Shown here: positions 1 to 64,000 of the stretch, in pieces
Layout of the letters: each line of letters starts with the position of its first letter
How positions within the stretch are numbered: position 1 is the stretch's first letter
Assembly (NCBI GenBank): GCA_043822065.1
Contig: JBDRCC010000007.1
Span: forward strand, 62,001-126,000
Direction: 5' to 3'
Source of the DNA: JBDRCC01 sp043822065 [NCBI: archaeon]
GTDB taxonomy: Archaea; Undinarchaeota; CAZHTU01
Length of the DNA: 64,000 bases
The notes under the pieces: generated by a model
The model's input: only the letters and a program-made list of their open reading frames with translations
What the model was told of the DNA's origin: nothing
Databases searched by the model: none
Translations under genes and position numbers: made by a program

Positions 1-312
1 AACATGGATGCAAAGTCCCTTGCTGAGAGGCTCACATCATCCGGCCTGCACAGGCCAGGCTTCCGCAAGGACCCGCGCGTCACAGAGAAAATCCTAGACC
101 GCTTTGTGCCCCACATAACCCTGCTCGGAGGCGCCTTCGTCGGGCTTCTCGCGGCAGGCGCAACCCTGACCGGCGCTTTTGGAGGTGGCACTGGAGTCCT
201 CCTTACTGCAGGAATAGTCTACAAGCTCTACGAGGACATAGCAAGCCAGCAGGCAATGGAGTCGCAGCCGTTGCTGAGGAAATTCATGGGCGAAACGTCC
301 TTTGGAATATAA
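1..312 (+). CDS. secY: Preprotein translocase subunit SecY, C-terminal fragment
   Basis: The reading frame is open from the first base, so the gene begins outside the window. The visible 103 residues end in a hydrophobic helix (about residues 38-75) followed by the LYEDI segment and short cytosolic tail typical of archaeal SecY/Sec61-alpha. SecY is the pore of the protein export channel. The gene order that follows (DUF106 protein, cmk, L14e, cbf5) is the classical end of the archaeal spc/secY operon and supports the call. Confidence 0.85.
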   Translation, partial: NMDAKSLAERLTSSGLHRPGFRKDPRVTEKILDRFVPHITLLGGAFVGLLAAGATLTGAFGGGTGVLLTAGIVYKLYEDIASQQAMESQPLLRKFMGETSFGI

Positions 313-313
313 A

Positions 314-790
314 ATGGGCATAGTATACACCATACTGAATCCTGTCCTGTCCCCCGTCCTCAGCCTTGGGACTATCTGGGCGATACTCACCCTTTCGATA
401 ATAATCAACCTGATTTCGACATTACTCACCAAGGCCATGGTTGACACCAGGCGGATGAAGGAAATACAGGAGGAGCTCAAGAAATACCGCTCAAAGACAC
501 TTGCCGCAGCCAAGTCTGGGGAGAAAGCCCAGGACAGTGCAGAGGAGCAGGCAAGGCTCATGGAGATGCAGCAGGAGATGATGAAGCTGCAGTTCCCGAT
601 GTTCTTCACCATGATACCCATCCTGATAGTGTTCGTCTGGATGCGCGACGCGTTTATTGCAACTGGCGAAGTCATAACCCTGCCGTACACACTTCCAATC
701 TGGGGCAACACCCTCGGCTGGATAGGGTGGTACATACTATGCTCGCTTCCCATGTCTTTGGTTATACGAAAGGGCCTGAGGGTGGCCTGA
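314..790 (+). CDS. DUF106 family membrane protein (EMC3/YidC/Oxa1-like insertase)
   Basis: A 158-residue protein with one N-terminal membrane helix, a charged helical hairpin rich in K/E/Q (about residues 42-95, with a MEMQQEMMKLQFPMF stretch), then two more helices. This is the plan of archaeal DUF106 proteins, which are homologous to Oxa1/YidC, EMC3 and TMCO1 and are thought to insert membrane proteins together with SecYEG. I chose the ATG at 314, two bases after the secY stop; a TTG at 302 would add four residues. Position right after secY fits the role. Confidence 0.85.
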   Translation: MGIVYTILNPVLSPVLSLGTIWAILTLSIIINLISTLLTKAMVDTRRMKEIQEELKKYRSKTLAAAKSGEKAQDSAEEQARLMEMQQEMMKLQFPMFFTMIPILIVFVWMRDAFIATGEVITLPYTLPIWGNTLGWIGWYILCSLPMSLVIRKGLRVA

Positions 791-835
791 TGGCGGCACT
801 ACCGTGCGCAACTGCAAACCCAGGAGTGATTTGAG

Positions 836-1366
836 ATGCGGATTGCACTTTCCGGCCCGCCTGGCTCAGGGAAAACAACGGTCGGCGAGATTATTGCCAA
901 GCGGCTAAGCCTAAAATTTATTCCGGCAAGCCAGATATTCAGGGAAATGGCCAAGGAGCAGGGGATGCCGATAGAGCAATTCAACAAGTTCTGCGAGACC
1001 GACAAGGCGTTCGACAAGAAAATGGACGCGTCCCAGAAGAAGTACATGCTACAGGACAACGTTGTCATCGACAGCCGGCTCTCGGCGCACTTCATCACGA
1101 ACGCAGACTTCAAGGTCCACATCCGCGCTGACCTGAAGGAGCGTGCAAGGCGCGTTGCCGGGCGGGACAAAATGCCGCCAGCCGAGGCTGAAAAGAAGAT
1201 AACTGCCCGTGAGGCCAGCGAGCGCGCAAGGTACACGGAATACTACGGCATCGACATAACTGACCTGTCCATATACGACATAGTCCTAAATTCCACAAAA
1301 TGGACCGCTGACGAGGTTGCTGACATCATAGTAACAGCCATCAGACAGAAGGAGGTAAAAAAATGA
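836..1366 (+). CDS. cmk: Cytidylate kinase, archaeal type
   Basis: 176 residues, beginning with a Walker A loop GPPGSGKTT (residues 7-15). The whole length and the VIDSRLSAHF and RARRVAGRDK segments match archaeal CMP kinases, which phosphorylate CMP/dCMP to the diphosphate. It lies between the DUF106 gene and L14e, its usual archaeal place. The adenylate kinase gene and L34e, often found in the same cluster, are absent here. Its stop overlaps the start of the L14e gene by four bases. Confidence 0.9.
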   Translation: MRIALSGPPGSGKTTVGEIIAKRLSLKFIPASQIFREMAKEQGMPIEQFNKFCETDKAFDKKMDASQKKYMLQDNVVIDSRLSAHFITNADFKVHIRADLKERARRVAGRDKMPPAEAEKKITAREASERARYTEYYGIDITDLSIYDIVLNSTKWTADEVADIIVTAIRQKEVKK

Positions 1367-1719
1367 TTGTTGGACAGGTTTGCATAAAGAAAAAAGGCCA
1401 CGACGCCGGTCGCGAGTGCGTCATAATTGAGCTAAAGGAGAAGGAGAACCGCGCCCTAGTAACCGGCCCGAAGGCAGTTACCGGTGTCAGGCGCAGGTAT
1501 GTCAACCTCGCCCACCTAACGCCCACCCAAAAGGCGCTCCAGATTAAGGCGAACGCCTCAGACAGCGAAATAGCGGCGCTCCTCGGCAGGAAGATAACTG
1601 AGCACCCAAAAAAGGAAACGCCAGTAAAAACGGAAGAGAAAAAAGAGGCGCATCCGAAGAAGGCAGAGGCAAAGCCCAAAGCAAAGCCGAAGGCTAAGCA
1701 CAAGGCAAAGAAGAAATAA
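1363..1719 (+). CDS. rpl14e: 50S ribosomal protein L14e
   Basis: 118 residues. The first 85 match the KOW-like fold of archaeal/eukaryotic L14e (MIVGQVCIKKKGHDAG start, VTGVRRRYVNLAHL core). The last 35 or so residues are a low-complexity tail of K, A, P and E, longer than in typical archaeal L14e; the same kind of tail recurs on other ribosomal proteins here. The start overlaps the cmk stop (ATGA), which implies translational coupling. Confidence 0.92.
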   Translation: MIVGQVCIKKKGHDAGRECVIIELKEKENRALVTGPKAVTGVRRRYVNLAHLTPTQKALQIKANASDSEIAALLGRKITEHPKKETPVKTEEKKEAHPKKAEAKPKAKPKAKHKAKKK

Positions 1720-1721
1720 TT

Positions 1722-2702
1722 ATGGAATGGCAAGTCAAGTCGGAAGCTGAGACCAATCCAGCCTATGGCTGCCTTCCCTCAAAGCGCCCTATAGTGGAAT
1801 ACCTCCGAAACGGGATTATCAACGTTGACAAGGTTGCAGGGCCCACATCCAGGCAGGTTGCGGACTGGGTCAAAAACATCTTTGGCGCCTCAAAGACGGG
1901 GCATTCCGGGACCCTCGACCCAAACGTTACCGGGGTGTTCGTCGTCGCTCTTGACAATGCAACCAAGGCGATACATGTCCTCCTCCACTCCCCTAAGGAA
2001 TACGTCTGCCTCATGCACCTCCACGAGGACGCCCCGCTCCGCGACCTGAAAACGGCAATGAAGGAGCTCACGGGCAAGACATACCAGCGCCCCCCTCTTC
2101 GTTCAGCCGTCAAGCGCGTCCTGCGCGTTAGGGAGGCATACGCCATCGACCTCATAGAAAAGGACGGCAAGGCAGTCCTGTTCCGCGTCTCCTGCGAAGC
2201 AGGCTACTACGTCCGCAAGCTCTGCCACGACATCGGGACAATCCTCGGGGTGGGCGCCCAGATGACCGAGCTCCGAAGGACTAGGACCGGGCCATATGAC
2301 GAGGGCTCAATTGCCAGCCTCCAGAAGCTTTCCGAGGCCAAATACCTATTGGACACCAAGGGCGACGAGTCCTACCTCCGCAGGCTTGTAATGCCCGTAG
2401 AGTCAGCAGTTTCCATGATTCCCAAGGTGGCCGTCCAGGACTCAGCAGTAGGCGCCCTGTGCAATGGCTCAAAACTCATGGCCCCTGGCGTTGCAAAGCT
2501 CCAGCGGTTCAAGAAGGGCAGCACAATCGCGCTCCTCACGCTCAAGGGCGAGCTGATATGCCTCGCAGTCGCAGAGGAGGGCTCTGACAAGATACTTAAG
2601 ATGCCAAAGGGCTTCTGCGCAAAATCCACCCGCGTTATTATGCCAGAGGGAATCTACCCCAGGATGTGGAAAACCCAGAAAACCAAGCCGCCCGACCAAT
2701 AA
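1722..2702 (+). CDS. cbf5: tRNA/rRNA pseudouridine synthase Cbf5 (TruB family)
   Basis: 326 residues. The catalytic motif GHSGTLDP holds the aspartate nucleophile (D66), followed by the family segment QRPPLRSAVKR, and the C-terminal 80-90 residues form a PUA domain. Cbf5 is the catalytic subunit of H/ACA guide RNPs and also makes Psi55 in tRNA in archaea. It follows L14e by two bases in the same operon, and is the last gene of the cluster. Confidence 0.93.
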   Translation: MEWQVKSEAETNPAYGCLPSKRPIVEYLRNGIINVDKVAGPTSRQVADWVKNIFGASKTGHSGTLDPNVTGVFVVALDNATKAIHVLLHSPKEYVCLMHLHEDAPLRDLKTAMKELTGKTYQRPPLRSAVKRVLRVREAYAIDLIEKDGKAVLFRVSCEAGYYVRKLCHDIGTILGVGAQMTELRRTRTGPYDEGSIASLQKLSEAKYLLDTKGDESYLRRLVMPVESAVSMIPKVAVQDSAVGALCNGSKLMAPGVAKLQRFKKGSTIALLTLKGELICLAVAEEGSDKILKMPKGFCAKSTRVIMPEGIYPRMWKTQKTKPPDQ

Positions 2703-2783
2703 GCAACATACCTGCTTTGTTCTTGTCTAATGAACGGCATTAAACCAAAAACAGGCAAGCCAACCGTTTTTTAGACAAAAATG

Positions 2784-2790
2784 TTTATAA
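2784..2790 (+). promoter_or_regulatory. TATA box of the 27-codon mini-gene
   Basis: TTTATAA lies about 30 nt before the ATG at 2820, the standard spacing for a leaderless archaeal transcript. Confidence 0.5.
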
Positions 2791-2819
2791 ACATATACAG
2801 CCTATACTATGATGGCAAG

Positions 2820-2903
2820 ATGAATGTAGCAACTACAAAGCAAATAATAAAAGCGTTGCTGTTGTTTGTTGTGTTCTTCTTCGGTCTGAAGAAGAAGCAA
2901 TAG
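2820..2903 (+). CDS. Small hydrophobic peptide (27 aa), unknown
   Basis: A short open frame: MNVATTKQIIKAL, then a run of L/V/F residues, ending in GLKKKQ. It could form a single membrane helix with a positively charged end. It has its own TATA box (2784-2790) at leaderless spacing and sits alone in a 258-bp gap between cbf5 and the next gene. I recognise no family; whether it is translated is an inference from the promoter and the non-random composition. Confidence 0.4.
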   Translation: MNVATTKQIIKALLLFVVFFFGLKKKQ

Positions 2904-2961
2904 TAACTGCTCATCGTCCCCCCAAAACCTTTTGTATATAATTCCCTCTATACCTGTACTT

Positions 2962-3432
2962 TTACTCTGCCGACCTGTCTACGAAAATTAGCGCATATCC
3001 TATCCGGTTGGTGGCCTGTGCAGGCAGGGCATCCACAAGCGTGACATCAAACCCCTGCATCTCCTTGGTGTTTCCCTCAAACAGCGTTACCGTCTTAAGC
3101 TGCCCGCCGCCAGCTAAGCTCAGCCGGGCGGCATCAGTTATACTCGCCTCTCCCTTGAAAACCGCGGTCAGGCATATACTGTACTCACCGCCTATCGGCT
3201 CGCAGCCCCCCTGGGTGCTTATGTAACCATAAAAGTCATGGCCTATGTCACAGTCCGGGCAGCTGTTTGATGTCTCGCCAACAGTGCACATGCCATCACC
3301 GCAAATAACCTGGATCTGGCCTGAAAACATGCCAGAGGTGGGCATCTGCGCCGGGACCATAGTGTAAAGTATGATTGCCCCTGAAACAGCTATTATCGCA
3401 ATCCCCAATTTTGCGCTGCTGTCAATCTTCAT
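2962..3432 (-). CDS. Secreted/membrane-anchored protein with CGDGxC motif, unknown
   Basis: 156 residues with an N-terminal hydrophobic anchor (about residues 8-28) and no other membrane segment. Residues 44-61 form a cysteine motif of the type CGDGxC-x2-GE-x5-C-x2-C, which is frequent in extracellular proteins of DPANN archaea and other archaea and is likely disulfide-bonded or metal-binding. The remaining part looks like beta-rich extracellular sequence. The function is unknown. It is transcribed toward cbf5. Confidence 0.6.
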   Translation of the reverse strand: MKIDSSAKLGIAIIAVSGAIILYTMVPAQMPTSGMFSGQIQVICGDGMCTVGETSNSCPDCDIGHDFYGYISTQGGCEPIGGEYSICLTAVFKGEASITDAARLSLAGGGQLKTVTLFEGNTKEMQGFDVTLVDALPAQATNRIGYALIFVDRSAE

Positions 3433-3536
3433 GCCATAATTATGGCGCCAGTCCTATTTAAACCTAAGTAAATACTGAATGCTGGCTGGTTCCTGCCAAA
3501 AACTTAAAGAACAAACCACCCATAATACCAAATCAC

Positions 3537-3607
3537 GCGGGGGTGACAGACTGGCTATGTGACCGGCTGCAGACCGGTATAAGAGGGTTCAATTCCCTCC
3601 CCCCGCT
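3537..3607 (+). tRNA. tRNA-Cys (GCA)
   Basis: Full cloverleaf: 7-bp acceptor GCGGGGG/CCCCCGC, D arm ACA/TGT, anticodon stem ACCGG/CCGGT with loop CTGCAGA (anticodon GCA), T stem GAGGG/CCCTC. The discriminator is T, the expected U73 identity base of tRNA-Cys. CCA is not encoded. Confidence 0.95.
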
Positions 3608-3663
3608 CTATACCTTATAGCATTTCTAAAATCGATTGTGGCTGAGCAGCCTGTTTTCTCGCT

Positions 3664-4749
3664 TTATTGCTTGGAAAGCGTAACCGCGCTCGAGGCTGAG
3701 CCGGAGCAGCAGGTGGAGGTGAATTCAATATTTCCAGTTATGAAGTCGCCGCTCTTGGAACCAGCGAAGGCGCCCACATACGGGTTGCCGCCGGCTGTAA
3801 AAAAGCCGGTGCTGAACTGGAGGCTGGATGCCGTGCCGCTTACTACAGGGCTGTCCGCCCAGGGAACCTGGCTGTCCAGGCAGGTGAACCCCGCGGTCGA
3901 GCCGGCGATGCCATAAGAGGTAAACAAGGCGTCGACGCTGGCAGTCCCGCTCAACGCGCCGCTGGAATCCTCAATTACCGTCAGGGATATAGTGCCCCCG
4001 AACGTGTCGTCAAATGTGCAGGTGGTGTAATACTCCTGGAATGCCCGGTCATAGTTGCCCCTCACGCTGAATGTGCCGGCATAAACCTCCTCCACCGGCT
4101 CAACTTCTTTAAGCTTTTCTATTACTGCAGTCTCCTTCTCGCAGACAGACAGGCCGACCAAGTCAACCGCGCACACCCCAAACGTGTAAGTCCCCTCTGT
4201 CGTAGGTATCCCTATCAGGAGGCCGTCGATGCCGACTACTGTGCCCCACGGCGGGGTCCCCTCCCGGAACGTGTCTGATTGGTAGTGGTACGGCGGGGTG
4301 CCTCCTGCGACGCCGGCTATCATGTTGGCTTGGCACATCTGGTCAACAAAGCACAAAACTGGGGTAAGCTGGAGAGTAAGCGACGGCTGTTTGACTATAA
4401 TCGCAAGCTCAAGCGAAACCGCCCGCCCGGCAGAATCCGTTATGGTTATGGTGAAGGGCGGCGAGACGCTCTTGGTGCTTCCTGGGGCAAGCAATGGCGG
4501 TGTCCCGTCAAGTATGCAGTTTGCCAGTATGAAGCCAGGCGGCAGTGCGCCTGCAGTGACTGCGCAGGCGTAAGGCGGGGTGCCGCCTTGAGCGGTTATC
4601 GGATATATCCCCTGCTGGCCAGCAGTCCACTCAGGGAGCCCGGAGACCGTGGCTTGCAACGGCGCGTCGCCTCCATCGCCAGTGCACCCTGAAGCAAGCA
4701 GGATAGCTAACACAAGAAGGAAAACAGGCGTCTTATTACCGGCTCTCAC
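3664..4749 (-). CDS. Lipoprotein with putative Ig-like (He_PIG) repeats
   Basis: About 361 residues. The N-terminus is a lipoprotein signal peptide with an LASGC lipobox at about residues 18-22. Two repeats with the TGGTPPY or GGTPPY pattern and LPPGF or IGIPTTEGTY segments resemble He_PIG/cadherin-like putative Ig domains of surface proteins. The C-terminal 150 residues are beta-rich and Ser/Thr/Gly-rich. I chose the GTG at 4749 because a TATA-like box (4772-4780, minus strand) lies 23-31 nt upstream; a TTG at 4791 would overlap that box. Likely a cell-surface protein; ligand unknown. Confidence 0.6.
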   Translation of the reverse strand: MRAGNKTPVFLLVLAILLASGCTGDGGDAPLQATVSGLPEWTAGQQGIYPITAQGGTPPYACAVTAGALPPGFILANCILDGTPPLLAPGSTKSVSPPFTITITDSAGRAVSLELAIIVKQPSLTLQLTPVLCFVDQMCQANMIAGVAGGTPPYHYQSDTFREGTPPWGTVVGIDGLLIGIPTTEGTYTFGVCAVDLVGLSVCEKETAVIEKLKEVEPVEEVYAGTFSVRGNYDRAFQEYYTTCTFDDTFGGTISLTVIEDSSGALSGTASVDALFTSYGIAGSTAGFTCLDSQVPWADSPVVSGTASSLQFSTGFFTAGGNPYVGAFAGSKSGDFITGNIEFTSTCCSGSASSAVTLSKQ

Positions 4750-4809
4750 AGCCCTACATAAAATAAACTTTCTTATATAGATTCTTAGCAAAGTGTGGCT
4801 TCAACATCC

Positions 4810-4816
4810 TTATAAA
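4810..4816 (+). promoter_or_regulatory. TATA box of the DEAD-box helicase gene
   Basis: TTATAAA lies 23-29 nt before the ATG at 4839, giving a leaderless mRNA. The minus-strand TATA of the lipoprotein gene (4772-4780) lies next to it, so this is a divergent promoter region. Confidence 0.6.
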
Positions 4817-4838
4817 CTCCACGATTTAGAGGATAATA

Positions 4839-6137
4839 ATGCCTGAATCCCAAGCATCCAAAAGCCATAGCCCTGAATGTGTAGACAAATTCAGGCAGTT
4901 GGGGATAGCCGAGCCCGTACTGAATGCCATAGCGGAGCAGGGATTCGAGATGCCGTCGGAGATACAACGCAAGTCCATACAGCTTGTCGTGTCCGGCAAA
5001 GATGTCATAGCCGAGGCGGCAACCGGTTCAGGGAAGACATTGGCCTTTGACGCCGGCATCATACAGAACACCGAGCCAGGATACGGCCTCCAGGCGCTTA
5101 TACTTACCCCTACCCGGGAGCTGGCAGAGCAGAACGCGAGGGCGCTCAGGTCATTTTCAAAATACAAGCCCCTCCATATTGTCACTATCTACGGCGGCGT
5201 GCCCATCAACAAGCAGATACACTTAGTCCGGACTGCCGACGTGGTCGTTGCCACGCCGGGGCGGCTCCTGGACCACATGGAGCGGGGCACCATTCAGCTG
5301 AATGAAATTACCATTCTTGTTCTTGACGAGGCGGATACCATGCTCGACATGGGGTTCATAAGGGACGTCCGGAAAATAATGCAAGCTTGCCCAAGGAGCC
5401 GCCAGACGCTCCTTTTCTCTGCCACAATCACGCGGGAGGTAGCCCGCCTCTCTCATGACTACATGCGCTCGCCGCAGCAGGTCTTCGCGGAGCCCCAGGT
5501 TGACCCGAAACAGCTGGCCCAAGTCTACTACGAGATATCTAGCAAGCTCAAGTTTTCCCTGCTAGCGCATCTGCTAATGCACGAAGACGCGAAGCTCGTT
5601 ATGGTGTTCTGCAATACCCGGCGCTTCGTGGATATAGTGGCAAGAAACCTCAACCAGGCAGGCATAGATGCGATGCCTATCCACGGCGGGCTTACCCAGT
5701 CAAAGAGGGGCAAGACCCTGCACCAGTTCCACTCCCAGGCGACGACGGTGCTCGTCTGCACTGACGTGGCTGCGAGGGGGCTGGACATACCCCATGTGTC
5801 CCACATTTACAATTATGACCTGCCAAAGGAAAGCAAGCAGTACATTCACAGGATTGGGCGGACTGCCAGAGCGGGAAAAGAGGGGAAAGTCATAAACCTG
5901 CTTTCCGAGCGGGACCATGACGCCTTTAGGCAGGTGCTGCATGATAATGGTGTTAAAGTCACGAGGATGGCTGTGCCCCCGATGAAAAGAATAGAGATGC
6001 AGCAAACTGGGCGGCGGGACTACCGCCAAGGAAACGACAGAAGGCGAAACCCACATAAGAATTATTCTCACCTGCAGAGGCGCCAGAGGTCTTCATCACA
6101 CAGCCAGCGGGCGCCAAGCCGGGGCTCCAGCAGATAG
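4839..6137 (+). CDS. DEAD-box ATP-dependent RNA helicase
   Basis: 432 residues with the motifs in order: Q-motif region, Walker A ATGSGKT (residues 61-67), PTRELA, DEAD (about residue 161), SAT, then helicase C with HRIGRTARAG. The core ends near residue 375 and is followed by a basic tail rich in R, Q, S, N and H, suited to RNA binding. Such proteins remodel RNA, for example in ribosome assembly or cold adaptation. It has its own leaderless promoter and is followed by a 281-bp gap. Confidence 0.92.
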   Translation: MPESQASKSHSPECVDKFRQLGIAEPVLNAIAEQGFEMPSEIQRKSIQLVVSGKDVIAEAATGSGKTLAFDAGIIQNTEPGYGLQALILTPTRELAEQNARALRSFSKYKPLHIVTIYGGVPINKQIHLVRTADVVVATPGRLLDHMERGTIQLNEITILVLDEADTMLDMGFIRDVRKIMQACPRSRQTLLFSATITREVARLSHDYMRSPQQVFAEPQVDPKQLAQVYYEISSKLKFSLLAHLLMHEDAKLVMVFCNTRRFVDIVARNLNQAGIDAMPIHGGLTQSKRGKTLHQFHSQATTVLVCTDVAARGLDIPHVSHIYNYDLPKESKQYIHRIGRTARAGKEGKVINLLSERDHDAFRQVLHDNGVKVTRMAVPPMKRIEMQQTGRRDYRQGNDRRRNPHKNYSHLQRRQRSSSHSQRAPSRGSSR

Positions 6138-6182
6138 CCGCCATCCGCCCTCCCTGCTACCCCACTCCCTCAAGAGCAAAAG

Positions 6183-6330
6183 TTTAAATTACCCTTCTGC
6201 CTATTACCAGCCGTCAACGGCATATCACTGGCGCGTTGGCAGAGGCTAAATGCACGCAACAACCCGAATTGGGGACGAAGAAGACGACTGCGACGAGTAA
6301 ACGCACGCGAGTTTTTTCTTCTCGCCTTAG
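6183..6330 (+). ncRNA. Possible small RNA or leader transcript (unassigned)
   Basis: The gap between the helicase and cysS (6138-6418) holds a good TATA box TTTAAATT (6183-6190). About 120 nt downstream is a hairpin GCGAG/CTCGC (6307-6311 with 6321-6325) enclosing a T-rich loop, followed by a pyrimidine-rich stretch. Between them CCC/GGG hairpins are possible. A 16-codon frame (6251-6301) encoding an acidic peptide is also present. I cannot match this to a known RNA family. Confidence 0.25.
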
Positions 6331-6418
6331 CTATACGCTCCTTCTGTTAAGGAATTCAACTATTTATTATTCAATGGTTGTCAATATCTTTTTATTTGCG
6401 GAGCGCATAGGTTAACAG

Positions 6419-7828
6419 ATGAAGATATACAACACCCTGAGCCGGGAGAAGGAGGAGTTTGCCCCGGTCAGCGGCAAGACGGTCAATATGTACGTCTGCG
6501 GCCCGACAGTCTATGACTACTCCCACCTCGGTCATGCGCGGGCTTACCTCGCTTTTGATGTAGTCCACCGGTACCTCCTCTACAAGAAGTACGAGGTCAA
6601 CTACATTCAGAACATCACCGACGTCGACGACAAGATAATCAACCGGGCAAACGAAACCAAGCGGAAGCCTTCGGACGTAGCTGAGAAATTTACCAAAGAG
6701 TACCTTGCAGACATGGACTCCCTCGGCATCCTTCGGCCGACCAGCCAGCCAAGGGCGACTGGAGTCATACCTGAGATGATAACGATAATAAAATCTCTAA
6801 TATCAAAGGGGTTCGCCTACGAGTCCGGCGGGGACGTCTATTTCTCCCTCCGGAAGTTCAAGGGCTACGGAAAGCTCTCCGGGCAAACAATCGACCAGAT
6901 GAAGGTGGGGGCGCGGGTGGAACCTGGCGAAAACAAACGGGACCCGCTGGACTTTGCCCTCTGGAAGAAATCAAAGCCGGGCGAGCCAGAGTGGGACTCC
7001 CCCTGGGGCAAGGGGCGCCCGGGCTGGCACATCGAGTGCTCCGCGATGTCAATGAAATACGGGGCTGAGACACTTGACATCCACGCTGGCGGGCAGGACC
7101 TCATATTCCCACACCACGAGAACGAAATCGCGCAGTCCGAGGCTTACACTGGCAAGCCCTTTGCCAAATACTGGCTGCACAACGGCTTCGTAACAATCAA
7201 CAAGGAGAAGATGTCAAAGTCGCTGGGAAACTTCTTCACAATCCGCGACATACTGAAGAAGTACAGCCCGCTTGCGGTCAGGTTTTTTCTCCTTTCGACC
7301 TCCTATCGGAGCCCGATAGACTTCTCGAACGACGCGCTCGAGCAGGCGCAGAGGGGTGCGGAGCGGCTGTTAAACACATATAGCCTCCTCATCCTCAACC
7401 TAAAGTCTGCGAAATCTTCTGCGCCCTCCGCCGGCGACAAGAAGCTGTCTGGCGAGCTAAAGGAGAAAAAACAGGGCTTCCTCAAGGCGATGGACGACGA
7501 CTTCAATACCAGCGAGGCGATTGCCAGGCTCTTCGAGATTTCTACTCTGGTGCACAAGTACCTCGAGAACGGCAAGCCGAATGCCGCCGTCCTTAAAGAG
7601 GCAGTGGACTTATTCAAAGACTTCGACAGGATACTCGGTTTCCTCCAGTTTGCCAAGACTGAGCTTCCCATTCCGGAATCTGAAATAACGCAGATGGTAA
7701 ACGACCGCGAGGCGGCGCGTAAGACTAAGGACTATGCAAAGGCAGACGCAATCCGCAGCCAGCTTCTTGGCAAGGGAATAATCATAGAAGACCAAAAGGA
7801 CGGGACCGTGAGATGGAAAATAAAGTGA
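6419..7828 (+). CDS. cysS: Cysteinyl-tRNA synthetase
   Basis: 469 residues. The class I signature is seen as HLGHA (residues 36-40) and KMSKS (about residue 265), with zinc-binding Cys27 in VCGPTVYDY and the WHIECSAMS segment of CysRS. Charges tRNA-Cys; a tRNA-Cys gene lies 2.8 kb upstream. Overlaps the next gene by 16 bases, suggesting an operon of cysS with the DUF362 protein and the methyltransferase. Confidence 0.95.
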   Translation: MKIYNTLSREKEEFAPVSGKTVNMYVCGPTVYDYSHLGHARAYLAFDVVHRYLLYKKYEVNYIQNITDVDDKIINRANETKRKPSDVAEKFTKEYLADMDSLGILRPTSQPRATGVIPEMITIIKSLISKGFAYESGGDVYFSLRKFKGYGKLSGQTIDQMKVGARVEPGENKRDPLDFALWKKSKPGEPEWDSPWGKGRPGWHIECSAMSMKYGAETLDIHAGGQDLIFPHHENEIAQSEAYTGKPFAKYWLHNGFVTINKEKMSKSLGNFFTIRDILKKYSPLAVRFFLLSTSYRSPIDFSNDALEQAQRGAERLLNTYSLLILNLKSAKSSAPSAGDKKLSGELKEKKQGFLKAMDDDFNTSEAIARLFEISTLVHKYLENGKPNAAVLKEAVDLFKDFDRILGFLQFAKTELPIPESEITQMVNDREAARKTKDYAKADAIRSQLLGKGIIIEDQKDGTVRWKIK

Positions 7829-8802
7829 CCGTCGGCTTTCTCGAAATTAACGAGATACAAAAGATTAAGCCCGCACTGGAAACGGAGTTCTCCAGTGGCG
7901 AATCTGTTGCAATAAAGCTCCATATGGGCGAAACTTACAACAAGAACTTCCTAAAGCCGGCTTTCGTCAGGCAGTTCGTGGATGCCCTGACAAGCATCGG
8001 GTGCGAGCCCTTCCTCTTTGACTCGCCGACGCTCTACCGGGGCGGGAGGTCGAATTCCACAGCCTACATGCTCACTGCCGCGAAGAATGGATTCACAAAA
8101 AAGGCAATTGGCTGCCCAATAAAAATCTCAAACCGCGCAGAATACTTCCCGTCCGAGCACTTCGACGTCGGCGTCTGCAAGCACCTCCTTGAAGCCGACG
8201 GCGTCTTTGTCCTCAGCCATGTGAAGGGTCATGTGTGCGCAGGGTTTGGCGCCGCCATAAAGAACATTGGCATGGGCGCGCTTGACAAGAAGACCAAAGG
8301 TGCGATACACAACGGGGGCAAGCCGGTTTACACCGAAGGCTGCACAGAATGCGGCGTATGCTCAAAGGCATGCCCATTCGGCAGCATATACTACAAGGGC
8401 AGCAGGCCGCATTTCGACGGCGGCTACTGCAGCGGCTGCGGCGTTTGCATACTCTCGTGCCCTCAAAAACTGATAAAGCCGAAGATTGCAATGTTCGACC
8501 TCCTGCTTGCAGAAGGCGCGGCGGTTGCGTACAAGCAATTCAAGAAATCGTATTTCGCGAACGCCATGCTGCAAGTCTCCAAGTGGTGCGACTGCGCCCC
8601 GTCCTCAGAGATAATCGCCAAGGACGTCGGAATTGTCCACGGCAAAGACCCGGTTGCAGCTGACAAGGCGGCCTACGACCTGCTAAAGGAACGCGAGGGC
8701 GGGGACGTCTTCTACAAGGCAAACCGAAAGAGCCCGCTTGACCACATCCGCGCCGCGAGCAGGCTCGACATGGGCACGCTCCAGTACTCTCTAAAAAAAT
8801 GA
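7813..8802 (+). CDS. DUF362 domain protein with 2x[4Fe-4S] ferredoxin domain
   Basis: 329 residues. The N-terminal 165 residues match DUF362, and residues of about 177-215 carry two ferredoxin clusters: CTECGVCSKACPFG and CSGCGVCILSCPQ. DUF362 ferredoxin proteins are widespread in anaerobes; the role is uncertain, with electron transfer or redox maturation suggested. It overlaps cysS at its start and the methyltransferase by four bases at its end. Confidence 0.85.
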   Translation: MENKVTVGFLEINEIQKIKPALETEFSSGESVAIKLHMGETYNKNFLKPAFVRQFVDALTSIGCEPFLFDSPTLYRGGRSNSTAYMLTAAKNGFTKKAIGCPIKISNRAEYFPSEHFDVGVCKHLLEADGVFVLSHVKGHVCAGFGAAIKNIGMGALDKKTKGAIHNGGKPVYTEGCTECGVCSKACPFGSIYYKGSRPHFDGGYCSGCGVCILSCPQKLIKPKIAMFDLLLAEGAAVAYKQFKKSYFANAMLQVSKWCDCAPSSEIIAKDVGIVHGKDPVAADKAAYDLLKEREGGDVFYKANRKSPLDHIRAASRLDMGTLQYSLKK

Positions 8803-9413
8803 CCGAAAAAAAGCCAGAGCATTACTTTACAAGCAGGCAGACGTCAGAGATAAAGTACGGCATAGTAAAAGCGACAATCCTTGGCAGGGAATACAGCTTC
8901 TATACGTGCTCCGGGCTGTTCTCCTGGAAAGAAATAGACCGCGGCACATGGACATTGATAAAATACATGCGGCTCCCTGACGCAGGCAGCATACTCGACC
9001 TCGGCTGCGGCTTTGGCGCGGTCGGCATCGTCGCAGCAGCGCTCAAGCCGCAGGGCAAAGTCCTGCTCACTGACATCAACTACCGCGCAGTCCACATGGC
9101 AAGAAAAACCATCAAGGAGATGGAGCTGTCCAATGCAAGCGCCAGGACCGGGAACTTATTTGAGAAAATTCCTGAAAAGTTCGACACCATACTTGTAAAC
9201 CCCCCTTTTGCAGCAGGGCTTGAGACTGTCTTCCGCTTTATCGCCGAGTCTAAGCAACATTTATATCCGCACGGGACATTACAGGTAGTGGCGCGCCACA
9301 ACAAGGGCGGGGCGCGAGTGCAGGAGAAAATCGAGGACGTCTTCGGCAATTCCGAAGTGCTTGGAAAGTCCGGCGGCTTCCGGGTCTACATGGGAACTAA
9401 TGAACATAAATGA
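8799..9413 (+). CDS. Class I SAM-dependent methyltransferase (RsmC/MTS type)
   Basis: 204 residues. It has the SAM-binding motif LDLGCGFGAVGI and the catalytic NPPF motif (NPPFAAG), typical of small-domain MTS methyltransferases that act on a base amino group, such as RsmC/RlmG on rRNA. The archaeal stand-alone form is the length seen here. The start overlaps the DUF362 stop (ATGA). Confidence 0.85.
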   Translation: MTEKKPEHYFTSRQTSEIKYGIVKATILGREYSFYTCSGLFSWKEIDRGTWTLIKYMRLPDAGSILDLGCGFGAVGIVAAALKPQGKVLLTDINYRAVHMARKTIKEMELSNASARTGNLFEKIPEKFDTILVNPPFAAGLETVFRFIAESKQHLYPHGTLQVVARHNKGGARVQEKIEDVFGNSEVLGKSGGFRVYMGTNEHK

Positions 9414-10119
9414 GATAGTCGACCGCTACAAGTCTGCGAGCGAATCAGAGTTCTACGAGCGCATAAAAAACAGCCTTGACATCGAAAAAATCCTTTTCCT
9501 TTACGGCAGGTCTGTCTCCGTCTTTGAGCTTATGATACTCCTCCAGAAGAAGGCGGACTCCTGGAAGCTCCAGACAAACCGTGACCGCCTTTACTCAGCC
9601 CTTTCCCACAGGCTCAACGCCCAGTACGCCGGGGGCAATATCCTCCTCCAGCCAATGGCAAACTTTGACGAGGACCTGCACTTCCTGATACAGAAGGTTG
9701 TCCGGGACAATGGCATTCCCCTGTATGAGGGGGAGTTTAAGGTTGTATCTCCGAAGATGCTGACCCAGACCTCGAACAGCATACTTAGGACATACCTCAA
9801 GCTAAGGTTCACAACCGAGCGCGACTTCCTCGGCGCGTTTGAAAAAGCCGAATCCCAGCTTGCAAAGCACATAGCCCGCGCAACAGACGGCCTCCGCCTT
9901 GCCGCCACTGATGCGGAGCTGCTCACTTTTCTTGCGGCATTCTACAAGGACATTCTGAACCTTGAGAAGAACCAGGCCAAGGCTATTTATTCCCAGAAGG
10001 CTGCAGAGCTCAACCTGGTCAGCCGCATGAAAAGGAAGTACGCCTTGACAGACGAGGAAACAACCGCGCTCAGGTACACGATTTACAAGGCAGTCAAGGA
10101 CATCTGCGACCACGTCTAG
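9400..10119 (+). CDS. Hypothetical protein, 239 aa
   Basis: A soluble, mostly helical protein, with no membrane segment and no motif I recognise. The ATG at 9400 overlaps the methyltransferase stop by 14 bases, so it is likely the last gene of the cysS operon. Its C-terminal tail overlaps the convergent Lrp gene by four bases. A conserved operon role in RNA modification would be a guess. Confidence 0.6.
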   Translation: MNINEIVDRYKSASESEFYERIKNSLDIEKILFLYGRSVSVFELMILLQKKADSWKLQTNRDRLYSALSHRLNAQYAGGNILLQPMANFDEDLHFLIQKVVRDNGIPLYEGEFKVVSPKMLTQTSNSILRTYLKLRFTTERDFLGAFEKAESQLAKHIARATDGLRLAATDAELLTFLAAFYKDILNLEKNQAKAIYSQKAAELNLVSRMKRKYALTDEETTALRYTIYKAVKDICDHV

Positions 10120-10571
10120 CTATAGCTGTGCTTTACGTCCTCTTTGTACACTTTTGCAATTCTTATCCCCTCTGTCTGGGCCACGCCCTCCACCTTTGCA
10201 AACTTCTTTGCGGACAGCTCATAGTAGGCGTCGTTGTCCTGCGTCCTTATCTTAAGTAGGATACCCCACGTGCCTATCATCCAGTATGCCTCTTCGACTT
10301 CTGGATTCTTAAGGAGCTCCTTGACGACTGTCTCGGCGTCCGCATTTGCCCGCAGCCGTATCCTCATGTATGTGAGTATGGGAAGCCCAATCTTTGCCGG
10401 GTCGACAAGCGGGACCATCTTCTTCACAGTACCATCCTTTTGCATCCTGCCTATGCGCTCCCTGACCGTAGACGGCGGGATGCCGAGCTTCCGCCCAATG
10501 CTGACGCTTTGGGGGACGCAGTAGCCTCCCTCCTGCATAATTTTTAGAATCTGCTTGTCCATGTCGTCCAT
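10116..10571 (-). CDS. Lrp/AsnC family transcriptional regulator
   Basis: 151 residues: an N-terminal winged helix-turn-helix (DKQILKIMQEGG, then SIGRKLGIPPSTVRERIGRM, about residues 5-45) followed by an alpha-beta sandwich RAM-type domain. This is the plan of Lrp/AsnC regulators, which bind DNA as octamers and often sense amino acids. I chose the ATG at 10571 (MDDMDKQ); an ATG at 10562 is also possible. The upstream open frame extends to 10769 but overlaps tRNA-Ser. Confidence 0.9.
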   Translation of the reverse strand: MDDMDKQILKIMQEGGYCVPQSVSIGRKLGIPPSTVRERIGRMQKDGTVKKMVPLVDPAKIGLPILTYMRIRLRANADAETVVKELLKNPEVEEAYWMIGTWGILLKIRTQDNDAYYELSAKKFAKVEGVAQTEGIRIAKVYKEDVKHSYS

Positions 10572-10699
10572 AGTTTGTTCGAAAAGCGGATTTATTATAT
10601 ACTTTCCGCTTATTAAACGGCACAGGAAATCATCTCCTGTCAAGCCAAAACTAATAAAAGCAAGCACCAATATTACCTTCCCACTTTCTATCTGTCCGT

Positions 10700-10784
10700 G
10701 CGGAGGTGGCACAATCTGGTACTGCGCAAGCCTGGAAAGCTTGTGGGCCCTTGGCCCTTGGGAGTTCAAATCTCCCCCTCCGCG
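10700..10784 (+). tRNA. tRNA-Ser (GGA)
   Basis: Class II tRNA: acceptor GCGGAGG/CCTCCGC, anticodon stem CAAGC/GCTTG with loop CTGGAAA (anticodon GGA), a long variable arm and T stem GGGAG/CTCCC. Discriminator G is at 10784 and CCA is encoded at 10785-10787. Fifteen bases of its 3' end are repeated at 11850-11864. Confidence 0.93.
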
Positions 10785-10788
10785 CCAT
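10774..10788 (+). repeat. tRNA-Ser 3' end repeat, copy 1 (att-like)
   Basis: The 15-mer CCCCCTCCGCGCCAT covers the end of the T stem, the acceptor strand, the encoded CCA and one further base. An exact direct copy is found 1,076 bp downstream. Confidence 0.55.
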
Positions 10789-10836
10789 ACTATCCGACAG
10801 CAAACTTCAAGAACAGGATTGCCTTACATAAATAAT

Positions 10837-11799
10837 ATGGCACATTACAGCCGATTTTTCGCCTATGGGCTCGTGGCGATTGTTTTGTTAGTTTCGACCG
10901 CGACGGCATATGTGAACCCTCCAGCATGCCCGCCTGATGCCCAGTTTGGACTAAAGCCGATGGATGAGGGTCTCGCCAGCGAATCGCTTTGCCGCGGGGC
11001 GTGCGGCCCGGACTGCCCGGATACGTGCACGGATGAGCCGGATGAACAGATTTGCATTACTGACTCCTCAGACGAGTCATTCTACACATGCACCTACACT
11101 GGGATAAAGCGGTGCGGGACGCATGAGGCGTGTATCGTGCACGACGCGCGCTATGACGCGTGCGCGGAAAAGGGTGAGACCAAGCTATGCCTCGAAGGTG
11201 GCTGGTGCCACTGCCGTGCAGACTTCATGTGCGGTGTAAACTCGTGGTACTCCCCATGGAACTGCTTCTCCTGGAAGAATGGCGAGGGGCCTTACACAGG
11301 TTACCAGAAATACTACGCAAAGGTGGTCGAGGACGGGCCGTTCCCGTATTGCCCTGGGAAGGAGCCAGAGAAAATCGCAGAGGTCGTGGCAGGCGATGCA
11401 TCATGCAAAATAATCGAGAAATACACCGGCGATGTCACGGGAGTACTCCGTAATATGGGCGCCAAATACGCCAGGATTTATGAGATACGTTCATCCGGTT
11501 CCATGTCTGGCTCGGTAGGGGCTAAGATGGACCTCTCAACAGATCCGATAGTGGGCACTGCGACGCCAGCTCAGCTGGACTGTGGCGGGTGGATGAACGA
11601 CTTGTTCTCCAGCGGGTGCGTGAGGCAATCAAATTCCGCGCCTGAACTGGCAGAGTGGTCGTATACTACGAGGGCCTACGGAGAACAGGTCAATGTGAAC
11701 CCCAACCTCCAGGTAAAAGTCAATTTGAAAGCGAGCATTGATTACAAGACCATGGACGAGGCGACTGCCACAGCAACCTGCCCTGCAGTGAATTATTAG
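10837..11799 (+). CDS. Secreted Cys-rich protein with phospholipase A2-like HD motif
   Basis: 320 residues with a Sec signal peptide (hydrophobic residues 7-24, AYV cleavage region). Residues about 52-109 hold at least ten cysteines. The string ending CIVHDARYDAC (H102, D103, Y106) resembles the C-x2-HD-x2-Y calcium/catalytic motif of prokaryotic phospholipase A2. The rest, about 200 residues, is unrecognised. I started at the ATG at 10837; longer frames run into tRNA-Ser. It is the only gene between the two tRNA-Ser 3' end copies. The enzyme assignment is tentative. Confidence 0.45.
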   Translation: MAHYSRFFAYGLVAIVLLVSTATAYVNPPACPPDAQFGLKPMDEGLASESLCRGACGPDCPDTCTDEPDEQICITDSSDESFYTCTYTGIKRCGTHEACIVHDARYDACAEKGETKLCLEGGWCHCRADFMCGVNSWYSPWNCFSWKNGEGPYTGYQKYYAKVVEDGPFPYCPGKEPEKIAEVVAGDASCKIIEKYTGDVTGVLRNMGAKYARIYEIRSSGSMSGSVGAKMDLSTDPIVGTATPAQLDCGGWMNDLFSSGCVRQSNSAPELAEWSYTTRAYGEQVNVNPNLQVKVNLKASIDYKTMDEATATATCPAVNY

Positions 11800-11849
11800 C
11801 GTTTTATGGATGAATCTGGGTGACTTTCGTGCCGCTAACTCAACTTGCG

Positions 11850-11864
11850 CCCCCTCCGCGCCAT
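11850..11864 (+). repeat. tRNA-Ser 3' end repeat, copy 2 (att-like)
   Basis: Exact copy of CCCCCTCCGCGCCAT in an otherwise non-tRNA context, just before the Na/Pi transporter gene. It encloses a 1.08-kb segment with copy 1, as an integrated element would. Confidence 0.55.
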
Positions 11865-11877
11865 CTCTGTCAAAAGC

Positions 11878-11885
11878 TTTAATAA
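11878..11885 (+). promoter_or_regulatory. TATA box of the Na/Pi cotransporter gene
   Basis: TTTAATAA lies 23-30 nt before the ATG at 11908. The same AAGCTTTAATAA sequence precedes enolase (51676-51685). Confidence 0.55.
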
Positions 11886-11907
11886 CTGCCTCAACTGTAT
11901 CAAGTGC

Positions 11908-13080
11908 ATGGGGGTTGGTTCATCTCTCAAGGGCAACCGCTACTTTAAAATTTTTCTTATATTCCTCGGCATCTACCTTTTCCTGTGCGCCCTGACCGGA
12001 TTCAAGGACAGCTGGGTCATGGCGTTCGCAATCGGGGGGAAGGAAAGCTTCGCAAGGAAGGTTGTCGGCGGCGTTGTCCAGAACCCGTTTACAGCTCTTT
12101 TTGCAGGAATACTCGCTACATCCCTAATCCAGAGCAGCTCCGCGACGGTTGCGATAACTATTGCGATGGTCGCGGCAGGCGGCATTACCATTGCCGAGTC
12201 AGTTCCACTCATCATGGGCGCAAACATCGGCACCACTGTGACGATGACTCTCGTAAGCATGGCATATGCCTTCCGGAAGCAGGAATTCTCAAAGGTAGTC
12301 CCAGCCGCCCTTGTTGACGACTTGTTCAAGTTCTTCAACGTAGCAATATTCTTCGCTTTGGAGCTCACGACGCATGTGCTAAGCAGGACCGCCGCGTACA
12401 TCTCGCAGTTCTTGGGCGCCCTTCCCCTCTTTGGGGAGTTCCTCAGCCTCTTCCCCGACTTTGTTGACATCCTGACCGCGCCAATCGTCGGCCCGATGTC
12501 TGGCGCCATCGCCGGTGCATTGGGCGAAACCCCCCTTTCCGCACTTGCTCTTGGCATCGCCTCGTTTATGCTCCTGGCGTACGGGCTGAAAGTAATGTCA
12601 GACTCTGTCCGGGACCTCACTGAGTCGCAGGCGGACCACTTGCTGAAAAAGGCATTCAAGAATCCTCGGCGGAGCCTTGCCGTCGGATTTTCGCTCTGCT
12701 GGATACTGCAGTCCAGCTCGGTCGCAACTTCCTTGATTGTCCCGTTTGTCGCAGCAGGGCTCGTTAAGGTGAAGGATGTCTACCACTACGCCATGGGCGC
12801 AGCGCTTGGAACGACCTGCGACGCCGGGCAGATTATTTCCTACTTGAAATTCGGGCTAATCGGGCTTGGCGTCGGCCTCGTCCACGTCCTCCTCAACCTT
12901 TTTGGCATTATCATATTCTCTTTCGTGCCAGTCCTGAAAGACCTTCCCATATTGGTCGCCGAAAAAATAGGGGATAGCATCGCCCGCTCCAAGCAGGGCG
13001 CGCTGCTTTTCATTATCCTGGTTGTGGCGGTTTTTTATATACTGCCGCTATTAGTGATATTTATTGGAGGGGGACTATGA
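11908..13080 (+). CDS. Na+/phosphate cotransporter (NptA/PNaS family)
   Basis: 390 residues and about eight or nine membrane helices. Two inverted repeats carry the family signature QSSSAT (LIQSSSATVAIT near residue 75) and QSSSVAT (about residue 272), plus GANIGTT. These proteins couple inward Na+ flow to phosphate uptake, or efflux in some cases. I chose ATG 11908 because the TATA box at 11878 makes it leaderless; a TTG at 11845 lies before the TATA box. Overlaps the PhoU gene by four bases. Confidence 0.9.
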   Translation: MGVGSSLKGNRYFKIFLIFLGIYLFLCALTGFKDSWVMAFAIGGKESFARKVVGGVVQNPFTALFAGILATSLIQSSSATVAITIAMVAAGGITIAESVPLIMGANIGTTVTMTLVSMAYAFRKQEFSKVVPAALVDDLFKFFNVAIFFALELTTHVLSRTAAYISQFLGALPLFGEFLSLFPDFVDILTAPIVGPMSGAIAGALGETPLSALALGIASFMLLAYGLKVMSDSVRDLTESQADHLLKKAFKNPRRSLAVGFSLCWILQSSSVATSLIVPFVAAGLVKVKDVYHYAMGAALGTTCDAGQIISYLKFGLIGLGVGLVHVLLNLFGIIIFSFVPVLKDLPILVAEKIGDSIARSKQGALLFIILVVAVFYILPLLVIFIGGGL

Positions 13081-13724
13081 GCTTTTCAGAAATAGTGAGG
13101 ATGGTCAAGAGCAATACATTCCTATCGGAGGCGCTTGAGTCCTCAAAGATCATGCACACAAAAGTGCTGGAGATGATTGAGGACAGCTGGAAAGCGGTCG
13201 AGACTGGGGATAAGAAGCTCGCAGACGGCGTTATTGGCAGGGACGATGAGATCGATAACTTGGACAGGAAGATCCGCACTAATGTCCTTAACTACCTCTC
13301 CTCCATGCCAAAGGGCGGAAACGTGGCGCTTTCGCTCATACTTATCGACATATCGACCTACCTTGAGCGGACTGCGGACCACGCAGTCTGGATTGCAGAG
13401 GCTGCCCGCAGGTCTCCTCACCTGAGTGAGGGCCCATACAAAAAGAAGCTTCTCCAGCTCAAAGGTCTTGTCGTGAAAGTCGGCAACGGCGCAAAAGTCG
13501 CCTTCAAGGAGAGCGACCCCGAGAAAGCCAAGGCAGTGCTCCAGGACGTAGAAACGTCCAAACGGCTTTTCTTTGAGATTGTCGACGCGCTCCGCGAGGA
13601 CAAGAAGATTTCAACTTCACAGGCAATCTACAAATGGACCATCGCCCAGGAGCTGAGGCGCATGACGCAGTATGCGAAGAATATCGCGCTTAACGTTCTG
13701 GAGCCTTATCCGGACGCGAAGTAA
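13077..13724 (+). CDS. PhoU family protein
   Basis: 215 residues, wholly helical, with two repeats of the PhoU type (segments DDEIDNLDRKIRTNVLNYL and DISTYLERTADHAVWIAEAA with conserved E/D/H metal-binding positions). PhoU-like proteins regulate phosphate uptake. The four-base overlap with the transporter gene indicates a coupled two-gene unit, a stand-alone version of the NptA-PhoU fusion seen in bacteria. Confidence 0.88.
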   Translation: MSFSEIVRMVKSNTFLSEALESSKIMHTKVLEMIEDSWKAVETGDKKLADGVIGRDDEIDNLDRKIRTNVLNYLSSMPKGGNVALSLILIDISTYLERTADHAVWIAEAARRSPHLSEGPYKKKLLQLKGLVVKVGNGAKVAFKESDPEKAKAVLQDVETSKRLFFEIVDALREDKKISTSQAIYKWTIAQELRRMTQYAKNIALNVLEPYPDAK

Positions 13725-14450
13725 TCAGGCGAGGCTTTCGGCAAATTTTGCCAGTGCAGAGAACACCGCAGTCTTTTCCAGCTTGGCAGCGTCGCCCAAG
13801 GAAGCCTCAATCTCCGGGTCGTAGGGAATCGCTCCAATCTGTGTTACTCCAGTCTCTCTGCAGAGCGCGCTTACAATAGCTGCTTCCCCGCAGGACATAT
13901 TTTCCGCAATTCCCAAGATGCTTATGCGTTCGCTCTTTAGGAGCCCGATAACCTTTCTCGCAGTTTCCGCTGCAAGCTTGGAGTTCATTGTAAGTATAAG
14001 GAACTCTGCGCCCTTAAGGTAGCGGACGACGTCAAGCATAGCGTCCCCAAGCCCCGGCGGCATGTCGATTATCAGGTAGTCGAGCTCGCCCCATTTGGTT
14101 ATTGCAAGCAGCTCGACAATTGCGTTTGTGACGTCTTCGCCCCTGAATGGCGACGGCGTGCCTCTGGCGTAGTAGTTAATCGTCATATATTCTATGCCCT
14201 TGAACTTAGGCGGTATAACCCCATTCTTCTCTTCCGGAAACAGTCCCTTCGCCCCAAGCACAAGGTGGGTTGACGGGCTCGTCAGGTCAAGGTCAAGCAG
14301 GCCGACCCGTTTCCCGCCCTTCGCAAGCGCGAGCGCAAGGGTCGAGGCGACCACGCTTTTCCCGATTCCGCCCTTGCCCCCTGAAACCGCTATAATCCGC
14401 TTGACATCTTCCAGGTTATTTCCTATTATCGCCTCTCTTGGGTCAATCAT
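13725..14450 (-). CDS. MinD/Mrp-family P-loop ATPase, likely HypB-type nickel chaperone
   Basis: 241 residues with the deviant Walker A loop SGGKGGIGKS (residues 23-32), a DLDLTSPS motif and DMPPGLGD. No CxxC of the scaffold type is seen. It directly follows hypA, overlapping by four bases (ATGA). In Thermococcales a MinD/Mrp-type ATPase replaces GTPase HypB and loads nickel with HypA, so that role is likely here. A role in Fe-S assembly (ApbC/Nbp35) remains possible. The start is chosen at ATG 14450 to match the P-loop family and overlap. Confidence 0.8.
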   Translation of the reverse strand: MIDPREAIIGNNLEDVKRIIAVSGGKGGIGKSVVASTLALALAKGGKRVGLLDLDLTSPSTHLVLGAKGLFPEEKNGVIPPKFKGIEYMTINYYARGTPSPFRGEDVTNAIVELLAITKWGELDYLIIDMPPGLGDAMLDVVRYLKGAEFLILTMNSKLAAETARKVIGLLKSERISILGIAENMSCGEAAIVSALCRETGVTQIGAIPYDPEIEASLGDAAKLEKTAVFSALAKFAESLA

Positions 14451-14860
14451 TTTGTCCCCTTTATCGACAAGACAGAGACTCCCCTGCCGCCGATGACCTC
14501 GAAATCGTGGCTTCCGCATTTTGGGCACTTCATGAATGCGTGCGCCATCTCCGGGATGAAGTGGATTGCTTCGGATATCTCTTCCCCCATTTCGCCCTTA
14601 ATCCCCTTTGGCGACCACACCTTCTGGCAGTTCCTACACTTCATGGATGCGCCCTTCTGCCGAATTGTGATTTTGGTCTTCTTCGTCACTTTGCTCTCAG
14701 GGCGGATTCCCTGGGTTATGGCAAACCGGAATGTCTCTGTGCTTATCTGCTGGAGCTTGCCGAGCTCGACAGCAATCTTCGTGATCCTCTTCAGCCCTTT
14801 CTTTTCCGCAAAATCGTCCGCAGTCCTTACGACCGCTTCTGCCAGCGCCCATTCGTGCAT
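14447..14860 (-). CDS. hypA: Hydrogenase maturation nickel metallochaperone HypA
   Basis: 137 residues beginning MHEWALAEAV, where the N-terminal Met-His-Glu supplies the nickel site. A zinc site is formed by CRNC (C75, C78) and CPKC (C112, C115). HypA delivers nickel to [NiFe] hydrogenase or other nickel enzymes. A palindromic TATA-like AAATTTAAAC at 14880-14889 lies 20-29 nt upstream, giving a leaderless start. No hydrogenase gene is in this window. Confidence 0.92.
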   Translation of the reverse strand: MHEWALAEAVVRTADDFAEKKGLKRITKIAVELGKLQQISTETFRFAITQGIRPESKVTKKTKITIRQKGASMKCRNCQKVWSPKGIKGEMGEEISEAIHFIPEMAHAFMKCPKCGSHDFEVIGGRGVSVLSIKGTK

Positions 14861-14938
14861 GCAGAGTATCAGACGCCCCAAATTTAAACGTTTACTGCCG
14901 TCAAAAGGTTCATATACCGAGCCGCCAAAAATATTTAT

Positions 14939-16375
14939 ATGGATATCAAGCTGCTCAAAACGGACGAAAGCCGTGTCGCGTACATGATTTTCCGCGATTA
15001 CCTGTCTGGCACGGACGAGCAGGTTCTTGACGAGATTATCCGCAAGATGAAGGATATTGCTGTCCTTAACTCGCAGGGCGTCTTCACACTCTCGAAAGCG
15101 CTTCTTGTGGACATAGGGCTCGAAATTAATGTGGAAACGCGGAAGCTGCTTTCGCAGCAGGTGCTGACAATTAGGTTTTTGTCTGATGAGAACCTCCCTG
15201 ACGAGAACAATAAAATCCGCATCCAGCTTGTCAGGCGGCTGATTGAATTCTATTCAAAGTACTCTCCAGTTGCCTCCGATAGCGAAAATGCAGATGTTAC
15301 GGCGGCGATACAGAAGCATTTCAAGACGATCAAGAAAATCACCGACTACCTGATGGGGGAAGTGCACAAGGACGAGCGCCCGGAGCTCCTAGTGGAGCTT
15401 GCAAGGGCGCACCTTGCGATGGCGAACTGGTACCGGCGCCTGGAGGACTACGAGAACGTCGACGAGCAGACAGAAGCCGCTCTTGAGGACATGTGCGGCC
15501 AGCACAGCGACGTCCTGTTCGACATAACCCGCACGAGAGGCGTTGCACTTTGGAGGCTTGGCAGGCACAAGGAGGCAAAAACCGCCTTTGAAGGCTGCCT
15601 GAAGCTCGCCGAGAGCGGGCTCTTCAAAGGCAAAGAGCAGAAAAAGAGGATACAGCAGGCGGCAGGGAGCCTTGGAAACGTCCTTGTCGATCTTGGCGAG
15701 CATAACGACGCTGTCAAGAACCTTCTCAAATCGCTCATTATGATACAGGACCTTGGCACCCCCACTGACCTATGCATGGCATATAACAACGTCGGCACAG
15801 CTTATGATGACATGGACGATTCAGAATATGCCCAGCTGGACGAGAAGTTTAAGGCGGAGGGGACAAAGTGGCGCGATGCGATACATTACTACGAACTGGG
15901 GATAAAAGTCGCTGGCAAGCCGTCCGAGGGCGACAAGGCTGCAAACGACTCACTATGCAGGATACTTGCAAACGCGGCAAGGGCGTACGCCCAGAGCGGC
16001 GCGGCAAACTGCCAGCCGCAGGCGTATAAACTACTCACTCACGCAGACGAGATATACAAAAAAGGTTTGACACTCGGCAGCCACGAGCTTAAGTCGATAA
16101 TACTCTACGGTTGGGGCATCCATTACTACGTCCGCGGAAAGGAGCGGCACGGGGATGCTGAGAAGCGCTTCAAGGACAGCCTCAAGGAACTGGAGGGCAC
16201 AGGCGCGCTGGACTACAAAGCAAGGAGCCATGAGTTCCTTGGAATCCTCTACGAGAAAAAGGGTCAGCTTGGGAACGCCAAAGACGCCTATCAGGAGGCG
16301 TTAGAGCTGTATCAAAAGACGCACCAGGCGCGCAGGATTGCAAAGCTCAAGACCACCCTCGACAGGCTCGGCTAA
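14939..16375 (+). CDS. TPR-repeat protein, unknown
   Basis: 478 residues, almost all helical, with tetratricopeptide-like repeats from about residue 140 onward (for example ALWRLGRHKEAKTAFEGCLKL and the last two near the C-terminus, GILYEKKGQLGNAKDAYQEA). The first 110 residues are different, with a MDIKLLK start. A TATA-like TTTATAT overlaps the ATG at 14939, so the true start may be ATG 14984. A second large TPR-type protein is at 61170-63134. The partner is unknown. Confidence 0.8.
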   Translation: MDIKLLKTDESRVAYMIFRDYLSGTDEQVLDEIIRKMKDIAVLNSQGVFTLSKALLVDIGLEINVETRKLLSQQVLTIRFLSDENLPDENNKIRIQLVRRLIEFYSKYSPVASDSENADVTAAIQKHFKTIKKITDYLMGEVHKDERPELLVELARAHLAMANWYRRLEDYENVDEQTEAALEDMCGQHSDVLFDITRTRGVALWRLGRHKEAKTAFEGCLKLAESGLFKGKEQKKRIQQAAGSLGNVLVDLGEHNDAVKNLLKSLIMIQDLGTPTDLCMAYNNVGTAYDDMDDSEYAQLDEKFKAEGTKWRDAIHYYELGIKVAGKPSEGDKAANDSLCRILANAARAYAQSGAANCQPQAYKLLTHADEIYKKGLTLGSHELKSIILYGWGIHYYVRGKERHGDAEKRFKDSLKELEGTGALDYKARSHEFLGILYEKKGQLGNAKDAYQEALELYQKTHQARRIAKLKTTLDRLG

Positions 16376-16383
16376 TCTAAACC

Positions 16384-16391
16384 TTTATAAA
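16384..16391 (+). promoter_or_regulatory. TATA box of the S13 ribosomal operon
   Basis: TTTATAAA predicts transcription starting near 16411, exactly where the structured leader begins. Confidence 0.65.
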
Positions 16392-16410
16392 CCCCGTATC
16401 CTAATATATC

Positions 16411-16490
16411 CGCACAAGCGCCGCCGGAAGGCGACCAATTGTGCGAGGACGCAATCCTAATTGTCCTGTCCTCTGCGCTTGTTTGACTCA
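16411..16490 (+). promoter_or_regulatory. Structured 5' leader of the S13 operon
   Basis: The 80-nt leader can form an extended stem: CGCACAA (16411-16417) with TTGTGCG (16439-16445), capped by CGCC-GGAA-GGCG (16422-16433), a GNRA tetraloop. A competing helix pairs ACAAGCGC (16414-16421) with GCGCTTGT (16475-16482), ending 8 nt before the start codon, and GAGGAC (16445-16450) can pair with GTCCTC (16468-16473). Mutually exclusive helices next to a ribosomal start codon suggest autogenous control, but that is inference. Confidence 0.55.
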
Positions 16491-17111
16491 ATGGCTGAAT
16501 CTAAAGCACCTGAGAAGCAGATGAAAGAAGCTAAGCCCCAGGCGAAGCCGCAGGAGAAGCAGGCAAGGGAGCAAAAGCCCCAGGCCAAGGAAAACCTGGA
16601 CCCTAATTTTAACCAGATAATCCGCGTAGCTGGCGTCGACCTCGACGGGCACAAGAGGCTAAAGCGCGCCCTTAGGAAAATAATGGGTGTAAACCACCAG
16701 ATGTCACACGCCATAGTCTATCTCGCAGGGATCGGCGACAAGAAAGCGGGATATATCACTCCAGCTGAAGTCCAGAAGATTGAAGACATTATTCAGGATC
16801 CAGTCAAGAACGGGATGCCGGTATGGATGCTCAACCGCAGGAAAGACTACGAGACCGGCAAAGACATCCACCTCAGCGGGCTGTTCATATCCTCCAGCAA
16901 GAGAAACGACCTTAACAGGCTCCAGAAAATAAAGTCCTACCGCGGCCTGCGCCATGCAGTCGGGCTGAAAGTAAGGGGGCAGAGGACACGCTCCACTGGA
17001 CGGGGCAAGACCACAATCGGAGTCATAAGGGTCAAGACTAAGCCGGGCGCACCGCCCGCAAAGGCAGCCAAACCGGGCAAACCGGCCAAGCCGACCAAGG
17101 CGGCTAAGTAA
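16491..17111 (+). CDS. rps13: 30S ribosomal protein S13
   Basis: 206 residues, larger than the 150 or so of typical archaeal S13. Residues 1-42 and the last 30 are low-complexity K/A/P/E/Q. The core has the S13 pattern: RVAGVDLDGHKRLKRALRKI, and the C-terminal SYRGLRHAVGLKVRGQRTRS box that contacts 16S rRNA. First gene of the S13-S4-S11-rpoD operon. ATG 16491 is chosen because the in-frame GTG/TTG starts upstream lie in the structured leader. Confidence 0.93.
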   Translation: MAESKAPEKQMKEAKPQAKPQEKQAREQKPQAKENLDPNFNQIIRVAGVDLDGHKRLKRALRKIMGVNHQMSHAIVYLAGIGDKKAGYITPAEVQKIEDIIQDPVKNGMPVWMLNRRKDYETGKDIHLSGLFISSSKRNDLNRLQKIKSYRGLRHAVGLKVRGQRTRSTGRGKTTIGVIRVKTKPGAPPAKAAKPGKPAKPTKAAK

Positions 17112-17116
17112 CCAAA

Positions 17117-17758
17117 ATGGGAGATCCAAAAAGAAGCAGGAAAAAATACTCAACTCCGCCGCACCCGTGGCAGGCTGAGCGGCTTTTGGCAGAAGCCAAA
17201 CTCTTGAAGTCATACGGCTTAAAGAGCAAGCACGAGCTTTGGAAGCACAAGACCCAGCTGGACAGATACCGCGAGCGCGCAAGGAAAATCGCAAGCATGA
17301 GGGGCGACCAGGGCGAGAGGCTCAAGAAGGAGCTCTTCTCAAAACTTACTACAATCGGCATCCTAAAAAAGCCGGAGCCGACGCTCGATGATGTCCGGAC
17401 ACTCAGTGTGGATGACTTCCTCAACAGGAGGCTCCAGACCTTCGTTTTTAGGAACGGGATGGCGTTCTCCCAGAAGCAGGCAAGGCAGTTCATAGTCCAC
17501 GGCCATATCACTGTTGGCCCAAACACAGTTTCAATCCCAAGCTACACAGTCTCAAAAGGCGAGGAAAGCCAAATAACGTTCAATCCGAACGGCAAGGTGC
17601 AGAAGGGGCACGCAGCAGTGCCTGCCGTCGTGAAGCACGAAGAGAAAAAATCGGGAAAGGCAGACGCTTCAAAGGCAGCGAAGAAGCTTGACGAAGTTGT
17701 CGAGACCGAAAAAGTGCTTGACAAGATAGCCGAAGTTGTGGAGGAGACCAATGAGTAG
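17117..17758 (+). CDS. rps4: 30S ribosomal protein S4
   Basis: 213 residues. N-terminal motif [18 protein letters not shown] is typical of archaeal S4, followed by the S4 RNA-binding domain ([18 protein letters not shown] and [12 protein letters not shown]). The last 35 residues are an extra, charged tail of K, A, E, D and V. S4 is a primary 16S rRNA binder. Overlaps the S11 start by eight bases. Confidence 0.94.
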
Positions 17759-18146
17759 TCCGAAGGAGCGCTGGGGCATAGCCCACGTATTCGCGTCATT
17801 CAACGACACGATAATCACAATAACCGACATCAGCGGCGCCGAGACAATAGCAAGGTTCTCGGGCGGCATGATGGTCCGCTCCGACAGGGAGGAGTCCTCC
17901 CCGTACGCAGCAATGCAGGCAGCCCAGAGGGCAGCCGACGTTGCAAAAGAGCGCGGAATAACATGCATGAACGTAAAAGTCAGGGCGCCGGGCGGCCACC
18001 TTTCAAGGAGCCCAGGACCTGGGGCGCAGGCGACCATACGCGCACTCTCGCGCGCAGGCATAAAAATCGGCAAAATTGACGACGTCACTCCGATACCGCA
18101 CGACACTACCAAGGCGCCGGGCGGAAAGAGGGGGCGCAGGGTATGA
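17751..18146 (+). CDS. rps11: 30S ribosomal protein S11
   Basis: 131 residues covering the entire S11 fold, including the conserved [10 protein letters not shown] near residue 17, the [15 protein letters not shown] turn and the C-terminal [17 protein letters not shown]. It has the usual archaeal length and no tail. The ATG at 17751 lies inside the end of the S4 gene, and the end overlaps rpoD by four bases. Confidence 0.95.
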
Positions 18147-18739
18147 AGATAAAAATCCTCGACCAGTCGGACACGAAAATAAGCTTCCAGCTTGAAGGCG
18201 CCACAACCGCGTTCGCAAACGCCCTCCGCCGGACGATGATTGCTTATGTCCCGACTTATGCTATAGATACTGTAGTGTTTGTCCAGAACTCCTCCATCCT
18301 CTACGACGAGATAGTTGCCCACCGGCTCGGGCTGATACCCCTCAAGACCGACCTTTCAGCCGACCTACTGCTCTCCAAGAAGACCCAAACAGTCAAGTTC
18401 ACCTTAGACAAAAAAGGCCCGTGTACGGTTTACTCCGCTGATCTGAAGACAAAGGACAAGGTTGTCAAGCCGGTGTACGAAAAGATGCCCATAGCAATGC
18501 TTGGCGCGGGGCATTCGCTTACCTTCGAGGCAGAGGCAATCCTTGGGATAGGAAAGGACCACGCCAAGTGGCAGCCGACCACAGTCTGCTACTACACCCA
18601 GCTGGAGGGCAAGAAGGACACATTCATATTCACCGTTGAAACATCCGGAGCACTTCCTCCGGAGAAGGTGGTGAAAACAGCCTCAAAGATACTCGAGCAG
18701 AAGGCAAAGGACTTTGAGTCTGCGATGAAGGAGCTATAA
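18143..18739 (+). CDS. rpoD: DNA-directed RNA polymerase subunit D
   Basis: 198 residues, the archaeal Rpb3/alpha-like subunit. The motif [20 protein letters not shown] and the [12 protein letters not shown] segment are characteristic. No cysteine-rich ferredoxin-like domain is present, in contrast to some archaeal RpoD. It pairs with RpoL to start polymerase assembly. Start overlaps S11 by four bases. Confidence 0.93.
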
Positions 18740-18746
18740 CTGCCGT

Positions 18747-18830
18747 GCGGGGGTTCCCGAGCGGCCAAAGGGGCAGGGCTTAGGACCCTGTGGCTTAGTG
18801 CCTTCGCGAGTTCGAATCTCGTCTCCCGCA
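18747..18830 (+). tRNA. tRNA-Leu (TAG)
   Basis: Class II cloverleaf: acceptor GCGGGGG/CTCCCGC, anticodon stem CAGGG/CCCTG with loop CTTAGGA (anticodon TAG), variable arm TGGCTTAGTGCC, T stem GCGAG/CTCGT, A73. It lies between rpoD and L18e, an old arrangement also known in haloarchaea. Processing of it would split the polycistronic RNA. Confidence 0.95.
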
Positions 18831-18849
18831 TCCTTCAAAAAAACAGAAA

Positions 18850-19212
18850 ATGAAACCGACTGGACCAACAAACCCGGAAACAAAGAAGCTTGTTGAAGAG
18901 CTTGCCCAGCTTGGCAGAGACAGCAAGGTAAAGCTTTGGGCAGACCTATCCAGGCGCATCATAGTCTCAAGGCGCAGCAGGCCAGTGGTTAACCTCAGCA
19001 AGCTACAACGGTTTTATAACAAGGACGAGACAATAGTCGTCCCAGGCAAGGTCCTCGGCTCCGGCCAGCTGACTAGCAAGGTCAACGTTGCGGCGCTTGA
19101 GTTTTCCGGCTCCGCGGCTGAAAAGATAAAAGCAGCCGGCGGAAGCGCAATGACAATTCCGGAGCTTGCGAAGTCCAAAAAGGACGGAAAAAGAATCAGG
19201 ATAATAAAATGA
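18850..19212 (+). CDS. rpl18e: 50S ribosomal protein L18e
   Basis: 120 residues matching archaeal L18e: MKPTGPTNPETKKLVEEL start, WADLSRRIIVSRRSRPVVNLSKL core and LGSGQLTSKVNVAALEFS. It belongs to the large-subunit L15/L18e family. It begins 19 bases after tRNA-Leu and overlaps L13 by four bases. Confidence 0.94.
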   Translation: MKPTGPTNPETKKLVEELAQLGRDSKVKLWADLSRRIIVSRRSRPVVNLSKLQRFYNKDETIVVPGKVLGSGQLTSKVNVAALEFSGSAAEKIKAAGGSAMTIPELAKSKKDGKRIRIIK

Positions 19213-19799
19213 GCGAACAAAAAGCAGAGCCACAAAAGCAGAAGCCTGCAGAGGCTAAGCCAGAAGCTAAAGGGGCTAAGCCAGCCGCAGCCCCAGCTCA
19301 GCCAAAGCCCGCTGCCGCAAAGCAGGAGAAAGCTGCAGCGCCAAGGCAGAAGCGGCAGAAGTTCCCGTTTGACCAGAACTCTGTCCTCCTCGATGCTTCC
19401 GACGCAGTTTTGGGCAGGCTTGCATCCGTTGCTGCCAAGAAGGCTTTGGACGGGAAGAAGGTTTTCATAATCAACGCCGAGAACGCGATAATCTCCGGCG
19501 ACAGGTACAAGACGCTTGCGATGTGGAAATTCCTCCGCGGCGAAATCGGCAGCAGGTACCACGGGCCGTATTTCCCACGGCGCCCGGACATGTTTGTCCG
19601 GAGGTCAATCCGCGGAATGCTCCCCTGGAAGCGCTCGCGCGGAAGGGACGCATACCGCCGCATACGCGTGTACATCGGGGTGCCTGACGAGCTGCAGGGG
19701 AAAGTGGCAGCCAAGCCGGATGCAATCCTTGACAACCTCGGGACACTGAGGTTCGCGCGCATAGGCCCGCTCTGCAAGCAGCTGGGGTGGAAGCAATGA
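19209..19799 (+). CDS. rpl13: 50S ribosomal protein L13
   Basis: 196 residues. The conserved L13 domain begins near residue 58 (VLLDASDAVLGRLASVAAK) and includes SGDRYKTLAMWKFLRGEI and IRGMLPWKRSRGRDA. The first 55 residues are a K/A/P/Q-rich extension that archaeal L13 normally lacks. Overlaps L18e and S9 by four bases each. Confidence 0.93.
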   Translation: MSEQKAEPQKQKPAEAKPEAKGAKPAAAPAQPKPAAAKQEKAAAPRQKRQKFPFDQNSVLLDASDAVLGRLASVAAKKALDGKKVFIINAENAIISGDRYKTLAMWKFLRGEIGSRYHGPYFPRRPDMFVRRSIRGMLPWKRSRGRDAYRRIRVYIGVPDELQGKVAAKPDAILDNLGTLRFARIGPLCKQLGWKQ

Positions 19800-20188
19800 T
19801 ATTTACTGGAAAACGGAAGAAATCAATAGCCCGCGCATCAGTCACGAAGGGCAGCGGCTTGGTAAGGGTTAACTCCCTGCCATTGCAGCTGTATATGCCT
19901 GACCTCGAGCGCCTCCGCATGCAGGAGCCACTCATACTCGCCGGCGAAGATGTCATAAACAAGCTCGAAATCAACGTCATCGTCACTGGCGGCGGAATAA
20001 GCGGCCAGACCGATGCGGCTCGGACTGCAATCGCCAAGGCGATTGTCGGCTTCACAAAAAACGAGGTCGTAAAGAAGCAGTTCAAGGAGTATGACAGGAG
20101 CCTGCTCGTAAGCGATATGAGGGGCAAGGAAACCTCAAAGCCGGGCGGCCACGGCGCAAGGAACAGGAGACAGAAGAGCTACAGGTAA
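19796..20188 (+). CDS. rps9: 30S ribosomal protein S9
   Basis: 130 residues with the S9 signature ([17 protein letters not shown] start, [20 protein letters not shown] centre and the C-terminal [16 protein letters not shown] that reaches the P-site tRNA). ATG 19796 is chosen because it overlaps the L13 stop by four bases; a start three codons upstream is less likely. Confidence 0.95.
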
Positions 20189-20190
20189 AG

Positions 20191-20421
20191 ATGATAATAC
20201 CAATACGCTGCTACACATGCGGGAAGCCGGTTGCGCACTTGTGGGAGGACTACAAGAGGCGCGTTGACGCCGGCGAAGACGCAAAAAAGGTCTTAGACGA
20301 CCTTGGTGTTGATCGCTACTGCTGCCGCAGAATGCTCCTTACCCACGTAAATCTCATCGAGGAGGTAATGAGATTCGGTCCCCAGGGATTCACCGAGGAG
20401 AAAACCCGTGAGGGGTCGTAG
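20191..20421 (+). CDS. rpoN: DNA-directed RNA polymerase subunit N
   Basis: 76 residues with the Rpb10 zinc fold: [18 protein letters not shown] and [19 protein letters not shown] (C7, C10, C44, C45). The length and motif are those of RpoN. The last ten bases, coding for the C-terminal residues and stop, lie inside the tRNA-Pro gene (20412-20421). Confidence 0.94.
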
Positions 20422-20484
20422 GGTAGTTTGGTATCCTACCGGCATGGGGTGCCGGTGACCCGAGTTCAAATCTTGGCGGCCCCA
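20412..20484 (+). tRNA. tRNA-Pro (GGG)
   Basis: Acceptor GGGGTCG/CGGCCCC, anticodon stem CCGGC/GCCGG with loop ATGGGGT (anticodon GGG), T stem CCGAG/CTTGG with two G-T pairs, A73. The 5' ten bases overlap the end of rpoN. A tRNA-Pro between rpoN and rpoK is an arrangement known from haloarchaea. Confidence 0.94.
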
Positions 20485-20494
20485 CTCGCATAAA

Positions 20495-20722
20495 ATGCCT
20501 GAAAACAAAAAAGAAAACATGAAAACCGAAGCAGAATACACAAAGTATGAAGTCGCTAGGATAGTCGGAGCCAGGGCGCTCCAGATATCCATGGGCGCGC
20601 CAGTCCTTGTAAAAGTCCCCAAGGCACTCTACGATTCTATAGATATCGCGAAATTCGAATTTGACCAGGGCGCAACACCTCTCACAATCAAGCGGATAAT
20701 GCCCTACGGGGGCGCAGCATGA
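20495..20722 (+). CDS. rpoK: DNA-directed RNA polymerase subunit K
   Basis: 75 residues, the Rpb6/omega homologue. The motif [22 protein letters not shown] is the subunit K core, with an [12 protein letters not shown] end. It helps hold the largest polymerase subunit. Starts 10 bases after tRNA-Pro and overlaps S2 by four bases. Confidence 0.93.
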
Positions 20723-21312
20723 GCGAAGACCTTTTAGTTTCACTGGACAAGTACCTCGCAGCTGGCGTGCACATAGGCACCCAGCAGAGGGAGGCAGGCA
20801 TGAAGCGGTTCATATACAACATACGCCCGGACGGCCTGTCAGTGTTCAACATCCAGCAGATAAACGACCGCATCCGCGAGGCTGCGACGCTTCTGTCAAA
20901 ATACGATGCGCCAAAAGTGCTTGTTGTTGTCTCAAGGGAGAACTCCAAAGACGCCGTTGCGAAGTTCGGCGAGATGACCGGCGTTAACGCGCTTGCGGGC
21001 AGGTTTATGCCAGGCACGCTTACCAACCCCAACTACAAGGAGTACATGGAGCCTCAAATCGTCCTTGTGGGGGACCCGAACCTCGACCAGAGGGTTATAG
21101 ACGAGGCCACAAAGGTTGGAATCCCTGTTGTAGCTTTCTGCGACACGAACAACAGCCCGAAGAATGTGGACGTAATACTCCCTGGAAACAACAAGGGCAA
21201 GAAGTCAACCGCGCTAATGCTTTGGCTCATTGCGAGGGAGATGCTCAAGGCACAGGGAAAAATAAAGTCTGACTCTGACATGAAGTACTCCCTGGACGAC
21301 ATCCAGGCGTAA
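20719..21312 (+). CDS. rps2: 30S ribosomal protein S2
   Basis: 197 residues, archaeal length. Motifs: [31 protein letters not shown], the FMPGTLTNP turn and [19 protein letters not shown]2 binds late in 30S assembly. It is the last ribosomal gene of this operon. The enolase gene, often next to S2 in archaea, is elsewhere in this window (51707). Confidence 0.94.
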
Positions 21313-21316
21313 TTAG

Positions 21317-22147
21317 ATGGAATCAATACAACGGCTTCCTGCAGTGGCAGGCCAGTTCTATACTGACAATCCAACCCAGCTCAGGCAGCAGATCCTCTCC
21401 TTTCTCCCGCAGTCAGTGAAGCCGACTGCGCTGGCAGTTATTTCCCCGCATGCCGGCTATATGTACTCCGGGCGGGTTGCGGGCTATTCTTTCAAGGCAC
21501 TTGCCGAGGCTGACACCTACATCCTTTTAGGCCCGGTCCACCAGATGGCAAAAGCCCATTTTGGCATGTCGCTCAAGGACTGGTCAACCCCCCTCGGCAC
21601 AGCGAGAATAGACGCGGGGCTTGCAAAAACCCTTGAACAAAAAACACAGATTGTCTGCGATGAAACCGCACACCTCCGCGAGCATTCACTCGAGGTGCAG
21701 CTTCCATTTCTCCAGGTGACAAATCCCAAAATGAAGTTTGTCCCCGTTGCAGTCCATCCAACTTCAACCTTCAAGGAGGACGCGGCAGAGCTCGGCTCCG
21801 CAATCGGCGGGATAATCAAATCTTCAAAAAAGAGCATAGGCATAGTCACAAGCTCGGACTTTTCCCATTTCATCCCAGAAGGCGAAGCAAAAGAGGTCGA
21901 CCTTGGGGCGATAGACCTTATAACACGGCTTGATGCGGACGGCTTTTTGGACTACGTCGAGTCAAACAACGCGTCAATTTGCGGGTACGCACCCATAACT
22001 GTCATGCTTCACGCCCTAAAAACAATAGGTATTAAAAAGGGCGAGCTCCTTAAGTATGATACTAGCGCATCAGTGACTCACGATACCAGCAATGTCGTAG
22101 GGTACGCGTCAGTTAAGTTTGACAAGAGGAAAAATGGGCCTGTTTAG
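21317..22147 (+). CDS. Memo family protein
   Basis: 276 residues matching the Memo (class III dioxygenase-like) fold: RLPAVAGQFYTDN start, ISPHAGYMYSGRVAGYSF, LREHSLEVQLPFL and TSSDFSHFIP. Metal-binding histidines are visible. Memo next to S2 is a typical archaeal arrangement; biochemical activity is unknown. It begins four bases after the S2 stop. Confidence 0.9.
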   Translation: MESIQRLPAVAGQFYTDNPTQLRQQILSFLPQSVKPTALAVISPHAGYMYSGRVAGYSFKALAEADTYILLGPVHQMAKAHFGMSLKDWSTPLGTARIDAGLAKTLEQKTQIVCDETAHLREHSLEVQLPFLQVTNPKMKFVPVAVHPTSTFKEDAAELGSAIGGIIKSSKKSIGIVTSSDFSHFIPEGEAKEVDLGAIDLITRLDADGFLDYVESNNASICGYAPITVMLHALKTIGIKKGELLKYDTSASVTHDTSNVVGYASVKFDKRKNGPV

Positions 22148-22301
22148 CAACATACTGCTCTTCATTGTCTTCGTCGTCTCGATAGTTAGCGGCTTTTACT
22201 ACATCCGCGCCCACCTCTATGGCGAGGTGCGGCTTGAGCTTGCCGCGCTCTTTTTTGGAGGGCTCATCGCCTTCATAATTCTGACGCTGCTCCTTCTTTA
22301 G
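22134..22301 (+). CDS. Small membrane protein (55 aa)
   Basis: A 55-residue protein with two hydrophobic helices (about residues 4-22 and 33-54) and a short polar loop. The ATG at 22134 overlaps the end of the Memo gene by 14 bases. No family recognised; the overlap suggests it is co-translated with Memo. Confidence 0.55.
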   Translation: MGLFSNILLFIVFVVSIVSGFYYIRAHLYGEVRLELAALFFGGLIAFIILTLLLL

Positions 22302-22307
22302 AAAAGC

Positions 22308-22315
22308 ATTATAAG
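22308..22315 (+). promoter_or_regulatory. TATA box of RNase J gene
   Basis: ATTATAAG lies 23-30 nt before ATG 22338; supports that start over a TTG at 22317. Confidence 0.55.
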
Positions 22316-22337
22316 CTTGCGCTCTTTTACGTATAAC

Positions 22338-23696
22338 ATGGTAGAAATAATACCTCTTGGCGGATATGAGGAAGTCGGGCGCAACTCGACCGCTGTCAAG
22401 TACAAGGACGAAATAGTCATATTTGATTTCGGCTTCCACATGGAGCGCATAGCCTCGATGGGCGAGGACACCCACGTCCAGATACGGGACATGTCAATTT
22501 CCGAATTGCACGAGATAGACGCGATACCTGATGACAAGTGCATCCTGCCCATGAAGAACAAGGTAGTTGCATTAGTCTCAAACCATGGCCACCTTGACCA
22601 CATAGGCGCAATGCCCCAGCTCGCGCCCCAATACAAGGCGCCGATAATCGGGAGCCCATTCACCACCGAGCTCATAGAGGGCATGTTTGCTGACGCAGCC
22701 GTCAAGAACCGAAACAAGCTTGTTACCATGCACCCAGGCGAGCAGGTCGAGCTCTCAAAAAACCTGACCCTTGAATTTGTGCATACGACCCACAGCATAC
22801 CTGATACTGTCTTTTCCGTCCTCCACACTCCCGACGGCCCGCTCGTTTACTGCAACGACTTCAAGCTCGACAACCACCCGACCGTCGGCGAGAAGCCAGA
22901 CTACAAGCGTATACGGGAGCTCGGCGACGAGGGCGTCAAAGCTACCATAATCGAAACCGTCAGGATTGACAGGGAGCGGAAGACTCCGAGCGAAGCAGTC
23001 GCCCGCGCACTTTTGGAGGATGTCCTCCTCGGCAGGGAGCACGAAAACGCACTCTTCATAACGACGTTTGCTTCCCACATACACAGGATAATGATAATCC
23101 TCGAGACTGCAAAGAAAATGGGGCGCATTCCGGTCCTCCTCGGGCGCTCGATGTCACGATATTCTGCAATAGCCGAGCGGCTTGGAATAATGAAAATTCC
23201 AAAAGGCGTAGAAGTCGTCGGCAAGGGCAAGGCTATTGACGCCAAGCTAAAGAAATGCGCAAACGATATGGACAACTACATTTTCATATGCACTGGCCAC
23301 CAGGGCGAGCCCAATTCCGTCCTTGACAGGATAGCAAGCAAGAAATTTTCCTACAAAGTCCGCCCTGGGGATGAAATCGTGTTCTCAAGCTCAGTAATAC
23401 CATCGCCAATAAACGAGGACAACCACTACCGCCTGTCGACCAAGCTCAAGGCGCAGGGCGGCCGGCTCTTCCGCGACGTCCACGTGTCCGGACACGCCTC
23501 AAAGGAGGACCACCGCGACCTTCTCATGATGTTCCGCCCCGAGAACATAGTACCCTGCCATGGCGACCTCAAGAAGCTTGCCGCTTACGCGGAGCTTGCC
23601 TCTGAAATGAACGCAGTAAAGAACGAGATGGGCAGGGAGTACAAGCTCGGCCAGAATGTTCACCTTTTGCACAACGGCCAAAGGCACGAACTCTAG
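22338..23696 (+). CDS. rnj: Ribonuclease J, archaeal (metallo-beta-lactamase/beta-CASP)
   Basis: 452 residues. The zinc motif is NHGHLDHIG (about residue 84), the beta-CASP region includes TFASHIHRI, and the end has SGHASKEDHRDLLMMFRPENIVPCHGD. Archaeal RNase J is a 5'-3' exoribonuclease. It has its own leaderless promoter and is followed by gltX after one base. Confidence 0.92.
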   Translation: MVEIIPLGGYEEVGRNSTAVKYKDEIVIFDFGFHMERIASMGEDTHVQIRDMSISELHEIDAIPDDKCILPMKNKVVALVSNHGHLDHIGAMPQLAPQYKAPIIGSPFTTELIEGMFADAAVKNRNKLVTMHPGEQVELSKNLTLEFVHTTHSIPDTVFSVLHTPDGPLVYCNDFKLDNHPTVGEKPDYKRIRELGDEGVKATIIETVRIDRERKTPSEAVARALLEDVLLGREHENALFITTFASHIHRIMIILETAKKMGRIPVLLGRSMSRYSAIAERLGIMKIPKGVEVVGKGKAIDAKLKKCANDMDNYIFICTGHQGEPNSVLDRIASKKFSYKVRPGDEIVFSSSVIPSPINEDNHYRLSTKLKAQGGRLFRDVHVSGHASKEDHRDLLMMFRPENIVPCHGDLKKLAAYAELASEMNAVKNEMGREYKLGQNVHLLHNGQRHEL

Positions 23697-23697
23697 A

Positions 23698-25353
23698 ATG
23701 TCCCTCGAAAAAGACATCCGGATAGCTGCCCTTAAAAATGCAGCTTCCCACAGCGGCAAAGCAGACCCGGGCGCCGTCATTGGCTATATTCTCGCAGGCA
23801 GCCCCGAATACCGCACAAAATTCAAGGAGATAGTCCTAGACCTCCAGCGAATTGTAAAGGATGTCAACAAGCTTACCGTAACTGCCCAGGTGAAGGAGCT
23901 TTCTTCCCTTGGCGTCAGCCTTGAGCGGAAGGTCGAGGAGAAAAAAGGCCTTCCAGAATTACCCGACCGCGGCCCTGTCAGAATGCGATTTGCCCCGTCC
24001 CCTTCCGGTCCCCTCCATATCGGGCACGCAAGGACGATACTCCTTAACGACGAGTACGTCCGCAAGTACGGCGGCAAATTTATCCTTCGGTTTGAGGACA
24101 CGGACCCAAACAACATACTTCCCGAAGCCTACGACTGGATACCGGAGGAAATCGCCTGGCTGGGCGTTAAAATACACGAGACCTACTACCAGTCAGACCG
24201 GCTCGAGGAGTACTACAAGGTCGCAAAGAAGCTTTTGGATGCGGGCCACCTGTACGTGTGCACCTGCAAGTCCGAGGATCACAAGTCTCTTTTAGACGCA
24301 GGCAAGCCCTGCCCCTGCCGCGGGCTTTCGAAGGACAAAAATCTTGAGCGCTGGCAGAAGATGTTCTCTTCCTACAAGAGCGGCGACGCAGTCATCCGGG
24401 CGAAGACCGACCTCAAGCACAAGAACCCGGCACTCCGGGATTTCCCACTTCTGAGAATTCTCGATGTAAAACACCCGCGGGCCGGTGACAACTTCAAAGT
24501 GTGGCCTCTGTACAACTTCTCCTGCGCCGTTGACGACCATGACATGAAAATCACCCACATCCTCCGCGGAAAGGACCACCTTACAAACACCGACCGCCAG
24601 GAATTCATCTACGACTGGCTCGGCTGGATGAAGCCATGGTTCTTCCACCACGGAAGGCTCAAAATCGGGGACCTCGAGCTCAGCAAGACAAAGACCAAGC
24701 AGAAGATACGCGAGGGACAATATACTGGCTGGGACGACGTCCGGCTCGGGACCCTCAAGGCGCTCGCTGCAAGGGGCATCAGGCAGGAGGCAATCCGCCA
24801 GACAATCCTTGACATGGGGCTGAAGGCCGTCGACGTAAACCTCTCCTGGAAGAACCTGTTCAACTACAACCGCCACCTGATAGAGGAGAGCGCCAACCGC
24901 TATTTTTTCGTCCCAGACCCCATGCAGATTGAGCTGCACCACCCAGACACTGCAGAAGTTTCGCTCCCGCTCCACCCCGACTACCCAAAGCGCGGCTCAA
25001 GGGTGTTCCACCTGTCTCCAGCAGACGGCAAGCTGAAGCTCTTCATATCCGCCCAGGACTACAAGCTTTTGGAGAAGGGGCCACTCCGGCTCATGAACCT
25101 CTTAAACATAAAGCTCGTCGGAAAGGGCAAAATCCACGCAGAGCTTGGCGAGAAGCTCGACAAGAAAATCCAGTGGCTCCCCGGCGGCATCCAGGTCACG
25201 CTCCAGACGCCGGAGGGCGAGATAACCGGGATTGGCGAGGAAACCCTGTCAGCCCTGAATGTTGGTGCCATAGTCCAGTTCGTCAGGACTGGCTACGCCT
25301 GCCTGTTCAAGAAGCAGAAGGACATGCTAATTTTCAGGCTAACCCACCCATAA
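23698..25353 (+). CDS. gltX: Glutamyl-tRNA synthetase, archaeal type
   Basis: 551 residues. The class I signature is HIGHAR (PSPSGPLHIGHAR, about residue 111) and the KMSKS equivalent is ELSKTKTKQKIREG; the C-terminal half has the archaeal/eukaryotic beta-barrel anticodon domain rather than the bacterial helical one. It is likely a non-discriminating GluRS if an amidotransferase is present elsewhere. ATG 23698 is one base after the RNase J stop. Confidence 0.93.
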   Translation: MSLEKDIRIAALKNAASHSGKADPGAVIGYILAGSPEYRTKFKEIVLDLQRIVKDVNKLTVTAQVKELSSLGVSLERKVEEKKGLPELPDRGPVRMRFAPSPSGPLHIGHARTILLNDEYVRKYGGKFILRFEDTDPNNILPEAYDWIPEEIAWLGVKIHETYYQSDRLEEYYKVAKKLLDAGHLYVCTCKSEDHKSLLDAGKPCPCRGLSKDKNLERWQKMFSSYKSGDAVIRAKTDLKHKNPALRDFPLLRILDVKHPRAGDNFKVWPLYNFSCAVDDHDMKITHILRGKDHLTNTDRQEFIYDWLGWMKPWFFHHGRLKIGDLELSKTKTKQKIREGQYTGWDDVRLGTLKALAARGIRQEAIRQTILDMGLKAVDVNLSWKNLFNYNRHLIEESANRYFFVPDPMQIELHHPDTAEVSLPLHPDYPKRGSRVFHLSPADGKLKLFISAQDYKLLEKGPLRLMNLLNIKLVGKGKIHAELGEKLDKKIQWLPGGIQVTLQTPEGEITGIGEETLSALNVGAIVQFVRTGYACLFKKQKDMLIFRLTHP

Positions 25354-25358
25354 ATAGA

Positions 25359-25366
25359 TTTATATA
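25359..25366 (+). promoter_or_regulatory. TATA box
   Basis: TTTATATA lies 23-30 nt before ATG 25389 (leaderless). Confidence 0.55.
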
Positions 25367-25388
25367 TTGCAAACTCAAATAAGCCCTT

Positions 25389-25961
25389 ATGGGAGTATTC
25401 AGCCAGTCAGTTCCAATGCAATTTGATGCGGCATTTGTAGGTCCGGTGCATTATTTCTTGAAGGTATTCATCAACACTCAAGTGTATGGCAAGGATATTG
25501 ATCCGCACACCCTGACCAAAATCCTCCTCAAGGAAAAGCGCCTTTCCGAAGCCCACTCAAAGAAGGAGATCTACTATCTTGTATACGTCCGCGAGGGCAC
25601 AAACTTAGATAAAAAGAATGTCATCAACCTCCTCTCGTTCGGGAAGGATGGAAGCCTCATAGAGCACTTCAGGGAGGATTCTACCAAGCACATAATCGAC
25701 TTTGAAGCGGAAGCCATTACCGCGCCATTCGGCTTATTTTCCCTCTTGGAAAGGGGCCCGCCCGCAGATACTCACCACCCATTCACAGTGGACCTCCTAA
25801 CGGCTGTTGTTGAAGAGTCGGTCCGGCTTTGCGTGGATAAAACCCACCCAGAGCTTGTGCTTGAAGCCTTCATGGGCGGCAAAAAAGCGAAGCATGCGCT
25901 GGGCGCCTGCCCAGGCGTACAGTCCATCATAGACCGTTATGCGCCCCGCTGGGTGAAATAA
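25389..25961 (+). CDS. Hypothetical protein, 190 aa
   Basis: A soluble alpha/beta protein with no recognised motif. Starts MGVFSQSVPMQFDAAFVGPV. The segment from about residue 135 is helical and contains HPFTVDLLTAVVEESVRLCVD. It has a leaderless promoter and stands alone between gltX and the next orphan. Confidence 0.6.
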   Translation: MGVFSQSVPMQFDAAFVGPVHYFLKVFINTQVYGKDIDPHTLTKILLKEKRLSEAHSKKEIYYLVYVREGTNLDKKNVINLLSFGKDGSLIEHFREDSTKHIIDFEAEAITAPFGLFSLLERGPPADTHHPFTVDLLTAVVEESVRLCVDKTHPELVLEAFMGGKKAKHALGACPGVQSIIDRYAPRWVK

Positions 25962-25962
25962 G

Positions 25963-25970
25963 TTTTTATC
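25963..25970 (+). promoter_or_regulatory. TATA-like box
   Basis: TTTTTATC lies 25-32 nt before ATG 25995. Confidence 0.4.
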
Positions 25971-25994
25971 CTGTGTCATCCAATAATAATCAAC

Positions 25995-26453
25995 ATGATG
26001 TTCGAAGCCTCCGTGCAGTATGGGAATGAAACTGCCTACGCCATGGTCCTTTATCACGGTCGGGAGCTCTGGAAAAAGATACACAATGAGAAGCTTCTTG
26101 GCGATTTCCCTGACCCGCACCTGGTTGCGTATGCCGCAATTTTCGTTTTCAAAGGCCTCAAAAAGGCATCCTCCGAGATGAATTTCTTCGCATTTGACGA
26201 GCACTGCGGCCTTTTAGAGCGCATCAGGGAAGCCAAGCCGCCGCGGAAGGGGCCGAGTTCGGCAGAGCTGATAGAAAACGCCCTGCGCGGGTACGAGGCT
26301 GGTAACGCCGAGAAAATGGCGTATGATGCTGCCAAGAAGATAACACATTTCATCGTTGACGAGCTCAAATTGGAAGGCGCGGAAGTGGTCAAGGAAGCGC
26401 TCTTCGATAACCTGCTCGACAAGGGCTATATTAGGAAAGGCTTCCTCCTGTAG
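25995..26453 (+). CDS. Hypothetical protein, 152 aa
   Basis: Soluble, helical, with no family recognised. It has its own TATA-like box about 28 nt upstream. An ATG two codons in (MFEASVQ) is another start. It follows the 190-residue orphan and precedes the L7Ae operon. Confidence 0.6.
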   Translation: MMFEASVQYGNETAYAMVLYHGRELWKKIHNEKLLGDFPDPHLVAYAAIFVFKGLKKASSEMNFFAFDEHCGLLERIREAKPPRKGPSSAELIENALRGYEAGNAEKMAYDAAKKITHFIVDELKLEGAEVVKEALFDNLLDKGYIRKGFLL

Positions 26454-26470
26454 CCGCCCAATCTCAAAAC

Positions 26471-26480
26471 CTTTATAAAG
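26471..26480 (+). promoter_or_regulatory. TATA box of the L7Ae-S28e-L24e operon
   Basis: CTTTATAAAG, a palindromic TATA, predicts a start near 26500 and a leader of about 45 nt with Shine-Dalgarno GGAGGTG at 26533-26539, seven bases before the ATG. Confidence 0.65.
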
Positions 26481-26545
26481 TTAGGATGAAATATAGACCA
26501 CACTTCAAGCCATAAATGCGTGATGAACCGTTGGAGGTGAATAAT

Positions 26546-27076
26546 ATGGCAGATGTACCAGAAGCATTAGTTAATGAGTCCTTGAAAGTCCTTGAAATCG
26601 CCAGGAACACTGGAAAGATTTCACGCGGGACGAACGAGGCAACAAAGCAGATTGAATCAGGCAAGGCTAAGCTAGTTTTAGTGGCGACCGACGTCCAGCC
26701 GAAGGAGATAATTTCATTCCTTCCGGGGCTGTGCGCCGAGAAGAAGGTCCCCTGCATTAGCGTCCCGAGCAAGCAAGAACTCGGCAAGGCAGGTGGGCTT
26801 GACGTACCTGCAGCATCGATAGCAATAATCGACGCAGGCAACGCAAAGAAAGAGCTTACCCAGCTTGTAGAGAAGCTTGCCGCCGGCAAATCGAAGCCGA
26901 CGGAAGAGGCTCCAAAGCAGGCAGAGGCGAAGCCAGCCGAGAAAAAGGCTGAAGCCAAGCCGGCTGAAAAGCCAGCCGAGCATAAGCCAGCCGAAAAACC
27001 GGCCGAGAAAAAGGCTGAAGCCAAGCCGGCTGAAAAGCCAGCAAAAAAGGAAGAGACGCCTAAAGAGAAGAAATAA
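26546..27076 (+). CDS. rpl7ae: 50S ribosomal protein L7Ae
   Basis: 176 residues. Residues 1-120 are L7Ae: [24 protein letters not shown] and [16 protein letters not shown]7Ae binds kink-turns in rRNA, box C/D and H/ACA guide RNAs. The last 57 residues are an unusual tail made of repeats around [13 protein letters not shown], absent from ordinary L7Ae. ATG 26546 follows a strong Shine-Dalgarno; an in-frame start at 26516 is less likely. Confidence 0.93.
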
Positions 27077-27375
27077 TGGCAGACGACCAGAAACCTGCTG
27101 AGAAACCAGCTGAGAAACCCGAACCCGCCCAGAAGCGGGGGCGCCCTGAAAGGGGCAAGGAATCAGTTGGCGCTCTGAGGTACCCTGCGCAGGTCCTGAA
27201 CATAATCGGCAGGACCGGCACGACTGGGGACATAACCCAGGTCAGGGTCAGGGTTCTCGACGGCTACGACAAAGGGAAGATTATGCGCAGAAACGTCAAA
27301 GGGCCAATCCGGGTAAACGACGTACTCCTTCTCAGGGAGACTGAGATGGAAGCCCAGAAGCTCAGGCAGGTATAA
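27076..27375 (+). CDS. rps28e: 30S ribosomal protein S28e
   Basis: 99 residues, while archaeal S28e is about 70. The S28e core is residues 33-99: [24 protein letters not shown] and [17 protein letters not shown]. The first 30 residues are a K/P/A/E extension. Overlaps the L7Ae stop by one base (TAATG). Confidence 0.93.
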
Positions 27376-27376
27376 A

Positions 27377-27715
27377 ATGCCGAGGCACCAGAGATGCTCA
27401 TTCTGCGGCAGGGACTTTGAGCCAGGCACTGGGATAAATCTCGTCACGAACGACGCGATTGTCCACCCCTTCTGCACGAGCAAGTGCAGGAAGAACTACG
27501 CCCTTGGGCGAAACCCCATTCGCGTAAGGTGGACTCTCAGGTACAAGCAGTTCCGCGAGGAGACCCTTGGTATCCGCAAGGCATCCGAGCAGAAGGCTGA
27601 GGCTAAGAAGGCCGAGCCGCCGAAAGCGGAGAAGCCAGCCGTAAAGAAGCCGGCAAAAGAGAAGACGGTTTCCCAGCGCAAACTCAGAAAGAAGGAATCA
27701 AGGCAGAAGAAATAG
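27377..27715 (+). CDS. rpl24e: 50S ribosomal protein L24e
   Basis: 112 residues. The zinc ribbon is CSFCGRDFEPGTG with FCTSKCRKNY (C7, C10, C32, C36), followed by the RKNYALGRNPIRVRWTLRYK basic segment. The last 45 residues form a K/A/E/P tail. The ndk gene that usually follows is missing. Confidence 0.93.
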   Translation: MPRHQRCSFCGRDFEPGTGINLVTNDAIVHPFCTSKCRKNYALGRNPIRVRWTLRYKQFREETLGIRKASEQKAEAKKAEPPKAEKPAVKKPAKEKTVSQRKLRKKESRQKK

Positions 27716-27718
27716 TGC

Positions 27719-28609
27719 ATGCCTTTAGAGCGCTATAGCCGGGTTCTCTCCGGGAACGAGCTTCCAAACTTCAAAATCTCGCGCGAGCAGGGCGACCTAT
27801 CCCAAAAGGCAGGCGAGGCGGAGATACTTCTCCACTCCTGCGCCCTCTGCGAGCACAACTGCAGGGTCGACCGCCATACTACGGCCGGGGTCTGCGGTGT
27901 GGGCGCAGAAATGCGGGTCGCATCCGACTTCATTCACCTCGGCGAGGAGCCCGAGCTTGTCCCGAGCTACACTATATTCTTTGCAGGCTGCAACATGAAG
28001 TGCCAGTACTGCCAGAACGCTGACATCTCGCAAAACGCGCTGGCAGGCCACCCAGTCAAGCCGTGGTCCCTGGCTTATATGATCGACAGCCATCCGACGG
28101 CAAAGAACGTCAATTTCGTCGGCGGCGAGCCCACCCCCCACCTCGCAGGCATACTTCGCGCCCTGACCGAAGTCAAGTCAAACATCCCGGTCGTCTGGAA
28201 CTCAAACATGTACCTTAGCGAAAAGGGCATGTCCCTCCTCGACGGGGCGGTCGACGTCTGGCTTACCGACTTCAAGTACGGCAACGACAAGTGCGCAAAG
28301 CGGCTGTCCAAGGTTGGCAATTACTGGAAAGCCGTCACGCGCAACCACAAGCTGGCTGAAACGACCAAATACCCAAGCGAGCTGCTTATCCGCCACCTTG
28401 CCCTGCCGGGGCATCTTGAATGCTGCACCAAGCCAATCATCGACTGGATTTCAGAGAACCTAAACAACCCCAGAATCAACATCCTGGACCAGTACCGCCC
28501 ACAGTACGAAGCACATAAATATAAAGAAATCAATAGACCTCTGAAGCCGGAGGAGCATGGCGAAGCGGTGCGCTACGCCAAAAAGCTCGGCTTAACCAAC
28601 ATAGTATAA
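27719..28609 (+). CDS. Radical SAM protein, PflX/PflA-like
   Basis: 296 residues. An N-terminal CALCEHNC, then HTTAGVCG, is followed by the radical SAM motif CNMKCQYC (CxxxCxxC, near residue 95). The segment FIHLGEEPELVPSYTIFFAGC is typical of PflX (COG1313), a pyruvate-formate-lyase-activase-like family of unknown substrate. Starts four bases after L24e, so it may be read with that operon. Confidence 0.85.
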   Translation: MPLERYSRVLSGNELPNFKISREQGDLSQKAGEAEILLHSCALCEHNCRVDRHTTAGVCGVGAEMRVASDFIHLGEEPELVPSYTIFFAGCNMKCQYCQNADISQNALAGHPVKPWSLAYMIDSHPTAKNVNFVGGEPTPHLAGILRALTEVKSNIPVVWNSNMYLSEKGMSLLDGAVDVWLTDFKYGNDKCAKRLSKVGNYWKAVTRNHKLAETTKYPSELLIRHLALPGHLECCTKPIIDWISENLNNPRINILDQYRPQYEAHKYKEINRPLKPEEHGEAVRYAKKLGLTNIV

Positions 28610-28632
28610 TCCAACAATCCTAAAACGACTTT

Positions 28633-28717
28633 GCGGGAGTGGCGGAGTCTGGAAAACGTGCCCGGTTCAGGGCCGTGTGGCTTAGTGCCTACGAGGGTTC
28701 AAATCCCTTCTCCCGCA
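28633..28717 (+). tRNA. tRNA-Leu (CAG)
   Basis: Class II: acceptor GCGGGAG/CTCCCGC, D stem GCG/CGT, anticodon loop TTCAGGG (anticodon CAG), variable arm TGGCTTAGTGCC shared with the other tRNA-Leu, T stem GAGGG/CCCTT, A73. CCA encoded at 28718-28720. The anticodon stem has a C28-U42 mismatch. Confidence 0.88.
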
Positions 28718-28733
28718 CCATATCTCTCTGCGT

Positions 28734-29489
28734 TCAGCGGCTCTTCCAATCCGAGACGAAGCGCTCTAGCTTCCTGAAGTCCTTTTCTGTGTCTTCGATT
28801 GCGGTTGGCACGTATTTCGCAGTCCTGCTGGCGTCGCCCAGCTCCCCTTTAATCATCTCCCCCCACTTTTTCATTTCGCTTATGTCTTGCCTCGCCCTGC
28901 CCAGGATGAACTCCGCGCCAAGCCCGAGCTCCTTCGCGAGCACCAATGAGTTGTAGAGCCCGCATTTCGAATCATCATAAAAGTCGTCCATCTCGCCCAC
29001 AAACTCGCCGTGGTCCAGCCGCGGGCGCAGGAACTCTCGCATCATCTTCAGGCATTTAGGCTGAACCCTGCCGTACCCTTCCGCAAGCCTGAAGCAGATG
29101 TCGAAGTCGCAGTGCTTGCGCGCCCAGATGTCCACCATCATCCGCATCGCAGTCTTTTTGTCCAGCGAACGCTTCCTGCGGAGCTCCATGGCGGTGCATT
29201 CCAGGGAGAACAGCTCCTCTACCCTGCTTATCATTGCCTGGCTTTCCGCCCCTGGCGCTAAAAACCTGCCGATGTCCAGTCTCATCTTCCCGGCTTCCTT
29301 TCCAAACTCGCTGCAGCTTGCGCTTCGCATGCACTCAAACTTCTCGTCGTACTTGTATACTACGCGGAAAAAGCGTAGAAGAAGGTCAGCCAGCTCATGC
29401 GCTTTGGCGGCAGGTATGTCATAAAGCTCCAGCGCGTCGCCCATCACAAAATTTACGTGGGTGCGGCACTTTTTCTCAGCCCCGTCCAT
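28734..29489 (-). CDS. Hypothetical protein, 251 aa
   Basis: Soluble and largely helical, with several scattered cysteines (for example KCRTHV near the start, MRSASCSEF). No known family seen. Transcribed toward tRNA-Leu; its start is at a 107-bp gap with a hairpin (29553-29569). Confidence 0.6.
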   Translation of the reverse strand: MDGAEKKCRTHVNFVMGDALELYDIPAAKAHELADLLLRFFRVVYKYDEKFECMRSASCSEFGKEAGKMRLDIGRFLAPGAESQAMISRVEELFSLECTAMELRRKRSLDKKTAMRMMVDIWARKHCDFDICFRLAEGYGRVQPKCLKMMREFLRPRLDHGEFVGEMDDFYDDSKCGLYNSLVLAKELGLGAEFILGRARQDISEMKKWGEMIKGELGDASRTAKYVPTAIEDTEKDFRKLERFVSDWKSR

Positions 29490-29552
29490 ATTACCAAAAT
29501 GGCAGGCATATTATTAATACCTTGTGCCGGTCTGTCCGACTCAAAACAAAGT

Positions 29553-29569
29553 ACCCACTCCAGGTGGGT
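29553..29569. terminator. Hairpin between two leftward genes
   Basis: ACCCAC-TCCAG-GTGGGT, six pairs and a five-base loop. It lies after the 74-residue membrane protein gene on the minus strand and before the next, so a terminator is possible. No long T run follows. Confidence 0.3.
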
Positions 29570-29596
29570 TCTGCCATCCTGGCGTGTTCTGGCACC

Positions 29597-29821
29597 CTAT
29601 TTTGTGGATTTCTTCTTCTCTGTGATGCCAAAAAGGTCGTACCACATCATCAGGCCGCTTCCAAGAAGGAGCATGCTGACGAGGTAGTACGCCACCGGCA
29701 TCAAAGTTATTGCGCCGCCCGCGTTCCACTGCACTGCAAAGCCCTTCACAAATAGGGCTATGCCAGCAGTCCCCAAAACAGTCATACTAAGGAAATGGCC
29801 CTTATTCTTGGTATTGTACAT
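29597..29821 (-). CDS. Small membrane protein, 74 aa
   Basis: Two membrane helices (about residues 13-30 and 39-60) and a basic C-terminus EKKKSTK. A TATA-like TTTATAAG on the minus strand (29849-29856) lies about 28 nt upstream. Unknown function. Confidence 0.55.
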   Translation of the reverse strand: MYNTKNKGHFLSMTVLGTAGIALFVKGFAVQWNAGGAITLMPVAYYLVSMLLLGSGLMMWYDLFGITEKKKSTK

Positions 29822-29872
29822 AATTCTATTTCCAAAAGCATCCCTTCTTATAAACCTTTGCCTGAGAGCAAA

Positions 29873-29880
29873 GTTATATA
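29873..29880 (+). promoter_or_regulatory. TATA box of AlkD-like gene
   Basis: GTTATATA, 25-32 nt before ATG 29905; divergent from the small membrane protein promoter. Confidence 0.55.
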
Positions 29881-29904
29881 CCGTGGCGCAATGGTAATTT
29901 TTAA

Positions 29905-30582
29905 ATGGAATCTTCCGAGGTCTTACGAAAATTGCAGTCCCTATCTGACCCGAAAAACGTTGCAGGCATGGCGCGGTTTGGGATTAGCTCCAAGAACACG
30001 CTTGGAGTCCCCGTCCCGGAGCTTCGCGCAATCGCAAAGCAGGCAGGGAAGGACCACAAGATTGCTCTTAGGCTTTGGAAGTCCGGAATCCACGAGGCGC
30101 GGATTCTGGCGAGCATGGTGGAAGAGCCGGCGAAGGTGACAGAGGCGCAGGCCGATGCATGGGTTGCCGGATTCGACTCCTGGGATGTGTGCGACCAGTG
30201 CTGCATGAACCTCTTCTGGACGCTGCCCTTTGCGAATAAAAAAATATTCGAATGGGCGAAGCGGGACGAGGAGTACGTCAGGCGGGCCGCGTTCGCCCTC
30301 ATCGCCAGCATTTCCGTGAAAGACAAAAAGATGCCTGGCAGTGAAATCGAGCGGTTTTTCCCGTTGATAAAGGAGTACTCCACAGATTCTCGGAACTACG
30401 TCCGGAAGGCCGTAAACTGGGCGCTGCGGCAGATCGGAAAAAGGAACTCAAAGCTGAACCTGAAGGCGGTCGCGGTCGCGAAGGAAATCCAGAGAATAGA
30501 CTCGAAATCTGCGAAGTGGGTTGCGGCTGATGCCCTGCGGGAATTGACCAGCGGGGCGGTCCAAAAACGGCTTAAAAAATAG
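29905..30582 (+). CDS. AlkD-like DNA alkylation repair protein
   Basis: 225 residues of HEAT-like helical repeats. LGVPVPELRAIAKQAGKDHKIALRLWKSGIHEARILASMV and the ESDSRNYVRKAVNWALRQIG-like segment are typical of the AlkC/AlkD family, which excises alkylated bases without base flipping. Divergent promoter with the small membrane protein. Evidence is from sequence pattern only. Confidence 0.8.
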   Translation: MESSEVLRKLQSLSDPKNVAGMARFGISSKNTLGVPVPELRAIAKQAGKDHKIALRLWKSGIHEARILASMVEEPAKVTEAQADAWVAGFDSWDVCDQCCMNLFWTLPFANKKIFEWAKRDEEYVRRAAFALIASISVKDKKMPGSEIERFFPLIKEYSTDSRNYVRKAVNWALRQIGKRNSKLNLKAVAVAKEIQRIDSKSAKWVAADALRELTSGAVQKRLKK

Positions 30583-30637
30583 ACCTACCAAAAGCTATTT
30601 ATGTGCGGGTTTCTTTTCTTGTATGGGGTGAACCAAA

Positions 30638-31066
30638 TTGCCAGCTAAAAAGAAAGCCGCAAAGCCGAAAAAAGCGGCCGCAAAGCCAAAGAAAAAGGTT
30701 GCAAAATCTGCACCAAAGCCAAAGGTAGCACCACTTGCGCCGAGGCCAGCCTTCGCAAGGCCAGCTCAGGTCCAGGCGCCGGCAGCACCTGCAGGACCGC
30801 AGGCTCCAGCAAGCAAAGAGTATGTGGGGGACGTCGCAGCATATTTCGGCGGCGTGAGCGTCATAGCGATTGACCTGACCGCCGGCCTGAATGTAGGCGA
30901 CGAGATATGGGTTGAACGCGGGGACAACCTGAGCTTTAGGCAGAGGGTTGACTCAATGCAGATAGACAGGGTGCCAGTCCAATCCGCGACGAAAGGCCAG
31001 TCCGTCGGCATAAAAGTTAGCCAGAAAGCAGCCCCTGGAAACAAGGTTTACAGAATCACTAAGTGA
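30638..31066 (+). CDS. Basic-tailed translation-factor domain II protein
   Basis: 142 residues. The first 58 are a K/A/P-rich basic tail, the rest a beta-barrel of the EF-Tu/IF2 domain II type (VGDVAAYFGGVSVIAIDLTAGLNVGDEIWV, then AVGIKV-like and GNKVYRI). It begins with TTG; Shine-Dalgarno GGGGTG lies at 30624-30629 and the ATG just before it (30623) hits a stop after two codons. No GTPase domain is present. Probably an RNA- or ribosome-binding protein; role inferred. Confidence 0.6.
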   Translation: MPAKKKAAKPKKAAAKPKKKVAKSAPKPKVAPLAPRPAFARPAQVQAPAAPAGPQAPASKEYVGDVAAYFGGVSVIAIDLTAGLNVGDEIWVERGDNLSFRQRVDSMQIDRVPVQSATKGQSVGIKVSQKAAPGNKVYRITK

Positions 31067-31760
31067 CCTTAATGCCCATGCTCTGCAGGGCGGTTTTTGC
31101 CTTGCCGGCTGCAAGGCCCTTGTGAAGCCTTACGGCAGTTTTTAGCTCATGCACGTTTTCGTGCAGCGAAAGGTGCTCTAGCACGTAAAGCGAGATTCCA
31201 AGCATCTCCTCCGCGGTGAATATGCCGTGGTGGGTCTCTTTCGCCCCGAACAGCTTGGTTTCGATTTTGCCGATGAGCCCGGTGCCGTCTTTAAGCTTGT
31301 CTGCGAGCAGCTCCTCTGCGATTTCTTTCCTGACGTCCCACATTACATAGAACAGGTACATCCCGGCAGTTATCCTGGCAGCCTTCATCATGGACTCCGG
31401 CGCCGCAAGGAACTCCTCTAGAACATATATGTCTCCAATATCGCTGCCTGAAATCTTTTCTTTTGGTATTATAAGTATCTCGACCGGTCGTCTGGAGCTG
31501 GTCATCATCCACTCCTTGAATGCCTCCCACGAGCTGCGCCTGCCGCCGATTTTCATCTTTTTGAGGTAGAGGCTGAGCCTGAGCTGGTCCATCATGTTCC
31601 GGCTCTTGATAATTTTTATCTCCCCCCTGTTGGGGTAGTACTGCTCCAGTCGCACTCTCTCTGCTTTGCCAGTCTTGGGGTTAGTAAGTGTGAGGGGGTG
31701 CGCATATGCCTCCCTAAGCACGTCGCAAATCTCTGAGTAAAGCTCGTTTGCAGTTTCCAT
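31059..31760 (-). CDS. Hypothetical protein, 233 aa
   Basis: Soluble, mostly helical, no recognised motif. Ends QSMGIKVT and overlaps the convergent preceding gene by eight bases. Contains a ISLYVLEHLSLHENVHELKTAVRLH region at the C-terminus. It is divergent from infB across 80 bp. Confidence 0.55.
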   Translation of the reverse strand: METANELYSEICDVLREAYAHPLTLTNPKTGKAERVRLEQYYPNRGEIKIIKSRNMMDQLRLSLYLKKMKIGGRRSSWEAFKEWMMTSSRRPVEILIIPKEKISGSDIGDIYVLEEFLAAPESMMKAARITAGMYLFYVMWDVRKEIAEELLADKLKDGTGLIGKIETKLFGAKETHHGIFTAEEMLGISLYVLEHLSLHENVHELKTAVRLHKGLAAGKAKTALQSMGIKVT

Positions 31761-31807
31761 GCGTTGCCTAAATACTGAGTTCTATTTAACCTTTACTTGA
31801 TAGGCAA

Positions 31808-31817
31808 ATTATAAAAG
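31808..31817 (+). promoter_or_regulatory. TATA box of the infB operon
   Basis: ATTATAAAAG, 24-33 nt before ATG 31841. Confidence 0.6.
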
Positions 31818-31840
31818 ATACGCAGGGCTAGTTCTGGGAT

Positions 31841-33592
31841 ATGATACGCCAGCCAATTATTTCCATACTTGGCCATGTCGACCACGGGAAGACGTCGCTC
31901 CTAGACTGGATACGCGGCTCGTCTGTTGTTGACAAGGAGGCTGGCAAGATAACCCAGCACGTTTCTGCCACTGAGGTGCCATTTGACGCCCTTAAGCGGA
32001 TATGCTCAAGCATATCATCCGGCAAGTTCAGCGTCAAAGTCCCCGGCCTGCTCTTCGTTGACACTCCCGGGCACGAGGCGTTCACCACCCTGCGGCGCAG
32101 GGGCGGCGCGCTTGCAGACATAGCCGTGCTCGTTGTCGACATAAACGAGGGCGTAATGCCCCAGACCGAGGAGAGCATAAGCATACTCAAGCACACGAAG
32201 ACGCCGTTTGTCGTTGCAGCCACCAAAATAGACCTTCTGCCCGGCTGGAAGGAGAAAAAAAACTGCACTTTCTCCGAAGCGCTTTCGGCCCAGAAAGATT
32301 CGGTAAAAGAGGAGCTTGACAAGAAGCTATACCTGCTCGTTGGGAAGCTGAGCTCGTACGAGATATCCTCCGAGCGCGTTGACCGGGTTAACGATTTCAC
32401 GAAGGAAATATGCATTGTTCCCGTTTCCTCGAAGCATGGCGTGGGAATCCAGGACGTCCTTACGCTCCTCTTGGGTCTTTCCCAAAAATTCCTGCAGGAG
32501 CAGCTCAAGGTCGAGGTCTCCGGCCCTGCCAAGGGCTCAGTGCTGGAAGTAAAAGAGGAGAAAGGCATAGGATCGACTGCGGACGTCATAGTCTACGATG
32601 GAGTCCTGAAAAAGGGAGACCGCATCGTCCTGATGTCGAAAAACGGCCCGGTTGAGACGCGCGTCAGGGCGCTTTTCAAGCCTGCGCCAATGACTGAGAC
32701 AAAATTCGGCAAGCAGTACCAGTCTGTTGACTCTGTATCTGCGGCAAGCGGGGTCAAGCTTTCAGCCCCGGGCATAGAGGACACGCTCGCAGGTTCGCCC
32801 CTGCGGGTGGTCGCCGGTGACAGCGAGGAGCTCAAGACGCAGATTTCCACTGAATTTGAGCACATAAGGATTGAGACAGAGGACCTCGGGTGTGTCCTAA
32901 AGGCGGACACCTATGGCTCCCTTGAGGCGCTGATTGCCTTCCTGAGCGAGAACCAGATTCCAATCCGGTACGCAGACATAGGCGCGGTTTCGAAGAGGGG
33001 AATTGCCGAGGCGGAAACGGTTGCGATTGCAGACCCGTTCCTCGGCGTGGTGTTTGCTTTCTGTGTTGACGTTCTGCCGGATGCGCGCGAGAAGGCGAAG
33101 AACTCAGGGATAAAAATATTCGAGGAGAACATCATCTACAAGCTGGTGGACGAATACAAGGCGTGGAAAGACGCAGAGATGGTGCGCCAGAAGTCAAAGA
33201 AGCTTGACGGAATACCAAAGCCGGCGTACATCAGGTTCCTGCCCGGCTACGTCTTCCGCCAGAAGGATCCTGCTGTCTTTGGGATTGAGATTCTTGAGGG
33301 CACCCTCTTGCCCAAAACCCAGCTGACGAACGCCTCAGGCAAGGTGGTCGGCACCGTAAAAGAGATGCAGCACGAGGGTGAAACCATCCAGTTCGCGTCC
33401 TCCGGCCAGAAGGTAGCGCTTTCCCTTGAGGGCCCAACTATAGGCCGGCACATAAAAGAGGGGGAGTATTTCCTATCATACGTCACCGAAACCCAAATGG
33501 AAACTTTAAAAAACAACAAGAACCTACTCTCAGAGAGCGAAATTGCAGCTCTTAAACGAGTTATAATTTTAGCGCTTGATCAAAATGACTGA
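31841..33592 (+). CDS. infB: Translation initiation factor aIF5B
   Basis: 583 residues with G1 GHVDHGKT (residues 11-18), G3 DTPGHEAF, G4 TKID, two beta-barrels and a C-terminal IF2/5B domain. It helps subunit joining and Met-tRNAi placement. Begins a long operon with S6e and aIF2-gamma. Ends 8 bases into the S6e gene. Confidence 0.95.
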   Translation: MIRQPIISILGHVDHGKTSLLDWIRGSSVVDKEAGKITQHVSATEVPFDALKRICSSISSGKFSVKVPGLLFVDTPGHEAFTTLRRRGGALADIAVLVVDINEGVMPQTEESISILKHTKTPFVVAATKIDLLPGWKEKKNCTFSEALSAQKDSVKEELDKKLYLLVGKLSSYEISSERVDRVNDFTKEICIVPVSSKHGVGIQDVLTLLLGLSQKFLQEQLKVEVSGPAKGSVLEVKEEKGIGSTADVIVYDGVLKKGDRIVLMSKNGPVETRVRALFKPAPMTETKFGKQYQSVDSVSAASGVKLSAPGIEDTLAGSPLRVVAGDSEELKTQISTEFEHIRIETEDLGCVLKADTYGSLEALIAFLSENQIPIRYADIGAVSKRGIAEAETVAIADPFLGVVFAFCVDVLPDAREKAKNSGIKIFEENIIYKLVDEYKAWKDAEMVRQKSKKLDGIPKPAYIRFLPGYVFRQKDPAVFGIEILEGTLLPKTQLTNASGKVVGTVKEMQHEGETIQFASSGQKVALSLEGPTIGRHIKEGEYFLSYVTETQMETLKNNKNLLSESEIAALKRVIILALDQND

Positions 33593-34091
33593 ATTTAAAC
33601 TTTCAGTGTCCGGCAAAGACGGGAAGGCATACAAGAAGCAGCTTTCCGGCAGCGACGCCGATGCACTCATTGGCAAAAAACTCGGCGAAACAATAAGCGG
33701 AGACATGTTAGGCCTCCCTGGGTACGAGCTCAAGATAACCGGCGGCTCGGACAAGGACGGCTTCCCAATGCGCCCCGGATTCCATGGTAGCAGGGTCGTA
33801 GAGCTTCTGCTTGCAGAGGGGCCAGGCTTCAGGCCGGCAACCAAAGGCGCAAGGAGGAAGAAGCGGGTCCGCGGAGACACGGTATCCGAATCAATCTGCC
33901 AGATAAACTTCAAAGTCACAAAGCAGGGCGGCAAAACACTCAGAGTGCTCCTTGGCGGAGATCAGGGCGCGGCTGAAAAGTCTCGGGACGAAGTTCTTGA
34001 AGAGAAGAAGAGGCAGATACAGGAGGCTTTGCTTAAGGTTGGTGAGGCAACAGCTGCCGAAGCGAAGAAAAAGGCCGCCGGGGGTGGCTAA
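33585..34091 (+). CDS. rps6e: 30S ribosomal protein S6e
   Basis: 168 residues. FKLSVSGKDGKAYKKQLSG start, GLPGYELKITGGSDKDGFPMRPG and GARRKKRVRGDTVSE are S6e hallmarks. The C-terminal 40 residues are charged and helical. The ATG at 33585 overlaps the infB end by eight bases. Confidence 0.93.
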   Translation: MTEFKLSVSGKDGKAYKKQLSGSDADALIGKKLGETISGDMLGLPGYELKITGGSDKDGFPMRPGFHGSRVVELLLAEGPGFRPATKGARRKKRVRGDTVSESICQINFKVTKQGGKTLRVLLGGDQGAAEKSRDEVLEEKKRQIQEALLKVGEATAAEAKKKAAGGG

Positions 34092-34097
34092 TCATTC

Positions 34098-35312
34098 ATG
34101 ACCCAGCCGGACGTTAGCATCGGTCTGGTAGGTCACATTGACCACGGCAAAACAACACTTACCGAAGCCCTAAGCGGCGTTTGGACCGATACTCATTCTG
34201 AAGAGCTAAAAAAAGGCATAACAATCAAGCTAGGCTACGCAGACACTACGTTCTACAAATGCAAAAAGTGCGACGCGCCCGTCTGCTACTCTCCGACCAA
34301 GAAGTGCGAGGCGTGCGGCGGCGTGTGTGATGCAGTGCGGACAATATCCTTTGTCGATGCCCCTGGGCACGAGACGCTCATGGCGACAATGCTGTCCGGT
34401 GCCGCGATAATGGACGGCGCAGTCCTTGTCATAGCTGCGAACGAGCCCTGCCCGTCGCCGCAGACGAAGGAGCACCTAATGGCGCTCGACATCATCGGCA
34501 AGGAGAAGGTAGTTATAGTCCAGAACAAAATCGACCTTGTTACCAAGGAGCAGGCTATGGAGAACTACAAGCAGATAAAGGCGTTCGTGAAGGGCACCGT
34601 TGCTGAGAACTCCCCTATAATCCCAATCTCAGCCCAAAAGCGGCAGAACATCGATGCAGTCATAATGGCAATCGAGACGCACATCCCCACCCCGAAGCGG
34701 GATGTGAAGTCCCCTCCAAAAATGCTCATCGCAAGGAGCTTTGACATAAACAAGCCAGGCACGAAGCCGAAAGACCTAAAGGGCGGCGTGCTCGGCGGCG
34801 CGCTTATTGCCGGCGAGCTGAAAGTCGGGCAGACAATAGAGATACTTCCCGGCGTGAAGCTCGGCGAAGGCAAGTGGCAGCCGGTAGAGACGGAAATTGA
34901 CACGCTCTTTGCCTCAGGCAAGCCCCAGTCATCGGTGCACGCCGGCGGCTCAATAGGCATTGGGACCAAGCTTGACCCTGCCATGACGCGGTCAGACAAC
35001 CTCTCCGGCAACCTGCTTGGCATTAAGACAAAGCTCCCGCCGCTCAGGACCGAACTTGACCTAAAGCCATCTCTCCTGAAAAAAGTAATCGGGCTCAAGG
35101 ACGAGATTGACGTTGCACCTATCCGGACCAATGAGCCACTTATGCTGACCGTAGGCTGCACAATAACTGTGGGCGTAACTGTGAAGGCTGACAAAAACTC
35201 AATCAAGCTGAAGCTGAAGCTCCCCGTCTGCGCTGAAAAGGGCGACCGGGTAGTCATCTCGCGGCAGATTGAGCACAGGTGGCGGCTCGTTGGATACGGA
35301 ACGATACTATGA
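34098..35312 (+). CDS. eif2g: Translation initiation factor aIF2 subunit gamma
   Basis: 404 residues. G1 GHIDHGKT (residues 12-19), a zinc knuckle CKKC-x-CEAC (about residues 55-75), G3 DAPGHE and G4 NKID. It binds Met-tRNAi as part of aIF2. The gene pair S6e-aIF2-gamma is conserved in archaea. Overlaps the EamA-like gene by four bases. Confidence 0.95.
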
Positions 35313-35725
35313 ACTGGCAGATATATGCTATACTCTCCTTAGTCCTCCTTGGTGCGTTCTACACGAGCATGAAGTTCGCCTTAGCGGCTGGCATAAACCC
35401 ACAGCTTGCTGCAGTTGTCCTGCAATTTGCTGCGCTTGTATCGGTCGGGATTTATTTCATAGCCAACCGGGCTAGCATCCCGCTCCAGTACACCCAGACA
35501 AGCCTCACGTATGCTGTCCTTGCAGGGGTGTTCGTCGGCGCTGCCAACCTGGTGCTTTACCTTGCACTCAGCAGCGGGCCGGTCTCAAAAATAAGCCCAA
35601 TAACCGGGATGGCCGTAATGATACCTGCTGTAGTCGGCATCCTTTACTTCAAGGAGCCCGCCAGCCTTAAGGTAATGGCTGGGCTTCTCTGCGCCGTTGC
35701 AGGCATTCTGCTCCTCTCTACATAG
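35309..35725 (+). CDS. Half-size EamA/DMT transporter-like membrane protein
   Basis: 138 residues and four or five membrane helices, one EamA repeat instead of the usual two. The end [24 protein letters not shown] is a typical EamA repeat end. Such halves may dimerise to form a transporter. The ATG overlaps aIF2-gamma by four bases and the stop abuts the PIN gene, so it is embedded in the translation operon. Confidence 0.75.
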
Positions 35726-36103
35726 ATGGTGAAGCTACTACTAGACACAAACTTTCTCATGGTGCCTTTCCAGTTCGGGGTGGACATCTATTCTGAGTTC
35801 GACAGGATACTCCACGAGCCGTATACCATGTTTACCATCACTGCGGTGGAAGACGAGCTGGTCCGGCTTTCAAAGACCAAGCCCGCAGCAGCAGCCGCGC
35901 TGAAATTAGCAAAACTTAAAAAGGTGCGCATTATTCAGAATCCAGCAGATTCTCCGCAAGGGACAGACCCAAAAATCCTGGCTGCCGCGGAGTCAGAGGG
36001 TGCGGCGGTATGCACCAATGACTCTGCCCTCCGGAGGCAGGCTCGGGTGAAGGGCCTGAGGGTCATAACCCTTCGGCAGATGTCGCATTTAGTGGAGGCA
36101 TAA
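35726..36103 (+). CDS. PIN domain ribonuclease (VapC9/Fcf1-like)
   Basis: 125 residues: LLLDTNFLM with the first acidic residue, E42-43 region (VEDELVRL), DPKILAAAE and TNDSALRR near residue 98, which together form the PIN metal site. In archaea this PIN protein is linked to aIF2-gamma and rRNA processing rather than to a toxin. There is no antitoxin beside it. Abuts both neighbours. Confidence 0.85.
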   Translation: MVKLLLDTNFLMVPFQFGVDIYSEFDRILHEPYTMFTITAVEDELVRLSKTKPAAAAALKLAKLKKVRIIQNPADSPQGTDPKILAAAESEGAAVCTNDSALRRQARVKGLRVITLRQMSHLVEA

Positions 36104-36621
36104 TGGCAAAATCACAGAAGAACCCTGAAAAATGGCCAGAATCCGTGGAGGTAGTCGTCACTATGCCTAAGGGCTCAAGGAACAGGTACTCTGTCCTTAA
36201 GTCTGCGGTCAAGGTCGAAAAGGTTTTCCCCCTCCCAAGCGTTGTCGAAACCGGGTTCATCTCCGGCACAGAGTCTGATGACGGAAACCCCTTAACAGCA
36301 TTTGTCCTGGTGGATGAGCCAACCTTCCCTGGCTGCATAATCTCTGCGAGGCCAGTCGGCGTTTTGAAGCTTGCAAAAAAGGACATGTACATTGACCTAA
36401 TCCTGCTGGTCCCCACTGCAGACCGGAGGTACGATTCGATCACGGAGCTGGAGGATGTCCAGGAGAGCGTAAAGAAGGACATTTCCAACTGGTTCCTTGG
36501 CGTCTCAAAAATGCTTGTTGCGCCGCTCGATACCGCGCCAGCCATCCAGGGCTGGGTGGGTTCGGCTCAAGCCAAAAACTCTATAAAGCATGCCGCGGAT
36601 TTATTCAAGCGACGTCATTAG
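36103..36621 (+). CDS. Family I pyrophosphatase-like protein, likely inactive
   Basis: 172 residues with the fold outline of soluble family I inorganic pyrophosphatase: VETGFI, ESDDGNPLTAFVLV, GCIISARPVGVLKL, RYDSITELEDV. Compared with E. coli PPase the DGDPxD box is DGNPLT (D67 to N, D70 to T), and the E20, K29, E31, R43 and Y55 positions appear changed to V/T, R, S, K and F. Catalysis by the usual metal-ion mechanism seems unlikely. Placed beside rpoE' and PIN. Confidence 0.7.
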   Translation: MAKSQKNPEKWPESVEVVVTMPKGSRNRYSVLKSAVKVEKVFPLPSVVETGFISGTESDDGNPLTAFVLVDEPTFPGCIISARPVGVLKLAKKDMYIDLILLVPTADRRYDSITELEDVQESVKKDISNWFLGVSKMLVAPLDTAPAIQGWVGSAQAKNSIKHAADLFKRRH

Positions 36622-36629
36622 GTGTTACT

Positions 36630-37289
36630 ATGTATGAACTAGTTACAGTACAGGATAACGTAAGGGTTCCGCCAGACAAGTTTGGCACCGACCTGAAGGG
36701 CACGATAATAAGCGTGCTGAAGCGCCAGTACGAGGGCTACCTTAACAAGGACCTCGGGCTCGTCGTCAGCGTGGCTGACGTTGACACAATCGGCGAGGGC
36801 GAGATACGCCCTGGCGACGGAAGCGCATACTATGACACAGTCTTCAAGATACTCACATTCAAGCCGGAGATGAACGAGCTCGTCCTCGGGAAAGTGATAG
36901 AAATCGTCGAGTTCGGCGCGTTCGTAACATTGGGTGCGATTGACGGCCTCATTCACGTTTCACAGGTCACGGACGACTTCCTTTCATATGACGACAAGGG
37001 CAGGCGCCTCGTCGGCAAGGAGAGCAAGAAGTCAGTCAGCGAGGGGGACTTCCTCCGCGCGAGGATTGTCGCACTCTCAATGAAAAAGTCACAGAGCCAG
37101 AAAGTAGGGCTCACCATGCGCCAGAGCGGGCTTGGCAAGCTCCAGTGGATTGAGGAGGAGCGGAAGAAGGCGAGCAAGGAAAAGGCAGCGCCAGCCGAAA
37201 CGAAGGATAAGCCAAAAGACAAGGCAAAGGACAAGCCGAAGGAGAAGCCGAAAGAGAAGGCTAAAGACTCCCCAAAGGGGAAGAAATGA
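36630..37289 (+). CDS. rpoE1: DNA-directed RNA polymerase subunit E' (Rpb7)
   Basis: 219 residues. The first 80 residues form the Rpb7 tip (VRVPPDKFGTDLKGTIISVLKRQYEGYL) and residues 80-170 an S1/OB domain (VVEFGAFVTLGAIDGLIHVSQ pattern). The last 45 residues form a K/D/P/E-rich tail that archaeal RpoE' usually lacks. Works as the stalk with RpoF. Start ATG 36630, overlap with Spt4 four bases. Confidence 0.93.
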   Translation: MYELVTVQDNVRVPPDKFGTDLKGTIISVLKRQYEGYLNKDLGLVVSVADVDTIGEGEIRPGDGSAYYDTVFKILTFKPEMNELVLGKVIEIVEFGAFVTLGAIDGLIHVSQVTDDFLSYDDKGRRLVGKESKKSVSEGDFLRARIVALSMKKSQSQKVGLTMRQSGLGKLQWIEEERKKASKEKAAPAETKDKPKDKAKDKPKEKPKEKAKDSPKGKK

Positions 37290-37468
37290 TTAAGGCATGC
37301 AAGAACTGCCACGTGCTCACCGAAGAGTCAGTATGCCCAGTTTGCAAGTCGCAGGAGTTCAGCCCGAAGTGGAAGGGCTTCATCACAGTCATTGACGCCG
37401 ACAGGTCAGAGGCGGCAAAGCGCATGGGCGTTACAATGCCCGGCAAATATGCATTAAAGATTGGTTAA
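37286..37468 (+). CDS. spt4: Transcription elongation factor Spt4 (RpoE'')
   Basis: 60 residues with a zinc finger C-x2-C (CKNC) and CPVC and the KWKGFITVIDADRSEAAKRMGV segment. It partners Spt5/NusG as a polymerase processivity factor. Its start overlaps rpoE' by four bases, and S24e begins immediately after. Confidence 0.93.
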   Translation: MIKACKNCHVLTEESVCPVCKSQEFSPKWKGFITVIDADRSEAAKRMGVTMPGKYALKIG

Positions 37469-37469
37469 A

Positions 37470-37946
37470 ATGGAGCTACAGATAACTAACAAAAAGGAAA
37501 ACAAGCTGCTGAACAGGACCGAAATTGAAGGCACGGTAACGTTCGACGCGGCAATACCTGCGAAATCCGAGGTAAGCACAAAAATCTCCGCCACCCTTGG
37601 CGGAGACAAGAACCTTGTTGTTTTGGACCACATCTACCCCCAGTTTGGGGCAAGGCAGGCAAGGATAATCGCCAAAGTCTACAAGGACAAGAAATCACTC
37701 GACGCTTATGAGCCAAAGCCAAAGGCGGCAGCCCCGAAGAAGGAGGGCGCGCCAGCCGAAAAGCCGGCAGAAGCCAAGGCAGAGGCCCCAAAACAGGAAG
37801 CGCCCGCTGAGAAGTCGGCAGAAGCGAAAAAGGATGCTCCCACGGCGGAAGCTCCAAAACAGGAAACCCCTGCTGAAAAGCCGCCGGAGAAGAAAACCGA
37901 GGCTCCAAAGGCGGAAGCCCCAGCGGAGAAAAAGGAGGCTAAATAA
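37470..37946 (+). CDS. rps24e: 30S ribosomal protein S24e
   Basis: 158 residues. The core (about residues 1-85) is S24e: [19 protein letters not shown] and [18 protein letters not shown]. The other 70 residues are a repetitive tail of [20 protein letters not shown] units. I chose the ATG at 37470 over a TTG at 37461. One-base gap after Spt4. Confidence 0.93.
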
Positions 37947-38143
37947 TGGCTGAAGACAAGAAAGGCGGAAGCAAGAAGTCAAAGTCTGAAAAGTGGAAAT
38001 TCTACAAGGTCGAGGGCGACCAGGTCTTACGGACAAAGAAGTCATGCCCCCGCTGCGGCCCGGGCGTGTACCTTGCAGAGCACAAGAACAGGATGACCTG
38101 CGGCAAGTGCAACTACACAGAATTCAAGGCCAAAAACCAATAA
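37946..38143 (+). CDS. rps27ae: 30S ribosomal protein S27ae
   Basis: 65 residues with a four-cysteine zinc ribbon [22 protein letters not shown]. Archaeal S27ae without ubiquitin. TAATG overlap of one base with S24e, and last gene of the infB operon. Confidence 0.93.
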
Positions 38144-38204
38144 AGTTTTATATTCTGCCACTACTACCTTATTAACTCCTACGCGGAGTGCACCCTTCGG
38201 CTTT

Positions 38205-38329
38205 GGGGCTGTGGGGTAGGCAGGCATCCTGGCTGGCTCCAGTCTCTAGAAATTCACGAGCCTTCGGGCGATGATGAAAGAATGGAGCGAGGATACCAGC
38301 AGATTCGGGTTCAAATCCCGACAGCCCCA
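38205..38329 (+). tRNA. tRNA-Trp (CCA) with intron
   Basis: Exons: acceptor GGGGCTG/CAGCCCC, anticodon stem GCTGG/CCAGC, anticodon CCA at 38239-38241, T stem TCGGG/CCCGA, A73 at 38329, with CCA encoded at 38330-38332. A likely intron of 52 nt (38243-38294) follows G37. It begins TCTCTAG and ends GAGGAT and can pair TCCA with TGGA around the splice region. Exact splice points are inferred. Confidence 0.9.
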
Positions 38330-38341
38330 CCACTCCCTATC

Positions 38342-38364
38342 CCTTTCTTTTAAGAAAAGAAAGG
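38342..38364. terminator. Perfect 10-bp hairpin after tRNA-Trp
   Basis: CCTTTCTTTT-AAG-AAAAGAAAGG, a 10-pair stem with three-base loop. It follows tRNA-Trp and the S27ae operon and may end transcription. The region 38365-38449 shows no gene. Confidence 0.45.
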
Positions 38365-38449
38365 TCTAAGGGTCACCCCAAAGAAAAACATAGACAATAC
38401 CAAAAGAAAACTACTCTAGGATTCGCTCCGCTCATAATATTAGTAGCAT

Positions 38450-39196
38450 ATGAAGCCGCCTGACAAACTTATACAAACGGACAAAAGTGAAAGAGATGAG
38501 TTTGGACTTTTTGAGAAATACGCCGACCTCAGGGAAAAGAAGGTAATTGAGATTGGGTGCGGGTATGGTAAATACACGGTCCGCCTTGCGCCTCTTGTCA
38601 AGTCGATTTCCGCGATAGACATGTCCGAAAAGGAGCTTGCGAGGGCTATTGCAATTACCCCCGAGCGGCTCAAGTCGAAGATTCAGTACAAGCACGTGTC
38701 TGCGGCCGACCTTCCATTCGCGGACGCGTCTTTTGATACTGCATTTCTTGCGTTTGTCTTCCATGAAATCCCCCACGAGGAGCAGGAGAAAGCTTTAGCT
38801 GAGATTCTCAGGGTCCTTAAGCCAGGCGGGCAGGCCGTCCTAATCGACCCGACCCCTTACTCGCCGTTCCATAAATTCGTCCGGATTTTCAAGCCGGAAG
38901 AGGACCACGGCTGGAGGGTGGAGCGCTCGAATGCGAGGATTGTCCAGGCTGTTGAGCAGGGCATGTTCAAAAAGGAGCAGGCACTGGAATTCCACAAGAC
39001 TTTTGAGTACGAAAGCAGGGATGCTGCATACACTGCAATTCTCGGTAACTGGGCGCGGGTTGCAACTCCGAAAGATAACTCAGAGCGGGAGGTGTGGAAA
39101 CGGAAGATTGACGCTATACTGGGTGACGCCATAAAGCAGCAACCAGTCCGCCTCTATGAGCACTGCCAGCTGATAACTCTAAGAAAGCTTAAATAA
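38450..39196 (+). CDS. Class I SAM-dependent methyltransferase
   Basis: 248 residues. VIEIGCGYGKYTVRL (residues 30-44) is the SAM-binding motif, with AIDMSEKEL and FDTAFLAFVFHEIPHEE, as in UbiE/Methyltransf_11. Substrate unknown. First gene after the S27ae/tRNA-Trp unit. Confidence 0.85.
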   Translation: MKPPDKLIQTDKSERDEFGLFEKYADLREKKVIEIGCGYGKYTVRLAPLVKSISAIDMSEKELARAIAITPERLKSKIQYKHVSAADLPFADASFDTAFLAFVFHEIPHEEQEKALAEILRVLKPGGQAVLIDPTPYSPFHKFVRIFKPEEDHGWRVERSNARIVQAVEQGMFKKEQALEFHKTFEYESRDAAYTAILGNWARVATPKDNSEREVWKRKIDAILGDAIKQQPVRLYEHCQLITLRKLK

Positions 39197-39217
39197 TGCA
39201 TAATCGAATACTTAGGC

Positions 39218-40066
39218 ATGGGTTACGCCCTTTATTTTGACAAGAGCGCCTGGAAAAATAACTGTGTTACAGTATATCCTGTCTGTAAGGACAAACAGTG
39301 TGACGCCCCTGCTGGCGAGCTCTGTAAGCTCTTTGCAAGCGAGGTAATTGATGGCGTGAGTATAGGGCAAATCAGTTACTTGACGTTTTTTGGCCCTGTA
39401 CAACCTGGTAAGTCAGAGCCGACGAGCATGACGTTTACCTGTCCAAAGTATTCTTCTGGCATCTCTTGCGCACATTTTCTTCAGCAGGAAGGGTGGGAAT
39501 GGTTTGCGAGACGGGCAGGCATAAGCCCCTTCGACTATAATCGCGGCGACCAAGGTGATGGCCGACCTACTGCGCCTTTCTATTGCAACAGCTTTGATTC
39601 TAATCATAAGCAGGAGATGAAAATCGCAGTAAACCCCCATTCCAATTTAGAGCATTACATCCTTGCGGGGTTTTGGCTGGCTAATCCAGCCCTGAAGCAG
39701 TACCTTGTGTCCAAGTATCACACCGAGGACCTAGAATTTTCCATGGTCGAGGAAACCTCGGCGGAGCTAACTGGGAAGTTTTTTGAGGATAACAGGCGTA
39801 AAGTAAAAAAGATTGCCAAGCTCCAGGGTGCCAGTGATGGCTCCAATAGATGCCCTGGAGTCCGTAATGTTGAAGACTACAAAGCAGAGATATACTCACA
39901 TGGTATTATCAACAACAAAGAAATTAATGCCTGTGGCTTCATGCTCTCTGAGCTGCCGCGGATGTCAGGCTGTTATGGCAAGGTTTATACTAATAACGTC
40001 GAAACCCGTTGCGGTGGGAATTACAAAACAAAATCTAAAATGCGGCTGATTTGCAGCAAAGCCTAA
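39218..40066 (+). CDS. Hypothetical protein, cysteine-rich, 282 aa
   Basis: 282 residues and about a dozen cysteines, with no signal peptide or membrane segment. Starts MGYALYFDKSAWKNNCVTVY. Base use is visibly richer in A+T than the surrounding genes. I recognise no family, and nothing around it suggests a role. Confidence 0.55.
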   Translation: MGYALYFDKSAWKNNCVTVYPVCKDKQCDAPAGELCKLFASEVIDGVSIGQISYLTFFGPVQPGKSEPTSMTFTCPKYSSGISCAHFLQQEGWEWFARRAGISPFDYNRGDQGDGRPTAPFYCNSFDSNHKQEMKIAVNPHSNLEHYILAGFWLANPALKQYLVSKYHTEDLEFSMVEETSAELTGKFFEDNRRKVKKIAKLQGASDGSNRCPGVRNVEDYKAEIYSHGIINNKEINACGFMLSELPRMSGCYGKVYTNNVETRCGGNYKTKSKMRLICSKA

Positions 40067-40077
40067 GCAAAAGTAAA

Positions 40078-40086
40078 TATTATATA
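40078..40086 (+). promoter_or_regulatory. TATA box of hppA
   Basis: ATTATATAC is about 40 nt before ATG 40124. A GGGGGTTAA sequence before the start may serve as Shine-Dalgarno. Confidence 0.5.
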
Positions 40087-40123
40087 CCGTCTGCTTTTAG
40101 TAGAGCACAAGGGGGTTAACCTA

Positions 40124-42094
40124 ATGGAATACTTTGCATACACACCGATTGCAGGGCTCCTCGCCATAGTCTTTGCGGGGTACCTGTCTTACATGGTTCT
40201 GAAAAAGGAGGAGGGCACTCAGAAGATGAGCGAGCTTTCCCATGCAATTCAGGAGGGCGCACTGGCTTACTTGACGCGGCAGTACAAAACACTGGCAGTC
40301 TTCATAGCAATTGTTGCAGTAATATTCGCGTATGCATTGTCGCCCATTGTCGCATTAGTATACCTTATAGGGACCCTTTGCTCAATCGCCGCAGGATTCA
40401 TAGGCATGTACGTCGCTACAAGGGCGAACACCAGGACGACAAACGCCGCGAGGACGAGCCTAAATTCCGCCCTCCAGATTGCATTCCGGGGCGGCTCTGT
40501 GATGGGAATGTCCGTCGTTGGGCTAAGCCTATTGGGGATTGGCGTGACCTTCTATGTCTTTAGGGACATACAGGTGGTCACCGGCTTCGCATTCGGTGCG
40601 AGCTCAATCGCACTTTTCGCCAGGGTCGGCGGGGGAATATTCACCAAAGCAGCTGACGTAGGTGCAGACCTCGTTGGCAAGATTGAGGCCCACATACCAG
40701 AGGACGATCCGAGGAATGCCGCAGTAATCGCAGACAATGTCGGCGACAACGTAGGCGACGTCGCAGGTATGGGCGCAGACCTGTTCGAATCATATTCCGG
40801 CTCAATAATCTCTGCTGTGGTGCTTGGCTCTACTGCAATGGTTATCGGGCAGTTCGGGGTAAACTCCGTTTTCTTCCCATTCTCGATAGCCATCATGGGC
40901 GTGCTTGCATCGATAGCTGGTGTCTTTGTAGTCCGGACAAAAGAGGGTGCAGACCCCCAGAAGGTTCTTAACAACGCAACATTCTCAAGTGCGATAATCC
41001 TGGCAATCGGCGCGTACTTCCTCTCCAGATACCTCCTTCACAGCATTAGCCCGTTTATCGCCGTGGTCGCAGGGCTTGTTGCGGGAGTAGTCATCGGCCT
41101 GCTTACCGAATACTACACGTCAGCGGACTACAAATATGTCAAGGCGATAGCCAAAGCCGCCGAAACCGGCGCTGGCACAAATGTCATTCAGGGAATCGCC
41201 GTCGGCATGCAGAGCACCGCGCTTCCTGTGCTCTCAATCTGCGCAGCTATCCTGCTGTCCTACCATGTCGCAGGAATATACGGCATTGCAATGGCCGCGG
41301 TCGGAATGCTTTCCATAACCGGGATTGTTGTTGCGGTCGACTCGTACGGCCCGATTGCAGACAACGCTGGCGGGATTGCAGAGATGGCCGGGCTCCCGAA
41401 GTCCGTCCGGGCAAGGACAGACAAGCTCGACGCACTTGGCAACACGACAGCCGCAATCTCAAAGGGATTTGCCATCGGCTCTGCCGCGCTTACCGCACTC
41501 GCGCTGTTCATAGCGTTCGCACAGACTGCAAACATCAGCGTGATAAGCGTGCTGGACCCGACCGTCCTTGTCGGAATGCTCATTGGAGGCATCCTGCCAT
41601 TCGTCTTCAGCTCAATGGCTATGAAGGCGGTGGGAAACGCCGCATTCGAGATAATCGAGGAGGTCAGGCGCCAGTTCAGAGAGATAAAAGGCCTGATGGA
41701 AGGAAAGACAAAGCCTGACTACGCCAGATGTGTTGACATATGCACAAAGTCCGCACTACGCGAGATGATTGCGCCCGGTGCGATGGCTGTTCTTGCCCCC
41801 CTTGCAATGGGCTTCCTCCTTGGCAAGGAGGCGCTCGGCGGCATGCTTGCCGGCGCTACAGTCACCGGCGTCATGCTAGCAATATTCATGGCAAACGCCG
41901 GCGGAGCCTGGGACAACGCCAAGAAGTACATCGAATCCGGGCACCTTGGCGGAAAGGGGACGCCAACACACGATGCCGCCATAGTCGGCGACACAGTCGG
42001 CGACCCGTTCAAGGACACAGCAGGGCCATCGCTGAACATCCTAATCAAGCTGATGGCTGTAATCGCCCTCCTGGCGGCGCCTCTGCTGGCTTAG
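40124..42094 (+). CDS. hppA: Membrane-bound pyrophosphatase, K+-dependent type
   Basis: 656 residues and about 16 membrane helices. Signature segments: [43 protein letters not shown] and the C-terminal [19 protein letters not shown]. At the K+ signature [16 protein letters not shown] (near residue 440) the key position is alanine, as in K+-dependent enzymes; K+-independent ones have lysine. It hydrolyses PPi to pump H+ or Na+; which ion cannot be read here with certainty. Confidence 0.95.
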
Positions 42095-42155
42095 AAAAAA
42101 CTATTAAAACAGCAGAAAACTAAGGCTGGATACTGCCAAGTCTTTCAGCCATTTT

Positions 42156-42226
42156 GCGGTGGTGATGTAGTCGCAGCATTCGAGCCTTCCAAGCTCGCCG
42201 CCCGGGTTCAAATCCCGGCCGCCGCA
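42156..42226 (+). tRNA. tRNA-Gly (TCC)
   Basis: Acceptor GCGGTGG/CCGCCGC, anticodon stem CGAGC/GCTCG with loop CTTCCAA (anticodon TCC), T stem CCGGG/CCCGG and A73. CCA is not encoded (CTCC follows). Confidence 0.94.
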
Positions 42227-42232
42227 CTCCTT

Positions 42233-42856
42233 TTACAGATAATACGACGGGTCTGCAACCCGATCCATGTTTGGGTCTATCTTGCGCTCGGTGTACTCTT
42301 TGGCGTAGTCTATAAGTTCTTCTAAGAAGTTTATCTCTGTGTCCACTCTCTTGATAAACGCCTTTGGCGCCCCCGTCTCTAAGAGCTTAATGTGCAATTT
42401 TGACTTAAGGTAAAGCCCAAACCCAAAACTGTTCTGTATGGCCCTTACGTCCTTTTCAGCATATTCACCCGAATCCATGAACTCGCCGATATCCTTCAAA
42501 AGCTTTTGCATGACCGTGACATCCGCAAGGAAAAACTGGGCGCCCCGCAAGAGGGTTTCTACTGCGGCGTAAATCCCGCCCTTTGGGATTGTATGCCTTT
42601 CTGTTTTTGATATTCTCACGACCGAATCCTCTCTAAGGTAGGCGAGCGTGTCCTCCACGTTCTTCGCCCGCTTCTCTATCCCCCCACGGTAGTCCTTCTC
42701 GTTTAGGTATGCAAGGTCATCTATCCAGCCCTCGAACAGCCTCTTGAGATAGGGCGGCAGCTCGGCAACCCGCCGGATATCCTCGTACGGGCGTCTGGCG
42801 AAATCCTCCAGGCCATTAGTCAACCCAATCTTCGGTGCTGAGAGCGACGGCGACAT
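42233..42856 (-). CDS. Hypothetical protein, 207 aa
   Basis: Soluble and helical, with no known domain. It starts MSPSLSAPKIGLTNG and the ATG at 42856 is chosen because a minus-strand TATA-like box lies at about 42880-42893; a longer frame to 42994 would run into the ICMT-like gene. Ends six bases after tRNA-Gly in the other direction. Confidence 0.5.
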   Translation of the reverse strand: MSPSLSAPKIGLTNGLEDFARRPYEDIRRVAELPPYLKRLFEGWIDDLAYLNEKDYRGGIEKRAKNVEDTLAYLREDSVVRISKTERHTIPKGGIYAAVETLLRGAQFFLADVTVMQKLLKDIGEFMDSGEYAEKDVRAIQNSFGFGLYLKSKLHIKLLETGAPKAFIKRVDTEINFLEELIDYAKEYTERKIDPNMDRVADPSYYL

Positions 42857-42891
42857 AAAGAAAATATTGCAGGCGGAGTATTTATATCTAG

Positions 42892-43395
42892 CTAAATAAT
42901 GGTCTTTTTCCTGTACGCAGCCCAGTCCTTTTTGTACCTCACTGCAAGATACTTCTCTTCCTGGAGCGTCCAGTAGAGCATGAAGCCTATCCAAATGGGC
43001 GAAGTATAGAGCGCCATCATGCTTCCAAATACCATCGGCACGCCTGCCACCATGAGTATTGAGCCATAGTATGTCGGGTGGCGCACGAGCTTGTAGATGC
43101 CGCTTGTTATCAGCTTCTTCGGATCCCTGAATGGTATATGGGTGTAGCTCAAGACTACCAAAAGTATGCCAACCGTGCCGAGCAATGTGCCAGCGTCCTG
43201 CATGAGCGCGCTTCCGCCCTTCGTGCTGTCAAAAAACACCATTGCGAACCAGGCAATCCAGCCGCCGAAGACAACGTACTTGACGTTCTTGTCGTACCTG
43301 GCGGACGGGTTTCCTGTGTGCTCCTGCCTGTGGTAATAGGCGTGTACGCAGTAGCATGCCAGGCAGACTGCGAATGCGGCGTAGAACAGCATCAT
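42892..43395 (-). CDS. Isoprenylcysteine carboxyl methyltransferase-like membrane protein
   Basis: 167 residues with four or five membrane helices. GIYKLVRHPTYYGSIL and EEKYLAVRYKKDWAAYRKKT are the ICMT/PEMT SAM-binding signature, GxYxxxRHP...EE. Substrate unknown; often lipids or small molecules in prokaryotes. It follows the NSUN gene by 23 bases on the minus strand. Confidence 0.8.
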   Translation of the reverse strand: MMLFYAAFAVCLACYCVHAYYHRQEHTGNPSARYDKNVKYVVFGGWIAWFAMVFFDSTKGGSALMQDAGTLLGTVGILLVVLSYTHIPFRDPKKLITSGIYKLVRHPTYYGSILMVAGVPMVFGSMMALYTSPIWIGFMLYWTLQEEKYLAVRYKKDWAAYRKKTII

Positions 43396-43418
43396 GTCCT
43401 AACTAAAAAACAGGATTA

Positions 43419-44354
43419 TTATATACCCTTCGGCTTTCTGCCGAGCTTCCTAATCGAGGCGACAAAGAAGCCTGAGGTGTTGTTGTCCTGCGGCCATATC
43501 CGCAGGCACCTTTCGACCGTTGGGTTGTACTTTTCCCCCTCGAACTCAAGCACCGGTTCGCTTCTCTTAAGCCCGGGCAGGATTATCTCTTCTAGTTCTG
43601 ATTTCTTGTGCCGCTTAAGGAGCCAGCTGACAACCGCCTCGTCCTCCTGCGGGTCGACGCTGCAGGTCGAATAGACAAGCCGCCCGCCCTTTTTCAGCAG
43701 GCAGTAAGCCGAGTGCAGGATGCTCTTCTGGTCGTCCGAAAGCCTTTTTGCGAGTTCAGGCGACCACGTCTCGGCAGTTTCAGGGGACTTCTGCAATATG
43801 CCTGTGCCGGTGCAGGGCGCGTCAGCAAGCACCCGGTCGAACTGGATGTCCGTTAGCTGCTGGACTGAGCTCATCTCCACTACGCAATTTGTAACTTTCA
43901 TCCTCTCGACGTTCCTCCTCAGTATGGCAATCCTGTCCTGCCTGACGTCAAGCGCGACTAGTGCGCCCGTGTTCCCCATATACTGGGCTATCTGGGTGGT
44001 TTTTGCACCAGGGGAGGCGCACGCGTCAAGGACATTCTCACCCGGCATCGGACCGAGGACTACCGCAGGTATCATGCTTGCGGCTTCCTGGACAAAAAAG
44101 TGCCCCTCTTTGTGGCCAGGTACGTTGCCGATGTCCTGGCGTTCGCCTTTCTTGTGGGCTATCCAAAAGCCTTCAGGGCACCATGGGACTGGGTCAAGAT
44201 TCCATTCCGCCTCAATGGCACCCTTTAATTTTTTAGCAGATGTGGCTATGGTGTTGACCCGTATGGATTTTCTCAGCGGCTGGGCTATTGCAGATGAAAA
44301 TTCTTCCCATGAGGTGAGCTTTTCGTATCTCGCTTTAAATTCTTCCATACTCAC
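43419..44354 (-). CDS. NSUN-type RNA cytosine-C5 methyltransferase
   Basis: 311 residues. DACASPGAKTTQIAQYMG is SAM motif I, DAPCTGTG has the motif IV cysteine and YSTCSVDPQEDE the motif VI cysteine. Together these two cysteines are the NOL1/NOP2/Sun mark. Archaeal members modify tRNA or rRNA cytosines. There is no C-terminal PUA domain visible. Overlaps the flavodoxin gene by four bases. Confidence 0.9.
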   Translation of the reverse strand: MSMEEFKARYEKLTSWEEFSSAIAQPLRKSIRVNTIATSAKKLKGAIEAEWNLDPVPWCPEGFWIAHKKGERQDIGNVPGHKEGHFFVQEAASMIPAVVLGPMPGENVLDACASPGAKTTQIAQYMGNTGALVALDVRQDRIAILRRNVERMKVTNCVVEMSSVQQLTDIQFDRVLADAPCTGTGILQKSPETAETWSPELAKRLSDDQKSILHSAYCLLKKGGRLVYSTCSVDPQEDEAVVSWLLKRHKKSELEEIILPGLKRSEPVLEFEGEKYNPTVERCLRIWPQDNNTSGFFVASIRKLGRKPKGI

Positions 44355-44821
44355 TTGCGAAGCCTGGATGCAAACTCTCTGACCTTTGCCGTGTAGTTGC
44401 CCTCTGCGACCTCTTTGGCAGTTAGGTACAGGCTTGATATAGGGGGCTTCCCCAGCGTGGTTTCCATGTCACTAAAAACGCGCTGCTCCGAAGCGCTTCC
44501 CTGGGTTGCGAAGAATGCAACTTTTTTGAGCTTCCCCCTGTTTTGGCTGATGTACGTCCTCACTGGGCTTGCCATCCGCCCGGCCCAGACTGGGGTGCAG
44601 AGAACCACAATATCATACTTTGATGGGTCCTTCTTCTGGCTGTTTATCAGCGGCAACTTCCTTGCCACGGCTTCCCTGCCCGATTTAAGATAGCCAATCA
44701 AGCCTGCGCGGCTCGCCGGGTCAGTTATCTCTTCAAGGTCTGAGCGAAGGGCTTTTGCAACTTCCTGCGCGGCTTTTTTCGTGAAGCCGGTTCTCGAATA
44801 AAAAACTGTCAGGGCTTTCAT
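44351..44821 (-). CDS. Flavodoxin-like protein
   Basis: 156 residues. The FMN phosphate loop is FYSRTGFTKKAAQEVAK (residues 7-23), then VVLCTPVWAGRMASPVRTYIS and an ATQGSASEQRVF segment. This is the pattern of flavodoxin domain proteins, FMN-binding electron carriers. A downstream NSUN gene overlaps by four bases. Confidence 0.85.
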   Translation of the reverse strand: MKALTVFYSRTGFTKKAAQEVAKALRSDLEEITDPASRAGLIGYLKSGREAVARKLPLINSQKKDPSKYDIVVLCTPVWAGRMASPVRTYISQNRGKLKKVAFFATQGSASEQRVFSDMETTLGKPPISSLYLTAKEVAEGNYTAKVREFASRLRK

Positions 44822-44842
44822 GGATTCGCTAAATCCAAACTC

Positions 44843-44850
44843 TTTTAATA
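44843..44850 (+). promoter_or_regulatory. TATA box of tnaA
   Basis: TTTTAATA, 22-29 nt before ATG 44872. The minus-strand flavodoxin gene begins at 44821, so the region is divergent. Confidence 0.55.
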
Positions 44851-44871
44851 ATGTTCTGACTAACTCTCGCT

Positions 44872-46239
44872 ATGCCTACTCCGGAACCTTTTAAGATAAA
44901 AATGGTGGAGTCCATAAAGCTCCTCCCGCGCGAAGAGCGCGAGAAAAAAATAAAAGACGTCGGATACAACGTCTTTATGCTGAGAATCGATGACATCTTC
45001 ATCGATTTGCTTACCGATTCCGGCACCTCTGCCATGAGCGACATGCAGTGGGCTGAGATGATAAAAACCAAGCAGACTTATGCCGGGACAGACGCCTACT
45101 ACTGCCTTGGCGACTCGATAAAAGAGATATTCGGCTTTGAGATGTACCTGCCGGTCCACCAGGGCAGGGCGGCAGAAAACGTGCTTTTCTCGACCGTTGT
45201 CCGGAAGGGCGACTTCGTGCCTAACAACATGCACTTCGACACGACAGAAGCGAACGTCCGCCACAACGGCGGCATACCTGTCAATCTGGTCAACGACGGC
45301 GCCTATGACACCTCAAAGATTGCGGATTTCAAGGGAAACATGGACGTCGCGAAGCTCGAGGGGCTCATCAAGGAGAACGGGAAGGAAAAAATCCCATTCA
45401 TCATGCTGACGATAACCAACAACACCGGAGGCGGTCAGCCGGTCTCAATGGAGAACATACGGGCTGTCCGGAAAGTAGCGGATAAGCACGGCATCCCGTT
45501 CTTCTTCGACGCGTGCAGGTTTGCCGAGAACGCCTACTTCATCAAGACGCGGGAGAAAGGCTATGCTGGCAAGTCCATCCGCCAGATTGTCAGGGAGATG
45601 TTCTCATATGTTGACGGCTTCACGTTCAGCGGCAAGAAGGAGGCGCTGACAAACATCGGCGGCCTTCTCGGCTTCAGGGACGAGAAGCTTTACGAAAAGT
45701 GCAGGAATGAGCTAATCATTGTCGAGGGCTTCACGACCTACGGCGGGCTTGCATGCCGCGACCTTGCAGCAATGGCGCAGGGACTTAAGGAGTCGACTGA
45801 GGACTCATACCAGGAGTACAGGCACGCCCAGGTGGAATACCTTGGAAACCTCCTGAAGAAGGCAGGCGTCCCGATAATAGAGCCAATCGGTGGGCATGCG
45901 GTTTATATCGACGCGAAAAAGTTCCTCCTGCACATCCCTCCTGAGCAGTTCCCGGGGCAGGTTCTAACCTACAGCCTCTACGTAGAGTCTGGAGTGCGCG
46001 CGGTTGAGCTGGGTTCGTCCGCATTCGGCTACTGGGACGAGAAAGAGAATTTTATCCCTGCAAAGCTCGAGACAATGCGGCTTGCAATCCCGCGCCGGGT
46101 TTACACGAACTCGCACCTGGAATACGTTGCAGAAGCAATAATAACGCTTTACAAGAAGAGGGGCCAGCTCAAGGGCCTGAAGCGGATTTATGCGCCAAAG
46201 CTCCTTGGCCACTTCACAGCCAGGTTTGAGCCTCTGTGA
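44872..46239 (+). CDS. tnaA: Tryptophanase/tyrosine phenol-lyase family enzyme, likely tryptophanase
   Basis: 455 residues of the PLP beta-eliminating lyase family. PLP lysine K256 lies in SGKKEALTNIGG; FFDACRFAENAYFIK precedes it. Compared with C. freundii tyrosine phenol-lyase, Arg381 is replaced by Leu (VELG) and Phe448 by His (H447 in HFTARF); E. coli tryptophanase has Ile and His there. The FDTT motif also matches tryptophanase rather than Thr124. It therefore probably releases indole, pyruvate and ammonia from tryptophan, though other substrates are possible. An unusual gene for an archaeon. Confidence 0.82.
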   Translation: MPTPEPFKIKMVESIKLLPREEREKKIKDVGYNVFMLRIDDIFIDLLTDSGTSAMSDMQWAEMIKTKQTYAGTDAYYCLGDSIKEIFGFEMYLPVHQGRAAENVLFSTVVRKGDFVPNNMHFDTTEANVRHNGGIPVNLVNDGAYDTSKIADFKGNMDVAKLEGLIKENGKEKIPFIMLTITNNTGGGQPVSMENIRAVRKVADKHGIPFFFDACRFAENAYFIKTREKGYAGKSIRQIVREMFSYVDGFTFSGKKEALTNIGGLLGFRDEKLYEKCRNELIIVEGFTTYGGLACRDLAAMAQGLKESTEDSYQEYRHAQVEYLGNLLKKAGVPIIEPIGGHAVYIDAKKFLLHIPPEQFPGQVLTYSLYVESGVRAVELGSSAFGYWDEKENFIPAKLETMRLAIPRRVYTNSHLEYVAEAIITLYKKRGQLKGLKRIYAPKLLGHFTARFEPL

Positions 46240-46257
46240 TTCTTAAAAAATAGAAAA

Positions 46258-46277
46258 TAGGGGGCGTTCGCCCCCTA
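46258..46277. terminator. Bidirectional terminator hairpin
   Basis: TAGGGGGC-GTTC-GCCCCCTA: eight perfect pairs, four-base loop, A/T rich on each side (AAAAATAGAAAA before, AATTTTTAGC after). It sits between the convergent tnaA and SCP2-like genes. Confidence 0.65.
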
Positions 46278-46285
46278 CCGAATTT

Positions 46286-47212
46286 TTAGCAGGTGCAGAC
46301 TACAGGCGGCTTGTTCTGGTAGGAGAAGTCAGTCAGCGTCTTTCCGACACAGTAGACTCCGGTCTTGCCAATCAAGCTTTCCATCTCAGTGCCCTCAAAT
46401 ACGCACTGGACGCTCTCGCCCAAGTTGTTTTTGCCCTTGTCGCACCTTGCCGGGCAAGGCGTAGCACTGGGCTTTACTGGCTGGCATCCGCATCCTTGTT
46501 TGCTGTTTGGCCCGTAAAGCGTGAGCTCTCCAGGGCATGTTCCGCTGAGAGGCGCCTTGTTTGCGTATTCCGCCTTAACAAAGCACGCGCCAGGGGTCGT
46601 CTGCGGCCCGAAAAGCGTGTATGGCGGCTCGCAGGCAAACGGGCAGATTTCCGCCACTGCTGCGGCTGCCGGCTGGGCCGGAGCCGATGGCTTGAAGAAT
46701 ATGTTGTATACCTTCAGGGAAATCTTAAGGAAGCTGAGCTTTATCTTCCCCGTTATCGTCCGCGCCTTTATCTCTATCTTTTTCGTGTTCAGCGCAGTTA
46801 TGAGCGCGTTCGCCGGGTCTGGGGAGTTCATTATCTGGCCAAGGGTGTCCTCCTTAATGGTCATGGAGTACGCCCACTGGTCGACGGCCCCCGGGCCGAT
46901 GTCGGTCACCTTGCCATCAGAGCCGATTATCATGTACCCCGTTTCAACCGCACCTGTTGCGGACACAAAGTCGAGCTTTATCCTGCCCTTTGGCAGCGCC
47001 TTTGCCACCATCTGGTTCGACATAAGCCCGTTGTTGATTTTTGCAGTAACTGCGTTCTTCAGAGTGACGTCCGCCTCGATGTCGGCAAGCGCCGCAGCTA
47101 TATCTGCAATATTCGAACTGAAAAGCTTGTCTAGCGTCTCATCAACAGTCGCAGCAAGGGCGATGTTGGATACCAGGACCAAGCCCAATACAAAACCTAA
47201 AAACCTTTTCAT
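46286..47212 (-). CDS. Secreted protein with SCP2-like domain and Cys-rich C-terminus
   Basis: 308 residues with signal peptide MKRFLGFVLGLVLVSNIALAA. Residues 25-170 resemble an SCP2/sterol carrier fold (GRIKLDF, GSDGKVTDIG, ALNTKKIEIKARTITGKIKLSF). Residues 190-308 hold many cysteines in CxxxC or CxC pairs, ending CTC. Unknown; perhaps an extracellular lipid-binding protein. The SCP2 assignment is tentative. The ATG at 47212 is chosen over 47230 because it makes a standard signal peptide. Confidence 0.5.
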   Translation of the reverse strand: MKRFLGFVLGLVLVSNIALAATVDETLDKLFSSNIADIAAALADIEADVTLKNAVTAKINNGLMSNQMVAKALPKGRIKLDFVSATGAVETGYMIIGSDGKVTDIGPGAVDQWAYSMTIKEDTLGQIMNSPDPANALITALNTKKIEIKARTITGKIKLSFLKISLKVYNIFFKPSAPAQPAAAAVAEICPFACEPPYTLFGPQTTPGACFVKAEYANKAPLSGTCPGELTLYGPNSKQGCGCQPVKPSATPCPARCDKGKNNLGESVQCVFEGTEMESLIGKTGVYCVGKTLTDFSYQNKPPVVCTC

Positions 47213-47278
47213 AATACCACCATAGCCCATAATCGCGCCTTGGTATAAAAATGAAACGCTTTGGCAGGATATTATAAT

Positions 47279-47287
47279 TTTAAATAC
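47279..47287 (+). promoter_or_regulatory. TATA box of DUF4013 gene
   Basis: TTTTAAATA about 33 nt before ATG 47320; Shine-Dalgarno AGGAGGT lies at 47309-47315. Confidence 0.5.
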
Positions 47288-47319
47288 CAGTTAGCGTTTC
47301 CTGTGGTTAGGAGGTTCAA

Positions 47320-48029
47320 ATGAACTACGAGACAGCATTCAAGAAACCAGTTACTGACGTCAAGAAGCTGGTGATAGGCGTGATCCTTGGCATGATACCG
47401 GTAATCCACTGGATTGCCAAGGGGTTCTACCTGAACTGTTCAAATGTCGGGAAGGTGAAAACGGGCGATAAGATGCCGGAGTGGACCGACTCCCAGCTCT
47501 TTTCATCACCGGTCTTCTGTCAAGCATAATAGCCTTCATCTACATGCTGCCTGCAACCGCAGTAATCGCAGTTGGTGCAGGCATGGGCCTCATGACCCTG
47601 ATGAGCGGCCTCCTTGCAGCAGGCGTCCCGTCGCAGTTCATGGGCATTATCCACGGAGGCCAGGCGAACGCGCAGGCAATGTTGCCGTTCTTCCAAAGCA
47701 ACCTGATGGCGCTTCTACCTGCGGCAGTGGGATTTGTGCCGTACATGGTAGTAGGCTTCCTGCTGATGATGGTCGCGCTTTACTTCACACCGATGGCCGT
47801 CCTGAGCTATGTTGCTAGCGGAAATTTCGGCGACGCGTTTGCGCTGAAAAAGGTCTATGCTCGCGCCATGAACACAGAATACTTTGTTACTTGGCTTATA
47901 GTGCTGATTGGCGTTACTGCAGTGCTCGGCTCAATACTGCGTTTTGTCCCAGTCATAGGCTTTGGGCTTGCAATGTTCGTGGGCGGAGTCATCAGCTACT
48001 CGCTGTTTGGCCAGATATACAAGAAATAA
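47320..48029 (+). pseudogene. DUF4013 membrane protein with frameshift
   Basis: Two overlapping frames share one protein. Frame 1 (47320) gives MNYETAFKKPVTDVKKLVIG to EWTDSQ, and frame 3 of the same strand resumes with LFITGLLSSIIAFIYMLPAT to the end at 48029. Together they match DUF4013 (EWTDWGDLFI pattern), and one extra base near 47495-47500 would join them exactly. It has a good Shine-Dalgarno and several membrane helices. Either a sequencing error, a recent mutation or a slippage site. Confidence 0.65.
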
Positions 48030-48038
48030 CCAGATGTT

Positions 48039-48058
48039 GGAGCAACTTTGGTTGCTCC
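48039..48058 (+). terminator. Terminator hairpin after DUF4013 gene
   Basis: GGAGCAAC-TTTG-GTTGCTCC, eight pairs, followed by CTCCTCTATTTTT. Confidence 0.6.
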
Positions 48059-48110
48059 CTCCTCTATTTTTAGACGAAAGGGATATTAATCCGTTTGAGA
48101 TATTCTCATC

Positions 48111-48353
48111 ATGGTGAACGCTACCGCCTCCGGCCTCCTTGGGAGCCTGATGAGCCCGTCAGCGACTCCGTTTTCTATATTCCTGCTTGTCCTTGGGCTA
48201 ATCCTCCTCGTCTGGGGCGTTGCCTGGAACCTAAAAAAGTTTCTCTATGGGGACAACATAAGCCTGTTAGAGCCGGACGACGTCCTTGTCTACGTTGGCA
48301 TGATTCTCTGCTTCACAGCCTTCCTCATGATATTTGGCAAAGGCTGGTTCTAA
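48111..48353 (+). CDS. Small membrane protein, 80 aa
   Basis: Two hydrophobic helices (about residues 20-42 and 58-78) with a conserved-looking polar loop YGDNISLLEPDDVLVYVG. No family recognised. TATA-like GATATTAAT lies about 30 nt upstream. It is between two hairpin-ended genes. Confidence 0.55.
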   Translation: MVNATASGLLGSLMSPSATPFSIFLLVLGLILLVWGVAWNLKKFLYGDNISLLEPDDVLVYVGMILCFTAFLMIFGKGWF

Positions 48354-48420
48354 TCCGGCGCTCAGCAGTTTGCAGAATCTGAAATACTTAAAAATTTCCG
48401 GAAACCCTCGATAGCAAGGC

Positions 48421-48428
48421 TTATATAC
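48421..48428 (+). promoter_or_regulatory. TATA box
   Basis: TTATATAC about 35-41 nt before ATG 48462; GGTGATG may serve as a ribosome binding site. Confidence 0.45.
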
Positions 48429-48461
48429 GCCGGTAGTTTTTGCCTTGGTAGGTGATGCAGG

Positions 48462-49133
48462 ATGGCAATCCCAATAGTTGAGCAAACTGTCTTCAGTCTA
48501 CAGGCAGCACTGCTTAGTCTTTGGGCGTCCTTCCTCGAAGTGTTTCCGGGAATCATCGCGGCACTAGTTGTATTAGTGATCGGTGGTCTTATCGGCCTGC
48601 TCTTCGGGAAGATACTTACGAAGGTCCTGCAAGAGGCCAAGATTGATGAATGGCTTAAGTCGCACGGCGTGGCAAAGGCGCTCGAGGGCATGTCGCTCTC
48701 TGGTGTCCTTGGCAGCGTGCTCAAGTGGTACATCATTGTTGTCTTCCTCGGCGAAGCCGCGGCGCTGGTTAAACTGGCAGCCATACAGGTCTTCATGCTG
48801 AGGATGGTAAGCTATGTACCCTCCTTGATCGGGGCGTTCATCATACTTCTGCTTGGTCTCCTTATCGGCGAATACGCAAAGAACAGCGTCATAAAGAAGA
48901 TGGACTTCAAGTACGCAAAGGAGCTTGGCAAGTTTGCCAAATTCCTGATAGTGTATTTCTCCATCGTCATCGGTCTCCAGACCGCACAGTTTGACGCTGG
49001 TATTCTCGAGGATGCCTTTAGGATAGGCTTCACTGCCATAGTAATCATCGTGGCAGTGGTCTTCGGTGCGACATTCGCTTGGACCTTCAGAAAGGATGCC
49101 GAAAAGTTTTGGAATGAAGTCAAGAAGATGTAA
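48462..49133 (+). CDS. MscS-like TM-helix repeat protein
   Basis: 223 residues with five hydrophobic segments, and the PF05552-type conserved TM helix pattern (VFPGIIAALVVLVIGGLIGLLFGKILTKVL and PSLIGAFIILLLGLLIGEY). It lacks the MscS beta domain, so it is probably not a complete mechanosensitive channel. Ends in a charged tail and is followed by a hairpin terminator. Confidence 0.7.
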   Translation: MAIPIVEQTVFSLQAALLSLWASFLEVFPGIIAALVVLVIGGLIGLLFGKILTKVLQEAKIDEWLKSHGVAKALEGMSLSGVLGSVLKWYIIVVFLGEAAALVKLAAIQVFMLRMVSYVPSLIGAFIILLLGLLIGEYAKNSVIKKMDFKYAKELGKFAKFLIVYFSIVIGLQTAQFDAGILEDAFRIGFTAIVIIVAVVFGATFAWTFRKDAEKFWNEVKKM

Positions 49134-49148
49134 ATCTTCTGCTTAACT

Positions 49149-49166
49149 GGAGGGAGACATCCCTCC
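49149..49166 (+). terminator. Terminator hairpin after MscS-like gene
   Basis: GGAGGGA-GACA-TCCCTCC followed by TCCTTATTTTTTAT. A second hairpin GCCCC-AC-GGGGC lies at 49184-49195. Confidence 0.65.
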
Positions 49167-49214
49167 TCCTTATTTTTTATCTTGCCCCACGGGGCGGTAT
49201 AATGCGCGTAAACG

Positions 49215-49724
49215 CTAAACCAGGCTTGAAACGATGCTCTCGCCCTTATTCTTCTTTCTCCGGTACATGGCGAATGCCTCCGAGTCCCACCGGTTCAGGT
49301 CGTAGCTCCCTGCCTGCCTAATCTCAGGGTATACGAAAAAATCCTTTAGGAGCGGGTATTTCCGGTACAGGCGCGCCCTCCTGTCCTCCATTCTCTTTGC
49401 GAGCCTTTGCACCTTTCCCTTGTTCTGGGAGTAGACGTTTGCGAATATGTAAAGCTCCGTCGGTGAAAACCTGTTGCCGTACTCGAACGGGCTCCTCTTC
49501 CTGAAGTGCACAATTTTCGTCCTCGTAAGCCCAAGGCCGCTGACCAGCCTTCCGTTTGACACGCCAGACGATAGCTGGATGTTTTTGAACCCGAAGTCCT
49601 TCTCGAATATGCTCTTCAGCAGCCCAATCCTCCTGTTCCTGTGAAAGCTGCCCTTAAACGCCTGCGAGTCCTTGAAGCTGACCAGCCGCGTGACGTATGT
49701 TATATGCAGAACGTACCATACCAT
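49215..49724 (-). CDS. Hypothetical protein, 169 aa
   Basis: A basic, Arg/Lys/Phe/Tyr-rich soluble protein with no known domain. RMEDRRARLYRKYPLLKDFF and a DLNRWDSEAFAMYRRKK end. Converges on the preceding gene's terminator and is divergent from the radical SAM gene. Confidence 0.5.
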   Translation of the reverse strand: MVWYVLHITYVTRLVSFKDSQAFKGSFHRNRRIGLLKSIFEKDFGFKNIQLSSGVSNGRLVSGLGLTRTKIVHFRKRSPFEYGNRFSPTELYIFANVYSQNKGKVQRLAKRMEDRRARLYRKYPLLKDFFVYPEIRQAGSYDLNRWDSEAFAMYRRKKNKGESIVSSLV

Positions 49725-49791
49725 TTTGCTCTTTTAAAGATGTCCCTGTTTTTATACTTAATTATTATCGGCAAGCTCCTCTGACTCCGGG

Positions 49792-49799
49792 TTTATATC
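49792..49799 (+). promoter_or_regulatory. TATA box of the radical SAM/DUF4130 operon
   Basis: TTTATATC, 22-29 nt before ATG 49821 (leaderless). Confidence 0.6.
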
Positions 49800-49820
49800 C
49801 CGTTAAAAAATTTATGAAGC

Positions 49821-50912
49821 ATGACCCACCTGGCGCTTCAGGAAAGGATAAAGATACTTGCTGAGGCAAGCAAGTACGACACCTGCTCAGTGTCGGGGAT
49901 ATGCCACACCTGGGGACCGGACGGGCGCTGCATCGACCTTTACAAGACGCTCTCAAGCAACTGCTGTTCCGGCGAATGCACATACTGCCCGAACCGCTGC
50001 GGCAGGGACACCACCCGCACAAGCCTGTCCAAGGACGAGATAAAAAAGATTACCTGGGCGCTCTATAGGGGCAACTCAATCGAGGGCCTCTTCCTCTCAT
50101 CTGGCATAGTTGGGGACGCGCACCAGACGACAGATTTCCAGATAGATGTCGCCAGAGAGCTCCGCCAGGAGGGGTTTGCCGGCTACATCCACATAAGGCT
50201 GATGCCTGGCGTTGCAAAAAGCCAGATAGACGAGATATCCCACTATGCGGACAAGTTCGGGATAAATATCGAGACGACGTCCAGCTCCCATTACTCTGAA
50301 ATTTGCCCGAATTTTGACTACGGAATAGACGCAATGCGGCGGATGCGGTACACCGAGGACATAATCAAAAGACGCAGGCGCGAGGGGAGGATTGTCGGGG
50401 CGAACGACACCCAGTTTGTCGTGGGTGCGGCAGGCGAGTCCGACTGGGAGTACCTGAAAAAGACCGAGCGGCTAATCTCTGATTTCAGCCTCCGCAGGCC
50501 GTATTTCATGGCGTTCAATTCAGTGAAGCATACTCCCTTGGAAAAAGAGGCATCAGTCCCGCTTTGGAGGGAGCACAGGCTTTACCAGTCATTCTTCCTC
50601 CTTAAGGAATATGGGTTCAAGGCGTCAGAGTTCAGGCAAGTCCTTGCTGGAGGTAACCTCCAGAACACAGACCCGAAAGTGCTTCTCGCAGGCGACCTGA
50701 CCGTCGACATAAACTCTGCGGATGAGGCCGAGCTCCTCCGCGTCCCAGGAATCGGGCCGCGTTCAGCATACAGGATTATCAATTCAAGGCCAGTCCACAG
50801 CTTTCAGGAGCTAAAGAACCTCGGGGTCGTGCTTAAGCGCGTCGCACCGTACATCGAGCTGAACGGAAGCCGGCAGGAGAGGATTTCAAAATGGCTGCAG
50901 TCAGCGTGCTAA
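49821..50912 (+). CDS. Radical SAM protein with helix-hairpin-helix (putative DNA modification/repair)
   Basis: 363 residues. Radical SAM cysteines C49-C53-C56 lie in CCSGECTYCPNRC and the final 70 residues are a helix-hairpin-helix DNA-binding domain (VDINSADEAELLRVPGIGPRSAYRIINSRP). This matches the family linked to uracil-DNA glycosylase-like proteins (TIGR03916). It overlaps the DUF4130 gene by 22 bases. The reaction is unknown. Confidence 0.88.
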   Translation: MTHLALQERIKILAEASKYDTCSVSGICHTWGPDGRCIDLYKTLSSNCCSGECTYCPNRCGRDTTRTSLSKDEIKKITWALYRGNSIEGLFLSSGIVGDAHQTTDFQIDVARELRQEGFAGYIHIRLMPGVAKSQIDEISHYADKFGINIETTSSSHYSEICPNFDYGIDAMRRMRYTEDIIKRRRREGRIVGANDTQFVVGAAGESDWEYLKKTERLISDFSLRRPYFMAFNSVKHTPLEKEASVPLWREHRLYQSFFLLKEYGFKASEFRQVLAGGNLQNTDPKVLLAGDLTVDINSADEAELLRVPGIGPRSAYRIINSRPVHSFQELKNLGVVLKRVAPYIELNGSRQERISKWLQSAC

Positions 50913-51667
50913 TGCTCAAGAGGGTGTCCGCGCTCGCGCAGGCGGTCGAGCTTGCGAGGGAATATCCAGTCCGGGTAACCGGGATAGACTTTCCCTGGGG
51001 GCGCGGGGATTTGCTTTCTGAATTCGACATCGAGCTCGGCTTCGAGCCCTCAGACGCCGAGCTTCCCGGGCACTGGGTCGCGACAGTAAACCAGTGGTGC
51101 AAGATAAACACGCGGGGCTTTTTTGACATGTGCCTGCGGAACCGGGACCTTGATCCGAATCTCCTTGTGCGCGCGATTTTAAAAAATTACCAGGACACTA
51201 AGCAGCTCATGGTCAGTGGGGGGGACCTCGAGCTAAGGATACGCAAGGCGTTTCTTGAAGCCGGGCGGGAAAACCACCGGCTGAAGCAGTTTGTCCGGCC
51301 GCAGCACGACAGGGTGAACATGATTGCAAACCTCAAGTGCAGGCACAGGTTGTTCGACCTGTTCGGCAACTGGCTGAAGGCGCGGAACCCATGCCTGCAC
51401 GTCTACGTCCAGTGGGGCGGGCTTGTCTGGAAGGACGGAATAACTTACCCTGAATCAAAAATCGAGCTTCCCCTCATCGGCGAGAACCGGGAGATGAAGG
51501 CGATTTACCGCGCATTTTTTGAGGCGAACTACATACCTGAAAGGAGGAACAAGCGGGCTGCGATGCAGCACGTCCCCTTGAAGGCTGTGTCACTTTCGGA
51601 TGAAACAAAATGGCAGAGGCACCTTGCCGAAGTTGGAATCGAGAACAAGCTTACAAACTACCTTTGA
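50891..51667 (+). CDS. DUF4130 domain protein (partner of the radical SAM protein), no UDG domain
   Basis: 258 residues. The segment YRAFFEANYIPERRNKRAAMQHVPLKAV matches the DUF4130/TIGR03915 ending (W..FF..I.I.ER.N.R...QH.P), and HRLFDLFGNWLKARNPCLHVYVQWGGLVW matches its middle. Bacterial TIGR03915 proteins often carry a uracil-DNA glycosylase domain as well; here none is visible. Overlap with the radical SAM gene indicates joint function in DNA metabolism. Start ATG 50891 or 50912. Confidence 0.75.
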   Translation: MAAVSVLMLKRVSALAQAVELAREYPVRVTGIDFPWGRGDLLSEFDIELGFEPSDAELPGHWVATVNQWCKINTRGFFDMCLRNRDLDPNLLVRAILKNYQDTKQLMVSGGDLELRIRKAFLEAGRENHRLKQFVRPQHDRVNMIANLKCRHRLFDLFGNWLKARNPCLHVYVQWGGLVWKDGITYPESKIELPLIGENREMKAIYRAFFEANYIPERRNKRAAMQHVPLKAVSLSDETKWQRHLAEVGIENKLTNYL

Positions 51668-51675
51668 CTAGTAAG

Positions 51676-51685
51676 CTTTAATAAT
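51676..51685 (+). promoter_or_regulatory. TATA box of enolase
   Basis: CTTTAATAAT, 22-31 nt before ATG 51707. Same sequence context as the Na/Pi transporter TATA. Confidence 0.6.
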
Positions 51686-51706
51686 AGCTCGCTATTTACC
51701 TAAAAC

Positions 51707-52957
51707 ATGTACGAAATAAGGGAAGTCAGGGCGCGCCAGATTCTTGATTCGCGCGGGAACCCGACGGTAGAGGTTGATGTCAGGACCAGCAAGGGGTTCG
51801 GGCGCGCTGCCGTCCCCTCCGGCGCATCAACCGGCTCGTACGAGGCAGTCGAGCTGAGGGACAAGGGAAAATCATATGGCGGAAAATCTGTCCTGAACGC
51901 AGTCGAGAACGTCAACAAGGTCATCGCGCCCAAGCTTATGGGGCATGCCGCCACAGACCAGAAGGACATCGACGCCCTGATGGCCGAGCTTGACGGGACG
52001 GACAACAAGGGCAAGCTTGGCGCGAATGCAATACTCGGGGTTTCCATGGCAGTCGCAAAAGCCGCGGCGGACGCTGGCAAGGTTCCGCTGTACAAATACC
52101 TCTCCGAGACGATGCAGTTTTCCATGCCCGTGCCGTTCATGAACGTAATCAACGGCGGGAAGCACGCCGGCAACAGCCTTGACATTCAGGAGTACATGAT
52201 TGCGCCAATCGGGGCAAAATCCTTTTCGGAGGCGGTCATGATGTGCTCCGAGGTTTACCATTCCCTCAAACTGATGCTTAAGATGATGTACGGCCCGCCG
52301 GCGACCAACGTCGGCGACGAGGGCGGCTTCGCCCCGCCGATTTCTGACTATGCCGAGCCGCTAAACATAATGCTTAAGGCGGTTGAGCAGTGCGGCTACG
52401 GCGGGAAAGTGAAGCTCGCCTTGGACGCGGCATCCAGCGAATTCTTCTCCAAAGGCAAATACACCATAAGCGGCAAGCCGTATTCCGGGCCGGAGCTCGT
52501 TGACTTCTACACAAGCCTCTGCAAGGAATACCCAATAATATCCCTCGAGGACCCGTTCTCGGAGGATGACTGGGGCGGCTTTTCCAGCATCACTAAAAAG
52601 CTCGCCGGCAAGGTTGCAATAGTCGGGGACGACCTTTTTGTCACGAACCCATCGCGCCTGCAGAAGGGGATAGGCAAGGGCGCGGCAAACTCACTTCTCC
52701 TCAAGGTCAATCAGATTGGCACCGTTACGGAAGCCAAGGACGCGGCAAAGCTCGCGTTTGGCAGCAAATACTCAGTGATGGTCTCCCATCGCTCAGGCGA
52801 GACCGAGGACACGTTCATATCCGACCTGGCAGTTGGCATTGGCGCAGACCGGATAAAAAGCGGTGCGCCGGCAAGGGGGGAGCGGACTGCAAAATACAAC
52901 CAGCTCCTGCGGATAGAGGAATCCTTAGGCAAATCGCAATACGGATTAAAGCTGTAG
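51707..52957 (+). CDS. eno: Enolase
   Basis: 416 residues with the full enolase signature: SGASTGSYEAVELRDK, NVGDEGGFAPP, LEDPFSEDD, SHRSGETEDTFISDLAVG and SGAPARGERTAKYNQLLRIE. It converts 2-phosphoglycerate to phosphoenolpyruvate. In many archaea it lies between rpoK and S2; here it has moved to its own leaderless transcript. Confidence 0.96.
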   Translation: MYEIREVRARQILDSRGNPTVEVDVRTSKGFGRAAVPSGASTGSYEAVELRDKGKSYGGKSVLNAVENVNKVIAPKLMGHAATDQKDIDALMAELDGTDNKGKLGANAILGVSMAVAKAAADAGKVPLYKYLSETMQFSMPVPFMNVINGGKHAGNSLDIQEYMIAPIGAKSFSEAVMMCSEVYHSLKLMLKMMYGPPATNVGDEGGFAPPISDYAEPLNIMLKAVEQCGYGGKVKLALDAASSEFFSKGKYTISGKPYSGPELVDFYTSLCKEYPIISLEDPFSEDDWGGFSSITKKLAGKVAIVGDDLFVTNPSRLQKGIGKGAANSLLLKVNQIGTVTEAKDAAKLAFGSKYSVMVSHRSGETEDTFISDLAVGIGADRIKSGAPARGERTAKYNQLLRIEESLGKSQYGLKL

Positions 52958-52970
52958 CATTGGTAGAACC

Positions 52971-53678
52971 ATGGCTTCAAAAAAGAAAAAAGCAAAAAAG
53001 GCAAAGCAAAAAATCAAAAAGCCGCTCCGGCGGAGAACGGCGAGGCAGCCTGTGCTGCGGACTGGGGACGCCACGCTTCAGAGAAGCGTCCAGAAGCGCG
53101 TTGATTCCCTCCACAAGCTGACTTTAGGCTTTGCGCGGAAGCTCCGCGACATCGAGTTCTCTCTGGAAAACGACATTTCCGTGCACAAAAAATCAACCGA
53201 TGCCGGGCTGAAGTCCCTTGGCGCCGATTTTGACGATAAGCTCGCCCTCCAGGCCCGCGAGTTCCACAAGAGCATTTTTAAGCTAAATGATGACGTCCAG
53301 CGGCAGATTATCGACGTCGAGGCAAACCTGTCAAACCGGCTCCGGGAGTTTGAGCACCTGATAGAGGACGTTTCGATAAAGCTCCAGCGCGACATAGACG
53401 TCCGCCAGCGGCTTGAGGGGATATCGCCGAACATTCCGGGGCGGCTCTCCGACCTTGAGCGGCAGATAGAGACCTCCCAGCACCTCATGACCGAGGTTGT
53501 CGAGCTTATCAACAAGTTCCGCTCCCAGTTCGACATGCGAAAGGTTGACAGCAGGATAAGCCAGATAGAGAACCGGGTAAACGACCTTGACCTTAAGGAG
53601 ATTAAGGCGCTTACGGCAAAGCTCGAGGAGATAAGGGGCGAGCTTAAGAAGGCGATTTCTTCACAAGGGAAGCTCTAA
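52971..53678 (+). CDS. Coiled-coil protein with basic N-terminus, 235 aa
   Basis: The first 30 residues are strongly basic (KKKKAKKAKQKIKKPLRRR). The rest is a helical coiled coil, with heptad-like repeats (LSDLERQIETSQHLMTEVVEL and VDSRISQIENRVNDLDLKEI). It could be a DNA- or RNA-associated structural protein. Overlaps the convergent small membrane gene by four bases, and a similar coiled-coil protein lies on the other side of it. Confidence 0.65.
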   Translation: MASKKKKAKKAKQKIKKPLRRRTARQPVLRTGDATLQRSVQKRVDSLHKLTLGFARKLRDIEFSLENDISVHKKSTDAGLKSLGADFDDKLALQAREFHKSIFKLNDDVQRQIIDVEANLSNRLREFEHLIEDVSIKLQRDIDVRQRLEGISPNIPGRLSDLERQIETSQHLMTEVVELINKFRSQFDMRKVDSRISQIENRVNDLDLKEIKALTAKLEEIRGELKKAISSQGKL

Positions 53679-54013
53679 CTGAACCTTTTTTTCTCGTAAA
53701 AGACGTAGTTCAGGAGGCTCATTATCTCAAACCCGAGGACAAGGAAAACGAACAGTATAATTGTGAGCCTCCACACCATTGGGTACATGTAAAGGAAGTT
53801 GCTGTATAGGAAGTACAGAAGTACGGCAGGGATATACAGGACTACGATGCCAATAAACAGGTATGCCATTTTCGTATGCTCAAGCATCAGCCTCTTTTCC
53901 CGCACGCTCAGCTTTCTGCTTTTGGCCCATTTGTCCCAGTAAAGGTAGTACATCAGCGCCGGAATGGCCACCGCGAACGTAACTACGAGCATTGTCAGTA
54001 TCTTCATCGGCAT
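53675..54013 (-). CDS. Small membrane protein, 112 aa
   Basis: Three hydrophobic segments (about residues 5-25, 48-68 and 78-100), with a MYPMVWRLTIILFVFLVLGFE region, and basic cytosolic parts. No family recognised. Lies between two coiled-coil protein genes. Confidence 0.55.
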   Translation of the reverse strand: MPMKILTMLVVTFAVAIPALMYYLYWDKWAKSRKLSVREKRLMLEHTKMAYLFIGIVVLYIPAVLLYFLYSNFLYMYPMVWRLTIILFVFLVLGFEIMSLLNYVFYEKKRFS

Positions 54014-54019
54014 AAATAT

Positions 54020-54028
54020 CCTTAAATA
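54020..54028 (+). promoter_or_regulatory. TATA box
   Basis: CTTAAATAG, 23-31 nt before ATG 54051. Confidence 0.5.
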
Positions 54029-54050
54029 GAACTTCTTTTTATATCTTTAT

Positions 54051-54644
54051 ATGGCAAGCAAGGACGACCTGTCAAGGCTGACGCAATCAATAATTCTCGC
54101 CAAAAACGAGCTGTCAACCGCCATCTCGCAGGAAACGAAATCCCTCGACGACAGGATGGATAAGCTCTCCAGGAAGATGGAGCAGCTCAAGGCACAGCAG
54201 GCAGAGCTTGACAAAAGGGTCAAGGCAGTGGACCGGGACTCAAAGAAGAACTCAAAGATAATCGAGTCCCAGGTCGAGGACTACCTCCCAACGCAGGTCA
54301 CCCATCTTAACGCCCAGGTTGCAAGCTTGAATGAACGGGCAGGAGGCCTGCAGTCAAAGATGGAGACCGTAAAGACAATCCTTGACAAAGTGGTGGACAT
54401 GCTAAAATCAGGCACCGGGCCGTCGTCTGACCTCATGGAGCGCGTGGATGCCCTGGAAGGCCGCTGGGCGGAATTCGAGTCGCTTAACCTGCTGCCGCTT
54501 ATAGACAAGCTGGAGTCCATACAGGAAGACATACGCAGCGCGCATTCCAGCCTTCCTGCGAGGGACATCAGCGAGCTTGACATCCGTATGAGCACGATGG
54601 AGTCCAAGATTGCGGGGAAAGCCCAAAACAGGGACAGCGAGTAG
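54051..54644 (+). CDS. Coiled-coil protein, 197 aa
   Basis: Heptad-rich throughout (SLDDRMDKLSRKMEQLKAQQ, and LNERAGGLQSKMETVKTILDK), soluble and acidic-basic mixed, no known domain. Begins MASKDDLSRLTQS. Leaderless promoter. Similar build to the 52971 protein without its basic start. Confidence 0.65.
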   Translation: MASKDDLSRLTQSIILAKNELSTAISQETKSLDDRMDKLSRKMEQLKAQQAELDKRVKAVDRDSKKNSKIIESQVEDYLPTQVTHLNAQVASLNERAGGLQSKMETVKTILDKVVDMLKSGTGPSSDLMERVDALEGRWAEFESLNLLPLIDKLESIQEDIRSAHSSLPARDISELDIRMSTMESKIAGKAQNRDSE

Positions 54645-54652
54645 GCAACTTA

Positions 54653-54660
54653 TTTATATC
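54653..54660 (+). promoter_or_regulatory. TATA box of leuS
   Basis: TTTATATC, 24-31 nt before ATG 54684. Confidence 0.6.
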
Positions 54661-54683
54661 CTGGTTCCAATACCCAGTATTAA

Positions 54684-57572
54684 ATGGCAGACTTCCAAAA
54701 GATAGAAAAGAAGTGGCAAAAGCGCTGGAAGGAGTCAAAAATTTTTGAGGGGCAGCCCGACCCATCGCGAAAAAAGTTTTTCATAACTGTCCCTTACCCC
54801 TACGTCAGCGGCCCCTACCACATCGGGCACGGGCGGTCATACATAATCGGCGACGTTTTCGCCAGGTACAAGCGGCTGAAGGGGTACAACGTCCTTTTCC
54901 CTATGGCGTATCACGTCACCGGCACGCCAGTCCTTGCGGTTTCACAGGGCATAAAGTCGTCAGACCCGAAATTTGTCAGCCAGATGAGGGAGTACATCGC
55001 AATCCACACCCAGAACCCGCAGGAGGTTGAAAAGATACTGAACTCGTTTACCGACCCATGGAGCGTCTACGAATACTTCTCAAACACAATGCGCGTCGAC
55101 TTTGAGAGCATCGGGATGGGCGTCGACTGGAGGCGCGACTTTACCACAGGGGACAAGATATACAACCAGTTCATCTGGTGGCAGTACTTCAAGTTCAAGG
55201 AGAAGGGCTACCTCGTCAAGGGGAGCTACCCGATTCTCTACAGTATAGCTGACCAGAACGCAGTCGGTGAGGACGACATAAAGGATGGGGACATCGACAA
55301 GGTCTCAATCAGCGAGTTCAGCCTCCTCAAGTTTAAGTTTGACGGCGCCTACATTGTTGCCGCAACCCTGCGCCCAGAAACGGTTTTCGGCCAGACAAAC
55401 ATGTGGGTCCACCCTGACGTTGAATACGTCAAGGCACAGTTCGGCAAAGAGGCGTGGGTGCTCAGCCAGCCCTGTTTTGACAAGCTGAAGTACCAGGGAA
55501 AAGAAGGCAAAATTACAGGAAAAATAAGGGGCAGCGAGATGCTTGGCAGATACTGCCACGCGCCAGGCGTTGAGCGGGACATAATAATCCTCCCTTCTTA
55601 CCACTGTGACCCGGATGTCGGCACCGGGCTCGTCACATCCGTCCCATCCGATGCGCCATTCGACTGGATGGGCCTGCATGACTTGCAGAAGGACAGAAAG
55701 CTTGCTGAGAAATTCGGATTGAGCTATGAAAAAATCAAGGCGATAAAGCCAATCCCGATAATCAAGTCCAAAGGATATGGTGACCTTCCAGGGGTGGAGA
55801 TATGCGAAAAGATGAAGATACGCTCCCAGGCGGAGTTTGAAAAGCTGACCGAGGCGACCAACGAGATATACAAGCTCGGCTTCCACACTGGGGTTATGAT
55901 GGATGCCTGCGGCGAATATGCAGGCATGTCGGTCCAGGAGGCAAAGGACAAGGTCAAGGCAGACCTTGAGTCAAAGGGCCTTGCTGACACCATGTATGAA
56001 GCTTCCAGGAAAGCAGAGACGAGGGGCGGCGGGAAGGTCATCGTGGCGAAGCTGGACGACCAGTGGTTCCTTGACTACAAGGCAGGGAGCTGGAAAAAGC
56101 TGGCATCAGACTGCCTCAAGCAGATGGTTATATACCCTGAAAAATACCGCGGGCTTTTCGAAGTCACGTTTGACTGGCTTGACAAGAGGCCTTGCGCAAG
56201 AAAGCGCGGTCTTGGGACGCAACTGCCGTTCGACACCCACTGGGTGATTGAGTCTCTAAGCGACTCGACGATTTACATGGCGTTTTACACAATCGCAGGT
56301 ATAATAAAACAGAACAAAATCCGGCCAGAGTGCCTGATACCTGAAGTATTCGATTTCGTCTTCCTTTCGAAGGGCAGCCTTGCTGACGTTTCAAAGCGCA
56401 GTAAAATAGGCGAGACGGTCTTGCAGGCGATGCATGCCGAATTCAATTACTGGTACCCGATGGACCTGAGGCATACTGCGATAATGCACATAAACAACCA
56501 CCTCAGCTTCTCCATCTTCCACCATGCCGCAATATTCCCTGCGAAGCTCTGGCCCAAGGCGTTTACCCTTATAGAGCCGGTTATAGCCGAAGGAAAGAAA
56601 ATCGGCAAGTCCAAGGGCAATGTCATCCCCCTTGCTGTGGTCAGCAGAAAATATGGCGCCGACCTATTTAGGCTTTACATGATAAACAACGCCGAGTTTG
56701 GGACCACGGTCGACTGGAGGGAGCCCGAGGTAATCGCAACCAAGAAACAGCTTGAAAAGTTCTACTCGTTTGTCCTGGATGCGGTCGAGCTTTCAAAAAA
56801 AGCAAAGAAATCTGAATCCGTACACGCAAAGGCAGCGCTGTCCTTCTTCAACCGTCAGCTGAGGGAGATTGAGTCCCACCTTGACGGATACAACCTGCGG
56901 AAGTACACGCAGTCCGCTTTCTACTCGCTGTTCAACTACATGCAGTCCATGCAAAAGCTCCTGACCGAAGCGGAGCAGGGCTATGTCTTTAAGGAGATAC
57001 TGCCTAAATGGGTGGTTGTCCTTTCCCCGGTTATGCCCCACTTTGCGGAGGAGGCATGGGAGCTCCTCGGCAACAAGCCCTTCGCGTCCCTCTCCGCATG
57101 GCCGGTTGCGGACGGCAAGCTCATAGACGAAGGCGCTGAAATCGCAAGCCAGACTATCACGAATACCCTATCCGATACTGAGATTGTCATGAAACTGGCT
57201 AAAATCGAAAAGCCGTCCAAGATAAGCCTTTTCGTTGCCCATGACTGGAAGTTTAGGCTCTTTTCCAGCATCAAGGCGGCGATGGAGAATACAAGGAACC
57301 CAAAGGACATACTCGACCTGCTGATGAAAGACACAGAGCTAAAGAAGCACTCGAAAGACATGCCAAAAATAGTCTTCTCCGTACTCAAGGACCCATCAAA
57401 GATACCGCCTATAATCCTTGACCAGAAGGCAGAGCTCAAGGCAGTAGAGTCGTCAGTCGCGCTTCTCAAGGAAAAGTATGGCTGCCAGGCATCAGTTCAG
57501 CTTGCTGAAAAATCGTCCGAGCCAAAGGCAAACTCAGCCCTTCCAGGCAAGCCTGCGATACTGGTTGCCTAA
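54684..57572 (+). CDS. leuS: Leucyl-tRNA synthetase, archaeal type
   Basis: 962 residues. Class I HIGH equivalent is HIGH (residues 46-49, in YHIGHGRS) and KMSKS equivalent is KIGKSKGN near residue 638. The CP1 editing domain lies between, and the C-terminal extension is archaeal in type. Charges tRNA-Leu; two tRNA-Leu genes lie in this window. Its stop overlaps a convergent orphan by four bases. Confidence 0.95.
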   Translation: MADFQKIEKKWQKRWKESKIFEGQPDPSRKKFFITVPYPYVSGPYHIGHGRSYIIGDVFARYKRLKGYNVLFPMAYHVTGTPVLAVSQGIKSSDPKFVSQMREYIAIHTQNPQEVEKILNSFTDPWSVYEYFSNTMRVDFESIGMGVDWRRDFTTGDKIYNQFIWWQYFKFKEKGYLVKGSYPILYSIADQNAVGEDDIKDGDIDKVSISEFSLLKFKFDGAYIVAATLRPETVFGQTNMWVHPDVEYVKAQFGKEAWVLSQPCFDKLKYQGKEGKITGKIRGSEMLGRYCHAPGVERDIIILPSYHCDPDVGTGLVTSVPSDAPFDWMGLHDLQKDRKLAEKFGLSYEKIKAIKPIPIIKSKGYGDLPGVEICEKMKIRSQAEFEKLTEATNEIYKLGFHTGVMMDACGEYAGMSVQEAKDKVKADLESKGLADTMYEASRKAETRGGGKVIVAKLDDQWFLDYKAGSWKKLASDCLKQMVIYPEKYRGLFEVTFDWLDKRPCARKRGLGTQLPFDTHWVIESLSDSTIYMAFYTIAGIIKQNKIRPECLIPEVFDFVFLSKGSLADVSKRSKIGETVLQAMHAEFNYWYPMDLRHTAIMHINNHLSFSIFHHAAIFPAKLWPKAFTLIEPVIAEGKKIGKSKGNVIPLAVVSRKYGADLFRLYMINNAEFGTTVDWREPEVIATKKQLEKFYSFVLDAVELSKKAKKSESVHAKAALSFFNRQLREIESHLDGYNLRKYTQSAFYSLFNYMQSMQKLLTEAEQGYVFKEILPKWVVVLSPVMPHFAEEAWELLGNKPFASLSAWPVADGKLIDEGAEIASQTITNTLSDTEIVMKLAKIEKPSKISLFVAHDWKFRLFSSIKAAMENTRNPKDILDLLMKDTELKKHSKDMPKIVFSVLKDPSKIPPIILDQKAELKAVESSVALLKEKYGCQASVQLAEKSSEPKANSALPGKPAILVA

Positions 57573-57925
57573 AAGGCAGATAGGAGCGCTTCGTCCTCTT
57601 GCTTAAGCCGGAGTTCACTTACCGAGACAATTTCACCCTCTGTCTTCAGGTTTCTAGCCTTCAGCGCGGCGAAGACTACAGAGTAAACGAGCTTATTGTC
57701 CGGGAATACCAGCGAATACGCACGGGCACCGTCTCCGTGCATTAAGAATATGGCGCCTTTTCGTCCCCTGGTAGAGATGTCAAGCCTTGGCGGCCTCTGC
57801 TGGCTGAGCTGGCTGCTTATCCCATGCATATCTAGCTCAGCCCGCAGGTTAATCGCCTGGAATAGCTCTGCCATTGACGGGTAATTAAGGTGGGTGTTGA
57901 AGCTCAGTTTTATAGCTAATGGCAT
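57569..57925 (-). CDS. Hypothetical protein, 118 aa
   Basis: Soluble alpha/beta protein starting MPLAIKLSFNTHLN, with no known motif. Its start lies 33 bases from the end of the adjacent minus-strand lipoprotein gene. Convergent with leuS. Confidence 0.5.
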   Translation of the reverse strand: MPLAIKLSFNTHLNYPSMAELFQAINLRAELDMHGISSQLSQQRPPRLDISTRGRKGAIFLMHGDGARAYSLVFPDNKLVYSVVFAALKARNLKTEGEIVSVSELRLKQEDEALLSAF

Positions 57926-57964
57926 AATGGTGTTATGGCGCAGGTGCTTTTAAACCTTGACATC

Positions 57965-58330
57965 TCATTCCTGTATGGTGTCAGGTCCCTTGAACTTTGT
58001 AACTTTGTCTGCCTCAATTAGTGGGTCGCAGACGCATTCTGCGTCGCAGGGGAAGACAATGTAATCTCCATACACGGCCACATTGTAGCCCCGGAATTTT
58101 TCCAGGGATTTTCCCTCAACCCGCACACTAGTCCCCCGTATGTAGTAATCCCCTAGGCAGCCGAGGAGCCTTCCGTCAAACTTGCCCTGTATTAGGGTTC
58201 CCACGGTCTGGACTTTTGGGATTTCGCTGCTGGCGTTCTGCTGGAGATAAACTGGATCGTAATACTTGTAGTCCTTAACCGACACGCATCCAGCGGCAAT
58301 AAGCACTATTACAAGCAGAGCCCACTTCAT
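57965..58330 (-). CDS. Putative lipoprotein, 121 aa
   Basis: Signal peptide MKWALLVIVLIAAGC with lipobox IAAGC ending at residue 15, then a polar mainly beta protein with cysteines (LLGCLGD, FPCDAECVC). An OB-like fold is possible but not shown. ATG 58330 is chosen to fit the lipobox; a longer frame starts at 58354. Follows the cupredoxin gene by 30 bases on the same strand. Confidence 0.55.
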   Translation of the reverse strand: MKWALLVIVLIAAGCVSVKDYKYYDPVYLQQNASSEIPKVQTVGTLIQGKFDGRLLGCLGDYYIRGTSVRVEGKSLEKFRGYNVAVYGDYIVFPCDAECVCDPLIEADKVTKFKGPDTIQE

Positions 58331-58360
58331 AGAATCCCAGAAAACCCCAGGCAATATAAA

Positions 58361-58900
58361 CTATTCGGTTACGACAAGCGTTCCCTTTTCGGAATGCCCA
58401 AACTCATTGCAATAGTATGTGAATGTCCCTGCATTGTCCGCCTTGAACTCGACCACGGTCATGTCCATCCTGTCCTTCCCCGCCGGCACCTGGACATAGA
58501 CGCCGTATTCGTCAAGTGCGAAGCTGTGGGCTGTGTTGTAGTCGCCGCTCGCTATCTTCAGGCGTACGATATCCCCCATTGAGACGCGTATCCGGTCTGG
58601 GGTGAACCTGAACTTCCTGATAAGCAGAAGGGTTTCACCGGCGGAGGCGGCTTCGTCTGGCTCGTTGCCAGAAGCAAGCACCACGAAAGGCGCCGGCTGG
58701 GATGCCCCGAACTCAGACTCAATCTCCGCGAATGTCTTTTTGTCTTCCACCTGTGCCGATGGCTGGTCTGATGCCTTTAGCTCTACGCCAGAGCCAAATC
58801 CGTCAACAGTTGGAAAAGCGCCAAAATCAAAGCCCTTGACGTAGCCCCCAAAAAGGACTAAAAGACCCACCGTCATGAGCACCCACCATGCCTGTTTCAT
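58361..58900 (-). CDS. Exported cupredoxin-like protein
   Basis: 179 residues with an N-terminal anchor or signal (residues 5-24). The C-terminal 90 residues are a cupredoxin fold: IRKFRFTPDRIRVSMGDIVRLKI, AHSFALDEYGV with the first His, and TYYCNEFGHSEKGTLVV with Cys and His ligands. The CuA motif would need a second Cys, so a type 1 copper or copper-chaperone function is likelier. In an operon with the lipoprotein. Confidence 0.8.
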   Translation of the reverse strand: MKQAWWVLMTVGLLVLFGGYVKGFDFGAFPTVDGFGSGVELKASDQPSAQVEDKKTFAEIESEFGASQPAPFVVLASGNEPDEAASAGETLLLIRKFRFTPDRIRVSMGDIVRLKIASGDYNTAHSFALDEYGVYVQVPAGKDRMDMTVVEFKADNAGTFTYYCNEFGHSEKGTLVVTE

Positions 58901-58943
58901 AATTCTCTATTGCCCGGATGTTCTTTATAAACCTTGCGTTTGC

Positions 58944-59531
58944 TTATCTGCCTTTCCCTCGGCTCTCTTCGTATATCCTCAATAACTCTGATACCACATT
59001 CTCAGGAGGCGTTAACTTCTCCTTGTTTTTCTCCAGCTCTTCCACATAATTAGCAACTGCTACCATCCAATCCCTGACACCACGCAGGGCGAAATCAAGC
59101 ATATCCTCATTGAACTTCACACTAATTATTCCCGCATTTATCTTACTGGAAACATCTCTCATCTTTTTGATATTGTCGTACCTCAATACATCTGTTGTCT
59201 CCACTTTTGAATCTACACCGTACATATAAATCTGCGCAAAAAACAATTCGATTAGATTTGCATAGCTCTTGAAGATGAAAAGCGCCTTGTAGTAGGGTGT
59301 CAAATCATCAGTCCATGGCTTCCATTCTGTCTGGAACTGATTTTGGAGCTGAAGTAAAATTGGAATTTCCTCAATTGTCATTATTTCTTTAATAAAATCG
59401 TGGACTGTTTCCATAGAGGAACGGATATTTTCGCCGACCGCCACAATGTCTGAAGTACTGCGCTTTTTTTTCTTCCAATGCCCCACCATACTCGAAGCAT
59501 AAGCCTCAAGTAGGTCAGATGTCTTAGCCAT
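58944..59531 (-). CDS. Hypothetical protein, AT-rich, 195 aa
   Basis: Helical soluble protein starting MAKTSDLLEAYASSM, with no known domain. It is visibly richer in A+T than its neighbours and lies just 3' of tRNA-Ala on the same strand, about 85 bp away. Possibly an acquired gene. Confidence 0.55.
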   Translation of the reverse strand: MAKTSDLLEAYASSMVGHWKKKKRSTSDIVAVGENIRSSMETVHDFIKEIMTIEEIPILLQLQNQFQTEWKPWTDDLTPYYKALFIFKSYANLIELFFAQIYMYGVDSKVETTDVLRYDNIKKMRDVSSKINAGIISVKFNEDMLDFALRGVRDWMVAVANYVEELEKNKEKLTPPENVVSELLRIYEESRGKGR

Positions 59532-59589
59532 GCTTTATTATTCTCTCTTTTAGTTTATAATCCTTTAGGTTCAGTATAGTTTTTTGCAT

Positions 59590-59614
59590 CAGCTTTTTTA
59601 GAAAAAAAGCTGAA
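59590..59614 (-). terminator. Terminator hairpin after tRNA-Ala
   Basis: TCAGCTTTTTT and AAAAAAGCTGA form an 11-pair stem with loop AGA (59601-59603). It begins three bases after the tRNA-Ala 3' end on the minus strand. Confidence 0.55.
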
Positions 59615-59616
59615 GT

Positions 59617-59689
59617 GGACCCGTCGGGATTTGAACCCGAGGCCTCCTGCTTGCAAAGCAGGCGCGCTACCAGTCTGCGCCACGGGCCC
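59617..59689 (-). tRNA. tRNA-Ala (TGC)
   Basis: On the minus strand: acceptor GGGCCCG/CGGGTCC, anticodon stem CCTGC/GCAGG with loop TTTGCAA (anticodon TGC), T stem TCGGG/CCCGA, A73. The G3-T70 pair in the acceptor is the alanine identity element. Confidence 0.95.
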
Positions 59690-59722
59690 ATCAAGCAGAC
59701 TAAGCAGAAGTCGATACGAGTG

Positions 59723-60079
59723 TTACTTCTTTGCTTCTTTCTTTTCCGGCTCTTTCTTGGCGGGCTCCTTCTTCGCTGCGTCCGCGCCTGCCGGCTTGGC
59801 CTCGCCCGGCTTGGCTTCTGCTGCACCTTCCGCCGGCGCTGCGCCCGGAGCTGCCCCTGCTGCCGCGGCCTTTGCCGCTGCCTCGGCTGCCTTCTTGACC
59901 GCCTCTTCAGCCTTCTTGCTAGCGTTTGCCTTGAGCTGAGCTTCGTGCTCGCGCCTTATTTTGTCGAGCTGATCCTTTGAGAAGACCTTGTGTGCGTAAG
60001 GGTTGCACCTCTTGCAGAGGCTAAGCCTGTTAACAAGCTTTTCCGCCCCGCAACATATGCATCGCTCTTTGGTCTTCAT
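59723..60079 (-). CDS. Zinc-ribbon protein with K/A/P/E tail, 118 aa
   Basis: Residues 1-45: MKTKERCICCGAEKLVNRLSLCKRC carries CxxC and CxxC, a zinc ribbon like small ribosomal or RNA-binding proteins. Residues 45-118 form a low-complexity Ala/Lys/Glu/Pro tail. Bidirectional TATA with the AttH-like gene (60101-60113). I start at ATG 60079. It resembles the tailed ribosomal proteins, but I cannot name the family. Confidence 0.6.
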   Translation of the reverse strand: MKTKERCICCGAEKLVNRLSLCKRCNPYAHKVFSKDQLDKIRREHEAQLKANASKKAEEAVKKAAEAAAKAAAAGAAPGAAPAEGAAEAKPGEAKPAGADAAKKEPAKKEPEKKEAKK

Positions 60080-60100
60080 AAGGTACTCAATATACTCAAT

Positions 60101-60113
60101 TAACCTTATATAT
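60101..60113. promoter_or_regulatory. Bidirectional TATA region
   Basis: CTTATATATATG, between the divergent zinc-ribbon gene (start 60079) and the gene at 60135, at leaderless distance from both. Confidence 0.5.
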
Positions 60114-60134
60114 ATGTTTCCATTACCAAACGGT

Positions 60135-61169
60135 ATGCGGTCGAATATGTGGCAGCTCGACTTGTCCAATAAAATTTCTGGGCGGACTTGGTGGTGGTGG
60201 TTCTGGATACTCTTCATCCACAACAAGCGCCAGCCTTCACGGCCTGACCAGCTTATGGTTCTGTGGTCCACCCGCGATGTTGACAGCATAAAAGTCAACG
60301 ACATGCCCATCACAATAGACCGGTCAGCCCAGACTCCCTCCAAATTCCACGGTGCGGTCGCCGCCTGGAACTGCATGGGCGGAAAAATGGCTAACGATTT
60401 TATTCTGGAGGAGTGCGATTTGGAAATCCGGGGCAAAGCACTTTCCTGCAGCACAAAAAATGACTACTCTTTCGCAGAAACCAAGAACGGCTTTTCCGCT
60501 AACCTAGCAAAAACCGGGCTGCCGCACTCGTTCAGCATGGAGTACGAGCCGGGCCTTCCGCTGGTTGAAAGCAGCTATTACCCCATAGGAAAATACGGCT
60601 TTGACATACACGCGGTCGAGCGCATGAAGCTGTCTGGAAAGCGTGCCGGGAAAAAAATAAGCGGAACCGCATACTTTCAGAGGGTTACAGTAAATGCCCC
60701 CGCAATACCCTGGTACTGGGGGGTAAACCACTTTGAAAACGGAAGCGTCCTGCTTTACAACTCGCCGCATATGGGCGTTGACCTCATGGCTTCAATCCAA
60801 AAGAAGTTCCACCCGCTCCGGCACGGCATACTTGCGCTTCCCGGGCATGTCAGCCTCTTTGACCCAGATTCCAAGAGCTGGTCCAAGTACGGCAACGTAA
60901 AGGTCGCATACTCCAAAAACGGCATGGGCCTCCCTGTCTGGGAGGTGTATGCCAACCGCAGAGGAAATCGCATCCGCTTTACTGTTGACAGCTATGCGCA
61001 TGCATACTGGAAATTCCAGCTTCCGCAGACCTTTGGCGGCCTTTTCTACTATAACGAGTATCCGGTGGAGGTGGCTGACTTTAAGCTAACTGGCGAGAAA
61101 GAGTTGTCACTCTCAGATCTTGGGTATGGGTACGGCAATTCGGAGCACTCTGTCGGGCTCTTATTATAG
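60135..61169 (+). CDS. AttH/CrtC-like lipocalin-fold protein
   Basis: About 344 residues. The segments KKISGTAYFQRVTVNAPAIPWYW, GVNHFENGSVLLY and the Trp-rich RTWWWWFWILFIHNK near the start resemble AttH/CrtC-type (carotenoid 1,2-hydratase-like) proteins with a double lipocalin barrel. ATG 60135 is leaderless from the TATA at about 60105; ATG 60147 is also possible. No carotenoid genes are nearby, so the substrate is unknown. Confidence 0.45.
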   Translation: MRSNMWQLDLSNKISGRTWWWWFWILFIHNKRQPSRPDQLMVLWSTRDVDSIKVNDMPITIDRSAQTPSKFHGAVAAWNCMGGKMANDFILEECDLEIRGKALSCSTKNDYSFAETKNGFSANLAKTGLPHSFSMEYEPGLPLVESSYYPIGKYGFDIHAVERMKLSGKRAGKKISGTAYFQRVTVNAPAIPWYWGVNHFENGSVLLYNSPHMGVDLMASIQKKFHPLRHGILALPGHVSLFDPDSKSWSKYGNVKVAYSKNGMGLPVWEVYANRRGNRIRFTVDSYAHAYWKFQLPQTFGGLFYYNEYPVEVADFKLTGEKELSLSDLGYGYGNSEHSVGLLL

Positions 61170-63134
61170 CTAAAGCTTGAGGAGCCTGTCTTCCAGTATC
61201 TCTCTCAAATATCGCAAAACTTCGCCCTCAGCCAGTATATACTCCTCGCCTATCGTGTTCTGGCATATTTTCAAGCCCTCGGTGACAAACTCTTTGAAAA
61301 TCGGCTCCATACCATCGCCTATGTAGCCCAGGAGGTCCGCCCTTATCAGCCACATCGCAAGTATAATCTTCTGGACGCGTACGTCGGTCGCCATGAACGC
61401 TGCGCGGAAGAACTCTTTCCATTTTTTCTTCCGTAGGGTGGATAGGATGGTTTTCATCCGCTCAAAGCCTATTATATCCTCGACAGCCAGGAAGCATGTC
61501 TTGTCCAGGTTTTTTGCGTGTGTTGGGGAGAACCGCTTCTCGTTGTCCTCCATGAGCTTTTTGTACACATAGTACGAGCAGTAAATGTCGTAGAGCCTGT
61601 ACCTCTTTTTCACCCACTCGAACTTATCTCTGTCGTCTCTGAGCAGGCGCGCTATAGCCTGTGAGGCGGCATCGCCTTTCTTAGCGTGGGCGTGCATGCT
61701 CCTGGCAAAGAGGCTGTAGGTCTTGCCAAGGAACCGGATGTAGAATGCGAGCTTGTCCTTTTCCTCGTCGCTCCTCCCCTTTATGCGGCTTATTATCTCG
61801 CGCAGGACCTCCTCATTTTCCACCATTACTTCCCACCTCTCGGCATGCTTCCGTTGCCTGAAGAGGCATAGTCCAATGTCATCAAGCACCCGCGCCGTTA
61901 TCTCGAGCTTTTTGAGCTTTGTCTTGAAGCCTATCTTGCTGAGCTTTTTTCTCGCTTCGCTGAGTATTGCCATCGCGCCGCCGAAGTCATCCGCCTTTAT
62001 GCGTGCGCTCGCGTCATTCAGCTGGAGCTCAAGGGATGTCAGGTCGGTGATTGGGCGTATCTCCAGGTCGGCTGGCGCCTCGGCTTCCTCCTCCTCTGAA
62101 GGCTCCTTCCACTTAAAGCCTGGGAAGTACTCAGGCGCCGCGCTTGTGCCCTGCTCTATGTACTCCATCCAGTTTTCTCCTTCCTCTGCTGCAGCGGTGT
62201 GCTTTGTCTCCTTTACAGTCCGGGAAATCTCCTCTGCCTTGGAGAAGTCTTCTATCGCCATCTTCAGCAGCTCCGCCCGGCCTCTGCCGCCTTTCGCCCT
62301 TGCCTCATAATCCCAGAGGTCCTCCCTCGCCTTACCCGCGCAGTAGTAGGCGCACACCGCGGCGCTCTTTATCTGAGCATCATCCAGCGTCTCCCTGACC
62401 GCGATGCTTTCCTCCATAGCCTGTATGAACTTCTTGGTCTCGTCAAAAATCCTGCCTGCGGTCTCGTACCGCCTCGTTATCTCCTCCGACTTCTTCTCCA
62501 TCCTGAATTTTGAGAGGTAGCTGTAAGCCCTGCCGAGGTTAAGCCCGACGAAGAACATGTAGACCGACTTCGGGTCCTCCGGCACCACGACTGGGGCAAG
62601 CGTACCCTCAGACAGCGGCTTTTGGTCGAAAAGGAACTTTGCTGCCTCCACAAAGCTGTCCCTTGCCCGAAGGTAGCTCTCCTCCGCCTGCTTGTAGAGG
62701 CCCCGCGACTCTTTCGCCCTGCCATCCCTGATGTAGAATTTCCCTAAGCCGTAATGGAGCTGGAGGATGTATGCTGCGCGGATGCTGTAAATCCCCTTGT
62801 CCCGCTCTGTCAGGTACTTGAGGCGCTCCCCCATTTTTACGTACTTGTCAAAAATCTTGCTGTCCGAGGTGGTTATGGCGGCGTCCTCAAACTCAAAGTC
62901 GGCTATGAACTTTACAAGAACCTTCGCAAATTCAGGCATGTAGACCAGCGTCAGGTACTTCTCCCATGCCGCCCCGCCCCTTTGCCCGCTTGCGATGCAA
63001 TGGAGGAGCGGCTGCAGCTGGTATTCTGCTTGTAAAACTCCAGGCAGTTCCCTCGGCTGCTTCACATTGTGCATGTCCGACAAGCGCTCGATTATCCTGC
63101 TTATCTCTGCGCTGGACCTGTTCTCATCAAGCAT
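61170..63134 (-). CDS. Large TPR-like helical protein, 654 aa
   Basis: Almost entirely helical, with TPR-like segments (GKFYIRDGRAKESRGLYKQAEESYLRARDSF) and no membrane segment. Two parts of the middle are highly acidic or charged (EEEEAEAPADLEIRP). It ends on the base after the AttH-like gene. TATA-like on the minus strand near 63157-63166. Perhaps related in build to the TPR protein at 14939. Confidence 0.6.
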   Translation of the reverse strand: MLDENRSSAEISRIIERLSDMHNVKQPRELPGVLQAEYQLQPLLHCIASGQRGGAAWEKYLTLVYMPEFAKVLVKFIADFEFEDAAITTSDSKIFDKYVKMGERLKYLTERDKGIYSIRAAYILQLHYGLGKFYIRDGRAKESRGLYKQAEESYLRARDSFVEAAKFLFDQKPLSEGTLAPVVVPEDPKSVYMFFVGLNLGRAYSYLSKFRMEKKSEEITRRYETAGRIFDETKKFIQAMEESIAVRETLDDAQIKSAAVCAYYCAGKAREDLWDYEARAKGGRGRAELLKMAIEDFSKAEEISRTVKETKHTAAAEEGENWMEYIEQGTSAAPEYFPGFKWKEPSEEEEAEAPADLEIRPITDLTSLELQLNDASARIKADDFGGAMAILSEARKKLSKIGFKTKLKKLEITARVLDDIGLCLFRQRKHAERWEVMVENEEVLREIISRIKGRSDEEKDKLAFYIRFLGKTYSLFARSMHAHAKKGDAASQAIARLLRDDRDKFEWVKKRYRLYDIYCSYYVYKKLMEDNEKRFSPTHAKNLDKTCFLAVEDIIGFERMKTILSTLRKKKWKEFFRAAFMATDVRVQKIILAMWLIRADLLGYIGDGMEPIFKEFVTEGLKICQNTIGEEYILAEGEVLRYLREILEDRLLKL

Positions 63135-63181
63135 GCGTAGAATAGCGCGCTCTTAGTATAAATAGTTTAAAGAAAGAAGGA

Positions 63182-63255
63182 TGGGCCCAACGGGAATTGA
63201 ACCCGCGACCTACCGGTTAAGAGCCGGTCGCTCTACCAGCCTGAGCTATGGACCC
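63182..63255 (-). tRNA. tRNA-Lys (CTT)
   Basis: Minus strand: acceptor GGGTCCA/TGGGCCC, anticodon stem ACCGG/CCGGT with loop CTCTTAA (anticodon CTT), T stem GCGGG/CCCGT and A73. CCA is not encoded. Confidence 0.95.
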
Positions 63256-63299
63256 ATAAGTGGAATTCAGTATACTGAACTAAGTTTATAACTTTTCTC

Positions 63300-63794
63300 T
63301 TATTTCTTTTTTGCAGCCTGAGGCTTCTTTTGGGAGATTTTGCCGCCGGCTACGAGGGACGGGTTGGCTTTGGCTATCCTTTCAAGGGTTTGGTCGTCAA
63401 GCTGCGGGCTGAACTCGTTGCTCGCCGGAACCTGCCCAAGCAGGAACCCGCTCGGGTTTGTCTCGGCAAGCGCCCTGAGCAAATCAGGGTACGGCTTCCT
63501 CGGCGGCTCCTTCGGCACAATTTTGCCCTCCTTTACCCTCTGAACATACTCCTTGTCCGCACTAAGCATTTCTGCCCTTACTTTGGATATTTTGTCGGCA
63601 AGCTCGAATGGCGCCTTTGTAGCCTTTATGGCGTCCAAAAATGACGCAACAAAGCTGATAAGGGACCAGAATGAAAGCGCGAAAATGGCAAAAACAAGCG
63701 CAGACTGCCATATGGGCAGAAGAAGATATGCATAAGTCGCGTAGGCGGCTAAGACCGCCAATATTATGCTAGTTGCTATTGATAGTACTCTCAT
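63300..63794 (-). CDS. Membrane protein, 164 aa
   Basis: Two hydrophobic helices (about residues 5-25 and 33-55), then a soluble C-terminal half with a KPQAAKKK end. Unknown. The start overlaps L37e by one base (TAATG), so it is likely co-transcribed with L37e. Confidence 0.6.
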   Translation of the reverse strand: MRVLSIATSIILAVLAAYATYAYLLLPIWQSALVFAIFALSFWSLISFVASFLDAIKATKAPFELADKISKVRAEMLSADKEYVQRVKEGKIVPKEPPRKPYPDLLRALAETNPSGFLLGQVPASNEFSPQLDDQTLERIAKANPSLVAGGKISQKKPQAAKKK

Positions 63795-63979
63795 TAAACG
63801 AGTCTGACCTTGTTAAGGTCCTTGTTCTGCCAATCATAGTTTCTGAGCTTTTTGCTCCTTCCGTAGCCGCAAGCCGCGCAGATGCTCTTCTTTTTGTGGT
63901 ATGCGTGCCTGCCGCACCGCCTGCAGACTATGTGCAAACTGTTCTGCCGCTTTCCGAACGATGGAGTTCCTTTGCCCAT
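63794..63979 (-). CDS. rpl37e: 50S ribosomal protein L37e
   Basis: 61 residues: [13 protein letters not shown] start, [22 protein letters not shown] with four cysteines of the zinc finger, and the [16 protein letters not shown] end. Its start overlaps the stop of an upstream gene (TAATG). Confidence 0.94.
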
Positions 63980-64000
63980 TATTGCACCGTTTCGGGCGAG
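63979..64000 (-). CDS. C-terminal fragment of an upstream gene (possibly LSm)
   Basis: The last visible residues are SPETVQ followed by TAA, overlapping the L37e start. In archaea an Sm-like (LSm) gene commonly precedes L37e, and Sm proteins end near a VFISP-type strand, so LSm is likely. Only context and six residues support it. Confidence 0.3.

What the first reader, a model, noticed from the sequence alone, without database searches (positions are those of the whole stretch)
36103..36621. Soluble pyrophosphatase-like protein lacking the catalytic residues
The fold signature of family I PPase is recognisable, but the DGDPxD box is DGNPLT and several other catalytic positions are changed. 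It remains in the place where archaea keep transcription genes, next to rpoE'. It is probably a pseudoenzyme that has taken another role, since the membrane PPase at 40124 can do PPi hydrolysis.
Basis: partly seen in the sequence, partly recalled or inferred. Interest (0 to 1): 0.65.

Follow-up and report, generated by a model that had tools for sequence, protein, structure and literature searches.

The report
Dead pyrophosphatase beside archaeal transcription genes
In this archaeon, the gene for a common housekeeping enzyme (soluble pyrophosphatase) has kept its protein shape and its place beside a gene of the transcription machinery but has lost nearly every residue needed for its reaction, so it probably now acts by binding something rather than by catalysis.

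Summary
Window 36103-36621 (+) encodes a 172-aa family I pyrophosphatase (PPase) fold (PF00719 E 8e-24; model pLDDT 87.9; VIA Z 24.1 to Thermococcus PPase). Of 15 catalytic positions 14 are changed; 100 of 102 relatives keep all 15. In 44 relatives from whole-genome search, 1 of 15 catalytic but 19 of 30 other near-invariant positions are kept. With no stop and 43% identity to the nearest relative, neutral decay fits poorly. So the fold seems selected and catalysis not.

Six of 44 PPase places examined lie beside rpoE' and spt4, five with all catalytic residues, so the position is probably inherited. The window's membrane PPase looks intact, and in 392 genomes membrane and soluble PPases tend to exclude each other, which fits replacement.

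Open: no genome is held for the window and no close relative was reachable, so a second soluble PPase, conservation of the dead form and its new role are untested; a tree does not confirm orthology. Best reading: a new pseudoenzyme variant of a well-known family.

The parts
36103..36621 (+). Family I PPase-fold protein with 14 of 15 catalytic positions changed (P0001, 172 aa)
36280..36297 (+). Remnant of the DGDPxD metal box, read as DGNPLT (residues 60-65)
35726..36103 (+). PIN_9-domain protein, overlapping the PPase-like start by one base
   Evidence: PF18477 71.1 bits; ORF coordinates
36630..37289 (+). rpoE' (Rpo7) RNA polymerase subunit, starts 8 nt after the PPase-like stop
   Evidence: NF006333 247.8 bits (cut-off 143), TIGR00448 229 bits (cut-off 124.2)
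37286..37468 (+). spt4
   Evidence: PF06093 55.2 bits
37461..37946 (+). ribosomal protein S24e (start codon unsure)
   Evidence: PF01282 62.4 bits
37946..38143 (+). ribosomal protein S27ae
   Evidence: PF01599 73.7 bits
34098..35312 (+). eIF2 gamma
   Evidence: PF09173 103.3 bits
35279..35725 (+). EamA-like membrane protein, between eIF2 gamma and PIN; in L082 eIF2 gamma and PIN adjoin directly (start codon unsure, overlaps eIF2 gamma)
   Evidence: PF00892 42.6 bits; L082 ORFs
40124..42094 (+). Membrane pyrophosphatase with the stretch [29 protein letters not shown]; the likely PPi hydrolase
   Evidence: PF03030 928.5 bits; NF001960 981.6 bits (cut-off 546); alignment to solved vacuolar membrane PPases

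Best explanation
The gene is the positional counterpart of a soluble family I PPase that some archaea keep between a PIN gene and rpoE'. In this lineage catalysis was lost: metal ligands, lysines and tyrosines of the active site are gone, leaving one Asp. The barrel was kept under selection, and PPi hydrolysis is done by the membrane PPase encoded 3.5 kb downstream. Shown here: predicted fold, residue loss, shared gene order, a complete membrane PPase gene, poor fit to neutral decay. Inferred: that it has no PPi hydrolysis, and that it now works by binding. The former pocket is rebuilt from Ser, Thr and Asn with R28, K40 and K92 and one acid (D60) instead of seven acids and five bases, so I think it most likely binds an anionic ligand (Pi, PPi, nucleotide or RNA backbone) without metals, or a protein partner made from the same transcript.
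For: Fold: PF00719 E 8.1e-24; model pLDDT 87.9, pTM 0.86; VIA Z 24.1, rmsd 2.0, 165 aligned, 30% identity to 3i98_E. Loss: 14 of 15 catalytic positions changed, 100 of 102 relatives with none. In 44 relatives found by whole-genome search, catalytic 1 of 15 kept against 19 of 30 other columns conserved in at least 90% (Fisher p 3e-4). One change alone, D117A in mouse PPA1, is reported to inactivate a PPase (PMC3633968, passages); I take D117 as E. coli D67 from memory, and it is N62 here. NCBIfam inorganic diphosphatase equivalog 64.8 bits, cut-off 200. Not neutral decay: drift of a relative's gene to 1.5 substitutions per site keeps on average 1.1 of 15 catalytic residues but gives 7.9 stops and 10% identity, and drift to 0.3 gives 52% identity but keeps 7.2 of 15 with a 1% chance of no stop; the window has no stop and 43% identity. 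Gene order eIF2gamma-PIN-PPase-rpoE'-spt4 in relatives. Membrane PPase complete. In 392 genomes both 38, membrane only 181, soluble only 87, neither 86. The six genomes with a linked soluble copy have no membrane PPase match.
Against: No close relative was reachable, so conservation of the dead form and dN/dS are not shown. In a tree without the catalytic columns it has the longest end branch (2.06), and a starred branch (95/90) shuts it out of the 24-row group that holds the rpoE'-linked copies; a clade with four of those copies is not rejected (p-AU 0.17) but not supported. At strictly invariant columns the contrast is weaker (1 of 12 against 7 of 14, p 0.036). The exclusion of PPase kinds is confounded by shared ancestry. 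The shift from acidic to basic (pI 8.6 against 4.05-6.22 in 111 relatives) also appears in other window proteins (eIF2gamma 8.94, RpoE' 9.26, PIN 9.16), while IF2 (6.11) and the membrane PPase (6.62) are not basic, so it may reflect the organism and not a new ligand.
Confidence: 0.65

Rival explanations
1. A recently relaxed gene on its way out. Once the membrane PPase took over, the soluble copy lost its active site and survives only because loss is recent or because it sits inside a tight cluster.
For: Anti-correlation of the two PPases. A linked copy in G006 already carries D70N beside a second PPase with all catalytic residues (L083, L115). A PPase gene in a genome with a membrane PPase is split over two frames (L117).
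Against: No stop or frameshift in 172 codons, GC by codon position like its neighbours, 19 of 30 other near-invariant columns kept, confident fold. Simulated drift that removes the catalytic set brings about 8 stops.
Confidence: 0.2
2. A new enzyme on the PPase barrel: the pocket was rebuilt for another substrate and reaction.
For: The former catalytic positions are now mostly polar (T20, S30, S46, T50, N62, T65, S135, T144) with R28, K40, K92, and the change is concentrated there compared with other conserved columns.
Against: No relative with the same new residues was found, so no conserved new motif can be named; metal ligands are nearly gone.
Confidence: 0.08
3. Still a PPase, with migrated metal ligands.
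For: D60, E39 (at E. coli D42), D94 and D98 lie at or near old site columns by alignment.
Against: Of Asp 65, 67, 70, 97, 102 only D65 stays; all four lysines (K29 is Arg) and all three tyrosines of the set are replaced; D98 aligns with column 103. The membrane PPase removes the need. Distances in the model were not measured.
Confidence: 0.04
4. Assembly or sequencing artefact.
For: The window comes from an unnamed source without a held genome.
Against: Fourteen separate in-frame replacements, an intact frame, codon-position GC like its neighbours, and a single in-frame hit in a six-frame profile search.
Confidence: 0.02

Closest known systems
Family I soluble inorganic pyrophosphatase (PF00719; e.g. 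Thermococcus thioreducens 3i98, Pyrococcus furiosus 1twl, M. tuberculosis 4z70)
   Same: Fold over the full length (Z 24.1 to 3i98_E), about 30% identity, and the gene order seen with some other PPase copies
   Different: 14 of 15 catalytic residues replaced; fails the inorganic diphosphatase equivalog cut-off (64.8 against 200)
   Same: Beside rpoE' and spt4 in 6 of 6; PIN match in 5 of 6 and eIF2 gamma match in 5 of 6 within the short flanks; the G002 group has the highest identity, 40-43%
   Different: Five of six have all 15 catalytic residues; L083 has D70N only. Those genomes have no membrane PPase match.
   Same: Weak PF00719 relatives with an altered active site, in genomes that also have a membrane PPase
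   Different: Shorter; 4 of 4 keep D65, D70, D97, D102, K104, E20 and Y55 but not D67, E31 or K142. The window protein is full-length with nearly the opposite pattern.
Pseudoenzymes as a class (review PMC10211241, passages only)
   Same: Loses conserved catalytic motifs on a kept fold
   Different: The word pyrophosphatase does not occur in that review's main text; no natural family I PPase pseudoenzyme was recognised in the listings

Membership tests
Family I PPase superfamily (PF00719) | Profile match over curated cut-off along the full length | tested here: met
   84.6 bits against 23.5, profile 1-151 of 153; listed full-length matches in 392 genomes score 170-205 bits
Family I PPase superfamily (PF00719) | Barrel fold of solved PPases | tested here: met
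   pLDDT 87.9; VIA Z 24.1, rmsd 2.0, 165 aligned to 3i98_E; the 50 entries shown are PPases by title, or by molecule name for 3ld3 and 3fq3. Predicted, not solved.
Soluble inorganic pyrophosphatase (enzyme) | Acidic active-site residues D65, D67, D70, D97, D102, E20, E31 (list recalled) | tested here: not met
   1 of 7 kept
Soluble inorganic pyrophosphatase (enzyme) | Active-site K29, R43, Y51, Y55, K104, Y141, K142, K148 (list recalled) | tested here: not met
   0 of 8 identical; R28 and K40 keep the charge of K29 and R43
Soluble inorganic pyrophosphatase (enzyme) | NCBIfam inorganic diphosphatase equivalog over cut-off | tested here: not met
   NF002317 64.8 bits against 200
Soluble inorganic pyrophosphatase (enzyme) | PPi hydrolysis | not testable with these tools
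   needs an assay
Soluble inorganic pyrophosphatase (enzyme) | Hexamer | not testable with these tools
   single-chain prediction only
Pseudoenzyme under selection | Dead form conserved among close relatives | not tested
   no close relatives reachable
Pseudoenzyme under selection | Fold residues kept while catalytic residues are lost | tested here: met
   19 of 30 against 1 of 15, p 3e-4; weaker at strict invariance, 7 of 14 against 1 of 12, p 0.036; neutral simulation

The most novel reading that the evidence does not exclude
A lineage of archaea has turned its rpoE'-linked pyrophosphatase into a fixed non-catalytic partner or sensor of the transcription machinery: a PPase barrel that binds PPi, Pi or RNA near RNA polymerase without hydrolysing it, while a membrane PPase clears PPi.
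Probability: 0.12. Interest if true: 0.72.

Novelty: new variant of a known kind. Interest (0 to 1): 0.42.

Why it matters
Family I PPase is a strongly conserved housekeeping enzyme: 100 of 102 relatives here keep every catalytic residue. A copy that has lost nearly all of them yet kept its fold and its place suggests that the barrel can be freed for another use, perhaps once a membrane PPase takes over PPi removal. It also gives an annotation warning: by PF00719 alone this gene would be called a PPase.

Tried and rejected
Viral-contig scans with the PPase-like protein, RpoE' and eIF2gamma gave no relatives. PHROGs gave no family. Rfam gave only tRNAs, so no rRNA to place the organism; its phylum is unknown, and that it is an archaeon rests on its gene set.

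Sequence orthology to the linked copies: the tree did not support it, so orthology rests on gene order. A basic shift as a sign of nucleic-acid binding: several neighbours are also basic. A frameshift or different register hiding an intact site: rejected. Rows dropped before counts: 9 identical rows, L102 (same place as L081), L131 (identical to L101), L117 (fragment) and L118-L121 (short proteins). The tree used 36 rows, without L085. The first residue table stopped with a script error and was rerun. The catalytic residue list and roles are recalled; one search for them found nothing useful. A recalled linkage of ppa and rpoE' in Thermococcus comes from no call.

Papers: PMC11210485, PMC3149612, PMC8407392, PMC3633968, PMC10211241 and PMC6760234 were seen as found passages; the rest only as search listings with abstract starts. 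Two papers that hold 'inactive pyrophosphatase' concern an engineered D117A mutant of PPA1, not a natural pseudoenzyme. Searches listed no paper. A look at NURF-38, a PPase recalled as part of a chromatin complex, led nowhere.

Full report
What is there. The ORF at 36103-36621 + encodes 172 aa. It overlaps the upstream PIN gene by one base and ends 8 nt before rpoE'. It matches PF00719 over nearly the whole profile (84.6 bits, cut-off 23.5). Of the 40 solved-structure sequences listed at E up to 10, 38 are PPases (one, 3i4q, by its title) and two are weak IMP dehydrogenase matches at E 0.19 and 0.23. A six-frame profile search of the window finds no other family I PPase.

Catalytic residues. 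With E. coli numbering (list recalled; one search lists mutant or variant structures by title at six of the positions), 14 of 15 are changed and only D65 (D60 here) is kept. Of 102 distinct relatives, 100 differ at no position and two at one. Many of these relatives came from a peptide-pattern scan and are mostly actinobacterial, which could flatter other columns, so I repeated the count on 44 PPases found by whole-genome search from an archaeal centre: catalytic 1 of 15 kept; other columns conserved in at least 90% of rows, 19 of 30 kept (Fisher p 3e-4). At 95% the figures are 1 of 15 and 15 of 25 (p 9e-4), and at strict invariance 1 of 12 and 7 of 14 (p 0.036). Exceptions among the 44 are L083 (D70N) and L122 (E20T, K148P). 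A review names Asp117 of yeast PPase as the residue that holds the attacking water (PMC11210485, passages), and D117A inactivates mouse PPA1 (PMC3633968, passages). I take D117 as E. coli D67 from memory; the window has Asn there.

Fold. The AlphaFold model (24 sequences in the alignment) has mean pLDDT 87.9 and pTM 0.86. Foldseek gives 144 PDB chains at E up to 0.001; the best VIA match is Thermococcus PPase 3i98_E, Z 24.1, rmsd 2.0, 165 aligned, 30% identity.

Family filing. It is a PF00719 member by sequence and predicted fold. It fails the NCBIfam inorganic diphosphatase equivalog (64.8 bits against 200), and its 84.6 bits to PF00719 compare with 170-205 for the listed full-length copies. 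It should not be called an active PPase.

Neighbourhood. IF2, S6e, eIF2gamma, EamA, PIN, PPase-like, rpoE', spt4, S24e and S27ae follow on one strand. Of 44 PPase places with about 1.1 kb or more on each side, six are beside rpoE' and spt4 (L082-L086, L090). L082 shows eIF2gamma, PIN, PPase, rpoE', spt4 in the window's order, without the EamA gene. Five of the six have all catalytic residues. So the place is probably inherited and says little about a transcription role. The G002 group (five genomes) has a second, unlinked PPase with all catalytic residues (L112-L116).

Selection. Drifting the L082 gene without selection until about one catalytic residue of 15 is left (1.5 substitutions per site) gives on average 7.9 stops and 10% identity; at 0.3 substitutions identity is 52%, but 7.2 of 15 catalytic residues remain and 1% of runs have no stop (2000 runs each). 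The window protein has no stop and 43% identity to L082 outside the catalytic columns. L082 is a stand-in for the unknown ancestor. The fold was therefore probably kept by selection for much of the time since catalysis was lost. This is an argument from one sequence; without close relatives dN/dS cannot be measured.

Who hydrolyses PPi. The membrane PPase at 40124-42094 is complete by profile (PF03030 928.5 bits, positions 1-644 of 645; NF001960 981.6 against 546) and aligns to solved vacuolar membrane PPases through the EDDPRN...DNVGDNVGD stretch. Ion specificity is not settled: both a sodium and a proton model pass. Among 392 genomes given as relatives of G001, 219 have a membrane PPase over cut-off and 148 have a PF00719 match, 125 of them strong (one of these, G053, split over two frames) and 23 weak. 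Cross-count with the strong matches: both 38, membrane only 181, soluble only 87, neither 86, Fisher p 6e-12. The genomes are related, so this p is not a clean test; it suggests that one kind often stands in for the other. None of the eight genomes G001-G007 and G034 has a membrane PPase match.

Tree. Without the catalytic columns the window protein has the longest end branch (2.06). A starred branch (95/90) leaves it outside the 24 rows that include the linked copies; the tool warns that such branches may wrongly shut out long rows. A clade with L082, L083, L084 and L086 is not rejected (p-AU 0.17).

Mechanism. The catalytic positions change from seven acids and five bases to one acid (D60) and three bases (R28, K40, K92) among Ser, Thr, Asn and hydrophobic residues. 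I infer metal-free anion binding or a protein contact. The whole protein is basic (pI 8.6 against 4.05-6.22 in 111 relatives), but several neighbours are basic too, so this is weak.

Novelty. Searches for a pseudo-PPase in print showed none for family I that I recognised; two hits are engineered mutants. A search for the PPase-rpoE'-spt4 linkage listed no paper. The library is open-licence PMC only. I file it as a new variant of a known kind.

Noticed in passing
All 23 of 23 genomes whose only PF00719 match is weak also have a membrane PPase; that those 23 matches are the same short family is inferred from their partial coverage.
   Followed up: partly
L083 1501-1983: The rpoE'-linked PPase of G006 has D70N (box DNDPLN) while the genome's second PPase (L115) has all catalytic residues, perhaps an early step of the same loss.
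   Followed up: partly
L117 2277-2725: A PPase gene split over two frames in a genome (G053) that has a membrane PPase; decay or sequencing error.
   Followed up: no
L082-L086 and L112-L116: Five related genomes (G002, G003, G005-G007) carry two full-length family I PPases, one rpoE'-linked and one not.
   Followed up: partly
window 31059-31760 - and 39218-40066 +: Two ORFs of 233 and 282 aa with no Pfam family at E up to 1.
   Followed up: no
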